Source of the DNA: Halicephalobus mephisto
Taxonomy: Eukaryota > Nematoda > Chromadorea > Rhabditida > Panagrolaimidae
DNA length: 64,000 nucleotides
NCBI GenBank assembly: GCA_009193035.1
Contig: SWDT01000092.1
Span: 496,001 to 560,000, forward strand
Reading direction: 5' to 3'
Shown here one piece after another: positions 1-64,000 of this stretch. Within the stretch, counting starts at the first letter, position 1; the number at the start of each line of letters is the position of its first letter. A program made the position numbers and the translations under genes. Under the pieces are notes generated by a model, which was not told the origin of the DNA, did not search any database, and worked only from the letters and a program-made list of their open reading frames with translations.

Positions 1-266
1 TGCGTTTACGAAATAACTTTCAAGCTCTCTTTTGTCCTATTACTAGTTAATTATGCTTTATCATATCGTAATAGTGATTCATTCGAATACACGATTGACA
101 CAAAAAACCATAACTGTTTATATTTATTTCGAGAAATGTAGTTCCTATAACAAATCAACAAAACAAAGACTAAATTTCATTGAGTGAGGAATAAAGAATG
201 ATCTGGACCAAGAGAAACTGTTTTGATCTGCTCTGGAACAAATACCTGAAAAAATCAATTACCACA
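1..266. other. 3' flank of the RCC1L-like gene
   Basis: AT-rich sequence downstream of the minus-strand RCC1L-like stop codon. An AATAAA on the minus strand (TTTATT at 123-128) lies about 140 bases past the stop and is the likely poly(A) signal. Nothing else is seen. Confidence 0.5.
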
Positions 267-1496
267 TTAAACACTCTGGAAAACAACCTGGAAAGGAAAG
301 AGCTGATCATCAGAATGACCTAGTCCAAGACTGCCATATCTGTTCATGCCCCAGATGAAAAAGTTGCCTTCTGAAGTCAAGACACCCATGGAGTAGCATC
401 CCGCAAAAACCCTCTTGACTCGTCCATCGTTGTTCACAGCAGAACTAAAGAGTGGAGGATCTAGAAGCATTGGACGATCAAGTGTAGTCACTTCTGGTCC
501 GAATCCAAGAATCTGACCTCCCCATGAATAAGCAAGGCCTTCAGAAGTACAGAGAATACACGAAGACCCAGTAGCAGCGACAGAAACAACTTTTCCCAAC
601 TTCCAATTGAGAACCCGAGGAAAATCGACCTGAATTTCATCTGTAACAGCATGGAGTTGACCGTATTCATTCAATCCCCATGCAAACACATCTCCATTCC
701 TGTTCACAGCCATAAGAGTATCAGCACTACCAGCAACATCGACAATGTGTTCCCCTTTGACATCTCCTTGAACTTCATTTGGAATCCAGTGGGTTTCTAA
801 AGATCCACTGCCAGTTTGTCCATCAGCATTAAGACCAAAAGAGAACAAACGACCATCTTCGAGAAGAACAAATGAAGTATCCAAGGAACAATGAACCTTC
901 TTTGGAACAGCTCCATCTGGGAGATTAACATAACGAAGTTTTGCGTACGAAGCTGAATGGGTAACAAAAGGATACTTCTCTGGGTTCCGTCCACACTGGC
1001 CTTGAGCATTATCTCCAAAAGCATAAACCTTACTTGTTGTAGCGACTAGAGAGTGAAGACGTCCAGCAGCAATGTCAACGATCTTCCCAGAGTTCTCAGG
1101 AAGCACAATCCTCTTTCCACCAATATAATACTGTTCAGTTCTTTTGTGATTATCATCATTAATTGGACCTCCTAGTTGATAAAAATTATTCAATCCAGAT
1201 CCATAGAGTTCATTAGAAGAAGCAAATAACGAGAATCCAAATCCAGAAGCAATCTTTTTGATTTTCTTCCCAACACAGTAACCTATTCGGACAGGACAGG
1301 AAATTGATTCTGGACTGCTTCTCTTCTCAACGTAGGAAGAGGTAGCCAAACTACCCGTCTTCGTAAGTCCACACCCATAGACAGCTTTGACAGCACGAAG
1401 ATTACGGTAGTCCTGAACTGGTTTATCCTTCAACGTTGGGATTTCCGACATGTACCTCACCGATCCGATGCCGGTAACTAACTTATTTCTCAACAT
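267..1496 (-). CDS. RCC1L: RCC1-like G exchanging factor-like protein, mitochondrial (RCC1L type)
   Basis: Single uninterrupted exon of 409 aa. It carries repeated RCC1 beta-propeller blades with the typical W/F-G-x-N-x-x-G-Q-x-G pattern, for example AFGDNAQGQCGR, SFGLNADGQTGSG, AWGLNEYGQLHA and IWGMNRYGSLGLG. Blade order and linkers match the RCC1L/WBSCR16 branch rather than RAN-GEF RCC1: a QCGR blade, then a DGQTG blade, then a DxxQVDFPRVL-like linker. In vertebrates RCC1L is an inner-mitochondrial-membrane factor for 16S rRNA handling and mitoribosome assembly. The N-terminus is basic, as in a presequence. It lies 148 bp downstream of SEC3 on the same strand, so it may be the last cistron of an operon. 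The family call is firm; the exact molecular role is inferred. Confidence 0.85.
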   Translation of the reverse strand: MLRNKLVTGIGSVRYMSEIPTLKDKPVQDYRNLRAVKAVYGCGLTKTGSLATSSYVEKRSSPESISCPVRIGYCVGKKIKKIASGFGFSLFASSNELYGSGLNNFYQLGGPINDDNHKRTEQYYIGGKRIVLPENSGKIVDIAAGRLHSLVATTSKVYAFGDNAQGQCGRNPEKYPFVTHSASYAKLRYVNLPDGAVPKKVHCSLDTSFVLLEDGRLFSFGLNADGQTGSGSLETHWIPNEVQGDVKGEHIVDVAGSADTLMAVNRNGDVFAWGLNEYGQLHAVTDEIQVDFPRVLNWKLGKVVSVAATGSSCILCTSEGLAYSWGGQILGFGPEVTTLDRPMLLDPPLFSSAVNNDGRVKRVFAGCYSMGVLTSEGNFFIWGMNRYGSLGLGHSDDQLFPFQVVFQSV

Positions 1497-1643
1497 CTTT
1501 ACAAAATTAAATACAATTCAAAAACCAATTACGAAAGTATAAAATCGATGTTATTCACAAGTACAATTCATAAATGAATAAAGCCCTGTATTTTCTCTAT
1601 CCTTTGCGCATAAATAATAACAATAATAATAAATATACGTTCA

Positions 1644-4383
1644 TCAATGTTGCTGAGCAATCTCAGAAAAGAATTGAAGAACATCCTGAATCGATACCTC
1701 GAGATCCATTCGTGCATTAGGATAACACTTAGCCATCATCTGCTGGTAGACTTTCAGTTGCTTCAAAAATTCCTCTTGCATTTGTCTCCAGACGACTTCT
1801 ATCAACAAAGATCCATCAACTAGATGTTTCTCAACTTTTTTGTACAAGTTCTCTAAGCCTTTCTTGACTTCTTTTCCAGGATAAGCAGAAAGAACTTTCT
1901 TCAACTCAATTCGAGAGAACTGTTGTTGATATCCTATTTCCTCTGGTCGCACTCCTCCATCAATTGCTCGTTCTATTTGCTCAAAAAATATATGAATCTT
2001 CTCCAATGGTCTTCCCATGTATTCCCGGACATAGTTATCAACATTCATCTGGTAAATTTTCTTACTTTCTTTTCTTCTGCCATCTAAGCATTCAATCTTC
2101 AATCCTGACAACGTAACTAAAAGAATGCCATTAGCAAAATAAAATAAAAATAAAAACTTACGGTAAAGTTGATGAAAATTCTCAAATCTCACAACAGAAG
2201 CTGGAGATTTCGAATAAGAGGAATCAGAAACCCCATTAATTCCTTTGAAAAGAGCATCGACAAGTTTTTCATGCCACTTCTCTAGATCAGTTCTTCGTTC
2301 ACTGTTTTCAAATAATCCTTCACAATGCCGAGCAAGATTCTCAAATTGGGCAATAATTGGGAGAATACCCACACGTGTCTTCTTAGCGGGACGATAATTC
2401 TCAAACCCTCTAGCAACTTCCTGCATCAATTGATCTATTCGCTGTTTAAAGAGAATCATACTGCTTCCGTAAATTACTGTGAAATAAGAGCCAGTGTCAT
2501 GATGCGTGTGCAGCTTCTTAGATAAAGTGACATAAAGCAGGAGTAATACCCTGAAAAAACAACATTCATATATGATGAGAACCAATAAACTTACAAATTT
2601 GATTGTTTACCGCAAAGCTCAATAAACTCTGACAAGCATGGCATAAACGAACAGAAGATCGGCTGGATAACATTCTTGACTTGATCGTTGAATTGTCGTT
2701 CGACTGTTTTGACACTGAAGACTCCTCCACTATCTCCACTTTCACTTGATCGTGTTTCAACAGTATTCAGCAAATCTGCACTTATTTGGAAGAATCTGAC
2801 ACAGAATTTCTGCTCAGCTTCGACAGCATTTCGGGCTTCTCCCATGATGGTCTCAAGCAAACTAATGTAGGCCTGATCGACTGCATTATTAGCACCGCCG
2901 GAATCCTTTTTACCTGCCAGGGTTGCTACCCGTTGATTGATGGCAGTAAAGAATCGTTTGAATTCCTTCCTATAGAGAATTTCAGCACGACTTATATACC
3001 GTCTGATTGCGTCATTATAAGCGTTTGTACTTGTTGCTTTCAACCAGGCAACGAGCTCAGCAAAAGGAGACAATGCACGATGTCTTTGAGTTTGGATTTG
3101 CAGAATCAAACTATCCCATTCTTGATCTTCCACCATTGTTTCCTGAACAACGATCTTTTAGATAATTATTTAATAATCCCAAACTCACCATTCTATCGAA
3201 TAAGGCAGAAATATGAGAAAATAACTTGTCGACGAACTCATTCCTGACTTGATTGATCTCAACGACTCTACTTTGGTAGGCAGCCATTGAACTCAATTCT
3301 GTTTTCTTATTTAAGAAATTGTTCATAGCTCTGGCAGCAATACAACACTGATTAATACTCGCTGGATCTGACAGCCGTGCATCTCGAAGAACTTGAATAT
3401 GGTCGTCACTGATAGTGTTCAAGTGGAAGATGAATTCTTCCAACTCTCGTCTCAATCGTTCAGTATTCTCACGTTCCACCTGTCCGAGACTGTCCTTCTC
3501 TTCTATCAACTCCACGCTGTCCCGAACAAACTAAATTCGCCTGTAATTACAAATGAAAAAGACTGTAGACTCACCAACAGAATGTTATCTAATTCGTTCA
3601 GTTGTTGTTCCAGTGAATTCACTTCTTCCAAAGCCCCGTCTACAAGGTTGATCAGATTTACCACTGCATGTTCATTCCCCATGATGCTTTCAATATTAGC
3701 CCCATCAAGTTCAAGCAGTTTCTCGTTCAGAACAACTGCGAACTTCTTGGCATCTCCAATCGTCAAATTCGCCTTCGAGAGCAGATTCCGGAAATCAGCT
3801 TCTTCTTTTGCTGAGATCGGCAAATTCTCAGTAATCACCACTTCATTCTGTTCCGATGCTTGACTAACAGGAACAATGTCAACAGGTAATTGGATATTGA
3901 TGAATTCCGGCTTATGGACAGGCAAATATTGATTTGAGAACTAAAAAGAGTTCCATATATCGAAACCACTTACAAAGTTTACCTTATACAGTTGTCTGAT
4001 AAATTTCTCCTTTTCTTCGTAAGTAGAAGTTATGAGAACAAAATCCTGCTCTAGAATCTTCATCGTGAACTCAGGAATGGCTTTCCGAGGATTGATCCCA
4101 TCGACAACCCGGACATCTCGAAGAGCAAACTTCTCCCGTTTCCTCAACATGTCTCTATCGGCTTTAATAACATAGAGCCTCACAGAAAATGGCTGTTCGA
4201 TGGTCACTAAAGAAAAAAACAAAATCTAAACTGACAAATCACGGGAAACTCACTCGCGAGGCACATATAAGCTTCCTTCTTATGTTTCTTCCCATCATGG
4301 GGCACGATCTGGACAACATCGATGAGACGCTCTTCATCTTGCTGAAAAACAGTCTTCTGCAGGGCAGATCGAAGAGCCGACAT
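1644..4383 (-). CDS. sec-3: Exocyst complex component SEC3 (EXOC1)
   Basis: Seven exons on the minus strand: 4383-4254, 4206-3974, 3940-3575, 3530-3189, 3142-2595, 2550-2162 and 2116-1644. They sum to 2481 nt and encode 826 aa, close to the length of metazoan SEC3. The start MSALRSALQKTVF, followed by a basic stretch and a block reading FALRDVRVVDG, matches the N-terminal PH-like, phosphoinositide/Rho-binding region of EXOC1. The middle is coiled coil and the C-terminal half is helical, as in CATCHR tethering subunits. SEC3 marks sites of exocytosis and tethers secretory vesicles to the plasma membrane with the other seven exocyst subunits. All introns are 44-48 nt with GTRAGT-like donors. 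The gene starts 123 bp after the stop of the upstream same-strand gene. Confidence 0.93.
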
Positions 4384-4505
4384 CGTCGTCGATGAATTTC
4401 GAACAAACTTTGGTTCGGAAAAGTTAAAAGAGGAAGCGAAAGTGAACAGAACGCCAAAGACTTTTCCAAGTTAGATTTGTTTGAAAAATGAGTTATTTCT
4501 TTTAT

Positions 4506-6682
4506 TCAAAAAACTCTATGATCATATTCATTTTTATTGAGTGCATGTTGGAGTTTCTCCCGTTCTTGGGTCAATTCCTGCTCGATATTGCTCAGTCTCC
4601 GTAGGGATTCGTGTGCTCGATCGAATTTCGGTGTCTCAAAGTTCTCGTGTTCGCTTGTTATGCTTCTGCAATTAATTACCACTAATTTCACCTCAATTCC
4701 TATCACTTACCTTGAAGAAGTCTTGGCTGATGATTTGGCCGGTTTGAGTTCCATTCTTGGTGGAGCTGGAGATCGTTTTCTCTCGGAGGAAGGGGTGTGG
4801 CTGGAGCTTCTTCTTTGTGGAGTGGGTTCTCTTTCTTGTACCGGTGTCGGTTCCCGGATAATCTCATGTTCTACCGGATATTGTGCACTTCCCTGATTCA
4901 TTTTATTTCGTAACGCCGGGATCACAGGGGATTTTCCTCTTTGGTCGTTATATGAATTCTTCTTCTCCCACCATTCTAACTTCCTCGCAGGACCACTCAT
5001 GTCATCATATCCAGAGTTTCGTCTGTGTCGATTATTATCTCTCGAATCTTGTCTGGATCTGTGTGTTTTCCCTGCGTTAGTATGCAACGAAGCCAGTGCT
5101 TGGGATTTTCTCTCCATAGCCAGGACTTTTTCTTTAGCAGCATTTTTCTCGGCTTCGATCTCCGCTTGTTGTCGAGCTTGGAATACCTGGGATCTCCACA
5201 TCTCCCTTTCCTCTATCTGTCGTTCCCGCAGTCTCTCATACTCTTTCCTTCTCTTGTTTTCTTCAATCTGCTGAAGTAGTTCCATTTTGTGTTGTTCTTT
5301 TTCTGTCCTGGGGTCGTATGTGCCCAAACTAGAGTACCGATAATTATTAGAAGGAATGTAGGAGTTTCTGGCCATCGAGACAGGGTCGTTGTAGAAAGAA
5401 CCGTAAGTATTGACTTCGCTCTTCATGTTCAACGAAGGCATATGTACCGGCAAAGGAGGAACGGAGTTGAACGAGGAATAGGGGTCTGAGTCCTGTAACA
5501 TAATCATTCAAATTAAACTTACGAAACTACGTAAATCTGAATAAAATATATAAATTAACTATATAAACTCAAAAGAAAAAATAGGACAATTGCGCATTTG
5601 TGATGCGAATTATTGAGTTTTTTATTACGGTAATTGGTTTCTGTGGAGGAAAATTTAGAAACTTCGGTCAATCGATAACGGACTTACAGTATAAATAGAA
5701 GATGGTACCGGAGCAATTCTCTGACCCGCATTCCAATGAACTGTACCCCGTTTCCCGCTCCTGGGCTGGGGGTTTCCTCTTGCCCACGGCAAATCGTTGA
5801 TCATCCCTTTATCCTTCTGAAATAAAATTTTTTCTTCAAGGAACGTAGAAACGTGGTATTGTTGCTAGGACGGACTCCTACTCTAAGGACTCTGCATCGT
5901 GGCTTTTATCTAGTCAAAATTCCATGTAAAAAACTACGCAAACAAAAGAACTACTCGGATTTTCGAACAATGCAGAAATGACCGTCCTTTTGTTTCTTAT
6001 TAGTTACCTGTATCGGTGTGTCGAAGGATTGTCCGTAAACAATGGGCATGCCTACGGAATTCCTCTGGATGGCTCGACTGAATTCACTGAAAGCTTTTTC
6101 GCTGTCAGATCGAGGGAGGGGTTGATGAAATGGTTGGGAGTTACTGGAACCGTTCAGCTGAGGTAGATGCAAATTGGAGAAGGAATGCAATCTTCGAGGT
6201 TGGGTGGCCATCTGGAAAGCAGCCATGGTAGCTTGTTGATGTCTCAAGTCATCTTGTGTCTTCTCAGCTGAACTCCGTTGAGAATGAGCTGGGTCCGACG
6301 GAACAGCAGAACCTTCCCTCTGATTCCCAATCAGTCCGAGAGCAGCAAATTCTTTGTTTATCAGGTAATTCAACTGAGGATCAATAGGCTGATAAAACTG
6401 CTGTCCATTTATCAATACAGATCGAACTCCGAACAGTTGAGTCGATCCGGGGATTATCTGCGGAACAGTTGGAATATCGTTACTCCCAGTCGAGCTGCTA
6501 GACAAGGACACATCCAGATTCTGCGGTGGAAGGTTGTTGAATAACGGAGGTGTTCTGTAAACCTTGTTCTCGACAACTTGGGGTTCTGTGTAGTTCCGTC
6601 CATCTGCCTCAGGTGGAGGTTTCCTGGACCCGGGAAGACCGGCTGATTGAGTCGATGGATTATAAGCATAAGTCCGCACCAT
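4506..6682 (-). CDS. Coiled-coil protein, CCDC66/CSPP1-like
   Basis: Four exons: 6682-6008, 5816-5688, 5492-4711 and 4665-4506. They sum to 1746 nt (581 aa) with all phases closed. The N-terminal half is Ser/Pro/Gln-rich and probably disordered. Around residue 235 is a short LPWARGNPQPRSGKR motif. From about residue 315 runs a charged helix containing ELLQQIEENKRRKEYERLRE and REMWRSQVFQARQQAEIEAE. A basic, Ser/Arg-rich tail and a final short coiled coil follow. A QQIEE-K-R-K helix next to a PW-G motif recalls CCDC66/CSPP1, which act at centrosomes, microtubules and cilia. The resemblance is motif-level only, so the function is tentative. The TGA stop overlaps an AATAAA (TTTATT at 4501-4506 on plus). 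An extra 5' exon cannot be excluded. Confidence 0.7.
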
Positions 6683-7023
6683 TTGAATTTCTTAAGAAAA
6701 ATAAACTTAAAAAACATCAACAATCCATTACTCAGTTACCCATTTCTGTAGTTAAATTGGACTAATGTTGAGGTATTTCCTCAGAAAGGCAAAATACGGC
6801 TCAGGTTTCCATAACAACTCTTGCGCAAGTCGAAAATTTACGGAAGCCGTAAAAGAACGTCTATCTGTCACGGGATGACCAATGGCTGGTTGCGAATAGT
6901 GACCGTTTGCTCCCTCAGGCGACATGGAGAGTTTTTTATTTTTTGATATTCTGTGATCAATAACAATTATTATTTAAGATGAAAGCATTTTGGAATGTAA
7001 AAAGATGGGAGGACTGGGGACGA

Positions 7024-8685
7024 TTAACCCCTGAATTTGAAGAGCGATGGAGGGAAGGTGCACGTGGAGACGTCGACATCTTGAACAACATTAAAGAGAA
7101 CAGACAATCCGTTCATCAACCCCTTCTGCTGCATGATTTGCTTGACAGCAGCTTCGTATCTTTGTTTGTAGACGGTGGGATCTCGGGCAAGAACGTAGAC
7201 AGGGAAGTTGCAGTTGGTCGAGAGGATGACGAACTCGTACTCTCCCTTGGCGTTGATGGGTCCGGTATGCAGCACATGGACGTCGACGTCGTCCTTGGAG
7301 CTGCTTGTTCTGTAAATGAGTTCTCCAACTTGTTTCAGAATACCGTAACCGCTGGTGATTTTCGGGGCATTGTAAGGAGTGCCATCTGTACTGTACTCAA
7401 AGATCTCGAAGATTGTTCCGATCCCTCCGTTGCCGACATCGGAAAGCTTCTTGTAAGCTAACATGCTGCATGGGCTCTTGCTGGCGATTTGGGAATACAA
7501 GACCTAGAAAGGAATTTCTCATTGATCCATATCAGAAGAGATTCAAATCAATGTCAACTCTACCTGGTACCATTGACCCATAAACGCGTCGATGTTAAAT
7601 TGGGAGACGGGAACAGGCTTGGGATTGCAGAAAGGACTGCTGGGATTCGTGATGATTCCTCCAAGCATCGACACACCCTCATCAACGGCAGCTTGTTGAC
7701 CAGCAGTCAAGGTCAAAGTGGCATTTGACGAATCTGTCTCATTGTTCTGGACGGAACCAGCAGTCAGAGCCTTGTAGAGAGCGTTGCTGAACAAGTCTTT
7801 TCCAGGGATAGGACTGTTGGCTCCTGCTAGAAGTTTCCCGATGGTCTTGGAGATGTCGACATCTTCGGCAGGCTTATTCTCCTTGTTGAATCCGATCATG
7901 TCGAAGAGAGTTCCAATGAGTCCTCCTCCGGACGGATTCTCGTCAGAAAGCGGAGTGTTTCCGTATTCAGAGTTGGAAGTGGATCCGCTGTCACTGGAAG
8001 ACATGACTTCGGAAACAGAAGCGGGGTGACGACGGACTTCGTTCTCGATCGGACCGAATCCACCCTCAGGGACAGTGGGTCTGGATTCAATTTTGGGAAG
8101 TTCTGGAGCGTGGTCGAGAGTCACTTTCTGACGACGAATTTCGGGAGGAGTTTGGACGGGGTATTTCGGGAGTTTTGGGAAATACTTGGGGATTCCAGAA
8201 ATTGATGAGCCACTGGAGGACTTTTCTTCAACATCAACTTGCTAAAAAACAAAAGTGACAATGATAACGAAGAAAACGAAACTCACTGTTGGTTTGGAAG
8301 AGTCCTGGAAGGAAGTCAGGGCAGGTTGGTTTCCATTCAGCAACGAAAATCCTTGGTTGAAGCCTGGAGGCAAATCTCCAGGATTAACACCAGGCGGAGA
8401 ACTGAAGAAGGACTCCAAAGCCTTTTCCAATGTGGATTCTTGTCCACTGCCTCCACTTGAACCTCTTGAAGGAGCAACATCGTAGGTCTTCTCGGGGAAG
8501 AATCCACCAGGTCGGGGCCCAATTAGCGAATCCACCAACTGAGCGGCATGTCCGTCGAGTTCAAAATAGTGCCTGAGTTCTGGAGCAATAGTGGGCTTGG
8601 CTGCTTGTCTTGGACCCAGAGGAAATGTCTCATACTGTCCGGTAACGATCCCACAGAGGGCTAGTGAAAGGATTAAGTTTATCAT
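7024..8685 (-). CDS. Secreted lipocalin-related protein
   Basis: Three exons: 8685-8287, 8241-7564 and 7503-7024. Total 1557 nt, 518 aa. The first ATG gives a clear signal peptide (MINLILSLALCGIVTG). Residues about 20-340 form a Pro/Gly/Ser-rich, probably disordered region. The lipocalin domain starts near residue 345. It shows the family GxW signature (DAFMGQWYQV, split exactly by intron 2), a Cys in SPCSMLAYKKL, and the strand pair YEFVILSTNCNFPVYVLARD. Nematode lipocalin-related (LPR) proteins are apical extracellular-matrix components that carry lipids and shape tubes; a similar role is an inference. The 320-residue spacer before the lipocalin fold is unusual, since most lipocalins are about 180 aa. 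The longer in-frame extension upstream begins at TTG, not ATG. Confidence 0.8.
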
Positions 8686-9183
8686 GGAAACAGATTTCAA
8701 TCCCGTCCTCTGCGATCAATTGACTGTTCCAGAGCTGCGCAACACCACTGATCGAGGGCAGTCGGATGCAATGTTAGATTCTGCCGGACCACTTTAGCCT
8801 AGAGGCTCTCTTTGATTTTCGTGCGTCCGGCTTTCTGATGCCAGAAAACAGTTTTGACTATTTCGCCCGAGGTGCTGCTCCATTTGATTCAAGTTACGCA
8901 CGGTCATCCAAGTTCCGTTGGCAACCAGCGCTGCACTCTATCTGGCTCAAATCCGCCCGCCTTCGCTAGCATTTCGCTGACCGTTAGACAGAACCAGAAC
9001 AGATAGAAGATAGTAACGAGGATCGACTGGTGACCGTCGATTTCGCGCGACACAAAAACGAGGGGACTGGGTCACCGTCCTTGAACGAATTCCAAGCAAC
9101 GGATCGAAAAGGGTCTTAACTTGGTATGCCACACTTTTGAAATTTACCCGAAGGTCTAAATGAGAAATTAGTCAACTTTGACA

Positions 9184-9250
9184 ACACAGTAGGTAGTTCC
9201 TGTGTCTCAAAGGGGATCTGAACCAGGACTCGCCTCAGGCCTTGCTGTGT
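9184..9250 (-). repeat. Short palindromic, tRNA-like segment
   Basis: Ends pair as AACACAG...CTGTGTT. On the minus strand it reads TCCTGGTTCAGATCCCC in the middle, which resembles a B box but is misplaced for a real tRNA. Probably a SINE or MITE fragment. Confidence 0.3.
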
Positions 9251-10178
9251 TCTTCGTTGAGTTTTAAGGACCGTTGATTTTAAAATTAAGAAAATAGGAC
9301 AGTCAGAAAAGACGTCATTAACAAGTTAGACAATTAAAAGAGACACTTCCAGAAAAAGATAATGAAATCACAATGTCCCATCAAAAACCGATCGAGAGAA
9401 TTTTTTCAGTAACACTAGATGAAAATTCTCCGAGGAATTCACATATTACTCAACAAAAAGCAAAAAATAATTTCGATTTTATTTTTGAAAAACGACGAAA
9501 TATTGTTTAATTTTAGTTCATTGGATTTAATTTTGTAAAGTGACTAATTTTATAAAATAGGATCAAATTGAAAAATGTTTTAAATTTTAAACATAAATCC
9601 GACTCCACGACCACTTGTTTTGCATAATTACGAAATAATAGAATTTGAAATTTTTATGAAAGAATTTTTTACTTTTTATTTTGCTTTATTTGTCTAATGT
9701 ATTTTTAATGTGTTTTAATTTAATTTACTGGGAATTCCACGAATGCGACATTTCCCGTTGACCTCTGTGGTGCTTTCGAAATTACTGATCGAAATCCTTT
9801 TTATTCATTGAATTTTCCTTAATTTCTGTTTCATCATTTTTATATCTTCATCTTCATCAACAATGAGATGATTGATTTCTTATAAGACATTTGGAATTTC
9901 GTTCAATCATCTAGTACTTTATTGAAGCGTTCTTGAAAGCATATGACGATGTATGAAGAGATTACAATTAGCCTATGCCTAATGTCTGCTTGTGGTTTCC
10001 CGCTTGTCCTTCACTGTTCATATATATTTTGAAATTTTTAATGCTGTTTTACATGAATTCTCTGCGTATCAGCCGGTCTGCGATGGTTCTTGTCTCCTCT
10101 CCTGTGTGTATCCTTGGGATCTGCTGTACTTGACTGCTTTGGTATAAAGTTGTTAACCGGTCAAGCTCGACAACCTAG

Positions 10179-10239
10179 TTCCTCGACCAGAACTGGAACT
10201 CAGATCCCTCAATTGCCAGTCACGTGTACTACCGAGGAA
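10179..10239 (-). repeat. tRNA-derived remnant (SINE-like)
   Basis: Minus-strand sequence has a 7-bp acceptor-like stem (TTCCTCG/CGAGGAA), an A-box-like TAGTACACGTG and a GAGTTCCAGTTC B-box-like segment. It is only 61 nt long, so it is not a working tRNA. Confidence 0.35.
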
Positions 10240-10388
10240 CTTCGTGTGTAATATACCAAAAAAGAAATACTATCCTGAACGTTAATATTGTTCATTTTTT
10301 CCGTTTCAATCAACAGGATACTCCTCTGTAATAGATTTATCCCATAGTAAACAGATTTTAATCCTGCTAAAATGCAAAAATAGTTCTA

Positions 10389-10500
10389 ATTACGAATTCT
10401 CTTGAGATACACATGGTTCTCTTCTTGCTTTTCATGCAATTTATCTTCATCCTAAAAACAATTTATCGTGGTTTTCTGAAATTTCGCAATCGGAATTAAT
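10389..10500 (+). repeat. Dispersed repeat, copy 1 (diverged)
   Basis: GAATTCTCTTGAGATACACATGGTTCTCTTCTTGCTTTTCATG-like sequence aligns by eye with the starts of the copies at 49.6 and 62.6 kb. A later TTTTCTGAAATTTCG matches their 3' part. Confidence 0.4.
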
Positions 10501-11887
10501 GTAATTTTCCTTAATGGATATATTCACGTAAATATTTATTAAATTCCGAAAACAAAGTACATCCGATCTTCGTTGTAAAAAAATGAAAATAATGGAGAAA
10601 AAAATTTAACACACAAAATGAAGTCTTGTTAGTGATGTAAAAAACACCAGTAATGTCAAAGTAAAACTGTCTTGTGTAATTGATTTAAAATTAGCATAAT
10701 GAAATACAGTAATAGTGATAGTTTAGAATGTCGAAACAAAACATTTAATTTTTGATTTTAATACTAAAGAGTTTCATTTTTTCTATCGTAATTTTCAATT
10801 AATTTAACTCTTTTTCGTTATTTTGTATATCTGTGTCGAAGTCTATAAAGAGGTTGACATAAAAATCAAAGTTAAAATCAAAGTAAAATCTGCACTTTGC
10901 TTGCAACATCCAGGTAAATTGATTAACATTTCTGCCTGTGTTTATAAAAATTACGAAGTCAAAGTAAAATCTGCATTTTGCTTGCAATATTCCGGCAGTC
11001 TAGTTTACCTAGTTTTCACACAAAAATTGAATTCGGTTTTGGTGCTGACCTCGGCACTGGTGTTGAATAAAAAAAAGTTTAAACTTCATTTTGAAGGAAA
11101 GTCTACCAGAAGATGATAAGATCAACCTAAGGCATTTCATTTTACTTCAACAAAAATCACCGTTCGCGTCGAGATCAAAACTAAAAAAGTAAATCTGTTC
11201 TTTTAAATCGATTACATATCCGTTTATGTGGATAAACTTCATTCTTCAAGGGTCTTCTGGAGGAAAATTCGCCGTATGAGGATCCCGAGTGGAGGAAAAT
11301 GTTTCATTTTTAGAAACGATCCCTTACAGGAAGTGGTGTGAGATTCGGACCATAGTTCAGCCCAATGGACCCACCTGATTCTTCTCCAAGTTTGTCCTTC
11401 TTTTTATGCATTAGACTTTACTTTTTGTAAATTTCGAATGGTCATAAAACTGTTAATCTCGAGTTCCTAAAAAAAAGAATCCGATCTTTCTGAAAAAACA
11501 AATTTAAATGATTCCAGTGCAATTTTCTTATTTTTATGACTAGGTTAATCGTCGGAACTTGGTCGTGGAAGATAAAAATTTGCTTTTTTGAATTTCGTCA
11601 TCAAAGTGGACTCCATAAAGACGAGCAATTCGAGATTGATTAATCAAGTAGGATGTTACAAAATTTGATGAACATTGATCGAATTTAGATGACTATGATG
11701 TAGTAGTGCAGATGGAAGGTTTTACTCATTTAATCTCTAGTCTTGCATTGTTATCAAAGAAACGTGGTCGGTTTCCTGATGATTCTGGGAACGATCACAA
11801 CAGCATCAATAAACTCATTAACGAAAATTAGTGATCATTGATTTTCAGCAATTCAAAACTTGTCCACAAACAGCATTTCTTTCAAAA

Positions 11888-12088
11888 ATCCAATGATATA
11901 TAAAAATCCAAAGATACAAAAAAATAAAAATTTAACGATATATAAAAATTTAAAGATATAAAAAAAAATAAAAATTTAACGATATATAAAAATTTAAAGA
12001 TATAAAAAAAAATAAAAATTTAACAATACATAAAAATCCAATGATATATGGAAATTTTAAAATATATAAAAATTCAAAGATATCAAAA
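11888..12088. repeat. AT-rich tandem repeat, unit about 43 bp, about 4-5 copies
   Basis: Units of the form ATATATAAAAATTTAAAGAT followed by an A-rich spacer and AAAATTTAAC recur. The middle copies are almost identical and the outer copies have drifted. Confidence 0.8.
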
Positions 12089-13017
12089 TCCACCTTCCAG
12101 ATTTTTAATGAAATCACTAATTCTTTCGCAGAATTAAATAAATTTTTGCTTGGAAATGTTTCCAAGCTTCGTCCTTTTAAAATCTGCACTTTATGTGGAA
12201 ACCTTAGTCCTTTTATAAAAAAGATAGAAATACATGTGTACTTTTAAAAGTACAAGGATACTATTGCCCACGGCAATTAGTATTCTCTCTTTTTACCAAG
12301 AGACCTGAGGCGAAAAGTGCTGTTCGCACTCGTCTCTCGCGAATGGGCCTTCAGCGTTTTCCACTTTGATGAAATTTGCCTTCACTTTTACCAAGATTGA
12401 AATTTGTATTTTGAGCTCTTGATATGGAGACAGAGCTCTTTACGTAAATGTTTCTTGCTGAGACCTGTATCCGGACATTGATCAAACTTCTCGAGTTCAT
12501 GTATGACGGGCCGTTTGCGAAGATTACAGCAGCTGTGCTAGTGCGTTGAAATGTCGGATAACCTGAATGAACCCCTAGGGAGACAACGGATTCCTTCCCT
12601 CTCCGTTCCACGTGAGTTTTCGATACATTCTGGAAATATTTGATATATGAAATTTCGAAACAACTTTCACGAGCGCTTGTCTGACGACACAAGATTTCTC
12701 TGCGAGCTTTTAGCTGATAACTATCTATAACCTACTTTTTCCAAAACAAGATTCAACGACAGAATCTGATTGCCTCGCTGTTGCTAGTTCTATGGTGTGA
12801 TTTCATGCTCGCTCTTTGAAGGTTTCCATTCACGTGAAATGTACTGGTTAATACATACGTTCTGCTCGCGCTGTAACACACATTATGTCACCCCACAAAT
12901 TGTAGCTTATCGTCTATTTGGCAGTCCAAACATACTAGTGATAAAAACAGGACCTATTCTGGTTTATATATCGCGCAGTTTCTGATCAGCTGCTTTGTTT
13001 CTGGTGTTTGAATCAAG

Positions 13018-13152
13018 ATGCGAATGAGAGAGTTGATTCTGTTGGACGATATTGACTTGGTCTTAGAGCAAATAAAGCGGCATAAAAGCTTATCCTTTTC
13101 AACCTTCAATGAGCTTCGTAAGCTTCTGATGGAACTACGGGTAATCTTATGA
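13018..13152 (+). CDS. Small upstream ORF (44 codons) before pantothenate kinase
   Basis: ATG-to-TGA frame beginning [15 protein letters not shown] and predicted amphipathic. Its stop lies 10 bp before the PANK start. A 20-nt GT...TTTTCAG stretch (13141-13160) joins them, but it is too short for an intron and would not restore frame. So this is either a regulatory uORF or outron sequence removed by trans-splicing at TTTTCAG. Evidence for translation is weak. Confidence 0.25.
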
Positions 13153-13162
13153 GTTTTCAGCT

Positions 13163-14544
13163 ATGCCATGGTTTGGGTTGGATATCGGAGGGACATTAAC
13201 TAAGTTGGTTTACTTTGAACCAACGGATCAGGTAGGTTTCCTAAGTTGTACTGTCAAGATTGAGTGCCGTTTTCAGGATGAGTTTTTCGACACCGAGGAG
13301 GAGGTCCAGCGAGGGAGGACGATCCGGCATTACTTAGTCAACAACAGAGCTTATGGGGAAACCGGGATCCGAGACGAGCATTTGCAGCTGGATAACGTCA
13401 AAATTAATGTACTGTTTACTTTTTTATTTTTGGTTATGGATATGATCCGTTAATCAACAGGGCCGGACGGGTACACTCCACTTTATCCGTTTTCCGAGTG
13501 ACAGGATGATCCACTTTATCCAGCTGGTGAAGAGCAAAGGGTTCGCCCAGATAAGCAGCACGGTCTGTGCCACTGGTGGTGGAGCTATCAAGTACGCCAA
13601 GGAGGCTGAGAAGGTTCGATATCTGTCTCTAACGATTACAAATAGACTTATTCCAGGAGCTTTCCATGCAACTCCACAAAGCAGACGAGCTCGAGTCCCT
13701 AATAAGCGGCATTGAATTCATCGCGGAGAACTGTCCTGATGAGTGTTATTACTACGACAATCCATTGGATCCTGAGAAGTGCAGGAAAGTTATCTGGCGA
13801 TGGTCCAGTGCAAGATGTTCTTCGACAGACGAGCAATACGTGAAAGAAGGAAGAAATGAGAGTGGACTTCAGTATCCTTATGTCGTTTGCAATATTGGCT
13901 CAGGAGTCTCCGTCCTCGTCGTTGAAGGCCACAATAAGTTTGAACGTGTTTCGGGGTCGAGTATTGGTGGAGGATTCTTCCAAGGACTATGTAGTCTTCT
14001 GTGCAACTGCTCTTCCTTCGAGGAATCCATCGAACTTGCTGCTAAGGGTGACAACAAAAACGTGGACAAATTAGTAGGAGATATCTATGGTACTGGATAT
14101 GAGAGTATTGGCTTACCTGCTGATACTGTAGCTGCGAGTTTCGGCAAAATTTACAGACCAGAAGACCGGGAAAAAGTCCGAGTCGAGGATCTAGCTAGAT
14201 CTGCGTTGGTGACAACCGCGAACAACATTGGTTCTATCGCTTTAAATGTAGCAAAGCAATACCAGATAGAAAGAATAGTCTTTGTTGGTAAGTTTGTTCG
14301 GTTTCTGGTCCAGTTTAATTCTGTGATTCCAGGGAACTTCCTCCGGGTAAATCCGATTGCCGCTTGTCATCTAGCTTACGCTATGAATTTCTGGTCTAAG
14401 GGAACCAAGAAAGCTCTCTTCCTGGTCCATGAAGGTTATTTCGGAGCTGTTGGTTGTCTTGACAAACTCGTGGATGTAACTGAAATGAGAAGATTACTTC
14501 GTTCTAAAGGCCTCACCGTTCCTATAGATCAGAAAAGTGTTTAA
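13163..14544 (+). CDS. PANK: Pantothenate kinase (eukaryotic type II, PANK)
   Basis: Five exons: 13163-13231, 13277-13408, 13461-13613, 13657-14287 and 14333-14544. They encode 398 aa. The N-terminal [17 protein letters not shown] is the ATP-binding acetate/sugar-kinase loop. [18 protein letters not shown] and GSSIGGG are the family's glycine-rich phosphate and substrate loops. [17 protein letters not shown] and [20 protein letters not shown] are hallmark PANK blocks. The enzyme phosphorylates pantothenate in the first, rate-limiting step of CoA synthesis. There is no N-terminal extension, so a cytosolic form is likely. A strong TTTTCAG lies 2 nt before the ATG and suggests trans-splicing. 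A poly(A) signal AATAAA is at 14604-14609. Confidence 0.95.
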
Positions 14545-14603
14545 GATAATGTAAATTATTTCTACTGGTAAATTATTAGTGCCTTTGTTATAATGTGATA
14601 CCA

Positions 14604-14609
14604 AATAAA
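14604..14609 (+). terminator. Poly(A) signal AATAAA of the pantothenate kinase gene
   Basis: Canonical AATAAA 60 bases after the PANK stop codon. It is followed by a T-rich stretch. Confidence 0.75.
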
Positions 14610-14920
14610 GTTATCTCAATGATTCGGTTGGAATTTTTACTTTTAAAAGGTGGGAAAATTCCCAAAAAAACACAGTTCGAGTTAAAAGGAACAAGGAAGG
14701 TCCCGTGACGAAAACTGCAGATATTTGGCCGTGAGAACTAAGACTGCGAAGAAGACTGAATTCGAGTGATATCATGTGGATTCCTGTAGCTCCTTTACTG
14801 CAAATATAGCTTCACTAATCTTCAGTAATTTCAGCAATCATCGTAGAGACAGTGCTATTGAATGTTATCCATTGACACAACTGCATCGAGAGCAGTTGTC
14901 TCTTTTGTTTCCAACTAATC

Positions 14921-17608
14921 ATGTCAATCGGAGATTCTATTTACGGTGTTGTTGAAGGTGAATTTTTATTAATTACTGCGGGAACAGTTCCTTTACAGGG
15001 TTCTACGGAAGACCATGGACGACCGAACAACGACATGACTTGTTCAATCGTCTCCAAGAATCCGGGTTGAATGCCTATCTCTACGCCCCTAAGGACGACG
15101 AAAAACACCGAGCAAAGTGGAGAGAACTCTACACCGATGTTGAGAGCAGTAAGAATATATATCGCTATCGGTTGATATATGAAAACTTTTAGATTTGCTT
15201 CGAATGTTGATCGAATCCGCAAACAAGGCGAATGTTTTATTTATCTACGCTTTATCTCCCGGTGTTGATATCATATATTCTGATCCCAGAGAAGTACAAA
15301 TGGTTAAGGACAAACTTCGTCAAGTTCAGGACCTCGGATGTAAATCCTTTGCTCTGCTGTATGACGATATTCTCCAAGAAATGCGTCCCGAAGATCAAGA
15401 TGTTTTCGAATCCTTCGCCGATGCCCAAGTCGCTGTTACGAACGAATGCTATCTTGACCTTGGGAAACCTTCGTTTTCCTTCTGTCCAACGGAGTACAGA
15501 GGAAAGAATGTCCTAACAAGCTCCTACTTGAAGACAGTTGGGAAAAAGCTGATTCCGGAGATCATGGTCATGTGGACAGGACCTGCAGTTGTATCGAGAA
15601 CAATCACTGAAAACCATCTCAAGGATGTGGCATCTATAATGCGAAGGAAACCACTTATCTGGGATAATCTCCACGCCAACGACTACGATCCAAAGCGGGT
15701 ATTCATGGGACCGTTCAGTGGTCGGTCCATCCACATCAAGTCTCTCATTTCCGGTGTTTTGTTAAATCCTAACTGTCAATACGAAGCAAACTTTTTGCCG
15801 ATTTACACTTTGGGAGAATGGTACCGTTCTGACAGCGACTTCGATCTGGAGAGGATGAATAAGCACGTGGTTCAGCCCACGGTTATCTACGATCCCGATC
15901 AGTCTCTTGCCCGTGGCATTTCCAAGTGGATCCATCTTTTTAACGGTGGCATAGGTCCCTCTATCCCTCCGATCAGCCAGGTAGATTCTCAAGTGACAAC
16001 TCCTGTCATCGAAAGTGGTGTTGTAAGTAGTAATGTTCCTCCTCTGAATATCCGGACTTGCGAAGCCAACGAAATGCTGCCGACTGTTGTTACTGACTTG
16101 CCTACTCCTGTGTACACTTCTCCAATTGGATCAGCTACAACAGTGACTGTTCAGGCGTTTCCAATCGATGAATCCATCATGAACACCTCCGATGCCGTGA
16201 GTTTTTTAATTTTTAACGTTTATATGAAAGGACTTCAGCATAACGTCCCTCAAATCGTGAATTCGCTCTCTACGGAATATAGTGAACCGATGGAAACTAA
16301 TTCCACCAAGGAGTCGGAAGAGGAAGAGTCTTCTGTGACAGTCTCTCAGATGAGTCCGATGGACACGACATTCAATGAGTCGCCGGCGACAACCCCCTGT
16401 GAATATGAGCCTTCTCATGCAGAACTCCCCCAGTTCACACCTACTTTGATTAACATATTTGAGGGAAAGAAGGGAATCAAACTCCTTGTGGATTTCTTCT
16501 ATTTACCTTTTAACAGTGGAGCCTATGGTTTCAAAGTTTTAAAGGATTTCCAATGGCTTCACGAACACGCCAATATCATGACCAAAGCCATGTCTCCTTT
16601 AGAAGACGACATGCTGAATGTTGCTCAATGGAAGCAGAAAGCCGACTGGATTATAAGCATCGTCCAGTTGATAACCAAGTTTTATTTGGACTTGCTCGAT
16701 GCTCCTAACCGAAGTCTTGCTCAAGAGATATTTCCCTTTGTATGGGAAATGCAGTCGATTTTGACTATTCTGAAAGCTATTCTAGAATGGATGCAAGGTG
16801 GTTCTTTACTCAAGATTCCTGAAGAACAAGGGGATTGGTGGGACACAAGTCATTTGCAAGATGAACCATGGAGTCTCGGTGGAGGACTCTTAGTCGATCT
16901 ACAGAAGTTGATAGTTAAAAATCAAGATGTAGCGGAATTTTTCTCTTTCAAACTTGCCGCTCCTCCAACAGCCACTTGTTTCACTCTGGACACCGTCAGT
17001 ATTGAGGACATTAATCAACAAGATCTTTTTAAATTCTTCATGGACGAAACTGAGAGGAATATTTTTATTACGGAAAAAGCCTTTCACGATCAGTAAGGAA
17101 TAGTTATTTGTTTTGAATAATCCCAAATGTCTTTTTCAGATATCTCGTCATGTTTGAATCTTACTTTACTCCGACCAATCACTTCCTTGGGAAGGAGGTG
17201 ATCCCAGGAACAGACCCGAGTATTGCTGCCTACTTTTTCGCCATTGCAGATGTATTGAAACTTATTCGAGAAGATGGAGACTTTAGCCGTCGATTGAGTT
17301 CCTCATTGCCTTCAGTAGATGGACCTCCCCAATTTATTATACCTTTCAAGGAGTTACCTGAAGATTTCCTGGAAAAGTTCCCAAGTTATGTTGATCTTCG
17401 TTGGCGACATGAGTATCAAGACCCTCCAGTTTGCGTTCGTCGGGTTCTCCAATGCGGAGTTGCAGCCCTTTCTTTAAATGGTTCTGTTGGATGCTTTACC
17501 GTAATCCCTTCGGTTATCTGCGACAAAGTTGATCTGTGCATTCGTTTAGGTTTCCAAAGATCCACTATTAATGTCCAAAACTTTACGGTTTTAATTCATC
17601 GACTCTAA
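14921..17608 (+). CDS. OGA: Protein O-GlcNAcase (GH84)
   Basis: Five exons: 14921-14957, 14999-15148, 15193-16196, 16239-17092 and 17140-17608. Total 2514 nt, 837 aa. The GH84 catalytic domain begins at once ([16 protein letters not shown]). It keeps the catalytic Asp pair in FALLYDDIL (about residues 120-121) and the substrate-binding [10 protein letters not shown] (about residue 220). A Ser/Thr/Pro-rich linker (about 290-400) leads to the helical stalk. The last exon encodes the acetyltransferase-like C-terminal domain, here a probable pseudo-HAT. The enzyme removes O-linked GlcNAc from nuclear and cytosolic proteins and is the counterpart of OGT. The 42-nt intron at 16197-16238 is stop-free and in frame, so retention would add 14 residues. 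Confidence 0.95.
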
Positions 17609-18283
17609 ACTTGAATTGCCTATTTTTACCGGTTAAAGTTATTTTGCCACTAAGTGGACTATCATTCAATTTTCCACAATGGATTATATGTAAAAAATCA
17701 CATGTACAGAATATTGAGGTCGTTGTTTGCGGGTCCGCTACGGCGAACTGCCAAACTGATTTTAATTGCGGCCTTTGAAGCTGGAGATGAAGTCAGATTG
17801 ATTCATAAAGTTGTCTAATGAGTGAAATTTTGAGTTTTGTTGGTCATAGTCCAGTTGAATATCATTATGAAACATTATTTATTTAAACTTTTTGTTTATG
17901 TTAACGTTTTAGAAAATCAGACTGACTCTGGGATCATGACCAGCAGTATGGTTTACTTCTTTGAATTTTTTTTATTAAATTCGAAAAAAAAGTGATAGGA
18001 TTATTTTCGGATAACTTGGGTGTTGTAATATTGGGTTGATTTTGAATTTTATCACTTTTTGAAAAGGTTCATTTTCATGAAGAGTATCTTTGATGGGATA
18101 TGTGAAATCTTCAAAATAGTATTTTTTTAGATATTTTTAAAATTCAATTTTGATGATTATGTACAGAAATTGATTTTAAAATTAAGGATGTTATATTTTT
18201 GAAATGGTTTTGTCATCGATTATCTTTGTTCGAGTCTAATAGGAATGGTTTCTTCGTAGTTGCATATATGACTTTGTTTTCAG
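17609..18283. other. Intergenic, AT-rich
   Basis: Spacer between OGA and the MFSD12-like gene. It ends in a TTTGTTTTCAG acceptor (18273-18283) that probably receives a spliced leader or a 5' UTR exon. No gene or repeat recognised. Confidence 0.5.
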
Positions 18284-18336
18284 ATTACCGACCCCTCGAG
18301 GAATCAAGCGAGACAGAGGAGTCTCGTGTCGTGGAC

Positions 18337-19902
18337 ATGGCGGAGCATATCCCAAATGAATCTGCTCCGATCAGGAAACGGGTAGTGTTTGGATATTCCC
18401 TCGGGCATGTCTTCAACGACATGTGTGCTTCGATGTGGTTCACATATCTGCTTATTTATTTAGAGAAAGTAGTCAAAATGTTAAGTTGGAGAGCTGGATT
18501 GCTAATGCTCATCGGCCAAGTAGTTGATGCTATTACTACTCCGGTTATAGGAATGCTTAGTGATTCCAGGATTCTGCCACATGCTCTAGTCAGACATGGA
18601 AGGAGAATTCCATGGCATTTCTTGGGGTTCGTCTTGGTCAGTCTCTCGTTCCCCTTTGTATTCAATAAGTGTCTTCTTTGTACTTCGAAAACAGACGAAA
18701 TTTGGACTGTTGTATACTATATACCACTCATCACTGCATTCCAAATGGGATGGGCTTGTATGCAGGTCAATCATCTGGCTCTGATTCAGACCATTGCTTC
18801 TCAAGAAAGTTGTCAACGAACCCTTTCTACTTCTAGACTCGCGGCTTCTGTTCTCGCCAACTTGGCTGTGTTCTCGGTCCTCTACCTTAACTTCAAGGTC
18901 GGAGGTGGAGATGACACGATCAGTCCTGCTGATTTGGTTCATTTTCGAGTTTGTTTTTTATATTGTTTAAATTTTTTATTAAAAATTGCAGGATTTGGCA
19001 TTTATGATAGTTGGAGCGGGTGTTATTTTTACTTTGTTATTTTACTGTTTAATCCGGGAGCCAGCACCGGAACATTACGGCATAGATGACTTTGTTCCTC
19101 TACCCAATCGTCTTAGTCCTAAGGATTATCTCAAAATGCCGAGATTCTACACAGTTGGTCTTATATACATGCTAGCCAGACTTTACGGTAATGTGTCTCA
19201 GGTATACTTTCCTTTGTACATTACCATGACTCTTGGAATGGAAAAGGTAAATTTTTGATTATTTTAGAAATTTTAACGTAATTTTTTCAGCATTATCTTG
19301 GAATTTTGCCGATGATAGCTTATATTTTCTCATTTGTTGTTTATTCTTTCATGTCTTCCAAGTGTGTCAATCAACGGGTGAGCCGGAATCCTCTTCTTTT
19401 TGTGGGTGGTCTAATAGCCATAGTCACTGGTACTATGATGTACAATACTCTTCCTAGATGGGCTGTGTTTATTACTGCTGCAGTAATAGGGATATCTCAA
19501 TCTTTGTTTTTGACAGCTGCTTTTGCTTTTTGTAATTTTTTAATTGATGCTGATAATGGATCAAGTGCTTTCATATATGGTTCCATGAGTTTTGTGGATA
19601 AATTGGCTAATGGAATTGTTTTTCAAATTATCGAAATTATTAATCCTAGTTGCAAGTAAGTTTAATTTTTTTAAAATTAATTTTATAGTAAGTATTTTAG
19701 TCCTAAAGCAGATCATAAAATGTGTGCTATATTTTATCGGGATATTATGGTATTTGTGCCAGGAACGTGTGCGATAATTTTAATGTTGTTTGGGGTTTTT
19801 TTTGTTTTTCGACGACTGAGAATCAAGTTTTATATTTGTCCTTACGATGAGAACGACCAGAGCTTCCTGTTAAGAGGGAACCATCGCTCAAGATCAAACT
19901 GA
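18337..19902 (+). CDS. MFSD12: MFSD12-like major facilitator (lysosomal/melanosomal cystine transporter family)
   Basis: Four exons: 18337-18948, 18992-19246, 19291-19655 and 19689-19902. They encode 481 aa with about 12 hydrophobic helices. Blocks typical of MFSD12 are present: YSLGHVFNDMCASMWFTYLL at the start, GQVVDAITTPVIG, GWACMQVNHLALI and FIYGSMSFVDKLANGI in the C-terminal half. Vertebrate MFSD12 is needed for cysteine/cystine import into melanosomes and lysosomes; the same substrate is inferred here. I chose the first ATG after the acceptor at 18283. The longer in-frame extension upstream begins at TTG inside a likely intron or outron. TMEM135-like follows 310 bp downstream on the same strand. 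Confidence 0.88.
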
Positions 19903-20212
19903 CCAACTATAGGTCCTACACTTCCCAATCTGTAGTCTGGCCATATTTGTAGTTACAGCCAATTCCTATCTTGTGGTTGTCTTTCCGTTCTCTAGCGTAT
20001 TTTGATTTCTTCGTCTGCACTGTGATAACATTTAAAATTGTCTTTATTTAAAAAAGTCCTTATTTTCAGGTGGTTTATCCGTTATATCAATTTTTCGTTT
20101 TAAACCGGTTCGCGTCATCCCAATCGAATCAATTTTCGTGATAAAGAAATTCACTTGTATATTCATCATTTTCTATTTAATTGATGGAATAAATTATTAT
20201 TTGAGAAAAAAG

Positions 20213-21686
20213 ATGACTGTTTTGAGTAAATTTTTTGGAAAATTCCTGGGAATGGACATGTCTCCAACCACTTGTTATGAAACAATCCACGTTTGGAATC
20301 CGGATTGCAAGGGATCTCTCGTCGACATTGTCCCAGCCGGAATTATGTTTTGTTTGAAAACTTACACGATGTTTTATCTTGTGAGTTTACAATATTAATA
20401 ATTTACAATAATTTAAAAAATTTTTTTAGATTAGTGGAATTTTTAGAAAAAGAGATCCAAGAAAATTAAACTACAAAAAACTGGCTAAAGATGTTGTTCG
20501 ATCTTCGATGATGTTGTTTATGAACATGGTTTATTTGCTTTACTTTATTTGTTGGTTCAATCATAGGCTGGGGTTCATGACATGGCCAACTTTGTCCTTT
20601 ATCCCGAGCATTGTCGCTTCTTTCTTGGCCATTTTGATCGAGAATCCGAGTAGAAGACCTATGTTGGCCCTTTATTTGACCAATTTGGTGGGGATTTTGA
20701 TTTATTATTATTTGTAATGATATTATTTCAGGCGTCTGAAACTCTCTATCGTCAACTCGTTAATCACGGGTACCTCAGATTCATCAACAATGGAGAATCG
20801 ATTGTTTTCGCTCTTGGACTCGCCATGTTGACTTATTTTTACAAAAAATACGGAGAGAAAGCTGGTGAAATGATGAAAGTGATTAAATTTACTCATCATT
20901 TAGATAACGAAAAAGAAGTTTTTGACTTGAGGAAGATGCATCCAAGAGCCAGATTTTGGTTCAACCTTATCAGAAGCAGTTTCATCAAACATAAGCTCTG
21001 TAAACATAAAAATTCTTGTGCCAGTGTTGCTTTTGAAAGTGGAATTAGGAACTTTTCCTACGGTCTGACTGCAAGTATTGCTTTGACGATCCTGAAATCC
21101 ATCCGATCCCCGTCAAATTTGAAGAATATCTTCAGTTTGCAGACATTGCAACTACCTTCTTTCTTGGCAGCTTTGCCGGTTATTTACCATTCTGTTGAAT
21201 GTGGATTAACAAGATTCTTCAACAAAAAGTCGGATATTATTTCTGTCATTGCTGGGGCCTCGAGTGGAGGAGCGATGCTTTTTTTCCCTAGTACTTCTAT
21301 CGCTATGTATTTTCTCTGGAAAGGTTTTGAGGTTTGTTAGTTTTTTATTATTTTATTTAATAATTGTGATTTGTCAGATGATTTACTTCAAACTTGCTGA
21401 GAAAGGTCTAGCTCCGAGATTCAAGTACGCTGATGTCCTACTTTATGCCTTCTCAACCGGTTTCGTCTTAGGAAATGTCATCATCGAACCCCATGCCGTC
21501 CGTAAGGGCTACTTGAACTTCCTTCGCGATCTGACCGGTGGAAAGTTGGATCTGTTCAATCGTCGGTTGTTTACAAAATTCGGATTTGATTCCAACAGGA
21601 TGTATGAAGACTTCATTCCGGAACTAGATCTTCAACATGTCACTCTAAATCCAGCATTCTATCTGCCTTCGAAAAAGGTTTTTTGA
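20213..21686 (+). CDS. TMEM135: TMEM135-like (peroxisomal/mitochondrial membrane protein)
   Basis: Four exons: 20213-20380, 20430-20687, 20732-21331 and 21378-21686. They encode 444 aa. The N-terminal Cys-rich TMEM135 block is visible (CYETIHVWNPDCKGS), followed by several membrane segments. A Cys/His-containing linker around KHKLCKHKNSCAS is a family feature. The C-terminal part carries SSGGAMLFFPSTSIAMYFLW and YLNFLRDLTGGKLDLFNR. TMEM135 proteins share distant homology with TIM17/22/23-type proteins and affect mitochondrial fission, peroxisomes and fat storage. The second intron uses a GTGGGG donor. AATAAA at 21703-21708 lies 17 bases past the stop. Confidence 0.9.
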
Positions 21687-21791
21687 ATACTATCATTTGA
21701 GGAATAAAATTTTTTTATCATCGAATCATTTGTGATAACGCGACTTCGCTTTGTTGTTTTTTTCGCTTAATTCCCAGTACTTGTTTTATAG
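21687..21791 (+). promoter_or_regulatory. Intercistronic region, probable operon junction (TMEM135 / METTL25)
   Basis: Only 105 bp separate the two genes. In order it holds AATAAA (21703-21708), a T-rich stretch (TTGTTGTTTTTT) and TTGTTTTATAG directly abutting the next ATG. This is the arrangement of nematode SL2-type operon junctions; trans-splicing itself is inferred. Confidence 0.6.
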
Positions 21792-23184
21792 ATGGCTGGG
21801 AGACTTGAATCGGACTTTTCTCTCCCGGCTGTAAGTGGAATAGGAAACATTGAAGCAACTATGAGTACAGTAATCCGATTGCTCCAAGACAATGAAGTCC
21901 TTTATTCTCATCAATTGAGGCATTTCTTCAGTTCGGGAGTAGTTGATCAATTCAAAAATCAATATCCAGATCTCCTGGATTTCTCTGGGAATGATATTTG
22001 TGAACTCATTAACTATGACGATGAATTTGGTCGAAAATTACCAACTAAAATCCGGGATTTCATCAATGATGGCAATTCTGTTTCTGTGGATGATTCTCAA
22101 CTAGTAACTCCATTGGATGAAAAAGTTCTTCCAAAAACCCTCTTCAAAGGAGTTTCTGCCAAAAAAGAACTTGAAATACGGTACTTGGCCAAATTAGTTT
22201 CTGTTGAATGCGAAAAATCAGGAATCAAGACCATTCTGGACGTTGGATGTGGAAAAGTAAGAGGTTTCAGAATTATGGTTAATTTTATTTTTATATTTTA
22301 GGGAAATTTCATGAGAGCTATGCATCATCTGGGATTTACTGTCCATGGATTCGAAGCTAATGCTGATTTTGTCAGAATTGGAAAGAAAGCAACTGAAAAT
22401 TATTCGAATTTGACTTTTACTCAATGTCATCTTGATAATTCTAATATTCAGATTCTCTCAGATATTACTGAGAATCCAGCAGCCATAGTTTCTCTTCATG
22501 GATGTGGAGATCTTCAAAAAACGATTGTCAAATTTTTTGCATCTTCTAAGAGTGACCGTATTCCGCTACTGATCACTGTTCCTTGTTGCTATCACAAGAG
22601 GACTGTTACTTCCATCAACGGCTGGACGATGAGCAGAAGTATGGACCGATTGCTTCATCAGAACAATATCAAAATCCCCGTTTCAGCTTTAAGAATAGCA
22701 GGGGATCAAGGCATCCATCGGTTCAAGAAAGGAACGAAAGAAGAAACAGCTAACCACAAAGATTCTCTTTTTTTTCGGGCCGTTTTCGACGAGGCTTTCC
22801 CGATTCAGTCTTGTGTTCGTTGTAGTTTTCAGAAATTGAAAACCACAAGGAATATTCCTTTAGAACTCTGTAAAATAGCGGACATTCCTGAAGCGGATTT
22901 AGAATCAAATATCCGCCAAGTGAGCCACATTTTAGAAAAACTCAAGAACGAAGACGAAACATTATTGAAGTACTCGGTAAATTTCTAATTTTGTCACATA
23001 ATCGCTGAATTATTTTCAGATTCTCCAATCAGCGATTCAACCAATTCTGGAGATTTTAATATTCATCGATGCAGCGTTTTGTCTTTCTGAATCTGGGAAG
23101 GATTCACAAATTCGTCAAGATCTCCCATTACAAGTTACGCCAAGAAATAAGGTCATAATTTCTCGGGTCTCAAACAATTTGTAA
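21792..23184 (+). CDS. METTL25: Methyltransferase-like protein, METTL25/RRNAD1 family
   Basis: Three exons: 21792-22256, 22302-22976 and 23020-23184. They encode 434 aa. The Rossmann SAM-binding motif I is ILDVGCGKGNFMR, created across intron 1. The next strand ends in VHGFEAN. The family's motif IV-like LHGCGDL and VPCCYHK are present; the CCYH cysteines and the C-terminal LEILIFIDA block are typical of METTL25/METTL25B. The N-terminal LLDFSGNDICELIN block is also conserved in this family. Substrate is unknown here; METTL25B acts on a ribosomal protein arginine in humans by my recollection. The stop lies 105 bp before the inverted repeat of the mobile element, so its 3' UTR may run into it. 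Confidence 0.85.
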
Positions 23185-23289
23185 AATATAAATTATAACG
23201 GGTAAAAATTCATAAAAAATAAAGAAATTATAAAAATTTTAAAACATGAATCAAAAGGATAAAAATTTATAAAAAATAAAGAAATTGTA

Positions 23290-23810
23290 AGTAGTATATA
23301 AAAGGCGTATCTAGGACAGCCGCAATTTTCCCCCACCACCCGCCGAGGCGCAGCCGAGGGGTAGCTAGGATTACCTGCAATTTTCCTAGATACGTCTATT
23401 ATAGTTGACTTTATTTCCAATATTTAAAATATAAATTAATAAAAAAATCCTATTAAATCAACATTCTCTCCAGATCTGGGACAGCCAAAAATTTCCCCCA
23501 CCACCCGCCGAATCACCACATCAATTTTAGAGCATAAATTAATAAAAAAGGCCTAAAATTAACAAACAATCATACAAAATTACTAGGACAACTTTCATTC
23601 CCCTCCAGACCTGGGACAACCCAGAAATCCTCACCACCCGCCAAACCATCACATCAATATTTATGGTACACACAGCTAAAAAAGTATGTAATTTATCAAA
23701 AAATGTCATTCAAAATCAAAATGCAGAATTATGATCCACCAGACCTGGGACAGCCGAGATAGCTCCGCCACTCGATAATCAAAATATGGTATAAAATCAT
23801 TAATGTAATT
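23290..23810 (+). repeat. Left terminal inverted repeat, modular
   Basis: About 520 bp. It contains four spaced copies of a module reading roughly CTGGGACAGCC, 2-5 bases, then AAATTTCCCCCACCACCCGC, at about 23310, 23475, 23605 and 23745. The outermost module carries a small palindrome (CGTATCTAGGA near 23305, TCCTAGATACG near 23385). Compared with the right TIR it has one extra module. Confidence 0.85.
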
Positions 23811-23848
23811 CTATTTAGTAAAAGTACAATAATTCAACGAAAAAGAGA

Positions 23849-25496
23849 TCATAAATTATTTATTTGATTGATTTTTTCTCGAACAACAGTAATATATTCT
23901 TTAAGGGTTTCCGTTCCCTTAGCGAATAGTAAATCGGCCCGGTAGAAAACATTTTTTTCTTCGTCTAGCTTTGCAAAGGCCATATCCAATTTTGAATTGA
24001 TTTCCCATTGAACGATGCACTCTTTCCCAATTTTGAGCTGTTCCTCGAACGTCATTTCCTAAAAAAACAAAACTCATTATCTTCTCAATTAATACAAAAA
24101 TACGTACCTTAACCAAGTCAAAAAATCGCCCTAAATTCATCTTCAGCTGAGCTACCAAACTCATCGCAGTCTTTGGACGATTGATTCCTTCGAAAGCAAC
24201 CGAGTTATCAATGAATCCAGTCCGGAAATCGACGATATATAAGGAAGCAGAAGTCTCGTTGAAGCCAATATTTTCAGCGTTCAGATCGCCTAATCCGAGA
24301 ATTTGAGCCAACAGAGATAACTGGATAATAGCTCTTGCAATTTCTCCTTTCTTCTTGGCAATTTTACGTTCGAAAGCATCCCTAAATACACATCAATTGG
24401 TAAGAGAAATTGAAACTCGAAATCAATCTTAAATAACTTTTAAAAACACTTACCAGTCCTTTTGCAGCATCGCCAAAGTTTTGAATCCGGGAATCTCTTC
24501 TCCACAAATATATACGATTTTGTCTGATGCAACAACATTAGGAATAAATTCAATGACTGCTCCGACTCCCAAAACCTCCAAAAGTTTGTAGATATATAAT
24601 TCGATCATGTTCAGAGGATCGCGGTGAGTAACTAAAATTTCAAAATAAAAGTACTGATTCACAGCAATGAACTTACTCGAAATACTTGATGCGTTGTGGT
24701 TTGTCTTCACATAAAAAACGCGTCGGGTGTCATCGAAACTTACAATACACATAGCCCCAGATCGAGTACCTAAATAATTTTTAAATCAAAATCAACATTA
24801 AATAAAATTATCCATACCAGAGGGTTTATCCTTGAAATCGACATCGATCAATTTATCGCTGAATTTGCGAATAAAGAACGATTTAGCAGCTTCTTTGATA
24901 AAAGTCGGAATATTGTCCAGGAAAGTGGCATATTCCCTCCGAATACGAAGCCATTGAATCATAAAATTTGCATAAGCAGTAAAAAATCCGGCTCCTTCTA
25001 ATAACTTTGACTGCTCATCAGCTTTAATGGCTTGTTCCTTTTTGCTACGGTTATCATCTGCTTTCCGAAAGTCTTCCACGAATAAGAGGTAGTTGGGCCA
25101 ATGAGGAAGTAATGCGTGCTTCTGAAACAATAGTAATTAATAAAATTAAATTTACAAGACGAGCTAATAAACAGTAAAATTAAATTATAAAGATTCAATA
25201 ATGATATCAAAATAACTTACTAATACGACAACCTCTAAGTTTTTGATGCCCACTTCCTCCAATTTCAATGAATCATCTAGCACATCAATAAGCTCCATAT
25301 TCCAGTTAAATAATTGCTGCCATTTCGGCTCCAAATAAAATATAGACTGCACTTCCTGTTGCAGCTGTATAATCGTTGCCTGAAAAAATAAATAAGATCT
25401 ATTCAACAAATTAAAACAAACCTTCTCCTGTAACCCGATAACAACATTGTGATGTTCCTTATTTTCATGATCAAATAGTTTGACACGTAGACGCAT
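23849..25496 (-). CDS. Ubiquitin-like domain + atypical kinase-like protein (mobile-element cargo)
   Basis: Seven exons: 25496-25422, 25379-25221, 25121-24818, 24769-24677, 24631-24454, 24381-24108 and 24058-23849. They sum to 1293 nt and give an open 430-aa protein. Residues 1-78 look like a beta-grasp ubiquitin fold (MRLRVKLFD at the start; NMELIDVLDDSLKLEEVGI at the end). A charged helical linker follows. Residues about 180-330 look like an APH/HipA/PI3K-type kinase fold: Lys201 in RVFYVKTN, Glu221 in MIELYIYKLLE, a catalytic-loop-like GLGDLNAENIGF (Asp302, Asn307) and Asp321 in YIVDF. Thus all core kinase positions seem kept. Ubl-plus-lipid-kinase fusions exist in plant PI4K-gamma. In nematodes a mobile 'kinase-related' family (krma) linked to Mavericks and MULEs has been reported; membership is a guess. 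A TTTTTTTAG acceptor lies 6 nt before the ATG. Confidence 0.7.
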
Positions 25497-25705
25497 TGTG
25501 AGCTAAAAAAATAAAGAGAATAAAATTGTGCATTAAAGCAATAGTATATGATATAAAGTCAAATAATACATGCAAAGTTCTGATATAAACAACAAAGAAG
25601 CCAAAAATTAAACTTGGCAAATCTAACACATAACGCCAAGACGAAAAAGCGCGCCAATTTGAATGCGTAAATTGGTCTTTATGTCTTCTATTGTTTACCA
25701 TAGTT

Positions 25706-26892
25706 TTAAATTTTATAATGTCCATGAGCTAATGTGTTAATTTTATTGTTACAAATATATCTTTTAAATTCTTCTTTGTTATCTTCATTCAATGCAACTT
25801 TATTTTGTTTTAGAGTATAAATCTGGTGTCTTTTAGCTTGAATCATGAATTGTTCTTTTCGAGTAACTTTTCCTTCAAACAAACATCCTTTAAAGTCGTC
25901 TAGTTTTAAAGTTTTGGTTACATTCTTCTTAACTCCTTTTGATTTCTTTTTCTCTTCTCCATCAACGCTGAATGCATATTGTTTTGGTTTTAGAAATACT
26001 CCTTCTTCCATAATCTTTCCATTCAACTCATCTTTGAACTTTCCAATCACTTTCTTATTGGATTCATCATATAATAGATGATCTTTTGGATAATCACTGA
26101 AGTCAAACCATTCTTTCATTTGACTCATATCTTTGTAAATATCTTCAGTTTCAATTTCATATATCAAACTGTCAGTGTCTTGATAACATAGTTTATGAAG
26201 ACAAATTAAAACTGAGTCTGTTCCTTTCAGAAATGGATCCTTATGATTCATCGCTCCGCGGTACTTTTTTAACATTACATCATAATGAAACTCATACATC
26301 AATATTTGCTCAAATCTAAAATACTAAATCCTACATAGATGGTTTATTAAATTCTAAGCTTGTCTTTTCATTTCAACACTCAATAAATTCTCATGAATGA
26401 TTATACTATTTTTAAAGTTGGTTTTCTAATTAATTTTAAAGCTTTATTTTCATCAGTTACCAATTGAATGTCTACTCTGTTTCGAATATTCTCCATTGTC
26501 TTTCTGAATGCAACATTGTTCATTAGTTTAAAGAAGTCCTTTTCGAAATCATTCTTAGCTTTAGTTCTCAGATTTGCATTCAACATTATATATTTTTTCA
26601 TCCAATTACTTTCCTTAAATGTCAAGATTCTGTGTATTTTCTTTAATTTCATCCACTTTGGCAGCGGTATATAAGATCCACCTTTAAATTGCTTATAACA
26701 TTTTGTCATTAGCAAATTATTGGCCCTCAAAAATGACCATCCTGAATCTTTTACTTCTTGTTTGTCAATCTTATCTTTCAGTTCATAACAAACATTTGAA
26801 TAGAATTCTTCTCTATCATCTTCTTGTAATAACGGTTGATTTTTAGTTCGAGCATAAAAAGTGATTGTCTCATCTATTCCAGGCTTTCCCAT
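25706..26892 (-). pseudogene. Broken Polinton/adintovirus-type DNA polymerase B
   Basis: Two open segments, 26892-26401 (163 aa) and 26302-25706 (198 aa), separated by about 100 bp with stops and frameshifts. The upstream segment joins an N-terminal block (containing [10 protein letters not shown]) directly to the palm region ([10 protein letters not shown]). The exonuclease region normally between them seems to have been deleted. The downstream segment keeps polymerase motif C as YQDTDS and the terminal INTLAHGH block common to these polymerases. A protein-primed polymerase of this group would copy the element's linear DNA. Here it cannot be functional. The reading frame lies about 210 bp upstream of the Ubl-kinase start, on the same strand. 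Confidence 0.85.
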
Positions 26893-27740
26893 TTGAACTT
26901 CTAAAGTGATTGTTATTTTTACATTTACTTTTCAACATTTCCGATTATTTTAGTTATTATTTCTTCATCATCTTTTGTTTCTGTTCTTTCTTTACATTTC
27001 ATACAGAATATGAGCCTGAAGGGCCCAATGCTAGAGAGAATCAATTCTTCTGCTTGCTTTGAATTGTAAACATTTAATTATTAATTATAATATTTTTATC
27101 TTTTATTGTTTTAATAATTAATAATAATCCAATTGTTGATAAATAATAAAGAAACAAGCTTATTACATAAAATATCGACAAATTTAAATGAAATTTTGAT
27201 TTCAAAATATAATATAATGAATATAATATAGATAAAAATGAATAAAGAATTCTTAACTTTCAAAGAATTAACTTTATTTGGGTACGTTAGTAGAATAAAT
27301 TTCTACTTAGTTGTGAACCCAAACGCACAACGATCATATGGATGAACGCTTTACGCTCATTTCCAAAGGAAATCTTAACTTTTCAGAATCAGTAACTATA
27401 AAAATAAATGGCGTGGCTAGTCTTACAGATGATAATTAAATCAACAGCTAACTGACACTTCAATAATTCTGATTATATAACAAATTCTTTATGAAAGAAG
27501 AATAAATCTGAATGACATGGGGATGAACGCTTCGCGTCCATTTCCTTTCGGAATACATTCAGTGAAAAATAATTCCACCTAGCCATGAACCCCAAATATG
27601 GCGATTTCCAAAAAGAATCTTAACTTTGATCATTCAGAATTGTAGGTTCCCGCGCCCGGCTGGGAACCTAAGAGAGATGGGATTGCAGAGCCCGCTCCCA
27701 CAGAATGGTACTCACTGGGTATGTTATTTCACTAATTCTA
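26893..27740. other. Non-coding interior of the element with diverged direct repeats
   Basis: Two related blocks, about 27265-27395 and 27495-27640, each hold a TTCYACYTAG...GTGAACCC-like start, a GATGAACGCTTYRCG segment and a TCTTAACTTT...TCAGAAT end. A GC-rich hairpin (AGGTTCCC...GGGAACCT, about 27644-27670) follows. No reading frame recognised. Confidence 0.5.
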
Positions 27741-27748
27741 AAAAATGT

Positions 27749-27960
27749 TATTATTTTGATTCATTTGGATAGATCCACCTATTGAATTAATAAAATATTT
27801 AAATAAAGATATTGAAATATCCACATTTCAGATCCAAAAATTTAATACACATCATTGTGGTTATTATGCTTGTTGGTATTAAAACTATTAGAAAAATATG
27901 ATTATAAAGATATTATTCTTCATTTAAGTTAAGGAATTATTCTCTTAGAAATAAAAATAT
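27749..27960 (+). pseudogene. Remnant of an adenain-like cysteine protease (Polinton PRO)
   Basis: In one frame YYFDSFG ends at a stop (27752-27772). The next frame opens with DPPIELIKYL and leads to FNTHHCGYYACWY, then a stop at about 27871. A third frame seems to continue (LEKYDYKDII). The order YFDSFG, P-P-x-E-I/L-I-x-Y-L, then an N-x-x-x-CG-x-x-x-C motif holding the catalytic Cys is that of the adenovirus-type maturation protease in Polintons. At least two frameshifts and one stop show that it is dead. Only the C-terminal third is recognisable. It lies just inside the right TIR, opposite in strand to the polymerase. Confidence 0.65.
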
Positions 27961-28039
27961 AGTAAATAATGTCAACAACTTGTTTTCTTTATTTTTCTAG
28001 TAATATCCTGGTACATAGTCTTGTCTCTATTTTTTCTTT

Positions 28040-28416
28040 ATTAATTTTTACCATATTTTTATCGACGGGTAATGGGGGTATCTCGGCTGTCCCAGTCTGG
28101 TGGATCGTAATTCCGCATTTTGATTTTGAGCGGTGTTTTTTGATAAATTACGTACTTTTTTAAGTGTGTGTACCATAAATATTGATGTGGTGGTTCAGCG
28201 GGTGGTGGGGGAAATTTCTGGCTGTCCCAGATCTGGAGAATGATAATTCTGAATGTTGATTTAATAGGATTTTTTATTAATTGATACTTTAAAATATTGG
28301 AATTAGAGTCAACTATAATAGACGTATCTAGGAAAATTGCAGTTAATCCTAGCTACCTCTCGGTGGGTGGTGGGGGAAAATTCCGGCTGTCCTAGATACG
28401 CCTATTATATACTACT
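28040..28416 (-). repeat. Right terminal inverted repeat, modular
   Basis: About 380 bp, the reverse complement of the left TIR with roughly 85-90 % identity by eye. It holds three modules, at about 28090, 28210 and 28370. Homology to the left copy runs through to the ATATGGTA...AATTAAT segment at the inner border. Confidence 0.85.
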
Positions 28417-29165
28417 CATATATTATTATTACTCGATGAGTTTCAAGTACTTGCTCGAAAAATAAAATTCTAAAAATATGAAAAATAAACTTAGTTATAT
28501 TAATTGACATTCCTATGAGACGAAAGTACCGTAATGCAATTGTGTCCCAGCACGACTCGTTATTTCTACGATATTATAGTTTTTTTATTCGTTTTTCTCC
28601 ATTTTGTGTAAAATTCGTTCTTTTGCTTGGAACATCTTTGGTATTTGGATTTCCATAATGTGTGTTTTTGAAGAAATCTCCTACGGTGGATGTTCGGATA
28701 ATCTTTTTGATTTAAGCATGTGTGTTCTTTACTCTTGAGATTTACGATAAAATTTGTCTTTTTAGCTGGCTTTACGACGTTATTGGCTGTATCAAATGCT
28801 GTATGAAAAAGTATTTTTGATCTTTAGGAAATCGTTGATACAATTGTAGACTTCGGTTGGAGTAATCTCAAACTCGGGTAATTTACTTTATTTAATCCAC
28901 GATATATGAAATTTATAAACGAAGAGGAAAATGTCGTCTCCGAACGAATAAAGAATGCTTTTTCGTCTGCTCGACAGAGTGGTAGCAATCCGCTGATTGG
29001 GTAGTTACCGTATTCATTACAGATACACCAGCAATAATCCGGCTATGAATAATGTTTGAGGTTTCTGAATGACTTTCAATTCGTGACGACAGTTCACGTC
29101 TTCGTCAGTTCGAACAGCTCAAACAAGAAAACATTTAGTGTAGGATCGTAGAAAGTAACACAATA
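28417..29165. other. Intergenic spacer
   Basis: AT-rich, 750 bp between the element and the 213-aa gene. It presumably includes that gene's promoter. Nothing specific seen. Confidence 0.4.
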
Positions 29166-29951
29166 ATGACTAAATTAGGATTGCTTCTACTGGGTTTAAG
29201 TACTTCAGATCAGCTATCTCCAACTATGTTTATAGGGTAACTACAACATAAAAACGCGTTTTTGTGCAGAATAACTACAAGAGTGAACATTAATAAGGTT
29301 TATTTTCCAGAAATATCCGAAGGTTCATGGAAAAGGAACTCATGTCGTGTATCGATTCCCTTGTCAACGAATCCATCGACCGTAATGGTCAGTCGAGAAG
29401 TTATGGATTTGTTGACAATGTGTATGAAGCACCATGTACAGATGAGATTGAAACTGACTATTGTGAAGACCAGTACTATATTGTCGGAAGAAATGATGCA
29501 ATGTCACTCGCAAGGTGTGTTGGATTCTACCCCATCGTTTCCCTGATTATTGTCTGTAATCAATTCCTCTATCAACGTCTATTTTTAGGGTTCTTTGCGT
29601 TTTGATAAACTTCCTATCATCTCGGAGACTAGTCTGGATGAAAGCGGCTTTATAGAAGATGACATCCTCCACGATGAACACGTAAAGTGGCTTACTGAAA
29701 CTACTATCTCTAACAAGCATGTGCTGTCTTCCAACGAAAATATCAATGATCAGTTGTCGTGGATAATCGATGTAAAAGACCATTCTGATGGTCATAAACA
29801 TTTGTTTAATCACACTTCTGAATCTTCTATGGAGGAATCTGGTTCGTTATTATATGAAGGCATTTCAAAGAAAACGTCATTTAAGAGGAGACTTACGAAT
29901 CTGGCACACGACATGACCGTGACGGTGCGAAAACGAAGTGGAACTTCATAA
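29166..29951 (+). CDS. Unknown 213-aa acidic protein
   Basis: Proposed exons 29166-29236, 29311-29518 and 29589-29951. The first exon starts MTKLGLLLLGLSTSD, a short hydrophobic stretch that could be a weak signal peptide. The rest is rich in Asp, Glu and Ser (for example SETSLDESGFIEDDILHDE) and ends in a basic tail (VRKRSGTS). I do not recognise a family. The last intron is the weak point. The frame only closes with a GTTGGA donor at 29519; the better-looking GTGTGT donor at 29515 would cause early termination. GTTGGT donors are used elsewhere in the window, so this is possible. A foldback repeat abuts the stop codon. Confidence 0.5.
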
Positions 29952-30160
29952 GGGAACTTGCCTAAAAAATATAAAGCTTACAGGGGAAGGGGGTCCCAGG
30001 AAAGTTCCATGTAAGCCTTATATACTTAGACAAGATCCCTAAATTAAAAAAAGCTAAAATAACCTATAAGGGAGCTTGTCTAAAATATATAAGGCTTACA
30101 TGATGCTTTTCTGGGACCCCCTTCCCCCTGTAAGCTTTACATATTTTGACAACCTCCCTA
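29951..30160. mobile_element. Foldback / MITE-like inverted repeat, about 210 bp
   Basis: Left arm 29951-30040 and right arm 30069-30160 are near-perfect reverse complements, with a 28-bp loop. The ends read AGGGA...TCCCT. Each arm contains CTTACAGGGG, AAGGGGGTCCCAG and ATGTAAGCCTTATAT-like blocks. It has no coding capacity. It starts at the last base of the preceding stop codon, so a transcript would carry a long hairpin in its 3' UTR. Confidence 0.85.
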
Positions 30161-30835
30161 AGTGACTTTAAATTACTCAAAATTAATTGAAATTGACTTG
30201 TTTTTGTTCGTTTTTATATTTTTTTCAATCCGTAACAATGTAGAATTGGGATTTTCGTAGGAGGATTGATCCCAATGAACTGATATTTTCCAAAGGAGAT
30301 TCACGTCTCGAGTCTGGAGAGAAAAACAAACAGAAAAATTGGGTAATCAGTGGATAAGTGAAAAATAAACAAATTAAAGAAATCATTAAATTTGAAAATG
30401 GTGCATTATTCAATTAATTTAATTTCGAAAATCAAAATAAAAAATTTTTAAATTTTTTTTCGTTCAAAATAATCCTAAAAATACTGTAATATTGAAAAAA
30501 AATTACATTATATATTTTTTGTATAAAAAAATAAAAAATTAATCGAAAAATTAATTCTCGTTTGTAGTAAAATTTTGGACAAATTCGGAAAATGTGAAAT
30601 TTCCGATTTAATTTCAAGAAAAATAAAAACTTGAAAAAAATTAAATATAAACAAAAAAACAAAAATTAACCGTAAATTGACATTACAGACGGAAAATGTT
30701 AAATTTATTTTAAAAACCGATTTTCTGAAAACAAAAAAATTAAAAAAAATCGATTTCGAATACGTTGAAAATCATAAATAAGATTTCTACATTTGTGATT
30801 TGGTTTGTGGATATTTATAATTTTGAATTTACAGT
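29952..30835. other. 3' flank: foldback element and AT-rich spacer
   Basis: Contains the foldback (29951-30160), an AATAAA near 30364 and a very AT-rich stretch up to the next gene. No coding sequence seen. Confidence 0.5.
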
Positions 30836-32456
30836 TTACTGGAACAATCTCAAATATGAATAAAAAGTTTTGTCCACTGCATTAATCCAGCCCTCCCAGT
30901 CTTGTCTTTCGGCGCTTTTCTGTTCGACGTGGATGAAGTGGCCCGTAATATCTCCATAATCAGCTTTCGTGCTGCATTCCTGGTGAACTTTGACTCCGTT
31001 GATGATCCTACCGAAGATGTTAGTTGTAGCCGCTAGATTGCAATTTGTGTCTTCTTTAGGGGTGTGGGCATCGTGTCCATAAGCTTCTGCCAGCTAAAAA
31101 GTACTTTTATAAGTGAATTCATTAGTTACTTACTTTGTTGACCATCAAACTAGCGTTGTTATAGATTTCATTCTTTCCAGAAGCTCCAACACTGATAAAA
31201 ACAGGGGATATTGGACAACTGAAATGGAATTATATTTAATTTAGTTTTCTTAAAATACAAAATAAAAAAAACCAATTCGCTGGTGCGACAAGTTTCCTTC
31301 CGCTGGAAAATTGTGGTTCATCGTGGGTGGTCTTTCTCTACGCACGACCACCAACGTCGTTCACTCATATATTTTTCGTCCTCTTTGTTCGAAAAACACT
31401 TTTTGTTCAAAAAATTACCTCTTTTCACTCATTCCATGCCATTGAATGAAATAATCATCAAATTCATGATTTTCATATAAAGCCATTACTTTGCTGGCGT
31501 TGTAAATAGCTTCGTTGAAGGTGTGGAACATTGTCCAATTGTTGTGAGCCGCATCCGCGATAGCATATTGAGATTGACATGGATTTGTCGGAGTTCTGAA
31601 AACAATGATGAAATTACTTTGCTTTTGATGTGACCTCCGGAAACGAGAGTTGACGCGAGGGATAGCAGAAGGAAAACGTTTTTTATCAGAACTTAAACAA
31701 CGCATATATCTCACTTCAACATCCGTGTCCCGTGTATTACTGTAGTCGTGCCGAGATCCAGTGTTCAGGGAAAGCCACAATTTCGATTTTCAACAATTTT
31801 ACTGAAGTAACTAACAAACACATACCCTATCACGGTGTATCTGCTAGCCCCCGCGATCACCAAAGATCTTCCACCAGTTTTTTCAAAGATAACTGCTGAT
31901 TGATTTCCGACATTTCCGTCAGATTCAAAATGAGGAGAAGAATGATGGATTCTCGGATATCTCGCATGGTTCCTAGAAGCGATGACGACATAACCCCAGA
32001 ATCTGCAAAATGGACGGATTTCCTCTCCATCTTTAATCAGTTCATGGATAACGGCGTATCTATCCTGCAAGTTGCTTGACTAATTGTTATTTTAGTAACT
32101 CTTACATCAAAGAAGGAAATATTAACATAATTTCGGATCATCGGGTAAAACTGCAAAACCTTCTGGGCCGTAATTCCGTTAAAATGTTCCAAACTCATCA
32201 AATACTGGATCAATCCGGAAATTTCCTCTCTCTCCTGACTCGTCGGGAGAGACCTATCCCACTCCTCCAGTGTGGTCTCGTTCTCCCTGGCAAAGTGCCG
32301 TTCGAAGAAGGCATTCATCTCCTGGATGGAATTCCATCGGTTTCTCGGTTGACTTACTCCATTTTGAATAAAGTTTGTAGTCAACAATAAGCAGACGAGA
32401 ACGCCAATCATGATACAAGGTCTAACTGGAAACTTTTCACATTTGCTCTTCAGCAT
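30836..32456 (-). CDS. Secreted protein of unrecognised family (369 aa)
   Basis: Five exons: 32456-32106, 32064-31826, 31595-31419, 31218-31134 and 31093-30836. Total 1110 nt, 369 aa, all phases closed. An N-terminal hydrophobic segment (MIGVLVCLLLTTNFIQNG, starting at residue 16) is a signal peptide or anchor. The core has pointed conserved-looking motifs: IHHSSPHFESDGNVG, GGRSLVIAGASRYT, IADAAHNN, FIQWHGMS and CPISPVFISVGASG. The His/Asp/Asn clusters could form a metal or catalytic site. I vaguely associate this motif set with uncharacterised secreted proteins outside nematodes (fungi, bacteria), but cannot name a family. Several Cys suggest disulphides. Confidence 0.75.
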
Positions 32457-33277
32457 TAGATAAAGGAGGAAACTCAGGGCGGAAACTGATATCAGGACGG
32501 ATCAAGGGTCAACTAAAAACTCTGTAGTTTTGAACTCCATCAATGATAATCATTTTCGATCAATTTTTTCAATAATTAGGAAGTTTTCCACCACATAAAA
32601 TTGTTCAATTTTGGGGAGTTTTTTTATTTATACTCCAATTAGTTGGACAAACGCCAATTAAAAAGTCAATTATATTCTGTCAACAACAGAATTGACGATG
32701 GCAGATTGGAGTTTCAACAACCAGCTGGTCCAGAAGACATACAACACCTGTTTCGGCGCATCGACATAAATACAAAAGAAAAAAGGCACTTTGAATCAAT
32801 TATTAGAAATCTGTTATCATAGTAGACAATACGAAGAGAACAAGATCCAAAGTCGTTTTCGTATCATCTTTAATTTACAGAAAATCCATGAGAAACGTTA
32901 GACAGTAGACAGAAATTTCTTTACCACTCGTATCATACCACACTACTGTGCGATACAATGGATCAGCGGGATACCACTTAGCAAGACCGAATCATTAACA
33001 AGAATCAATTTGGACAATAACGAAATTAGTTGTATCCGTGCAATTTTGTGACATTAAATTAAGGCGCGGATAATCCAAACAATATTAAATATAAGCTTTA
33101 AATTTGAGCATTGAAAATCACAAGGCTGAATTAAAATTAAAATTAAAATGAAGGTTTTGATATAATCTCTGTTTACAAAACTGAAGGCGCTTTTCTGCTC
33201 AGCAAGACCATTACCAAAACTCGAGATTTAAAGAACAAAAGAAGACACCGAAAATTAAAATATAGATCTGAAGAAAA
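32457..33277. other. Intergenic
   Basis: Spacer of about 820 bp between the secreted unknown (promoter side) and the 3' end of the SUP-26-like gene. No feature recognised. Confidence 0.4.
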
Positions 33278-34831
33278 TTATTCTTCCTGCTTGGTCGGTT
33301 CTGTTGAATTTTCAGAAGCGACTTCGTCCTTTTGTTCTTCTTCTCCAGGCTCCTCGATAACGTCACCCGTCTGTTCTTGCGGAATGTAAGGAGGAGCTTG
33401 TGAAGCAATGGCCGGGAGGTAGGAAGGCTGGTGGCTCTGGTACATCTGAAAACCATCACTGAATTCAATCTTTACAAGCAACAACAAACCTCAGCATTCA
33501 TGTATTGATTAGGAGGGATATATCCCTGGATAAACTGTCCATCCATCGATTGCACATACGATGGAATGTACGGATTCTGGACGTAGTAAGGAACATTCTG
33601 TCCGTTATGCTGCATTGAAACAGTAGTGTCCATCGTTGTAGAAGAACCATTCGTGACGACAGGGGTGATGGAAAGACTCTGTTGCATCTGACTCGTCAGA
33701 GCATTGATATCAGCCGTCGGATAATTAGCGTTGGGCAAAAGAGGAGTTGTCATAAGCGGAAATTGGGGATTCAATTGCATGTAAGGGAAGGGGTTGTTCA
33801 CTCCGTTGGATGGAGGGAAGAAAATTGGAGGACTCAGAATTGCATCCATTTGAGGACGACCAGGATACTGAAATTTCATATATAATTTACATATAAATAC
33901 ACAACTTACGTCGTAATTACTATGACGAGACCCGTAATATCCAGTGATTCCACCACTGTGGCTCGTTCGAGATCTGACTTTGCGAGCACTGTCAGCGAAT
34001 TTGACAAGTAATGGCTCTGAATTCTCATCCAGAGATTTGCCATTATATTTGGCGATAATTTTGTCACAGCATTCTTTGCTGTCCATTCGAGCAAATCCGA
34101 CTCCACGACTGTTTCCATCGGCATTACGGAGAATCCGAGTACTGATAACCAGTCCTTCAGATTCCAGTAATTCCTGCAGCATCTGTTCACTGTAATCTAT
34201 CGGAAGATTCGCAATGTAGAGATTTGTCGGATCCTGCTCTTGTTGCTTAGCCATCTGAGCTTGGATATTGTTCTCGGCCAGAGCTTTGACAGCAGCTTGA
34301 GCAGCTTCTGCTGTCTCAAAGTCCACGAAGCCATATCCCTTGCAACGGTTCGTTGTCTTATCCATAATCGCTTTTGTCGAAACGATCTTGCCGTAAGGTT
34401 CACAGAGAGCACGCAGCTGATCATCAGTAGTATCCGGTTCTAGTCCTCGGATGTAGAGATTTGTCTCACTCAATTGTGTCTCATTTCGAGAAGTACGGTC
34501 AGTATGGTAGGAGCTCACTGAGCCACTGTAGCTGCTGTGTCGATCGTTTCGATGAACCCGATCAGAACGAGACCCATAACTGTTGAAGCTGTTGTTGCCA
34601 TACGAAGAGGAATAGTTAGAGTTGCAACGTTGTCTTCCATGCCCGTTAGAGGAGATTGACTGAAACTATTTCGTAATTTCAATATAAAAAAGTAAAACCA
34701 ACGCTAGGTTGAGAAAATATAGCTGAGGACTGTTCAGAACAGCCGTTTTGTGGAATGTGCATGTAAGCAGAGGAAGTGGCTTGATTATTGACAGCTGTGG
34801 CGTAGTTTTCTGATACAACAGAATCGGCCAT
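33278..34831 (-). CDS. sup-26: RNA-binding protein, SUP-26 / RBMS family (two RRMs)
   Basis: Four exons: 34831-34703, 34659-33910, 33867-33490 and 33445-33278. Total 1425 nt, 474 aa. RRM1 (about residues 109-182) has RNP2 NLYIRGL and RNP1 [11 protein letters not shown]2 (about 187-266) has NLYIANL and RGVGFARM. The [20 protein letters not shown] stretch is characteristic of the RBMS (single-stranded-interacting) family, whose C. elegans member is SUP-26. The rest is low complexity: a Ser/Tyr/Asn-rich N-terminus and a Pro/Gln/Tyr-rich C-terminus ending in an acidic tail. Family members bind 3' UTRs and repress translation. The first exon begins MADSVVSEN. The upstream 2.4 kb lacks genes and may hold the promoter or 5' UTR exons. 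Confidence 0.9.
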
Positions 34832-37261
34832 TTTTGTAGAATACAAAAAGGAATTACAAAGATAATCGAAGAAATAGAATACAAATTTAGGATTGTTCCT
34901 GTGGTGCTATATCATGGGCGGCACCTGGACACGAGTCTGCCAAAAGTAAAAATATCGGCAATCGTGCCAATCAAACGTCTGTTGACGTTTTCACCTCAGG
35001 CGAAGTAACTGCACCCTCGATTACCTGAAAATAGAAATATCAACCTGTTCCGGATTCGACACTAGATATAAACAACGGATCAAAGGAAAATTAAAAACAG
35101 CTGACTGGGGTCAATACTTGTGGAAATACATAACTTCGATGAAACGAAAAACAATCAATCGAAACTGATAGGAAACAAAAATGGAATATTATGCTTGGTA
35201 GTCGTTACGTGAAAAAATAACAAAGGAAACTTCACAGAATAGCCAAGTGTCAATCGTTCGCATACGCCCAAGCAGTCAGCGACATGCGCGGATCAATCAT
35301 TTTTGATTCATCCACCCAGCATCATATTCCTCTCTATAACGTCCTCTGTCGGACTGATCGCGCTTTCAACAATAATATGGGAACACGCACAGAGTATCCG
35401 GTCAACTTTCAAGACTGCCGAACGGATGCCAAAACGATCGACCGATTATTTCAAATAGTTCAGCTCACATGCGATCACATTTTCGCATCTCGCGCCGCAC
35501 ACACTTCAGTTTCATTTCGGCTACCCCAAACAACAACTCAATTGGGCAAGCACGAAAGCAAAGCGTATGGATACTCGGACTAACGAGCTGGCGAACCAGA
35601 GAAAAACAGAACATACCAAGGAGCAAACAACGGATCGGAAAGAACGTCAAAAGATGGAGAAAGAAGACAGTCAGCTCGGAAGGTTTGGAATACCGCCGCA
35701 CAACTGAGTCGCGAAAAACGAGGACAGAACAGTTGAGGTGGTAGCAGGCAAGCGTGTTAGTCGCGCAAACCCCCTAACACGCTGTCTCGCTATTTTTCAG
35801 AAAAGCAGGACCCTTCGGCCTTGGACTGCTTACCAACGGCCGTTGCTGCTGGCAGTGGTGTTTGACCCGGCGAACAAACAGCTTGTTGAAAATTTCAGCG
35901 ATAGAGAAACAGAAAGAAAGTGAAAAAAAAGCATTTTTGCACTCCAATAAATGACAATCGCGAATCCTAACAAAAGCAAAAAATAAGGATAAGTGATTGC
36001 TGACAGTCAAGACCATACAGAGGTGAACTGACTTAGTCATCCTCCAGCTGCAAGCATTCCGGATGTCCCTATCACGGGGACGAGTCACTTTCCTCCGAAC
36101 GGGCCGTAACTTATATGGAAAAAACGCAAGGCGTTCCGGAAAGTCGCTTTTTTAGAACTAATAACTTTACGAATCCAAACGGATTTTGAAAATCTTTTGT
36201 TAAGCTCGGATAACCCTCCTACTTTATGATTGAAAAACATTATAAAATTAAAAATTAATTTCAGAAACAAGGAATTTTATCGCTTTCGAACAAACAAGTC
36301 TCAGAATAGAATGCCAGGATTTGAAAACTACTCTTTATGACCTAAGGGGATCCTTGCATTTTGGATTTTTCAATGAAAATTACTTTGAATTTTATCATTT
36401 TTCACATTAAATCAATTAGTAAATTTATTTTTAAAAATCACGAAAATTCACAAACATCCACTGAATCAAGGTGATTTCGAATTGGGATTTTTTAGGACAT
36501 CTTGTATAGTGGTCATTGTGAGTATTGCGAAATTCGGGAAAAATTGACAAAAATGTCAACGAAATCGAATGCAGAGTTTTGCGAGAAAAAGAAACGCGGA
36601 AAAAAGTAATCCTCCAATATTGGCGTTGAGCCAGGTTGATGGTAAGACAGTTTCTTTGAAGTGATTGATACAAATCAGGGGCTGTCTCTACCAGGTATGT
36701 AGGCCGTTTGTCTTTTGGAAGAAGAAAAAACAATTGTTGCAAAAGTTGCTACCGGAGACCACGGAAACGAGGAGATTTATCCTTTGGCTTATTTTAGGAA
36801 GAAAAACATTTTCAACAATGGCTTCTTCGGCGTTTGGATGAGTTTGGTTGTTTTTCGTTTTCTTGCCCTTGAGCAAATTGCGAACAAAAAAGATATCAAA
36901 AAGGATATCCACGGATGGACAGTTTCGCGATTGGAGAACTGATAAAAACAAGAATGACAAAATTAAAGAAAATCATCGATTGACACGAGAAACCCTGTAG
37001 ATTCTCTAACTCGATGACCATTCCAAGCAACAGATAAAGCGATGAACAAGCCAGGACTCACCTAGTTCTCTACGACCAGCTGTGTCGACTGGAAATCGCC
37101 AGCTGTGAAGGAACGAGGAAAACGAACAAACAGCTTCGTTTATTGCACGTGATTTTTTTCGGATACAAGTTTTTTTCAAACAAATTGAGGAATGTTTTTG
37201 GATTTAATAAATATAGTTTAAAAATGATGAATCTATGAAAGAAAATTTTCTGATTAAGATT
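34832..37261. other. Gene-free region upstream of the SUP-26-like gene
   Basis: About 2.4 kb. The part from 35250 to 36100 is richer in GC than its surroundings. Frames are short and none shows a family motif. It probably includes the promoter and 5' UTR of the SUP-26-like gene. A minus-strand AATAAA (TTTATT at 37139-37144) belongs to the Patched-related gene on the right. Confidence 0.4.
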
Positions 37262-40200
37262 CTAAACGAATCGACGTGATCGAAGAGGCGATACTGAATA
37301 AGGCAACATAGAAGATGACGGAGGACCGTGTGGATAACGCTGATTGTTGACGAGATACTGGCGCCATCCAGGCATCTCCATATCACGGTCGTAACGGAAG
37401 TATTCATCTCTTGGGAAACCTCTGTGATAAGAAGGATAGCCCGTCGATATCGGATGACCCCCTCCATGGGCAAAGTCCCTCAATGGAAGGGCTGGTCGAC
37501 TCATCGGTGTCTGAAAATTGCTTTGATTTTCACTTTTATCACTATTACTCACCGGAGACTCGGGTTCCTCGTAAATTTGCTCTTCATTTACGTCAGAACC
37601 TCTTCTTCTGTTAACGGTTCGTCTGTCGTTTCTCGGAGTCTGATGTCTCGATGGAATGCTTGTAGAACGTCCTCGACGTGAATCAATAGACTAAAAAATT
37701 TTCTATTTTCCACCGTTGATTGTAAACACACCTTTATATCGCCGTTGTCAGTAAAGTCAGAAACAGCTGCATATCGGTCATTTCGCTTTCTCCTCGCCAT
37801 GGTGGTCGGGTCTTCGAGAGGAGTCGGAGGGGCCATGATCATTCTGTGGGAGTTCAGACTGTGACCGTAACCGATAGCTTTTGAAGTACAGGTCCCAGAG
37901 GGGATGAAAAAGATACTCTCTGCCGATTGCTCAGCAATGTTACATTCTGTTTCATCGCAGATCTTGTTCATCGACAGACAACAGAGATTGAGAGCACTGG
38001 CGAAGAAGATCATCAAAGTCGGAAGGAAGAAGAGGAAGGTTATCAAAGCTGCTACGGCGATGATTGCGAACATTTTGTAAATATCGAGAAGAACAGGGAT
38101 CTTCAGTAGCAGAAGAGGAGAGAAAAGAATCAGAGGGGCGATGGAGGCGAAGAAACTCGGGACCAAAGCACACTAGATTTTAAAATTCTGTAATTTCAAA
38201 AAATAATAATCTCACCTGGAAGGCGTATTGAGTCTTCAACACCGGGGTGTACTGTTTGGGTCCAGCACTACAGTAGGAATATGCAAACAGAATCACAATG
38301 GATGCAATCAGGAAATTTCCCAACAATGCTGTAACTAAGGTCACAATATTCAAGGACACCCCAAGATGAACAGCTCCAGCGACGACAGCCATGTCCGCGA
38401 TGAAACTTCCGAAGAACTGACAAATGGCTAAAGCCGGGTTACTGTAAAGGATAAGACAAGCAATGGTGATTATGGCTGCAATGACAGTATAGATAGTGAG
38501 CATTGTGGGGATGATCTGGATGTCATGCTGAAGAGAAGGCAAAAACGGGGCTTTGACTGACATTGGTAAACCGACAGTTCTGGCCCGTTGAAGTAGGCCA
38601 TTTACGAGGGGCTGTCGTTCCAGAATTCCTTTGGGGGTAAGTTCTAAGTACATCCTCGATTTCACAATTTGGGTTTGGAATTTGTCGAAGATAATGTCGC
38701 TGGAGTACTTCCTATATGCTTCAGTCTCCAGGAACACGTAACTGACGACGGGAACTATGGTTTCCTGCAAAGACGGCATCTGTATCTCGTAGAAGCGATA
38801 AATGAACTCACTGGATTGATATCATATATCGTTTGTCGTTGGAATCTCTCGAAATCTGAGAGCCAACTGACAGCCTTATTGGCATATCTCTGTTCCAACG
38901 CCCATTTCAACATGTGGAGAATTTCTCCTCGACGTTGATGGTCGTAGTAATCGAGGGGTTCTTCGATGGTGATCTCGAGATAGTTGTCGCTGTTAGGGAA
39001 AGATTCCCGATAACGCTGCATGTAGATGTTTGAAGCACTGTTGGAGGACACAAAGTCTTCTTCCTTCAGAGAAATGTTGAAATTCCAGAGACCGTATATG
39101 GCAAACATCAAATAGCAAGCAAGGAAGAAAGAACATCCTGTTCTAACGCTGGAGCTGGCTAGGACACCTCCAATTCGGCGGGATAATTGAGGTTTCAAGT
39201 CTGTTAATTTCTCATGAAGAATCCCGGAGGTCATTTCGTCGAAATCAGGCACGAATTTGTCTGAAAAATCCACGATAACTGGTGAATTGACGAGTGAAAC
39301 GAACTAGTAAAAGTCTTATCTCCGTCTTTGCAGCAATGGAACCATTTGACTCCTTCAGCCTCCGTTCTTCCCGATTTGTAAAGGGATACTGTAATCGACA
39401 ACAGTGCAAAAGCAAGAAGAGCAGTGAATCCAGCGCCAGTAACAAGGAGAACGTGAGCAATATAGACGTTGGGAGATACAACACTCGTTATCACTAAAAT
39501 GTTGTTTTACTTTTTATGATTGTATTTATTTGACTTACCACAGGCACAAACCAAAGTAATCAACCCCATGATCATACAAGGCCCGTCCCAGCTCGCAATG
39601 AAAGCTATTTTCTCGACCGGATGAAGGGCTGTCATCGAGTACCTCGACCAAGTTGACTGGTAACTGTAGAAAAACAGAATCCCAACGGCAGAGATGACGA
39701 AAGCAGCAGGAAAAGCTGCGGCATTGAATTCATTGAGTGACACAATGGAGTACCCAGTGGCGATGGATAAAATGATGATAAAAGCCATCTGGAGCCCAAT
39801 CCAGGGACGACTTGTGTAGCTGTTACATCTGGAGCAGATTACTATACAGAAAATGATCAGTAAAAATCCCGACATGACCAGCTGACCATGAACAGCCGTG
39901 AAAGCGGTTATAATGTCACTGGCATACTGTCTAGCACTCCAGAAGCTGATATCGACTTCATCTCCGATGGAAGAAGCAGAGATGTTGCTGATCATGTTTC
40001 GCAACGATATTTCGTATTGCTCGAACACTCTCTCATTCAAGTTGTCCTTCAACTTGAGCTTGGCAATAATACTTTCGGCTTTTTGTATAACATTATCTGA
40101 ATCCAGTTGACAACCTCCAAGAAGATTCCCCAGATAGAATTTCGTCATGTTGTACTTCGACACTGCCTCAGGGGTCAGAGAAGACTCAGGATATTTTAAG

Positions 40201-41247
40201 TTCAGCTCCTTCCTATGAAGCAACTTTGCTCCAAGGTCGGATTCCTGACAGTTCTCTCTACAAATACTCGTCCATTTATTCGTCTCAGGAACCAGGAGTT
40301 TTGCTTGATCCATAGAAGCAGAATAAAGGGAGAGTATCGATTTGTCGAGGACACTGTCGTAATTGCTTCTGAAATTCGTTTTTGATTCTTATTTTACAGT
40401 GAAAATGATGACCTTGGACTGATTATGAACGCAAATTCCGCTTGAGAAGAGCGCCGAATCGCGTCAAATGCGGGATTGGATGAATTGAAATTCGTCGCGG
40501 AATTTACCATTGATCGAAGACCGATGACGGATTTTTGAGTTGTAATCGTAGGATCAGGCTGGGAAATGAAACTGCCAAAGGGAACTTTGATAGTGATTCT
40601 GTCACTACAGAAGAAGGACACCGAGAGGGTTATCCCTGCCAGCAGAATTGGAGTCAACTAAAAAGTAAATTTTCAACAATTAAATTAGAATAATTATTTT
40701 ACAGTAAACAAAGTTCCGTATTCCTCGACGGTTTTCCCGATGTGAAAGAGGATTCTTCTGATGCCGACTTCGAGAAATCTGAAAGCTTGGAGTTTGTAGA
40801 TTTGGCCCTTTCTCTGGATTTTCTTCCTCTGCTGGTAGGTATCCGTGGCGAAGACCAATGGAGTTATCTTCTCTGATCCGGCCACGTAGTGACAAACTTT
40901 CATGTTCTTCGTCTTCTCCAGAGTACCGACGACTTTGTAGGTCTTCTGCTCCCCGGAATCCGAGTTCTCAGCAGGGTCGTCTGGTTCTGATTTCTGTTTC
41001 TTGACTTCATCCTGGAAGTTTCGTTTTATTCTATAACAGAATTGAAACACATACAGTATTCAATTTATCGATGGATTTGTACTTGGTAGAAGACCCGCTG
41101 TCTTCTTCTGAGCGACTCTGCAATAAAAAATAAGAAAAATTTAAAATTCTGACAAACCGAGTTCGTGGACGAGTTTCCAGCTCCGAGAGGAGGATCAGGG
41201 ACCTCTACCGTAGTCTTCGAGGAACTCATGTCCGAGACCTGCAACAT
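37262..41247 (-). CDS. Patched-related membrane protein (RND superfamily, sterol-sensing domain)
   Basis: Eleven exons: 41247-41158, 41117-41055, 41011-40703, 40657-40413, 40368-39539, 39493-39305, 39260-38812, 38764-38216, 38172-37732, 37690-37553 and 37510-37262. Total 3552 nt, 1183 aa. The layout is cytosolic N-terminus, first helix (LTPILLAGITLSVSFF), a large lumenal loop, then a sterol-sensing helix block from about residue 440 (HGQLVMSGFLLIIFCIVICS onwards). A linker, another helix (CSFFLACYLMFAIYGL), a second lumenal loop and five more helices follow, ending in an Arg/Pro-rich tail. This is the Patched/PTR/PTCHD plan; nematodes have many such proteins with roles in cuticle and apical matrix trafficking. 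The exact subfamily is unsure. The first exon could start at 41229 instead. Intron 10 (37552-37511) is 42 nt, stop-free and in frame. Confidence 0.85.
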
Positions 41248-43015
41248 CCAACTTATTTATCCCGATCGACATGTTTCCTTGTTGCAAAAAATCACGATTT
41301 ACAAAAACCAAAATAGAAGACAAATGGCCACTGGATGCAACGGATATGACACAGAAAAGTGTGAAATCGACCAAAATTTGTTTGTGCGGAGCCATATACC
41401 AGGAATTCCTGTGGTCTCAGTCTCGAAGGAGGTTCTCGATGACGAGAAATGACAGAACGGACGGGCAATTACGGCGAGTCGCCGTTCAAATTCGTGACCT
41501 GATTATCTGATACTCCAATGTTTCTCCTACTTTTCATCTTCTTCCGTGCACACAAAAACAATAAAGTTACCGCTATTTTGGCACCTGGTAACAGGAACTC
41601 CCTAAAATTGTTGAATTCTTCAAATTTTCGAATATCGTATTCAACAATTTCAGTTTGAATATGAATTTAATGTTTTATTTTTAAAATTAAATTAATAAAC
41701 ACATCTATTACGATATGAAACTACTATTTCTGATTCGACAGATGACAAAATTAATAAAAATTATCAAAATCAGAATTTGTGTTTGACGAATCTCAGTAAT
41801 CCAATTCCCCAATTTGGAATTCGCACTTCTTAGTTGAATCATCTCTTCAGGGTGCAATGCTCATCCTGACTCCCGCAAAATCAACAACACATTCATCAGA
41901 CAACCTTGATCTTTGTGGATTATTCATTCAGTAAAATCTGAAATTTCCTCCAGTTTAGAACTAGAATAGTCGGAGAAGACCCTTTGGATTTCTAGTAATC
42001 ATAAATGTACTTTTTATTTTTTCAAAAAACGAAAAGTCAAAAAATTGCTCAAATCCAGTTCTGGAATACGTTCCTCCGAGATCCAAGCTTCTAATTCTGT
42101 CTCAGATTGCAAATTATGAGGTTTTAAAATTTCAAAATTATCAGTAAATTTGACTTTTTGAAGGTCTTACAAAAGAACCCATCCTATATTATCATAAAAT
42201 TTTTATTTTTCGAGTTATCCAGAATTTTCATTTTTCAGAAATATAATCAAAAACGTTTTTTGATCAATTTCATTTTCAAAGTTATTTTTTATAAAAAAAT
42301 AATTTTCAACCAGGACATGCGGATTTTTATTTTTTGTAATTTTTATTTCTTGTGCAAATATTTACCAAAAATGGAACATTGACCATGACGTTTTTCCTTT
42401 TTATAAATGAACCGGAGTAGTTTGACGAAAATTAGCCCTTAGGACAAATAACGTTGAAAAAAATATAATTTGAATTTTTGCTAAAATTAAACAAAAAATT
42501 AACATTTTTACTTGAAAATTGCATCAAACTCATATAACTATGACTCGACAGATTTATACAGAATTTTAATTTTGCCACAGAATGTTAAACTTTCCTCTGC
42601 AACCTTTTAAAAACTAAATTTGGTGTTTTTCAGAGGAGTTCTAATGATAAAATTACCAATTCTGTAACTTTTTGAAAACTATTCAAAAGTAATTTAAAAA
42701 AATTTAAATTTTTGCTTTAAAAAATTCAATTATTAATTTTTATTAATCTCATCCATATTACCGAGAAAGGCACAAGTATTGCAGGATAAACGTCGTGCAG
42801 GTGGCGGTGATTTCTCTAAAGGAATGCTGTACAAATATGATCACACATGGTTTCCATATCGAAACCCGCATGAATAAATAACTGAAATTACGAAAAGGAA
42901 ACCATGGGGTGATGATCAGAGATGACTAGAAAAATGCAAGTCCAAAGCTGTAATCAGGAATGCTTGTAAAAATAAACTTGACTTCAGACCTTTGAGTTAA
43001 AATTTGTCTTTTCGG
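41248..43015. other. Intergenic, AT-rich
   Basis: About 1.8 kb between the 5' end of the Patched-related gene and the 3' end of the galactosyltransferase gene. It has long A/T runs and no recognisable gene, RNA or repeat. Confidence 0.45.
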
Positions 43016-44406
43016 TTAGGACCCAGATTCTGGTGATTTTGTTTGGTCTTTTTTTGGTGTATCTTTAGGTTTTGAAGATTCGGGATTATCTGCTTTTTTC
43101 TCTTCTGATGGTGCTGTAGAGTCTATCTTATCAGTTCCCTCGACAGAGTTGGTCTCTATCAACTTAGGTAAATCTTCCAACTTTTTCTTGAAAACATCAT
43201 CGGCCCCCATATTCGAGATAGACATGGCATAAGCAGCCCTGATCAATTTCTCATTACTGAATTTCGATCTCTTCAACTCATCCAAACTGGTGTCGGCCCC
43301 GAATGGTCGAAGGTGGTAAATCAAATACTCTAGCACGTACATGAGGTTAGCATTCACGTAATGAAAGGAGATTGCGTAGTCAGAACAGCACCCTGGTCCC
43401 TGATCCATGGGATAGTAGATATATTGCCAGAACCAAAAGCTGGGATCGACGTGGCCGGGGATGAGATGATGCTCTGGAACAAATGGAAGGAATCTGTGAT
43501 GACCTTCGGCGTCTCTGGAATCACCAGCTTTGACACCAAGTTTTTCGAGACATTTTCCCATTTCGGCATCCTCTGCTCCTCCTTCACCAGGAGAGCATTT
43601 GGTAGGGTCTGGGATTCCTTTGGTGACAAAAGCATCCAGAGCAGCTCTACTAAGAACGTATCCGGCTCCTCCGCTCATGTAACCTTGTTTCGTGAACGGT
43701 TTGAATTTACAACCGAAGAAAATCGGTTCTGATGGATTATGTGGCATCAGTAAGAACCGCAGATTTTCAACCACCACATAAGTATCATCATCAGCTTTGA
43801 GGAACCAATCATAGTCATTCTGAAATGGCGGAAATATAAAGCCGAACAAAGCAGATAAAGATCCCACCAGATAATGCTCGTGGATATATGAGAATGCACC
43901 TTTTGTCTTTGCCCAAAGATGATCTCTACCTTCCGAAATGTTCAAATTAATGGCAGGGAAGGAATCATCTTTTTCAGACGACATGAAGATGTATTTGTTA
44001 CATCTTCTACTCCAAGTCGCTTTTACATGTATCGCTCGTTTGTCATGGTTTTGCTTACCAGTTAATATCCAGCAGAATATTCTCACTCGTTTTGCAATCT
44101 CCTGAGCCAAGGCATCGTTGTCTAAAATAATAGAGAAACAATGAATAAGAACAAAAAGTAAAACTCACGATGACCAGACTCGTTTCCGTGAAAATGAATG
44201 GCTTTTTCTGGAGCTTCTGCGTCATTCACATCGGATTCCTCATGGGCATCATGATGATGCTCTACATGTGGAGGAGCAACCCGGAAATACCTCAAGGGTG
44301 TTACATCATTTGATATCCCATAGGGACCAAGCAAAAACGAGATGCAAAACCCGATGACTATTCCGAAAAGAATGTTAATCACGGCCGAATGTCCGACTCG
44401 TGCCAT
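43016..44406 (-). CDS. C1GALT1: Core-1 beta-1,3-galactosyltransferase-like (C1GALT1 family, GT31)
   Basis: Three exons: 44406-44169, 44121-43868 and 43819-43016. Total 1296 nt, 431 aa. Type II Golgi topology: a short N-terminus, one signal-anchor ([19 protein letters not shown]) and a His/Glu-rich stem. The catalytic domain has [12 protein letters not shown], the metal-binding DxD motif in [21 protein letters not shown], the Glu/Asp-rich [13 protein letters not shown] and [12 protein letters not shown]. These are all C1GALT1 landmarks. The enzyme adds galactose to GalNAc-Ser/Thr (core-1, T antigen). The C-terminal 60 residues are a Lys/Pro/Ser-rich extension not present in vertebrate C1GALT1. 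The 48-nt intron at 43867-43820 is stop-free and in frame; removing it restores a [10 protein letters not shown] context normal for the family. Confidence 0.92.
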
Positions 44407-44793
44407 CCCGTCTTGTAAAAAAATACTTGGTAATTACCACTACAGCATAATAAGCAATCGATGAAGTTCCAACGAGATTATAAGATGGAATGAAAAAAGC
44501 GGACTCTAAAATGTCCACGATCTCTTTTCTTTCGCGGCAGGAGAGATTGTTTACTTTTCGGACTGCAGTTGTTTCTGTCCGGACTCAAGGCCAGTTCTAA
44601 AATGACAGATTGCATCCCGGAATTGTTTATAACTGGGTGCTATTCTCGAAGAAACTAGACAATAATGATCGAAATAACTTCAGTTGTTAACTTTTTATTC
44701 CTCATCAATATCACTGGCAAAAAATCAATCTAATAGAAGCCTAAGCGATAAATTAACTACCCGTGAATCCGCCAGATAGTACTGCGGAATTGA
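44407..44793. other. Intergenic
   Basis: Spacer of 387 bp upstream of the galactosyltransferase start and past the carboxylesterase A stop. Probable promoter; no defined site recognised. Confidence 0.4.
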
Positions 44794-46686
44794 TTAGAGT
44801 TTACCTTGCTCACGTATTGGGGAGTTTTCGCTTAAATCTTGCTTGAATCCGTTAGTTTGTTTTTCTTGATTTTGAACAGCTTCGCGAATTAATGAACGCC
44901 ATATCAACGGACGACCATCGCTGAAGTTTTCACAAATCCGAGTCTTGTCCAGGTTGATCGACAGATACTTGAGGGTATCATCAGGAGTCAACGGCTTCCA
45001 GATCTGGGGGGAACTTTCAGGTCCGTTAGGGTTGCTGAACTCAATATATATTCAGAGATCAATAACGTCAGACAAGACTTACTCATATTTGGCGAAATTG
45101 GTGAAGTAGGTCGTGAACAGTTCGATTACCTTCAAGTCATCCTCATTTGCATGGAACTTGGCAATGACTCCCTTCTTGAAGAGGTAGGGAAGTTCGCTTC
45201 CATGAGTTGCGCCCTTGAAAGGAAGAGCGAATCCAAGTAGACCAAACCCATTGGGATTACAGTACTCAAAACAATACTGATAAACAGTATGACCCAATTG
45301 AGTCATAGTATCAGCGTAATTCCAAACACCGTTGTTGATGAAGACGTCAGAAACAATCTGAAATAGTCAACTACTGAAGACAAGTCTGAAAATTAATCCT
45401 TGCCTTGACGGCGACCTTGTTCAAGTCTTTCTTGCTGTTCTGGTTGGTTCCGCGGATGTAAATGTCAAGCAGTTTCTTCTTGATTTCCTCGGTATCACGG
45501 ATCTTGTGTTGGATCAATTCTCGTTCAATCAGCTTCTCTGCTTCTTGATGAATGTTCATTCTCGGAGGACGAAGTGCGATAAACAGCAATCCTTCGTGTT
45601 CAGTCACTCCTGTCATGATTATCTTCTTTGGAGCTTCTTTACGGAGTTCATCGTATGGTTTTGGGAAGAAGTCTCCGTCGTAGATTGGAGTCAGATCGAG
45701 TTTCCCATTGCGATTGACCTTCGAACTTCCAAAAACTCCGCATTCAAGAGCACTGGCTGGAACGGTCCGGAGAAATTCAAAAGGAGATTCGTTCTCCTTG
45801 GTTGAATTGAAGCCTTGTTTTACAGCATAATCCAAACAAACTTGTTTTACATGTTTTTTATCATTCTCAGTAAACGTGCATAAAGCCGTTCCTCCCATCG
45901 GAATGACTTTCTTGAACAAGTTTTGGGAATGAGGAGAGAGGGTAAGGAAGTCCACAGAAGCTCCTCCAGCAGATTGACCAAAGATCGTGACATTATCGGG
46001 ATTGCCGTTGAAAGCACGGATGTTGTCATGAATCCATTGGAGAGCCATCGTCTGGTCCCAAAGTCCGATGTTAGAAGGGATATCATCACCAGCACTGAAT
46101 CCAAAGAATCCCAGACGATAATTGATCGTAACTATAATAACGTCCTTGGTGCAAAGTGCTCTAAACAGAGGATATGGATAAAAAAAAACGAAAATAGAAC
46201 ATACTCGCATATTCCGTGTTCGCCATAATGAGCACTAGAATGGACAGAAAAACCCCCTCCATGGATAAACATCATCACAGCAAAGCCATCTGGTTGTCCG
46301 ACACTTTCAGGAGACCAATCAGGGGCGAAAACATTGAGATGAAGACAATCCTCTCCTTTTTCGGCAGTACGATTCAGCTTCTCTATTAGGAGTTCTTCAT
46401 GAGGACAACGATGTCCGAATTCCTGACAATTCTTAACATCGGACCATTTTTCAGCTGGTTGGGGTTTCTGGAAGTGAGGTGATCGTGAAAAACAAAATAT
46501 TAAAAATAAACCAACTTGAAACCGGAGTTCTTTTACTGGCTGTTTTGCATAGGGAATTCCGAGAAATGCTTCAACTGAACCGTTTGAAAACTCGTATTTT
46601 CGTCCTTTAATATGTCCGGTTTGGATTTCAACAACTTTAGAATCTGTCCAAGAAGCAGAAAGAAATCTAGAAGCAACAGCTCCCAT
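44794..46686 (-). CDS. Carboxylesterase A (alpha/beta-hydrolase, COesterase family)
   Basis: Five exons: 46686-46516, 46467-46205, 46160-45404, 45357-45083 and 45034-44794. Total 1707 nt, 568 aa. The nucleophile Ser208 lies in [11 protein letters not shown], the acidic residue in TGVTEHEGL and the His in FKGATHGSELPY, so the triad is complete. There is no signal peptide. Instead the protein starts MGAVASRF, an N-myristoylation consensus (Gly2, Ser6). Some nematode gut esterases have such N-termini, suggesting membrane attachment on the cytosolic side. Intron 3 has a GC-AG boundary (AAG|GCAAGG, 45403-45358). Intron 1 is 48 nt, in frame and stop-free. Its closest relative here is carboxylesterase B, transcribed in the opposite direction 814 bp away. 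Confidence 0.9.
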
Positions 46687-47500
46687 CTAAAAAGACAGAT
46701 CGGATTTAAATGGAGGTCTGTATGAAGGTTAAGAAGCTCCAAGTACTCGCAAAAACACGTCTCGGAACGACCAGAAAAAACCACTTTGGGGACAGGTTCA
46801 ATAAGTTTAATAGATCACAATCTTTGCTGTGACCAAATTCTGATGAACAAAATCAATTTTTATAAATTGATGAAGGGAAATGGATTCATCAATAAAGTTT
46901 GAGGCTCGTCGTTACCGATAGGGTTTGACAAATACGTGTGCACTGAAATTTTGAAAAACGTTTGTGCATCTCTCGCAAAACAAAGACAAACACTCTGTGT
47001 TGAGGCAAATAAGCACAAAGTGCAGAAACTTCGAGTGTTGAACGGCTGATATGAACATTTTTCGGAAATTAACTAGGATCATTCATGTCGATAATTTTGT
47101 ATTATTTAGATTTCTGTGGATTCTGGACAGTAATTAGAGCAGGTGTTTTTGTTGTGTCGATATTAAAGAAATGAACCCACTTGACCTTGACAGTCGGTAG
47201 CATTGACCTTATGCGGTGACGCGCGGGCGGATTCGTTAGGAGGGAATATATTGATTCTACGGCTTGGGAACGGTTTCTGTTTGTTGACAGTTCCACGTTA
47301 ACTATCATTCCAGTGACTACAGACACGACTACATTTTGAATGAATAAGGATGTCATTATCATCAAAGACAGCTGTACATTTCGTGCTGATTATTTAGAGA
47401 TTGAAGTTGACAGTTGTGTGTCAGCGATCGAACTCTATTGAAAAGTTGAAGGATTTCCCGTGATTTTCATCTATTTCGATCGAAAATCAATTTCGGGGAA
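46687..47500. promoter_or_regulatory. Divergent intergenic region between the two carboxylesterases
   Basis: 814 bp between the start codons of two head-to-head paralogues. It must hold the promoters of both, and could be a shared bidirectional control region. I did not find a convincing motif to name. Confidence 0.45.
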
Positions 47501-49449
<1,949 letters not shown>

Positions 49450-52400
49450 GCCTACTTCAAAGGCTAATTAAATTATTCGTCCTTAAGTTAACCAGAAGTC
49501 TCATAGGTTTCAACGTATTTCCCTCTTTCGTACGGAATTCGATTAAACAAGACTCTGTCAGAAAATTACAATAAACAGGTTTCTAACAATGGTAGAGAAC
49601 AGCAAAAACAGTGTACATTGTAAATTTCCTCGGGATACACGTAGTTCCCTTCTCGCTTATGACATCATTTTGCGTTCATCCGTGGGAGTGAATCAAAGTA
49701 TCATGATCTCCTGAAGTTTCCACCAGGAGTTGATTTCACTTTTCACAAAGAACTCGCCATGTGGGGTTATCGAATTCTATTTTAAAAACTTAAATTTCTT
49801 CGTAACTTAAAAAAATCGAAGAATATTGTTTATTTTCAAGAAGTCAGAAAAAGAGTATTTAATTATCTCTTTTCTTAATTATTATGAGCATCTTGGATAG
49901 CGAGAAACGATTATAAACTCTTGGAAAAATAAATATTATTTAAATCGTTTTATCAAACTTTTCACTAAAAAGAAATAATGATAGGTACATCTACCATGAA
50001 TTACGGTATCTTCAAACACCGGATTCTTTCATCAAATTGACTCCAAATTCTAAGAAATAAAAACAAAGCGATTTTTTCCAAGAGTTTAGAAAAGTATTTG
50101 TAATTGAAAATATTTCATTCAGTATGGACTTCTGAATTAATATATCCATATGACAAAAATAAAAAGAGGCGATTACTGTATGACCCTACATGACTATATT
50201 CGGAAATGTTATCATGATCGTGTTGACTCAGGAAGCTTAAAGAAGAAAATTTGGAGTGTTTTGTTCGGAAAAATGGGGTTCTCGAAAAAAGGCGATTCGA
50301 AAATGGACTAACAACCAAAATACTCCTACCGACCTTTTGATGCAAACTACAGTTCATTTTGTACATTGTCGGATATTTGTTCAGAATTTATTTTTTTTCT
50401 GAATACTTTTCTGAAGTTAAAAAATTAGATACATGTGCGAAAATTCACATATTGCGCGTCGACAAAACACAAGGATGTCTTCATTTGTTTACTGAGATTT
50501 TGATCATTCATTTTGGAGTTGCTTTTTTATATTTTAAGTTTCCTACTTCAAATAATTCTTTTTTCTCACTAAGTATTTTTGCGTTGATTACGGTTATCCA
50601 ATTGGTCCTTCGCAAAAATAATCAAAACAAGTAAAATCGAAAGCCGTGTTCGAGATCATTCTACTTTAGAACAGTGTTCAGTAAAGTTGGATTGTTGATC
50701 GAGAATACACTCTTTAAAATTTAAATTTCACATATGACTGATATAAAGAGTTCGAATTGATTAAAATTCCTCCTTACAGGACATAACTCATGTTTTCAAT
50801 TTTATTATATCCATGTTTCCGCCGGTTGAATTTACCCGTGAATCGTCAAAGTAGTATCCTCTTGTTCAGCCCAAAAGTATTCAATTTCACTTTCATGTCC
50901 TATTTATTCTTTACTTTCTTAGGTTTTCTCTCTTCGTAATTTTTCCAAAGTTGCTACAGTATGAAGTGAGTTGCAATCAATAGTTCCTAATAAAGAACAA
51001 GAATTAAACAATTTTAAATAATTTTATGTGTTTAGGGCATCGTGAGAGAACGGGGTCTCGACACGAAAATCCCTGGGAAATACGGTAACTGTTTCATGCT
51101 ATATTTTTATTTATTGACATTTTGTATGATAAAGATTTTGGACAGTAAATAATGTTGCAATTTTATGTTCTAATTCTAGTGCTACAATAGTTCTCAATTT
51201 TCGAAACTACTGCGTTGCTCTAATTCGGTTTGAAATGTTCTTAATTATTTTATGCAATAAACTATGCGAATCTTTATTGAACTTAAAAATAACGGAATTT
51301 TAGTATAATTCAAAGCGAAAAATATTCAGATACTGCTGAAGAGAAATTTCGTCGTCTCCGATAGATAAGATGAAGAAAGTGGTGTTTCTGCTTAATTATG
51401 GCTTTTGTTTACAATTTTTCTCAAAAGAAATTCCAGTTTCCGGACCTTCTAAAAATGAACTGAGGATATTTGACAGTTTGACAACTCCAGAAATGTTCAC
51501 ATTCCGGGACCACCTCAAATCCCTTTGTTTTTTGGACAAAATCCACTCAGATCTCATGGGAACAAATCAAAGGGCCAAGCCTACTCGAAGCAGCCGTTCA
51601 ACAATTTCGAGTGAAAAGCAGATCGTGTCTTTATTCATTAGCTGCTTTTCGCGCACTAGTCCCTTTTAGACTGTCGGGAAGAAACAGAAAAATCAACATC
51701 CCCTGAGGAAATGTATCCGTTTCTTGAGCAGTTTTGTGTCTCCCGGGAAAAATTTTATGTCCACAAACCGGCTGGGAAAAATCCTGGTCTAATAACATGT
51801 CCGACATTGATATTGCTCTAGGAATACCAGTCTCATTAGTTCCAATTATTTTGTTGTGTCAACTTGATTGACATTTTGGAATTCTTTTCTAAGCTCTTGC
51901 TCTTCCATCACTTTCCAACTTGTTAGAATTCAGCTAAGCTCCGGGATTACGTTTGCGCTCGTGTTGGACTTAATCTGCGAAACTTAACAGCTTCTAACCC
52001 ATCCGTCTTTACTTTTCCCTTCTAAAGTGATTTTTAAATTTACTTTTAAAAAAAACCGCGAATTTCAAGAAACCTACGATTTTGCGATTTACCTGTTTTT
52101 TTTGTTTAGAAAACAGCTGATAATTCCCGACTTTTCTGGACGTGATCCATTGATGAATCTTTCTTGTTTGAGTTTCCGGAAACTTTCAAGTATGTCGCAC
52201 TCGATTGAATGGCTCAAGGACCGTCTCCTTTCCCCTATTCAAGTGCGAATTGATACTCGCGAATACAGGATCCATCGTCTCCCGTTTTTGCTCTTTGCTT
52301 TGATTTTTTGATTTTGCTACAATGAACAGACTGCCATTGAATGAGTATAATTAAAATCTATTAATCGTAAATTTTTTTCATCTTCCTCGTACTTTTATCG

Positions 52401-52491
52401 GCGACTACTTATTGGTTCAATTTTATCGCGAACGATTCAATTTTGATCGTGTTCGTGAATGTGGTCAGATTATTCTCACTTTCCAGCACCA
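49450..52491. other. Intergenic, 3 kb
   Basis: Apart from a dispersed-repeat copy at about 49619-49740, I see AT-rich spacer with a few short frames. A 99-codon frame at 51370-51669 has no family motif or splice context. The right end carries a TTTCCAG acceptor (52482-52487) just before the next start codon. Confidence 0.4.
49619..49740 (+). repeat. Dispersed repeat, copy 2
   Basis: Shares blocks with 62558-62680 (CTCGGGATACACGTAGTTCC-type start; CTGAAGTTTCCACCAGGAGT and TTGATTTCA at the end) and more weakly with 10389-10500. Confidence 0.55.
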
Positions 52492-54487
52492 ATGCTCTCG
52501 GATTCGACGGGGTATGGGGGGTCTTCTGGGACTAGCTCCCTCTACTCTTCCTGTATAGTCGTCCCCGCGAGCAGCACGGTTTCCACACTGAAATATCCTT
52601 ATCCCCCCCGTCTCGAGAGAGCACCAGTTCAAGATAAAGTGGACAAGAATCAGAAGAAATATTCTCCGATAGAGTACAACATTGATAATTATTACATGGA
52701 AAATGGATATTTTAAATTTCCGACGAAATATAACCAAGACTACGTTGATAAATTTAGTGTAGGTGTGGGTATTTTTGACTAATTGAAAATACAAACTTCC
52801 AGGACTTTAACTCAGATTCAGAGGAGTCCCTGGATGAAATTCAGCCCTCAGTTCAATTCCGAAAAAGAATCGTGAATCTAATGTCGATGGACACTAATCA
52901 AAGCCAATTTTACGGAGCTGACTTTCCTGACGGAGTAGAATACGACAGATGCCCTACTGAAATGGAATCTTGTTTTCAGAGTCAGTTCAGCTCTAGAAGA
53001 AACACAGCTCCGTTTTCTTCTCCTGTTCCGTTTTTGGAAGAAAAAGATGACGGCATTCCTCCTTCAGAACTTTATTCCTCTTCTGCAGCAGATTCCAGTA
53101 TCATAGCCATCTTGAGCAACGCTGAGAAATCCACCTTGCCATTAGAAAATCCGGATAGACCAGTTTGTTTGCCCTGGAAGTCGGAGTTGTCCAACACTTT
53201 CAACGACTCCAGTGTCGGCAGCAGGAGGTCTCTTCTTCAAGACGCTTGCGAGTACCACAAAGGAAATTCAGTAAGGTTAAAAGTGATGCCGATGCCCCTG
53301 AGAGCTTCCATCGTAAATACTCATTTCGAACATCCACAAACTGGCGTTCTTATCAAACCCAATACTTTTATTCAGAATATCATCATTGGAACTCCGTCCC
53401 AGTCCTTGGGAAGGAATAATCGTTTCAAAAATATGTCACCTATTACAGAAGCAGATACTGTAGTTGAAAGTGGAGGCGACAGTACATCCACTCCTGAAGA
53501 CTCCGGAATAGACAAAACGCAATCAGAAGACTATTTCTGTACTTCTTCCGGTACTGAAAGTAAAAGTTATCAAAAGGAAATCAAAGCCCCAGCAAAACCC
53601 CCGAGGGGGAGGTTGGTTACCAAATCCACTTCGGAGATCATCAAGCCCAGTATCGAAACTGTAAAAATCAGGAAATCAGCCACATTGAAATGCGAAAAAT
53701 CATCGACGAAAGTCATTTTCCAAACAAGTACTTTTATATTGGTTAATTTACAAACACAGTAATCTTTCAGAAACAGAAAAAAAGAACAAACAAACGGGTA
53801 TTCGACTTGGTTCCTGTGAAACCATTCATTTCGACAAAAATGAACCCACTATCCAGAGGAGTAACAAGGACAAAGATCCATATCGATCATCAACATCAAC
53901 AGCGAGTTCTTTTGTCCTGACTATGATGCCGAAAAAGTCCATATTGAAGCATTCCTCCACTAAAGAGTAAATTTCGCCCTTCGAAAATCGTTTAATTACT
54001 TTTATAATCTTGTAGACCTCGTCAACTGGACGACCCTAATGCTGCTTTGTTTGGACCGATCGAACACGTTTATGAATGCATAGATTCTGATCCTTCTTCT
54101 TATAATTCGTCAGATGACGACCACAGCGTGACCGGAATAACAGCAAGACCTGTGTCTTTCACTTTTTCAGAAACAACAACCACAACTAACACCCAGAAGT
54201 CCCGTCGGTCCATGCCCGACTTGAGACCCGCTCTCCCAGCTCGACCTTTCTGCTGGCCCTTTGTGTTGTTTCCACCAGATATGACGTTTCATCCGCGTTC
54301 ATTACACGCTTATCACCGTCGAGAAGCGTTTGAAAGAGGCGAATTACCTATCAGAAACGTCAATTTCCAAGACAGCTATGAGTCAGAGGATAAAAATTCA
54401 GATTTAATCACAACCGAAGAAAATGAACAAAGCTCTTCCAGAAGTAAAATCTCCAGAATCCCTTCCATACTTTCCAAAGTGATATAA
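52492..54487 (+). CDS. Unknown 619-aa low-complexity protein
   Basis: Four exons: 52492-52758, 52803-53727, 53771-53966 and 54016-54487. Total 1860 nt, 619 aa with all phases closed. A CTTTCCAG acceptor sits 4 nt before the ATG. The protein is Ser/Thr/Pro-rich and probably disordered. It has no signal peptide or membrane segment. Short conserved-looking stretches are SPIEYNIDNYYMENGYFKFP, PFVLFPPDMTFHPRSLHAYH and repeated acidic/Ser patches (SEESLDE, PEDSGIDK). Lys/Pro motifs such as APAKPPRGRL and RPALPARP could bind SH3 domains. I recognise no family. A cytoskeletal or signalling scaffold is possible, but nothing proves it. Confidence 0.75.
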
Positions 54488-54957
54488 TTAGTGTTATTAG
54501 CTTAAAACGTGTGAATTTGTACTTTATTTATGTATTTTTCCATGTTTTCACAAAATTCAATGAATTCGAAGAAAATGAAGGAAAATAATTCAAAAAAAGT
54601 TAAAAATTGTTCGATAGGAGTCGTCCAAAAGTTTTATGTTAGATATTTATTTTTTTCTTGTTTTCTGAATTCTCATAAGTAAGAAAACTTGAAATTAACA
54701 ACTTAATCTGCATTTTTGATGATTTTCTGGGACTAAAAGGAATTTAGAAGTTTGATAGGCAAAAGCTGATTTTAATTGAAATTAATCTGCTGATCTTTGG
54801 ACATTTTCCTATTTTTGAGAAAACTAATCACAAGAAATTAAGATGGACACAATTTGCAGCCTATAATGCATTTTTTACTACGATAAAGCAGACTGATAAG
54901 AACATCTTTTTAGATTCAGGAATATTTCGTCCTTGTCAGATAATACCTTCTTGGACC
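54488..54957. other. Intergenic
   Basis: AT-rich spacer of 470 bp between the low-complexity gene and the S28 peptidase. A TTTTTAG at about 54908-54914 may be a trans-splice acceptor for the peptidase gene. Confidence 0.4.
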
Positions 54958-57613
54958 ATGAAGATGCTGTTTTTCGTTTTCCTGGCTTTCGTGGCTAGTA
55001 CTTATGGCTTCCACATCCCTGGATTTATCAATGGAAAGCCGATGAGATATCACATCGAAAAAACGCTGTTTCCAGAAATCAAAGATGCTGATTGCAGTCA
55101 CGTGAATGAATCGTACTTTACTGCCAAAATTGACAACTTTGATCCCAACAGTGGCACTTGGCAACAGGTGAGTGGATTGCAGATCGATCCTTAAATCAGA
55201 ATTTTTCAGAAATATCAATTAAATAACAGATATTACAAGTCCAATACCAACGATCCCGTCGTTTTCCTCATGATTGGGGGCGAAGGCACTGCGTCGGTCC
55301 AATGGGTCTGTTGGGAGAACTACACTTATATGGAACTAGCTTCAAAGTACTCGGCATTGGTCATTCAACTTGAACATCGTTTCTTTGGATACAGTTACCC
55401 CAAATTAACTTCTAATAAAATGGGCGACATGTCAACGAAGACTTTGTCTTTGTTAACTTCTCAGCAAGCCCTGGCCGATCTCGCAAATTTCATTCGAAAT
55501 TTCAAGTACAATGGAGTTTCAATGACCAATGCCAAATGGGTAGTTGTCGGAGGATCATATCCAGGAAGTCTGTGTGCTTGGTTCCGCGCTCAGTACTCTG
55601 ATTTGAGTGTAGGAGGGATCTGCAGCTCTGCTCCTCTTTGGGCCAAAGTGGACTTTTACGGTAGGTGGATTAAAAATAGAAAACTGTCAAATTAGAGAAG
55701 CAAATCAAATTGTTTAATTTTTGCCTTGCTGCAAACGATGAGTTCATTTCTTTCTATACTGTTTTGGGTACTTTCTGAAGGAATTTTTAGTCGGTTTTAC
55801 ATCTAGCAGATGGAGTATATCGTTTATCGAGCAGTACTTTAAAGAATAACTATCTCTACATATATCAATTAGGAGCAATGTTATCTCTGTGTGATTGAGA
55901 TTTCACTGCTCACAACAGAATTTCTATGCGTAGCGTTTTTTGACCTGTCTCGTCCAGGTTCGTCCATGTGCTGCTAGTAAATCATCTTCTCATCCCATTT
56001 TCGGTCTAGCATTGTAACAGCAACAGTTTATGACAGGGACCTGATATTTGGTTGTTGTTTTAACCTTTTTTGGATAGTCAGGTTACTAGTTGGTCAAACT
56101 CGGGAACTCAAAATTTATAGATAGAATATTGTTGGATCGTCGCTGGGGAATCCGGATCCGCGTGTAGATACCAATATGTGGAAATAATTTTATTGGGGCC
56201 ACAGGCACGAGATAAAATTCAACTGTAGTCCAATTATTGCGCAATCTCCAAATTGCCACCAACCCACAATCGTACATTTTTCGTTGGTCCTCAGGGTATT
56301 TCCCTTCGGGACCAACGCTGTGTGGCTTGCGCTCAAATAGATCGTGCACAATCCAACAAATATAATGTATGAAAATTAACAGAAATAAAAACAAGCGAAA
56401 AATTCATTCAGAAATCTTTAAAAAAGCATTCGAAGTAGTGAAATTAAAGTTCAGTAACGTTATTCATTTTTTTAATATTTTTAGAATATGCCGAAGTCAT
56501 GGAATTTGCTTTCAAAAACTTTGATCCCGTTTGTGCAACGACGCTTCAACAAGGATTTGCACAACTCAAGAGCTTCACATACACAGACACGGGACGAGCG
56601 TATTTGAACAGGATATTTAAGTATATTTGAGATTTACTTTAATCATTCATAGAACTTTTACAGCATTAAGCCTTCTTTAAATGTTCCTGCCAGTAACGAT
56701 TTCGATTTTGATGCAACTAACTTCTTGGCCACCATCTTCAGTTATTTCCAGGGCGTCGTTCAGTACACCTTCGATGCGAGGGTATGTGGTTTTAATCATT
56801 TCATTATTAATAGTTACATTTAGAGCAAGGAAAATATTAATGAAGGACTGAACATCGATACTCTTTGTAACATGACCAAACGACAGTTAAATAATGATGA
56901 AACCACTGTAGATTTAATTAAGGATATTGCTTTTTGGATAGCGAAAATTGATTACAATGATATGTCTAATTCAATAGATAACAACTACACTGAATATGTA
57001 ACGGCATATGGTAGAAGTTCTTTCAACTTTACTGATGGGAATGATCGTGAAATAGCCGCAGGTAGAGGGTGGATGTGGCTTTGCTGTGGAATGGCCTTGG
57101 GATGGCTTCAAACCACGGATAACGCCAACAGTATTTTCAACAGGTTGATCCCTCTTGAATATTATCTGCAACAATGTACTGACTTGTTTGGTCAGGAGAT
57201 CAATACGACTTACGTCACTATGAAAACGGCTGCATCTGCGGCTTACTTCAAGAACCCGTGGAACTACACTGCTACTAACGTTCTTCTACCAAACGGGAAT
57301 TACGATCCTTGGCATGCTTTGGGTAGTTATGTCAACAACACTGACAAACATCAAGTTTCACTTTTAACTCCGAGTTTGTTTAGATTTCGTAATCAGTAAT
57401 TACTTCGATTTTGCAGAAGCCGCACACTGTTCCGACATGTATCCTATGAGAGCTGACGAACCGACTGGTTTGAACAACACTCGAGCCGTCATCAGATCTG
57501 AAGTAGATTATTACATCACAAAGTATACCCGTGCTTCGACTTCAGGAGTTTCCTCAATTCAATCCTTTACTATTCTTCCCTTGGCTAGCTTCCTTCTCTC
57601 ACTGGCTTATTAA
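54958..57613 (+). CDS. Serine carboxypeptidase S28 family (PRCP / thymus-specific serine protease-like)
   Basis: Six exons: 54958-55167, 55210-55660, 56485-56620, 56664-56781, 56824-57373 and 57417-57613. Total 1662 nt, 553 aa. The signal peptide is MKMLFFVFLAFVASTYG. The nucleophile Ser186 lies in VVVGGSYPGSLCAWFR, the Asp in PNGNYDPWHALG and the His in PKAAHCSDMYP. The His exon only joins in frame through the GTTTGT donor at 57374. FTAKIDNFDPNSGTWQQ is the usual S28 start of the mature fold. Family members cleave after Pro at C-termini or remove dipeptides, in lysosomes or outside the cell. Several N-x-T/S sites are present. The C-terminus ends in a hydrophobic stretch (FTILPLASFLLSLAY), compatible with a GPI signal. 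Intron 2 is 824 bp, very long for this window. Confidence 0.92.
55661..56484 (+). other. Long intron 2 of the S28 peptidase gene
   Basis: 824 bp, against 42-50 bp for most introns here. It has moderate GC in its second half and includes a 9-bp-stem hairpin (CGTTGGTCC...GGACCAACG, 56282-56317). It could hold an inserted element or an intronic RNA. No reading frame of interest was recognised. Confidence 0.5.
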
Positions 57614-60588
57614 GATATTTACATTTTTTCATCATAGTACTCAAAGGACGTTTGTCTAGGTATAAATCAAGGTCCTCTAATCAAGTGTGAAAGACATTTT
57701 TCAAAAGCCGTTTTAATAAGATACTTTTGACAAAAAGATATTTATTGTTTTTAGTTGACAGCTGCGGCTGTTTCCAGGCGCAATTGCTGCCGATTGACGA
57801 CCACATGAAACCACACCTAAAGTGCAGGAAGGTACAAAGGACATGATCATTGCCTGAGGCGAGAACAATGAAACTCCTGACAGATGAGGAGCTGGGATTT
57901 TTTGAGATAAATAGTGGCAGGTGACAAGCTCAACGGAGGATCTGCTTCTTTAGCCACTTTTTTTCGGTCCAGTTAATTATGCGTGGATCTGTCAGGAAGA
58001 AAGATGGAATGCAGCACCAAAGGTCCAGAGCCGCTGTCCTTTACTTTATTTCAGATTCATTTTTTAGCAATTTCAAACCTCCTACATCATCAGGAAATTT
58101 TATCACTTGTAATTGAATCTAATTTTTCGGAATCCATATTCCTCCCCGTTAAACGATACGAGATTCTCCCGCAAAACTTAGTTATGAATAAGCAAATTTC
58201 TTCTTTCTTATTCAGTTTTTGCAAAAAAAGTCCAAAAAACATTATCCTAGAATAGTTCTGAAATCACCGCCAAATTTAATTTATGTAGTTCCGTATGAAA
58301 CAAGCTGCTTGGGATTTGTCTTGAAACGTTTATTTTTGCTTTCTGTCGTAGAAGAATCGAAATTTCTTTCCTCGAACGTCATGTAGTGGATATTGCCAAA
58401 GCTTTGATGTTTTCGTCAGATGTCGTTCCCTGTCGCTATCTGACATCCATCTTTGGCCAATTGTGGACGATTTATAAGCGGTTTGAACGTCTTCCGTTTG
58501 GAATAATCGAATTTCAAATTGGTAACGCTCTATATAGACGTCTGAATTTTCCGTGTCTACCACAAATTGGGAATGTCTCCTTCAAGATGGATTTTGGTCT
58601 CGCACCAGGTTGGACATTTGCTGGGACATCCTTTGATGAATGCTTCCTCCTCAGAATGCGAGTCCACATTCGGATGATGTCTTTGCTTTCAAGATCTTTG
58701 ACTATGGAAATGGCACGCAGCCAATTTAGTAATTTCTACTCAATGCTCATCTTTTAAGAATCATTCCAAGGCCAAGCACTCTGCAGTAAATTCCAGGACT
58801 CAGATGTCAACCAATTGAATTACTTCCAATTCACCAATGTCCAATCCGCGTGGTCATTTCTGATCGCATTACTCCTTCTACAACGAGCATTTTTATTTCC
58901 AGCGTTTCCAGAATATTTTACTAGAGCTCTAACTACGGCTCTAATTGCCGTGAATGTCTCAAGATTACTTCGAGTGTTTTTTTTTCTCTCGAATTAAAAT
59001 CTAGAATTTCCTCAGTATCAAATGTCGATGGTTGATTGATAAGTAATTTTTACAAAGTACCTCATCCCCGGATGTTGCATTGTTGTTAAATCTTTTTAAA
59101 TTGTTTTTCGAAGAAAAATCATCTTTTTTGAACGACGATTTGGAGAAAACTTTTATGTAAATTTTTGCAACGATGAATTACTAAACTGTATTTCACAGTT
59201 CATAATTGACCAAAGTTGTTGCATATTGTTGAGTTCCCAGGAGTTAATTTAATCACTTATTCAAGCATTTGGTAATCAAATTTGGGCCTTCCAGAAAATT
59301 TGTTCACGAAGTCTGTTTTTTGAATTTTCCTAAAAAAGTCTGTTCCACTTTTAAGTGACGTTTGGAATCAGTCCAGACTTTAAATGTCATTTTTATCTTT
59401 AACTTTATCTGAAAATTCCTCGGGAGAAAGTTTATATTTTGTATTTGCGGCTTTTAGAACGTTTAAATGCTTTAAATGCATAATATTACAAAAATAAGAA
59501 AATAATTACCATTTCAAACGAGATGTTTTCGATTATAATCCAAATTAAATAATTAATTTTTTACTTTTTCGGAGATGTGCTCAAGACGTCTTTCCATCTT
59601 TATTTATAAATAAAATGTGTGTATTGTAGATAGTGGAAGTTCCAAGAATCCACAGTTATTGTTTATTGGCTTCCAACTGAGAAAAAAAGGTACTTTACTC
59701 AAAGTATACTTTTGGAATAAGTTATATGTGGTTTGGAAGCGTTTGAAACCTTGATTTAAAATGTATTTTATTTTTTCTGAGGAATTTATTAAAGGAATAT
59801 AATTTCTGAAGAAAGTAACATAAAAGTTTAAAAAACTAAAATATGAAAAAATCCGGATATCCTTTATTTGTGAAATACTCAGTAACGCGAGTAATCGGAA
59901 AACTTAAAGTCTTAGGTTTGAATTCCCAATTGAATTACTTTTTAAACATTGTATATTTTCAATATATAAGACCTTGAGTTCTTACTGCTTTAAGCTCTAG
60001 GAGATAAAGCTGATTAAAAAAGTCATGCTTGAAAAAAGACCAAAGTACAATCAAAAGATGTTTAAAAATTTTTTATTTTCGGTAAAATTAAACAAAACAT
60101 GATTGTGAATTAAGGACCCAGATCTTCGATTGTAAGTTTTCTGATTACTCATGTTACTGAGTATTTCACAAATAAAGGATATCCGGATTTTTTCATATTT
60201 TAGTTTTTTAAACTTTTATGTTACTTTCTTCAGAAATTATATTCCTTTAATAAATTCCTCAACAAAAATAAAATACATTTTAAATCAAGGTTTCAAACGC
60301 TTCCAAACCACATATAACTTATTCCAAAAGTATACTTTGAGTAAAGTGTCTTCGCTTATAAAAAACTGACTACTTGTTAACTCGACCCAGTTTATGGCGT
60401 CTGGAAATTTAGAATTTAGTTTTGCTAGATTTGTTTTTTATTATTCCTTGACCCCGCCTTCCCGGTTGTTCTTAGAGTTCTTATTATTCATGTATAATCG
60501 TTGCCTCGGGCCTCCGAAAATTCTCACATGATTGAACTATTTAGAGTCGTCAGATTTTTGAAGGAATGCAAAACAGTCTTCGATAATA
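57614..60588. other. Intergenic, 3 kb, with an inverted-repeat element
   Basis: Spacer between the S28 peptidase and the GPCR. It holds the 656-bp inverted-repeat element at 59692-60347. The remaining sequence is AT-rich with short, unconvincing frames. Confidence 0.45.
59692..60347. mobile_element. Non-autonomous DNA element with 215-bp inverted repeats
   Basis: Left arm 59692-59906 and right arm 60133-60347 are of equal length and nearly perfect reverse complements. For example, ATCCGGATATCCTTTATTTG and its complement occur in both. The ends read ACTTTACTCAAAGTATACTT. The 226-bp centre has no coding capacity; just inside the left arm is a TTAGGTTTGAATTCCC segment that resembles a tRNA B box. 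No clear target-site duplication is visible. Confidence 0.88.
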
Positions 60589-62329
60589 ATGTCTTTATCG
60601 ACGACGAGCTTTCCTGACTTGGGAGCTTCCGTTGCAACCATGTTGAGTACGACTACAAATATGGGTCTGAACGAGAACGATACTGGTAACGCCACAGAAA
60701 TTCCACCGTATTGCATTTTCGAAGAGCCTCCGCTGATGTTCGTCAGATTCCTCCTAGTCACAGTCATCGGCTCTTTGGTGTCCTGTGTTTCCATCGTTGA
60801 AAACTTGTTTATTTTCTTCGTTTTTGCAACTAGGTAAGTTTAATACTAAAATTCCCCCAAAAATCGTCATTTTGCGTGCATAGATGCTCCAAAATGAGAA
60901 CTAACCCTTAGATGCACGTGTTGTTGAATTAATAATGACTATTACAGGAAATGCCACAGAACAAGCTACAACGTGTATCTGATGCTTTTGGCCTTTTTTG
61001 ATTTCTTTGTCAGTCTAGCTTACGTCATGCTCATGTCCGTTAACGTCCTCACTGACTTTTTGCATTCTGTATCACTGCTGAGGTTATGGTAAGTCCATTA
61101 TTTATTACCGCTCAACTTCCCGAATGTCTAGGATGAGTTATATGATCCCGATGATCACGGTTTCCCACATTGCCATTACTAGTTCTTCTTTCTTAATTGT
61201 GGCAGCCACATTAGAACGTTACTGTATAACTACAAACTCGAAATATCTGTCTCTAGTTCAAAAAAACAGAAAATGGATAGCTTTTATTGCTGTTTGTTTC
61301 GGCATAATCAGCAAAGGGACCATGCCGTTGGAATTCATAGTGAGTGTTTACTGACTAATGACCGACTGTTTAATTACAATTACAGATAACAACAATAGAG
61401 GAATGTGCTGGATTGATGACAGAATTGGGGCTCGGAATGAGGGACTTTGTCTTTGAAACCCCTTATCATGTCGTGTGGAGATTGTGGTACCGTAATATTG
61501 TAACCGTGTTCTTCCCCTTCTTCGTCTTGGCTTTTTTCAATATCAAAATCGTTGCTGCTCTCAGATATCAACCGAAAGAGAGTTTCGTCAGCGCGAAGAA
61601 CGGGAGAGCGGAGATGTCGGCCAAGAATAGAACCACAAACGCCACCAGGACAATGATCTGCGTCGTCTCGTGCTACCTGGTTTCCAACATAATCAACGTC
61701 TCAGTCACGTATGGAAAATTACTGAAGATTACTGTAGGAACTAAATTTCAGATTCTTGGAACATTTCGACAAGAAATTGATAGAAAATCATCAAAAGTAA
61801 GTCCAAAGTTGGAGTTCATAAAATTAGAGGATTTATTCCAGCGAATATGCCATTTCCTTGGATGTCGTGTCCTTGGCTACGAATGTGTCTTGTCTGTTAC
61901 GAGTTCCGATTTACATGATATGCCAGCCGGTTCTGAGGAGGGAAATTTTATTCACCTTGAAGCACTGGATCCACTGTCGACATGCAAGAAGATCGGGTTT
62001 GGATCGAAGCGATATGGTAGTTTAAAAACATTTCAAACTATTATTACTTTGTAAAGTAATTGTAGAATCTCATTACTACAGCATCCCCAGAGAATGGGTA
62101 TCTCACCAACGGTCAATTTGAGAGAGAATCCTCATTTAACGGCGACGTGAAGAAAAACGGGCATTTCGCAAATGGAAGTAATTTGAAGTTGACCCAAACT
62201 AAGAATAACCACGGAGCACTTATCTTCAGTTATGACGAGGATCAACAATCAACATCCTCCTCAATAACTGCTCAACACGATCTTCTAAACAAGCTGATCA
62301 GGGGATCGAATAATGAAACATTGTTATAA
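60589..62329 (+). CDS. Rhodopsin-family peptide GPCR, FMRFamide-receptor-like
   Basis: Seven exons: 60589-60833, 60948-61088, 61132-61339, 61386-61708, 61752-61796, 61842-62016 and 62066-62329. Total 1401 nt, 466 aa. The extracellular N-terminus has N-glycosylation sites (NDT, NAT). TM1 begins FLLVTVIGSLVSCVSIVENL. TM3 ends in the E/DRY-equivalent LERYC. TM5 is IVTVFFPFFVLAFFNIKIVA. A basic third loop follows, and TM6 is RTMICVVSCYLVSNIIN. The small 45-nt exon gives FLEHFDKKLIENHQ, and TM7 reads ISLDVVSLATNVSCLLRVPI, with VPIY in place of NPxxY. The HFDKK...NH loop and this TM7 are typical of invertebrate FMRFamide/myosuppressin-type receptors. The ligand is unknown. The tail is Asn/Gly/Ser-rich. 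Confidence 0.85.
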
Positions 62330-64000
62330 ATACGCAATACATTTACTGTTACAGATGAATATTTATAGTTGGAAATTGGAGATTATGTGTAGTTTCAACG
62401 TCGAAACGGAAAAATGAACCATTAAAATCTTAAGTCATTTATCAAGAACCGATTTGTTTTGTTTTTCACAAGGTTGTTGATAAGATGTTCTTTTAACTCG
62501 ATTTATTTCACAGTAAACATATTTCCAATAGTAATAAGAAAAAAGAAAAACAAGTTTAATCACGAATTCTCCTGGGACGTGGTAGTTTTCCTCTCGTTTG
62601 TGGCGCTGATTTCTTTTTGTCTTTGGTAACGAGTCAGCTTGTCGTCTTCTGAAATTTACTTCTGGGAGTTGATTTCGTATTTTATATTTCTAACTGGAAA
62701 ATCAGACTTCATCAGTGAACTTTCTTTCAGGTTCAGGAAACCAAAAAGTAGTTCAATAATTTATATAATATAATATTGAATTCAAATACAAAAAGAAAAA
62801 CATAAAGTTACAAAATTACAAAATTATAAAAATTAACAACTCAAATCGGAAATTGAATAATGTCAAATTCTAATTAAAAATTAAATATTTTTGAGATTTT
62901 TTTAGTCATGTTTGTTCTACTGACTTCTACGAGCTATTTTCGGGATGTTCCTGATGTTTTATTTTTTGAAAAACATATTTTGAACACTTATCAATTTGAT
63001 TTTTATCGATTTATTCACTTTAATCAATTTTAAACTAGCCTTGGAAAAATATCATAGTGATCTGTTAATTTGAAAGTAAATAACTAAATTGAAATTGTTT
63101 TTAAGTAGTGGATAATGATTTTTTTACATAAAAATTAACTTTTCGAAATTTTTTCGTAATTGAACTTCAAAAGTTCAAAAAATTGATTTCTCACGATTTC
63201 TCGGATATAAATACATATATTTCAATTTTTGTATTTTATTATGAACTATTGTAAGTTTGTCTATTTTAAAAAACGCCTGATGGTCGATATTTGACTGATT
63301 CTGAAAATGGTTACATTGTTGTTGTAAATACTGAAAAAGTTACTACAAGATCGAAAATGAACTTCATTGCTCATCTTTTTGTATCTAAGAAATAATAGAC
63401 TATACTGTTTCTAAAAGGTCTGGTTGTTCAAAAAAGTCTTCTGATGGAGATTGAAGAATTTCTCAAACTATATTTAATTCTGGAAAATCTAACAAAATTG
63501 TTTCATTGCGAAGTTGACGGTTTTATTTAATTTTTCTGTTTTTTCAGTAAAAAATAATATTTTTATTCAAGATTTTAATTATGCTAAAATCACAACCGTT
63601 TCTGAACGACTCTATAAATTTCAACTTACGTAGTGAGTTTATTTATTTAATTCATTTAAATTTGTTTTTAATAATATTAGTCATTCCTAATTTCCTGGAG
63701 ACAGTGAAGAAGTATATTTTTCTTTGATTTTGACGCATTATTACATTTCAAAATCCGAATTTTCTTTTAATATGTGTAATGCGTGAAGACTGTTCTCGAG
63801 GACATTGTCTTTTCCGTTTTTGGATATATGATCCTTATTCTTTAGATGACTCGTAACAAGACACTATTTGATTTATCCACCTGTGTTCTCTATAAAGTCG
63901 AACCTTGTTTCTCATTCTTTTCCAATTCCAGCGTTTTTGCAATTTCTGTCACTGATCCAAAGTAGTCACTAAAATTCCCACGTTTTTTCTTAATAAAAAT
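62330..64000. other. Terminal intergenic region
   Basis: AT-rich. It contains the dispersed-repeat copy at 62558-62680 and several long A/T runs. I see no gene up to the window edge. Confidence 0.45.
62558..62680 (+). repeat. Dispersed repeat, copy 3
   Basis: Same family as 49619-49740. Both contain a GGGA...CGT...TCTCGYTT core and end in CTGAAATTT...GGAGTTGATTTC. It has no coding capacity. Confidence 0.55.

Follow-up and report, generated by a model that had tools for sequence, protein, structure and literature searches.

The element described here lies at positions 23290-28416 of a 64,000-nucleotide stretch of the genome of the nematode Halicephalobus mephisto (contig SWDT01000092.1), hereafter termed the window. 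An earlier sequence-only reading had described this segment as bounded by terminal inverted repeats (TIRs), and the window sequence confirms that structure: inverted arms are found at 23279-23803 and 28037-28427, in five main blocks with 76-94% complementarity, and comparison with other copies sets the ends of the element at 23290 and 28416. The left TIR, determined from the arms, the family copies and the terminal motif, occupies 23290..23803 on the plus strand and starts with AGTAGTATATAAAAGG, and the right TIR, determined from the arms and the family copies, occupies 28037..28416 on the minus strand. The left neighbour, a methyltransferase gene outside the element (21792..23184, plus strand), ends about 100 bp before it; we take this gene to be METTL25-like, and matches to its protein came from just two further nematode proteins (27-28% identity). 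Rfam gave zero matches in the window at gathering scores. Matches below cut-off to KdpA, Pox_VLTF3, m04gp34like, WW and TCAD9 were set aside as chance.

The cargo gene (23849..25496, minus strand) is built of seven exons (25496-25422, 25379-25221, 25121-24818, 24769-24677, 24631-24454, 24381-24108 and 24058-23849) separated by six GT-AG introns, each 42-99 bp long, and its 430 codons contain zero stops, in agreement with the open seven-exon Ubl-kinase gene that had been read at this place. The 430-aa product is putatively a ubiquitin-like (Ubl) domain joined to a PI3K/PIKK-like kinase, an assignment that draws on the gene model, homologs, selection and weak domain matches; like that of the protease cargo discussed below, it is based on matches under curated cut-offs. 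PF00454 matched P0002 (E 0.0007) and P0013 (E 0.0087), both under cut-off, and had no match in the window kinase protein itself. The catalytic loop matched ATM weakly (E 0.39), and the family profile gave weak matches only when compared with solved structures (Smaug, E 0.011; polyubiquitin, 0.032). AlphaFold2 returned a poor model of the kinase family (12-row alignment with P0001 first, mean pLDDT 49.7), with values of 70-76, in blocks of ten, confined to the N-terminal ubiquitin-like part.

To the right of this gene lie a C-terminal remnant of a Maverick-type DNA polymerase B (PolB; 25617..26931, minus strand) and the remnant of an adenain-type (Peptidase_C5) Maverick protease (PRO; 27566..27995, plus strand), both recognized from aligned copies and both frameshifted in the window copy. 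In PolB, four single-base indels set the window copy apart from each of the six copies compared, their positions agreeing to within three bases, and in PRO two frameshifting indels do so against all five; five sister copies keep PRO open for 121-122 codons, and the kinase CDS holds no frameshifting indel. The earlier statement that polymerase and protease are broken is therefore borne out, and these remnants together with the recurring TIRs uphold the proposed Polinton/Maverick origin. In the following, C17 is the window's contig, and C88, C304, C55b and so on are labels for loci or copies in the same genome. PF03175 had no match in the window sequence itself and scored 24.2 bits in the aligned C93 copy, just under the cut-off of 25.8, while PF00770 reached E 0.002 in the aligned C129 copy, likewise under cut-off. 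None of the 12 PF00665 integrase matches in the genome lies on C17. At C258 and at C264, integrase, PolB and PRO matches lie within about 9 kb; at C258 there is a distant kinase match as well, roughly 6 kb away from PolB and PRO. Since PolB and PRO are convergent at both of these loci and divergent in the window, simple deletion from that layout does not account for the window backbone.

Further copies of the repeats, on whose existence the sequence-only reading hinged, are indeed present: the TIR terminal motif (up to three mismatches) occurs at 53 places in the genome and the reversed pattern at 0, which rules out chance for the repeats. A 6-bp target site duplication (TSD) is a feature of Polintons/Mavericks, and an exact one flanks 7 of the 12 two-ended family copies (C88, C304, C212, C314a, C314b, C55a and C65). 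The window copy has no TSD (ATTGTA at left, CATATA at right), so insertion of the window element as one unit is unsupported. A search allowing up to one mismatch found no reciprocal partner of its mismatched flanks; the left flank joined to the window TIR variant occurs once, and neither an empty site nor a second allele was found, each flank being present once over its full length. The left and right TIRs of the window copy share 78% identity (gapped, 366 columns), and the outer 341 bp of the right TIR match the C55b left TIR at 98.8% identity; from this difference the window copy is probably a recombinant. Unlike TIRs alone are no proof of recombination, given that C55a has a TSD despite TIRs that are 69% alike (83% in C88). 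Between C17u and C55b the flank hexamers and the TIR types are interchanged, a swap that is possibly an assembly misjoin.

The kinase belongs to a family of at least 43 loci in the genome and is not a lone useful gene. Counting the one in the window, ten of the 43 have a terminus within 5 kb where 0.31 would be expected, a comparison in which the loci are not independent, and the other 33 have no motif terminus within 5 kb. Among 14 homologs, all 10 named ones are from nematodes, including CBG25851 of Caenorhabditis briggsae. The kinase tree gave no resolved place for the window gene. The proposed dN/dS comparison yielded 0.116 on the window branch (95% bootstrap 0.067-0.187, 259 codons; dS about 0.6), evidence that purifying selection has acted along the kinase lineage. 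The target of this selection is presumably the cargo protein, by way of some function that is selfish or affects the host.

Comparing the internal genes of the TIR copies, as had been suggested, revealed a common backbone with unlike contents. The window stretch 26600-28036 recurs at five other places (C304, C55b, C129, C88 and C17u) over 1.2-1.44 kb with 94-95% identity, C17u sharing 1.23 kb of it, and over longer stretches backbone identity is 91-96%. Homology to these five sister backbones stops at the cargo slot (23804..25616, without strand), which extends from the inner TIR edge to about 25617, and identity to the window rises from 83-91% at the slot edge through 91-96% in PRO to 98.8% in the right TIR (against the C55b left TIR). 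Between left TIR and PolB, each of the six elements holds a different gene: a distant kinase in one of the five sisters and protease-type genes in the other four. PF00089 reached E 0.0051 in the C69 piece, and PF13365 matched C55b (E 0.014) and C88 (E 0.067), each of the three under cut-off; the C304, C212 and C146 pieces gave no trypsin match, C129 and C131 lying outside that scan. No DNA match among the six slots exceeds 23-37 bp, except for a weak alignment of C55b with C129 (78% over 1.25 kb including PolB) that runs about 0.3 kb past the slot edge. The slot genes share one orientation wherever it was read, no examined element holds both cargo kinds by the queries used, and carriers with two ends read measure about 1.7-5.1 kb with a single cargo gene. 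The six backbones do not all follow a single plan, since about 1 kb of the PolB remnant is missing from C17u. The sequence-only reading had seen here a cargo gene surviving the loss of the element's own genes. It was right that the element has lost its own genes and that the cargo stays open, and the cargo is constrained too, but selective loss is not the whole account: because six elements share the cut-down backbone and the cargo differs in all of them, the kinase would owe its survival at least in part to cargo exchange.

Our best reading, which we consider probable though well short of assured, is that the window element is a non-autonomous chimeric Maverick/Polinton derivative whose cargo was exchanged by recombination. 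A truncated backbone (PolB C-terminal remnant, PRO and TIRs) occurs at several loci and would, as the simplest option, have been moved in trans by an integrase from fuller Mavericks in the same genome. A cassette of about 1.8 kb, made up of a single intron-containing gene together with some 120 bp of upstream sequence, sits between left TIR and PolB and would pass from element to element through ectopic recombination in shared sequence. At the window this cassette would be the intact Ubl-PI3K-like kinase of a Maverick-linked, krma-type family, and in the sisters a distant kinase or a protease-type (wosp-type) gene. More tentatively, and with somewhat less than an even chance of being right, truncated nematode Mavericks may form a cassette platform in general, with a fixed slot by the left TIR and kinase and protease genes made interchangeable by recombination among dispersed copies, so that dead elements keep producing new element-cargo combinations and chromosome rearrangements for fuller Mavericks to mobilise. 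The pattern suggests that dead elements are still able to trade and ferry passenger genes.

Four other explanations overlap with one another, and the likelihoods we attach to them are not meant to sum to one. An ancestral Maverick with several cargo genes could have been trimmed differently in each small element, every one keeping another gene without any cargo having moved. Internal deletion is the usual origin of non-autonomous transposons and counts for this account, as does the kinase match near PolB and PRO at C258; yet the truncated backbones of the six elements are 94-95% alike, with one cargo kind each in the same slot and, where read, the same orientation, no examined element combines both kinds by the queries used, and deletions arising independently would each need an endpoint near 25617-25706, so we regard it as unlikely. 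Alternatively, the cargo genes may be old residents of separate elements whose backbones are kept alike by gene conversion. This predicts the same pattern as cargo exchange and suits the climb in identity from slot edge through PRO to right TIR, but the exchange of flank hexamers between C17u and C55b, unless it is a misjoin, indicates at least one crossing-over, and we give gene conversion a modest chance. Gene conversion of this kind and our preferred reading differ only in which part moved.

The remaining two concern why the kinase is intact. It may have been kept as useful to the worm while the rest of the element decays as debris, in line with the purifying selection and with the frameshifting indels private to the window copy, of which the PolB and PRO remnants hold six and the kinase CDS zero. 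However, the constraint built up over a dS of about 0.6, probably mostly before the present backbone was joined, and the kinase belongs to a large, partly Maverick-linked family, which leaves domestication rather doubtful. Or the kinase may be part of a drive or incompatibility system, by analogy with the Maverick-linked protease family of C. briggsae, from which, as stated in the accessible part of one paper, the toxin msft-1 derives (PMC12941216). The presence of CBG25851 among the kinase relatives fits such a role, no paired gene was seen within the window element, and we hold it to be a minority possibility. If cargo exchange is true, it would explain a lone intact passenger gene amid broken transposon genes, and the way new cargo combinations arise could be studied within a single genome, with no need of a live element.

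In 2023, Widen et al. reportedly described Mavericks of nematodes that carry krma kinases and wosp proteases, a study outside the scope of our literature search, which found no article describing an exchange of cargo between truncated Mavericks of nematodes; absence from print is not implied. The excerpts available of two papers likewise describe krma and wosp cargo in these elements (PMC10680173, PMC12941216), and their importance, as far as those excerpts go, is that they are reported to carry genes between nematode species (PMC10680173) and that a Maverick-associated protease family gave rise to the msft-1 incompatibility toxin of C. briggsae (PMC12941216). The cargo kinds found here are consistent with that cargo, the likeness being one of description and not of krma sequence. 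Nematode Mavericks with kinase or protease cargo are thus known, and what sets the present elements apart is truncated backbones with differing cargo in one slot. Both share nematode Maverick genes, TIRs, the two cargo kinds and relatives of the kinase in distant nematodes such as C. briggsae; relative to the systems as excerpted, ours are cut-down carriers of about 1.7-5.1 kb whose single cargo gene occupies a fixed slot, and close backbones hold different cargo. Compared with self-synthesising Polintons/Mavericks, the family retains PolB and PRO remnants, long TIRs and, in sisters, 6-bp TSDs, whereas the window element is without TSD, has lost most genes and shows no integrase match on C17. 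A looser analogy may be drawn with the fungal Starship transposons, which carry Spok genes according to the part of the source at hand (PMC12941216): there too a transposon family ferries selfish genes as cargo, although element and genes are unrelated to those of the window, whose own cargo is only putatively selfish.

The element in the window is real and of a known kind. Its ends lie at 23290 and 28416, and other copies likewise start and stop at AGTAGTATA. The inverted repeats (TIRs), the seven-exon kinase-like gene on the minus strand and the two broken Maverick genes, PolB on the minus and PRO on the plus strand, were all found where the sequence-only reading had placed them. The further copies of the TIR that it called for were also recovered: in the 59.9 Mb genome (331 contigs, the window being C17:496001-560000), 53 places match the 26-base terminal pattern when as many as three mismatches are allowed, and the backward control gave none. 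Both ends could be read in 12 copies, named here after their contigs (a and b mark two copies on one contig, C17u a further copy on C17). An exact 6-bp target-site duplication (TSD) flanks seven of these (C88, C304, C212, C314a, C314b, C55a and C65), the flanks of C79 are off by one base, and the TSD is absent in the window copy, C93, C55b and C17u. The seven exact TSDs therefore demonstrate insertion with target duplication for the TIR family, a family-level result that does not extend to the window copy as a unit. Directly left of the element, the AT-rich stretch 23172-23289 is a dispersed repeat with 53 further genome matches, and a short MITE-like inverted repeat (arms of 40-45 nt, 80-89% complementary) lies at 29964-30147.

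The stretch 26600-28036, holding the end of the PolB remnant and PRO, recurs as 94-95% identical DNA at five other places: C304, C55b, C129, C88 and, over 1.23 kb, C17u, in which some 1 kb of the PolB remnant is missing. The other 35 of the 41 match rows cover little sequence: one is C55a at 89%, four measure 50-57 bp, and 30 are PRO stretches at 72-81%. Longer stretches running into the TIR are 91-96% alike between the five sisters and the window, and the PolB part next to the cargo slot is 83-91% alike. PRO is open over 121-122 codons in the five sisters, with a pN/pS of 0.37-0.98 from few changes. The window PRO carries two frameshifting indels relative to all five, and the window PolB stretch four relative to each of six copies, the more distant C314a, C314b and C93 among them. 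The cut-down layout thus predates the split of these copies, and the frameshifts are the window copy's own. Fuller Mavericks with integrase, PolB and PRO matches are present on C258 (PolB within a 1354-aa open frame) and C264. PolB and PRO are convergent in both and point apart in the window element, a difference we could not account for by deletion alone. The three genes share order and orientation between C258:77095-92117 and C264:3026-11909, and the C258 locus additionally contains a distant kinase match.

The sisters are homologous to the window up to about 23755-23803, close to where the left TIR ends on its inner side, and again from 25617-25706 onward, and comparison of the internal genes, as the sequence-only reading had suggested, found different cargo in the slot between. 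The C17u slot holds a distant kinase, about 30% identical to the database relatives P0001 and P0002. Those of C55b and C129 have a common N-terminal exon (57% over 40 aa) that is 64-66% identical to a protease-type gene of C69. Trypsin_2 matches are weak in C55b (E 0.014) and weaker still in C88 (E 0.067), and C304 is labeled protease-type only by its kinship to C88 (49% over 43 aa). Pairwise comparison of the six slots (15 pairs) gave no DNA match beyond 23-37 bp; in whole-piece comparison C55b and C129 are still weakly alignable about 0.3 kb beyond the slot edge, and no far end of the C129 element could be located. Among elements outside this backbone group, C55a holds a close kinase relative without residues 188-271, C93 and C65 one distant kinase common to both, C209 a kinase of the C17u type, and C212, C69, C131 and C146 protease-type genes. 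C314a and C314b hold PolB only. By the queries used, neither kind of cargo was found in C79, and both together in no element examined. The same 25-bp flank and alike protease-type genes occur at C69:33086 and C131:9084, for which duplication and uncollapsed haplotypes are candidate readings.

Compared with Pfam, the 430-aa window protein itself gives nothing above chance. Members of its family match ubiquitin PF00240 (E 0.00022 in P0006, 0.0011 in P0012) and PI3/PI4 kinase PF00454 (E 0.0007 in P0002, 0.0087 in P0013), all below curated cut-offs, and residues 281-328 of the window protein align with the catalytic-loop region of ATM (E 0.39). K201, D302, N307 and D321 are invariant in the three full-length members, and we assign them putative kinase roles by known kinase motifs. 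The quality of the structure model was too low for it to be used. All 10 named relatives, among 14 in total, are nematode, and on this ground we take the host to be a nematode too. Between P0001 (Auanema sp. JU1783) and P0004 (C. briggsae CBG25851), which come from two genera, identity over 212 residues amounts to 89-90%; judged by sequence, the pair is a candidate for horizontal transfer. The predicted P0003 (Caenorhabditis auriculariae) fuses a kinase relative to Ras-like and CortBP2 domains, perhaps through a wrong gene model.

We grouped 107 genome matches of the kinase family into 43 loci. A terminus lies within 5 kb of 10 of these, the window locus among them (0.31 expected), and of none of the other 33. 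A young group on C184, C7, C245, C146 and C216 lies more than 4.6 kb from any terminus of this motif; the first four proteins are 94-98% alike over shared codons (C216 stands outside that comparison), and two of the copies, C146 and C216, are broken. The window gene gives pairwise dN/dS values of 0.12-0.19 with C184, C7, C245 and C146 and of 0.17 with C55a. On the window branch, over 259 shared codons, the ratio comes to 0.116 (0.067-0.187) when C7 and C55a are used, and to 0.125 (0.072-0.203) when C245 and C55a are.

Within the window element, the remnants (about 1.33 kb) hold six frameshifts and the 1.29 kb kinase has none. Had all decayed alike, this split would have a probability of about 0.017 (0.507 to the sixth power), a figure that holds only if remnants and kinase have been together equally long, which is in doubt because the TIRs are unlike. 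Over 341 bp, the right TIR of the window element and the left TIR of C55b are 98.8% identical; the figure is 97.9% against the right TIR of C17u and 78% against the element's own left TIR. Among the TSD-bearing copies, both TIRs match their own partner best in C88, C304, C212 and C65. This holds for the right TIR alone in C314a and C314b, whose left TIRs match each other best and their own partner second. C55a is the clear exception (69% alike, with better matches elsewhere). Of the five copies without an exact TSD, C93 and C79 have one TIR each that matches its partner best, and the window, C55b and C17u none. C17u (C17:491991-495855) has TTTTTC as its left flank and CCGAAG as its right one, and in C55b (C55:1301597-1306326) the two are exchanged; the left TIR of C17u equals the right TIR of C55b over 167 bp, and its right TIR is 98.5% identical to the left TIR of C55b. 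Such a swap is the trace expected of a crossover between two elements, and an assembly misjoin in repeats would look alike; the flanks would mark either a breakpoint joining C17 and C55, by inversion or translocation, or a misjoin. A search for a reciprocal partner of the window element in the genome found none.

The reading that best accounts for the surviving kinase is that of a cassette, from a mobile gene family under selection, on a backbone that had been truncated before. What is new here is cargo that differs on a shared backbone; our literature search found no prior account of cargo exchange on a shared truncated backbone. A meeting report describes wosp proteases and krma kinases as Maverick cargo transferred between nematode species (PMC10680173), and a review traces the msft-1 toxin of C. 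briggsae back to a protease family associated with Mavericks (PMC12941216). Likened by kind of gene, the cargo seen here agrees with the account of nematode Mavericks carrying krma and wosp.
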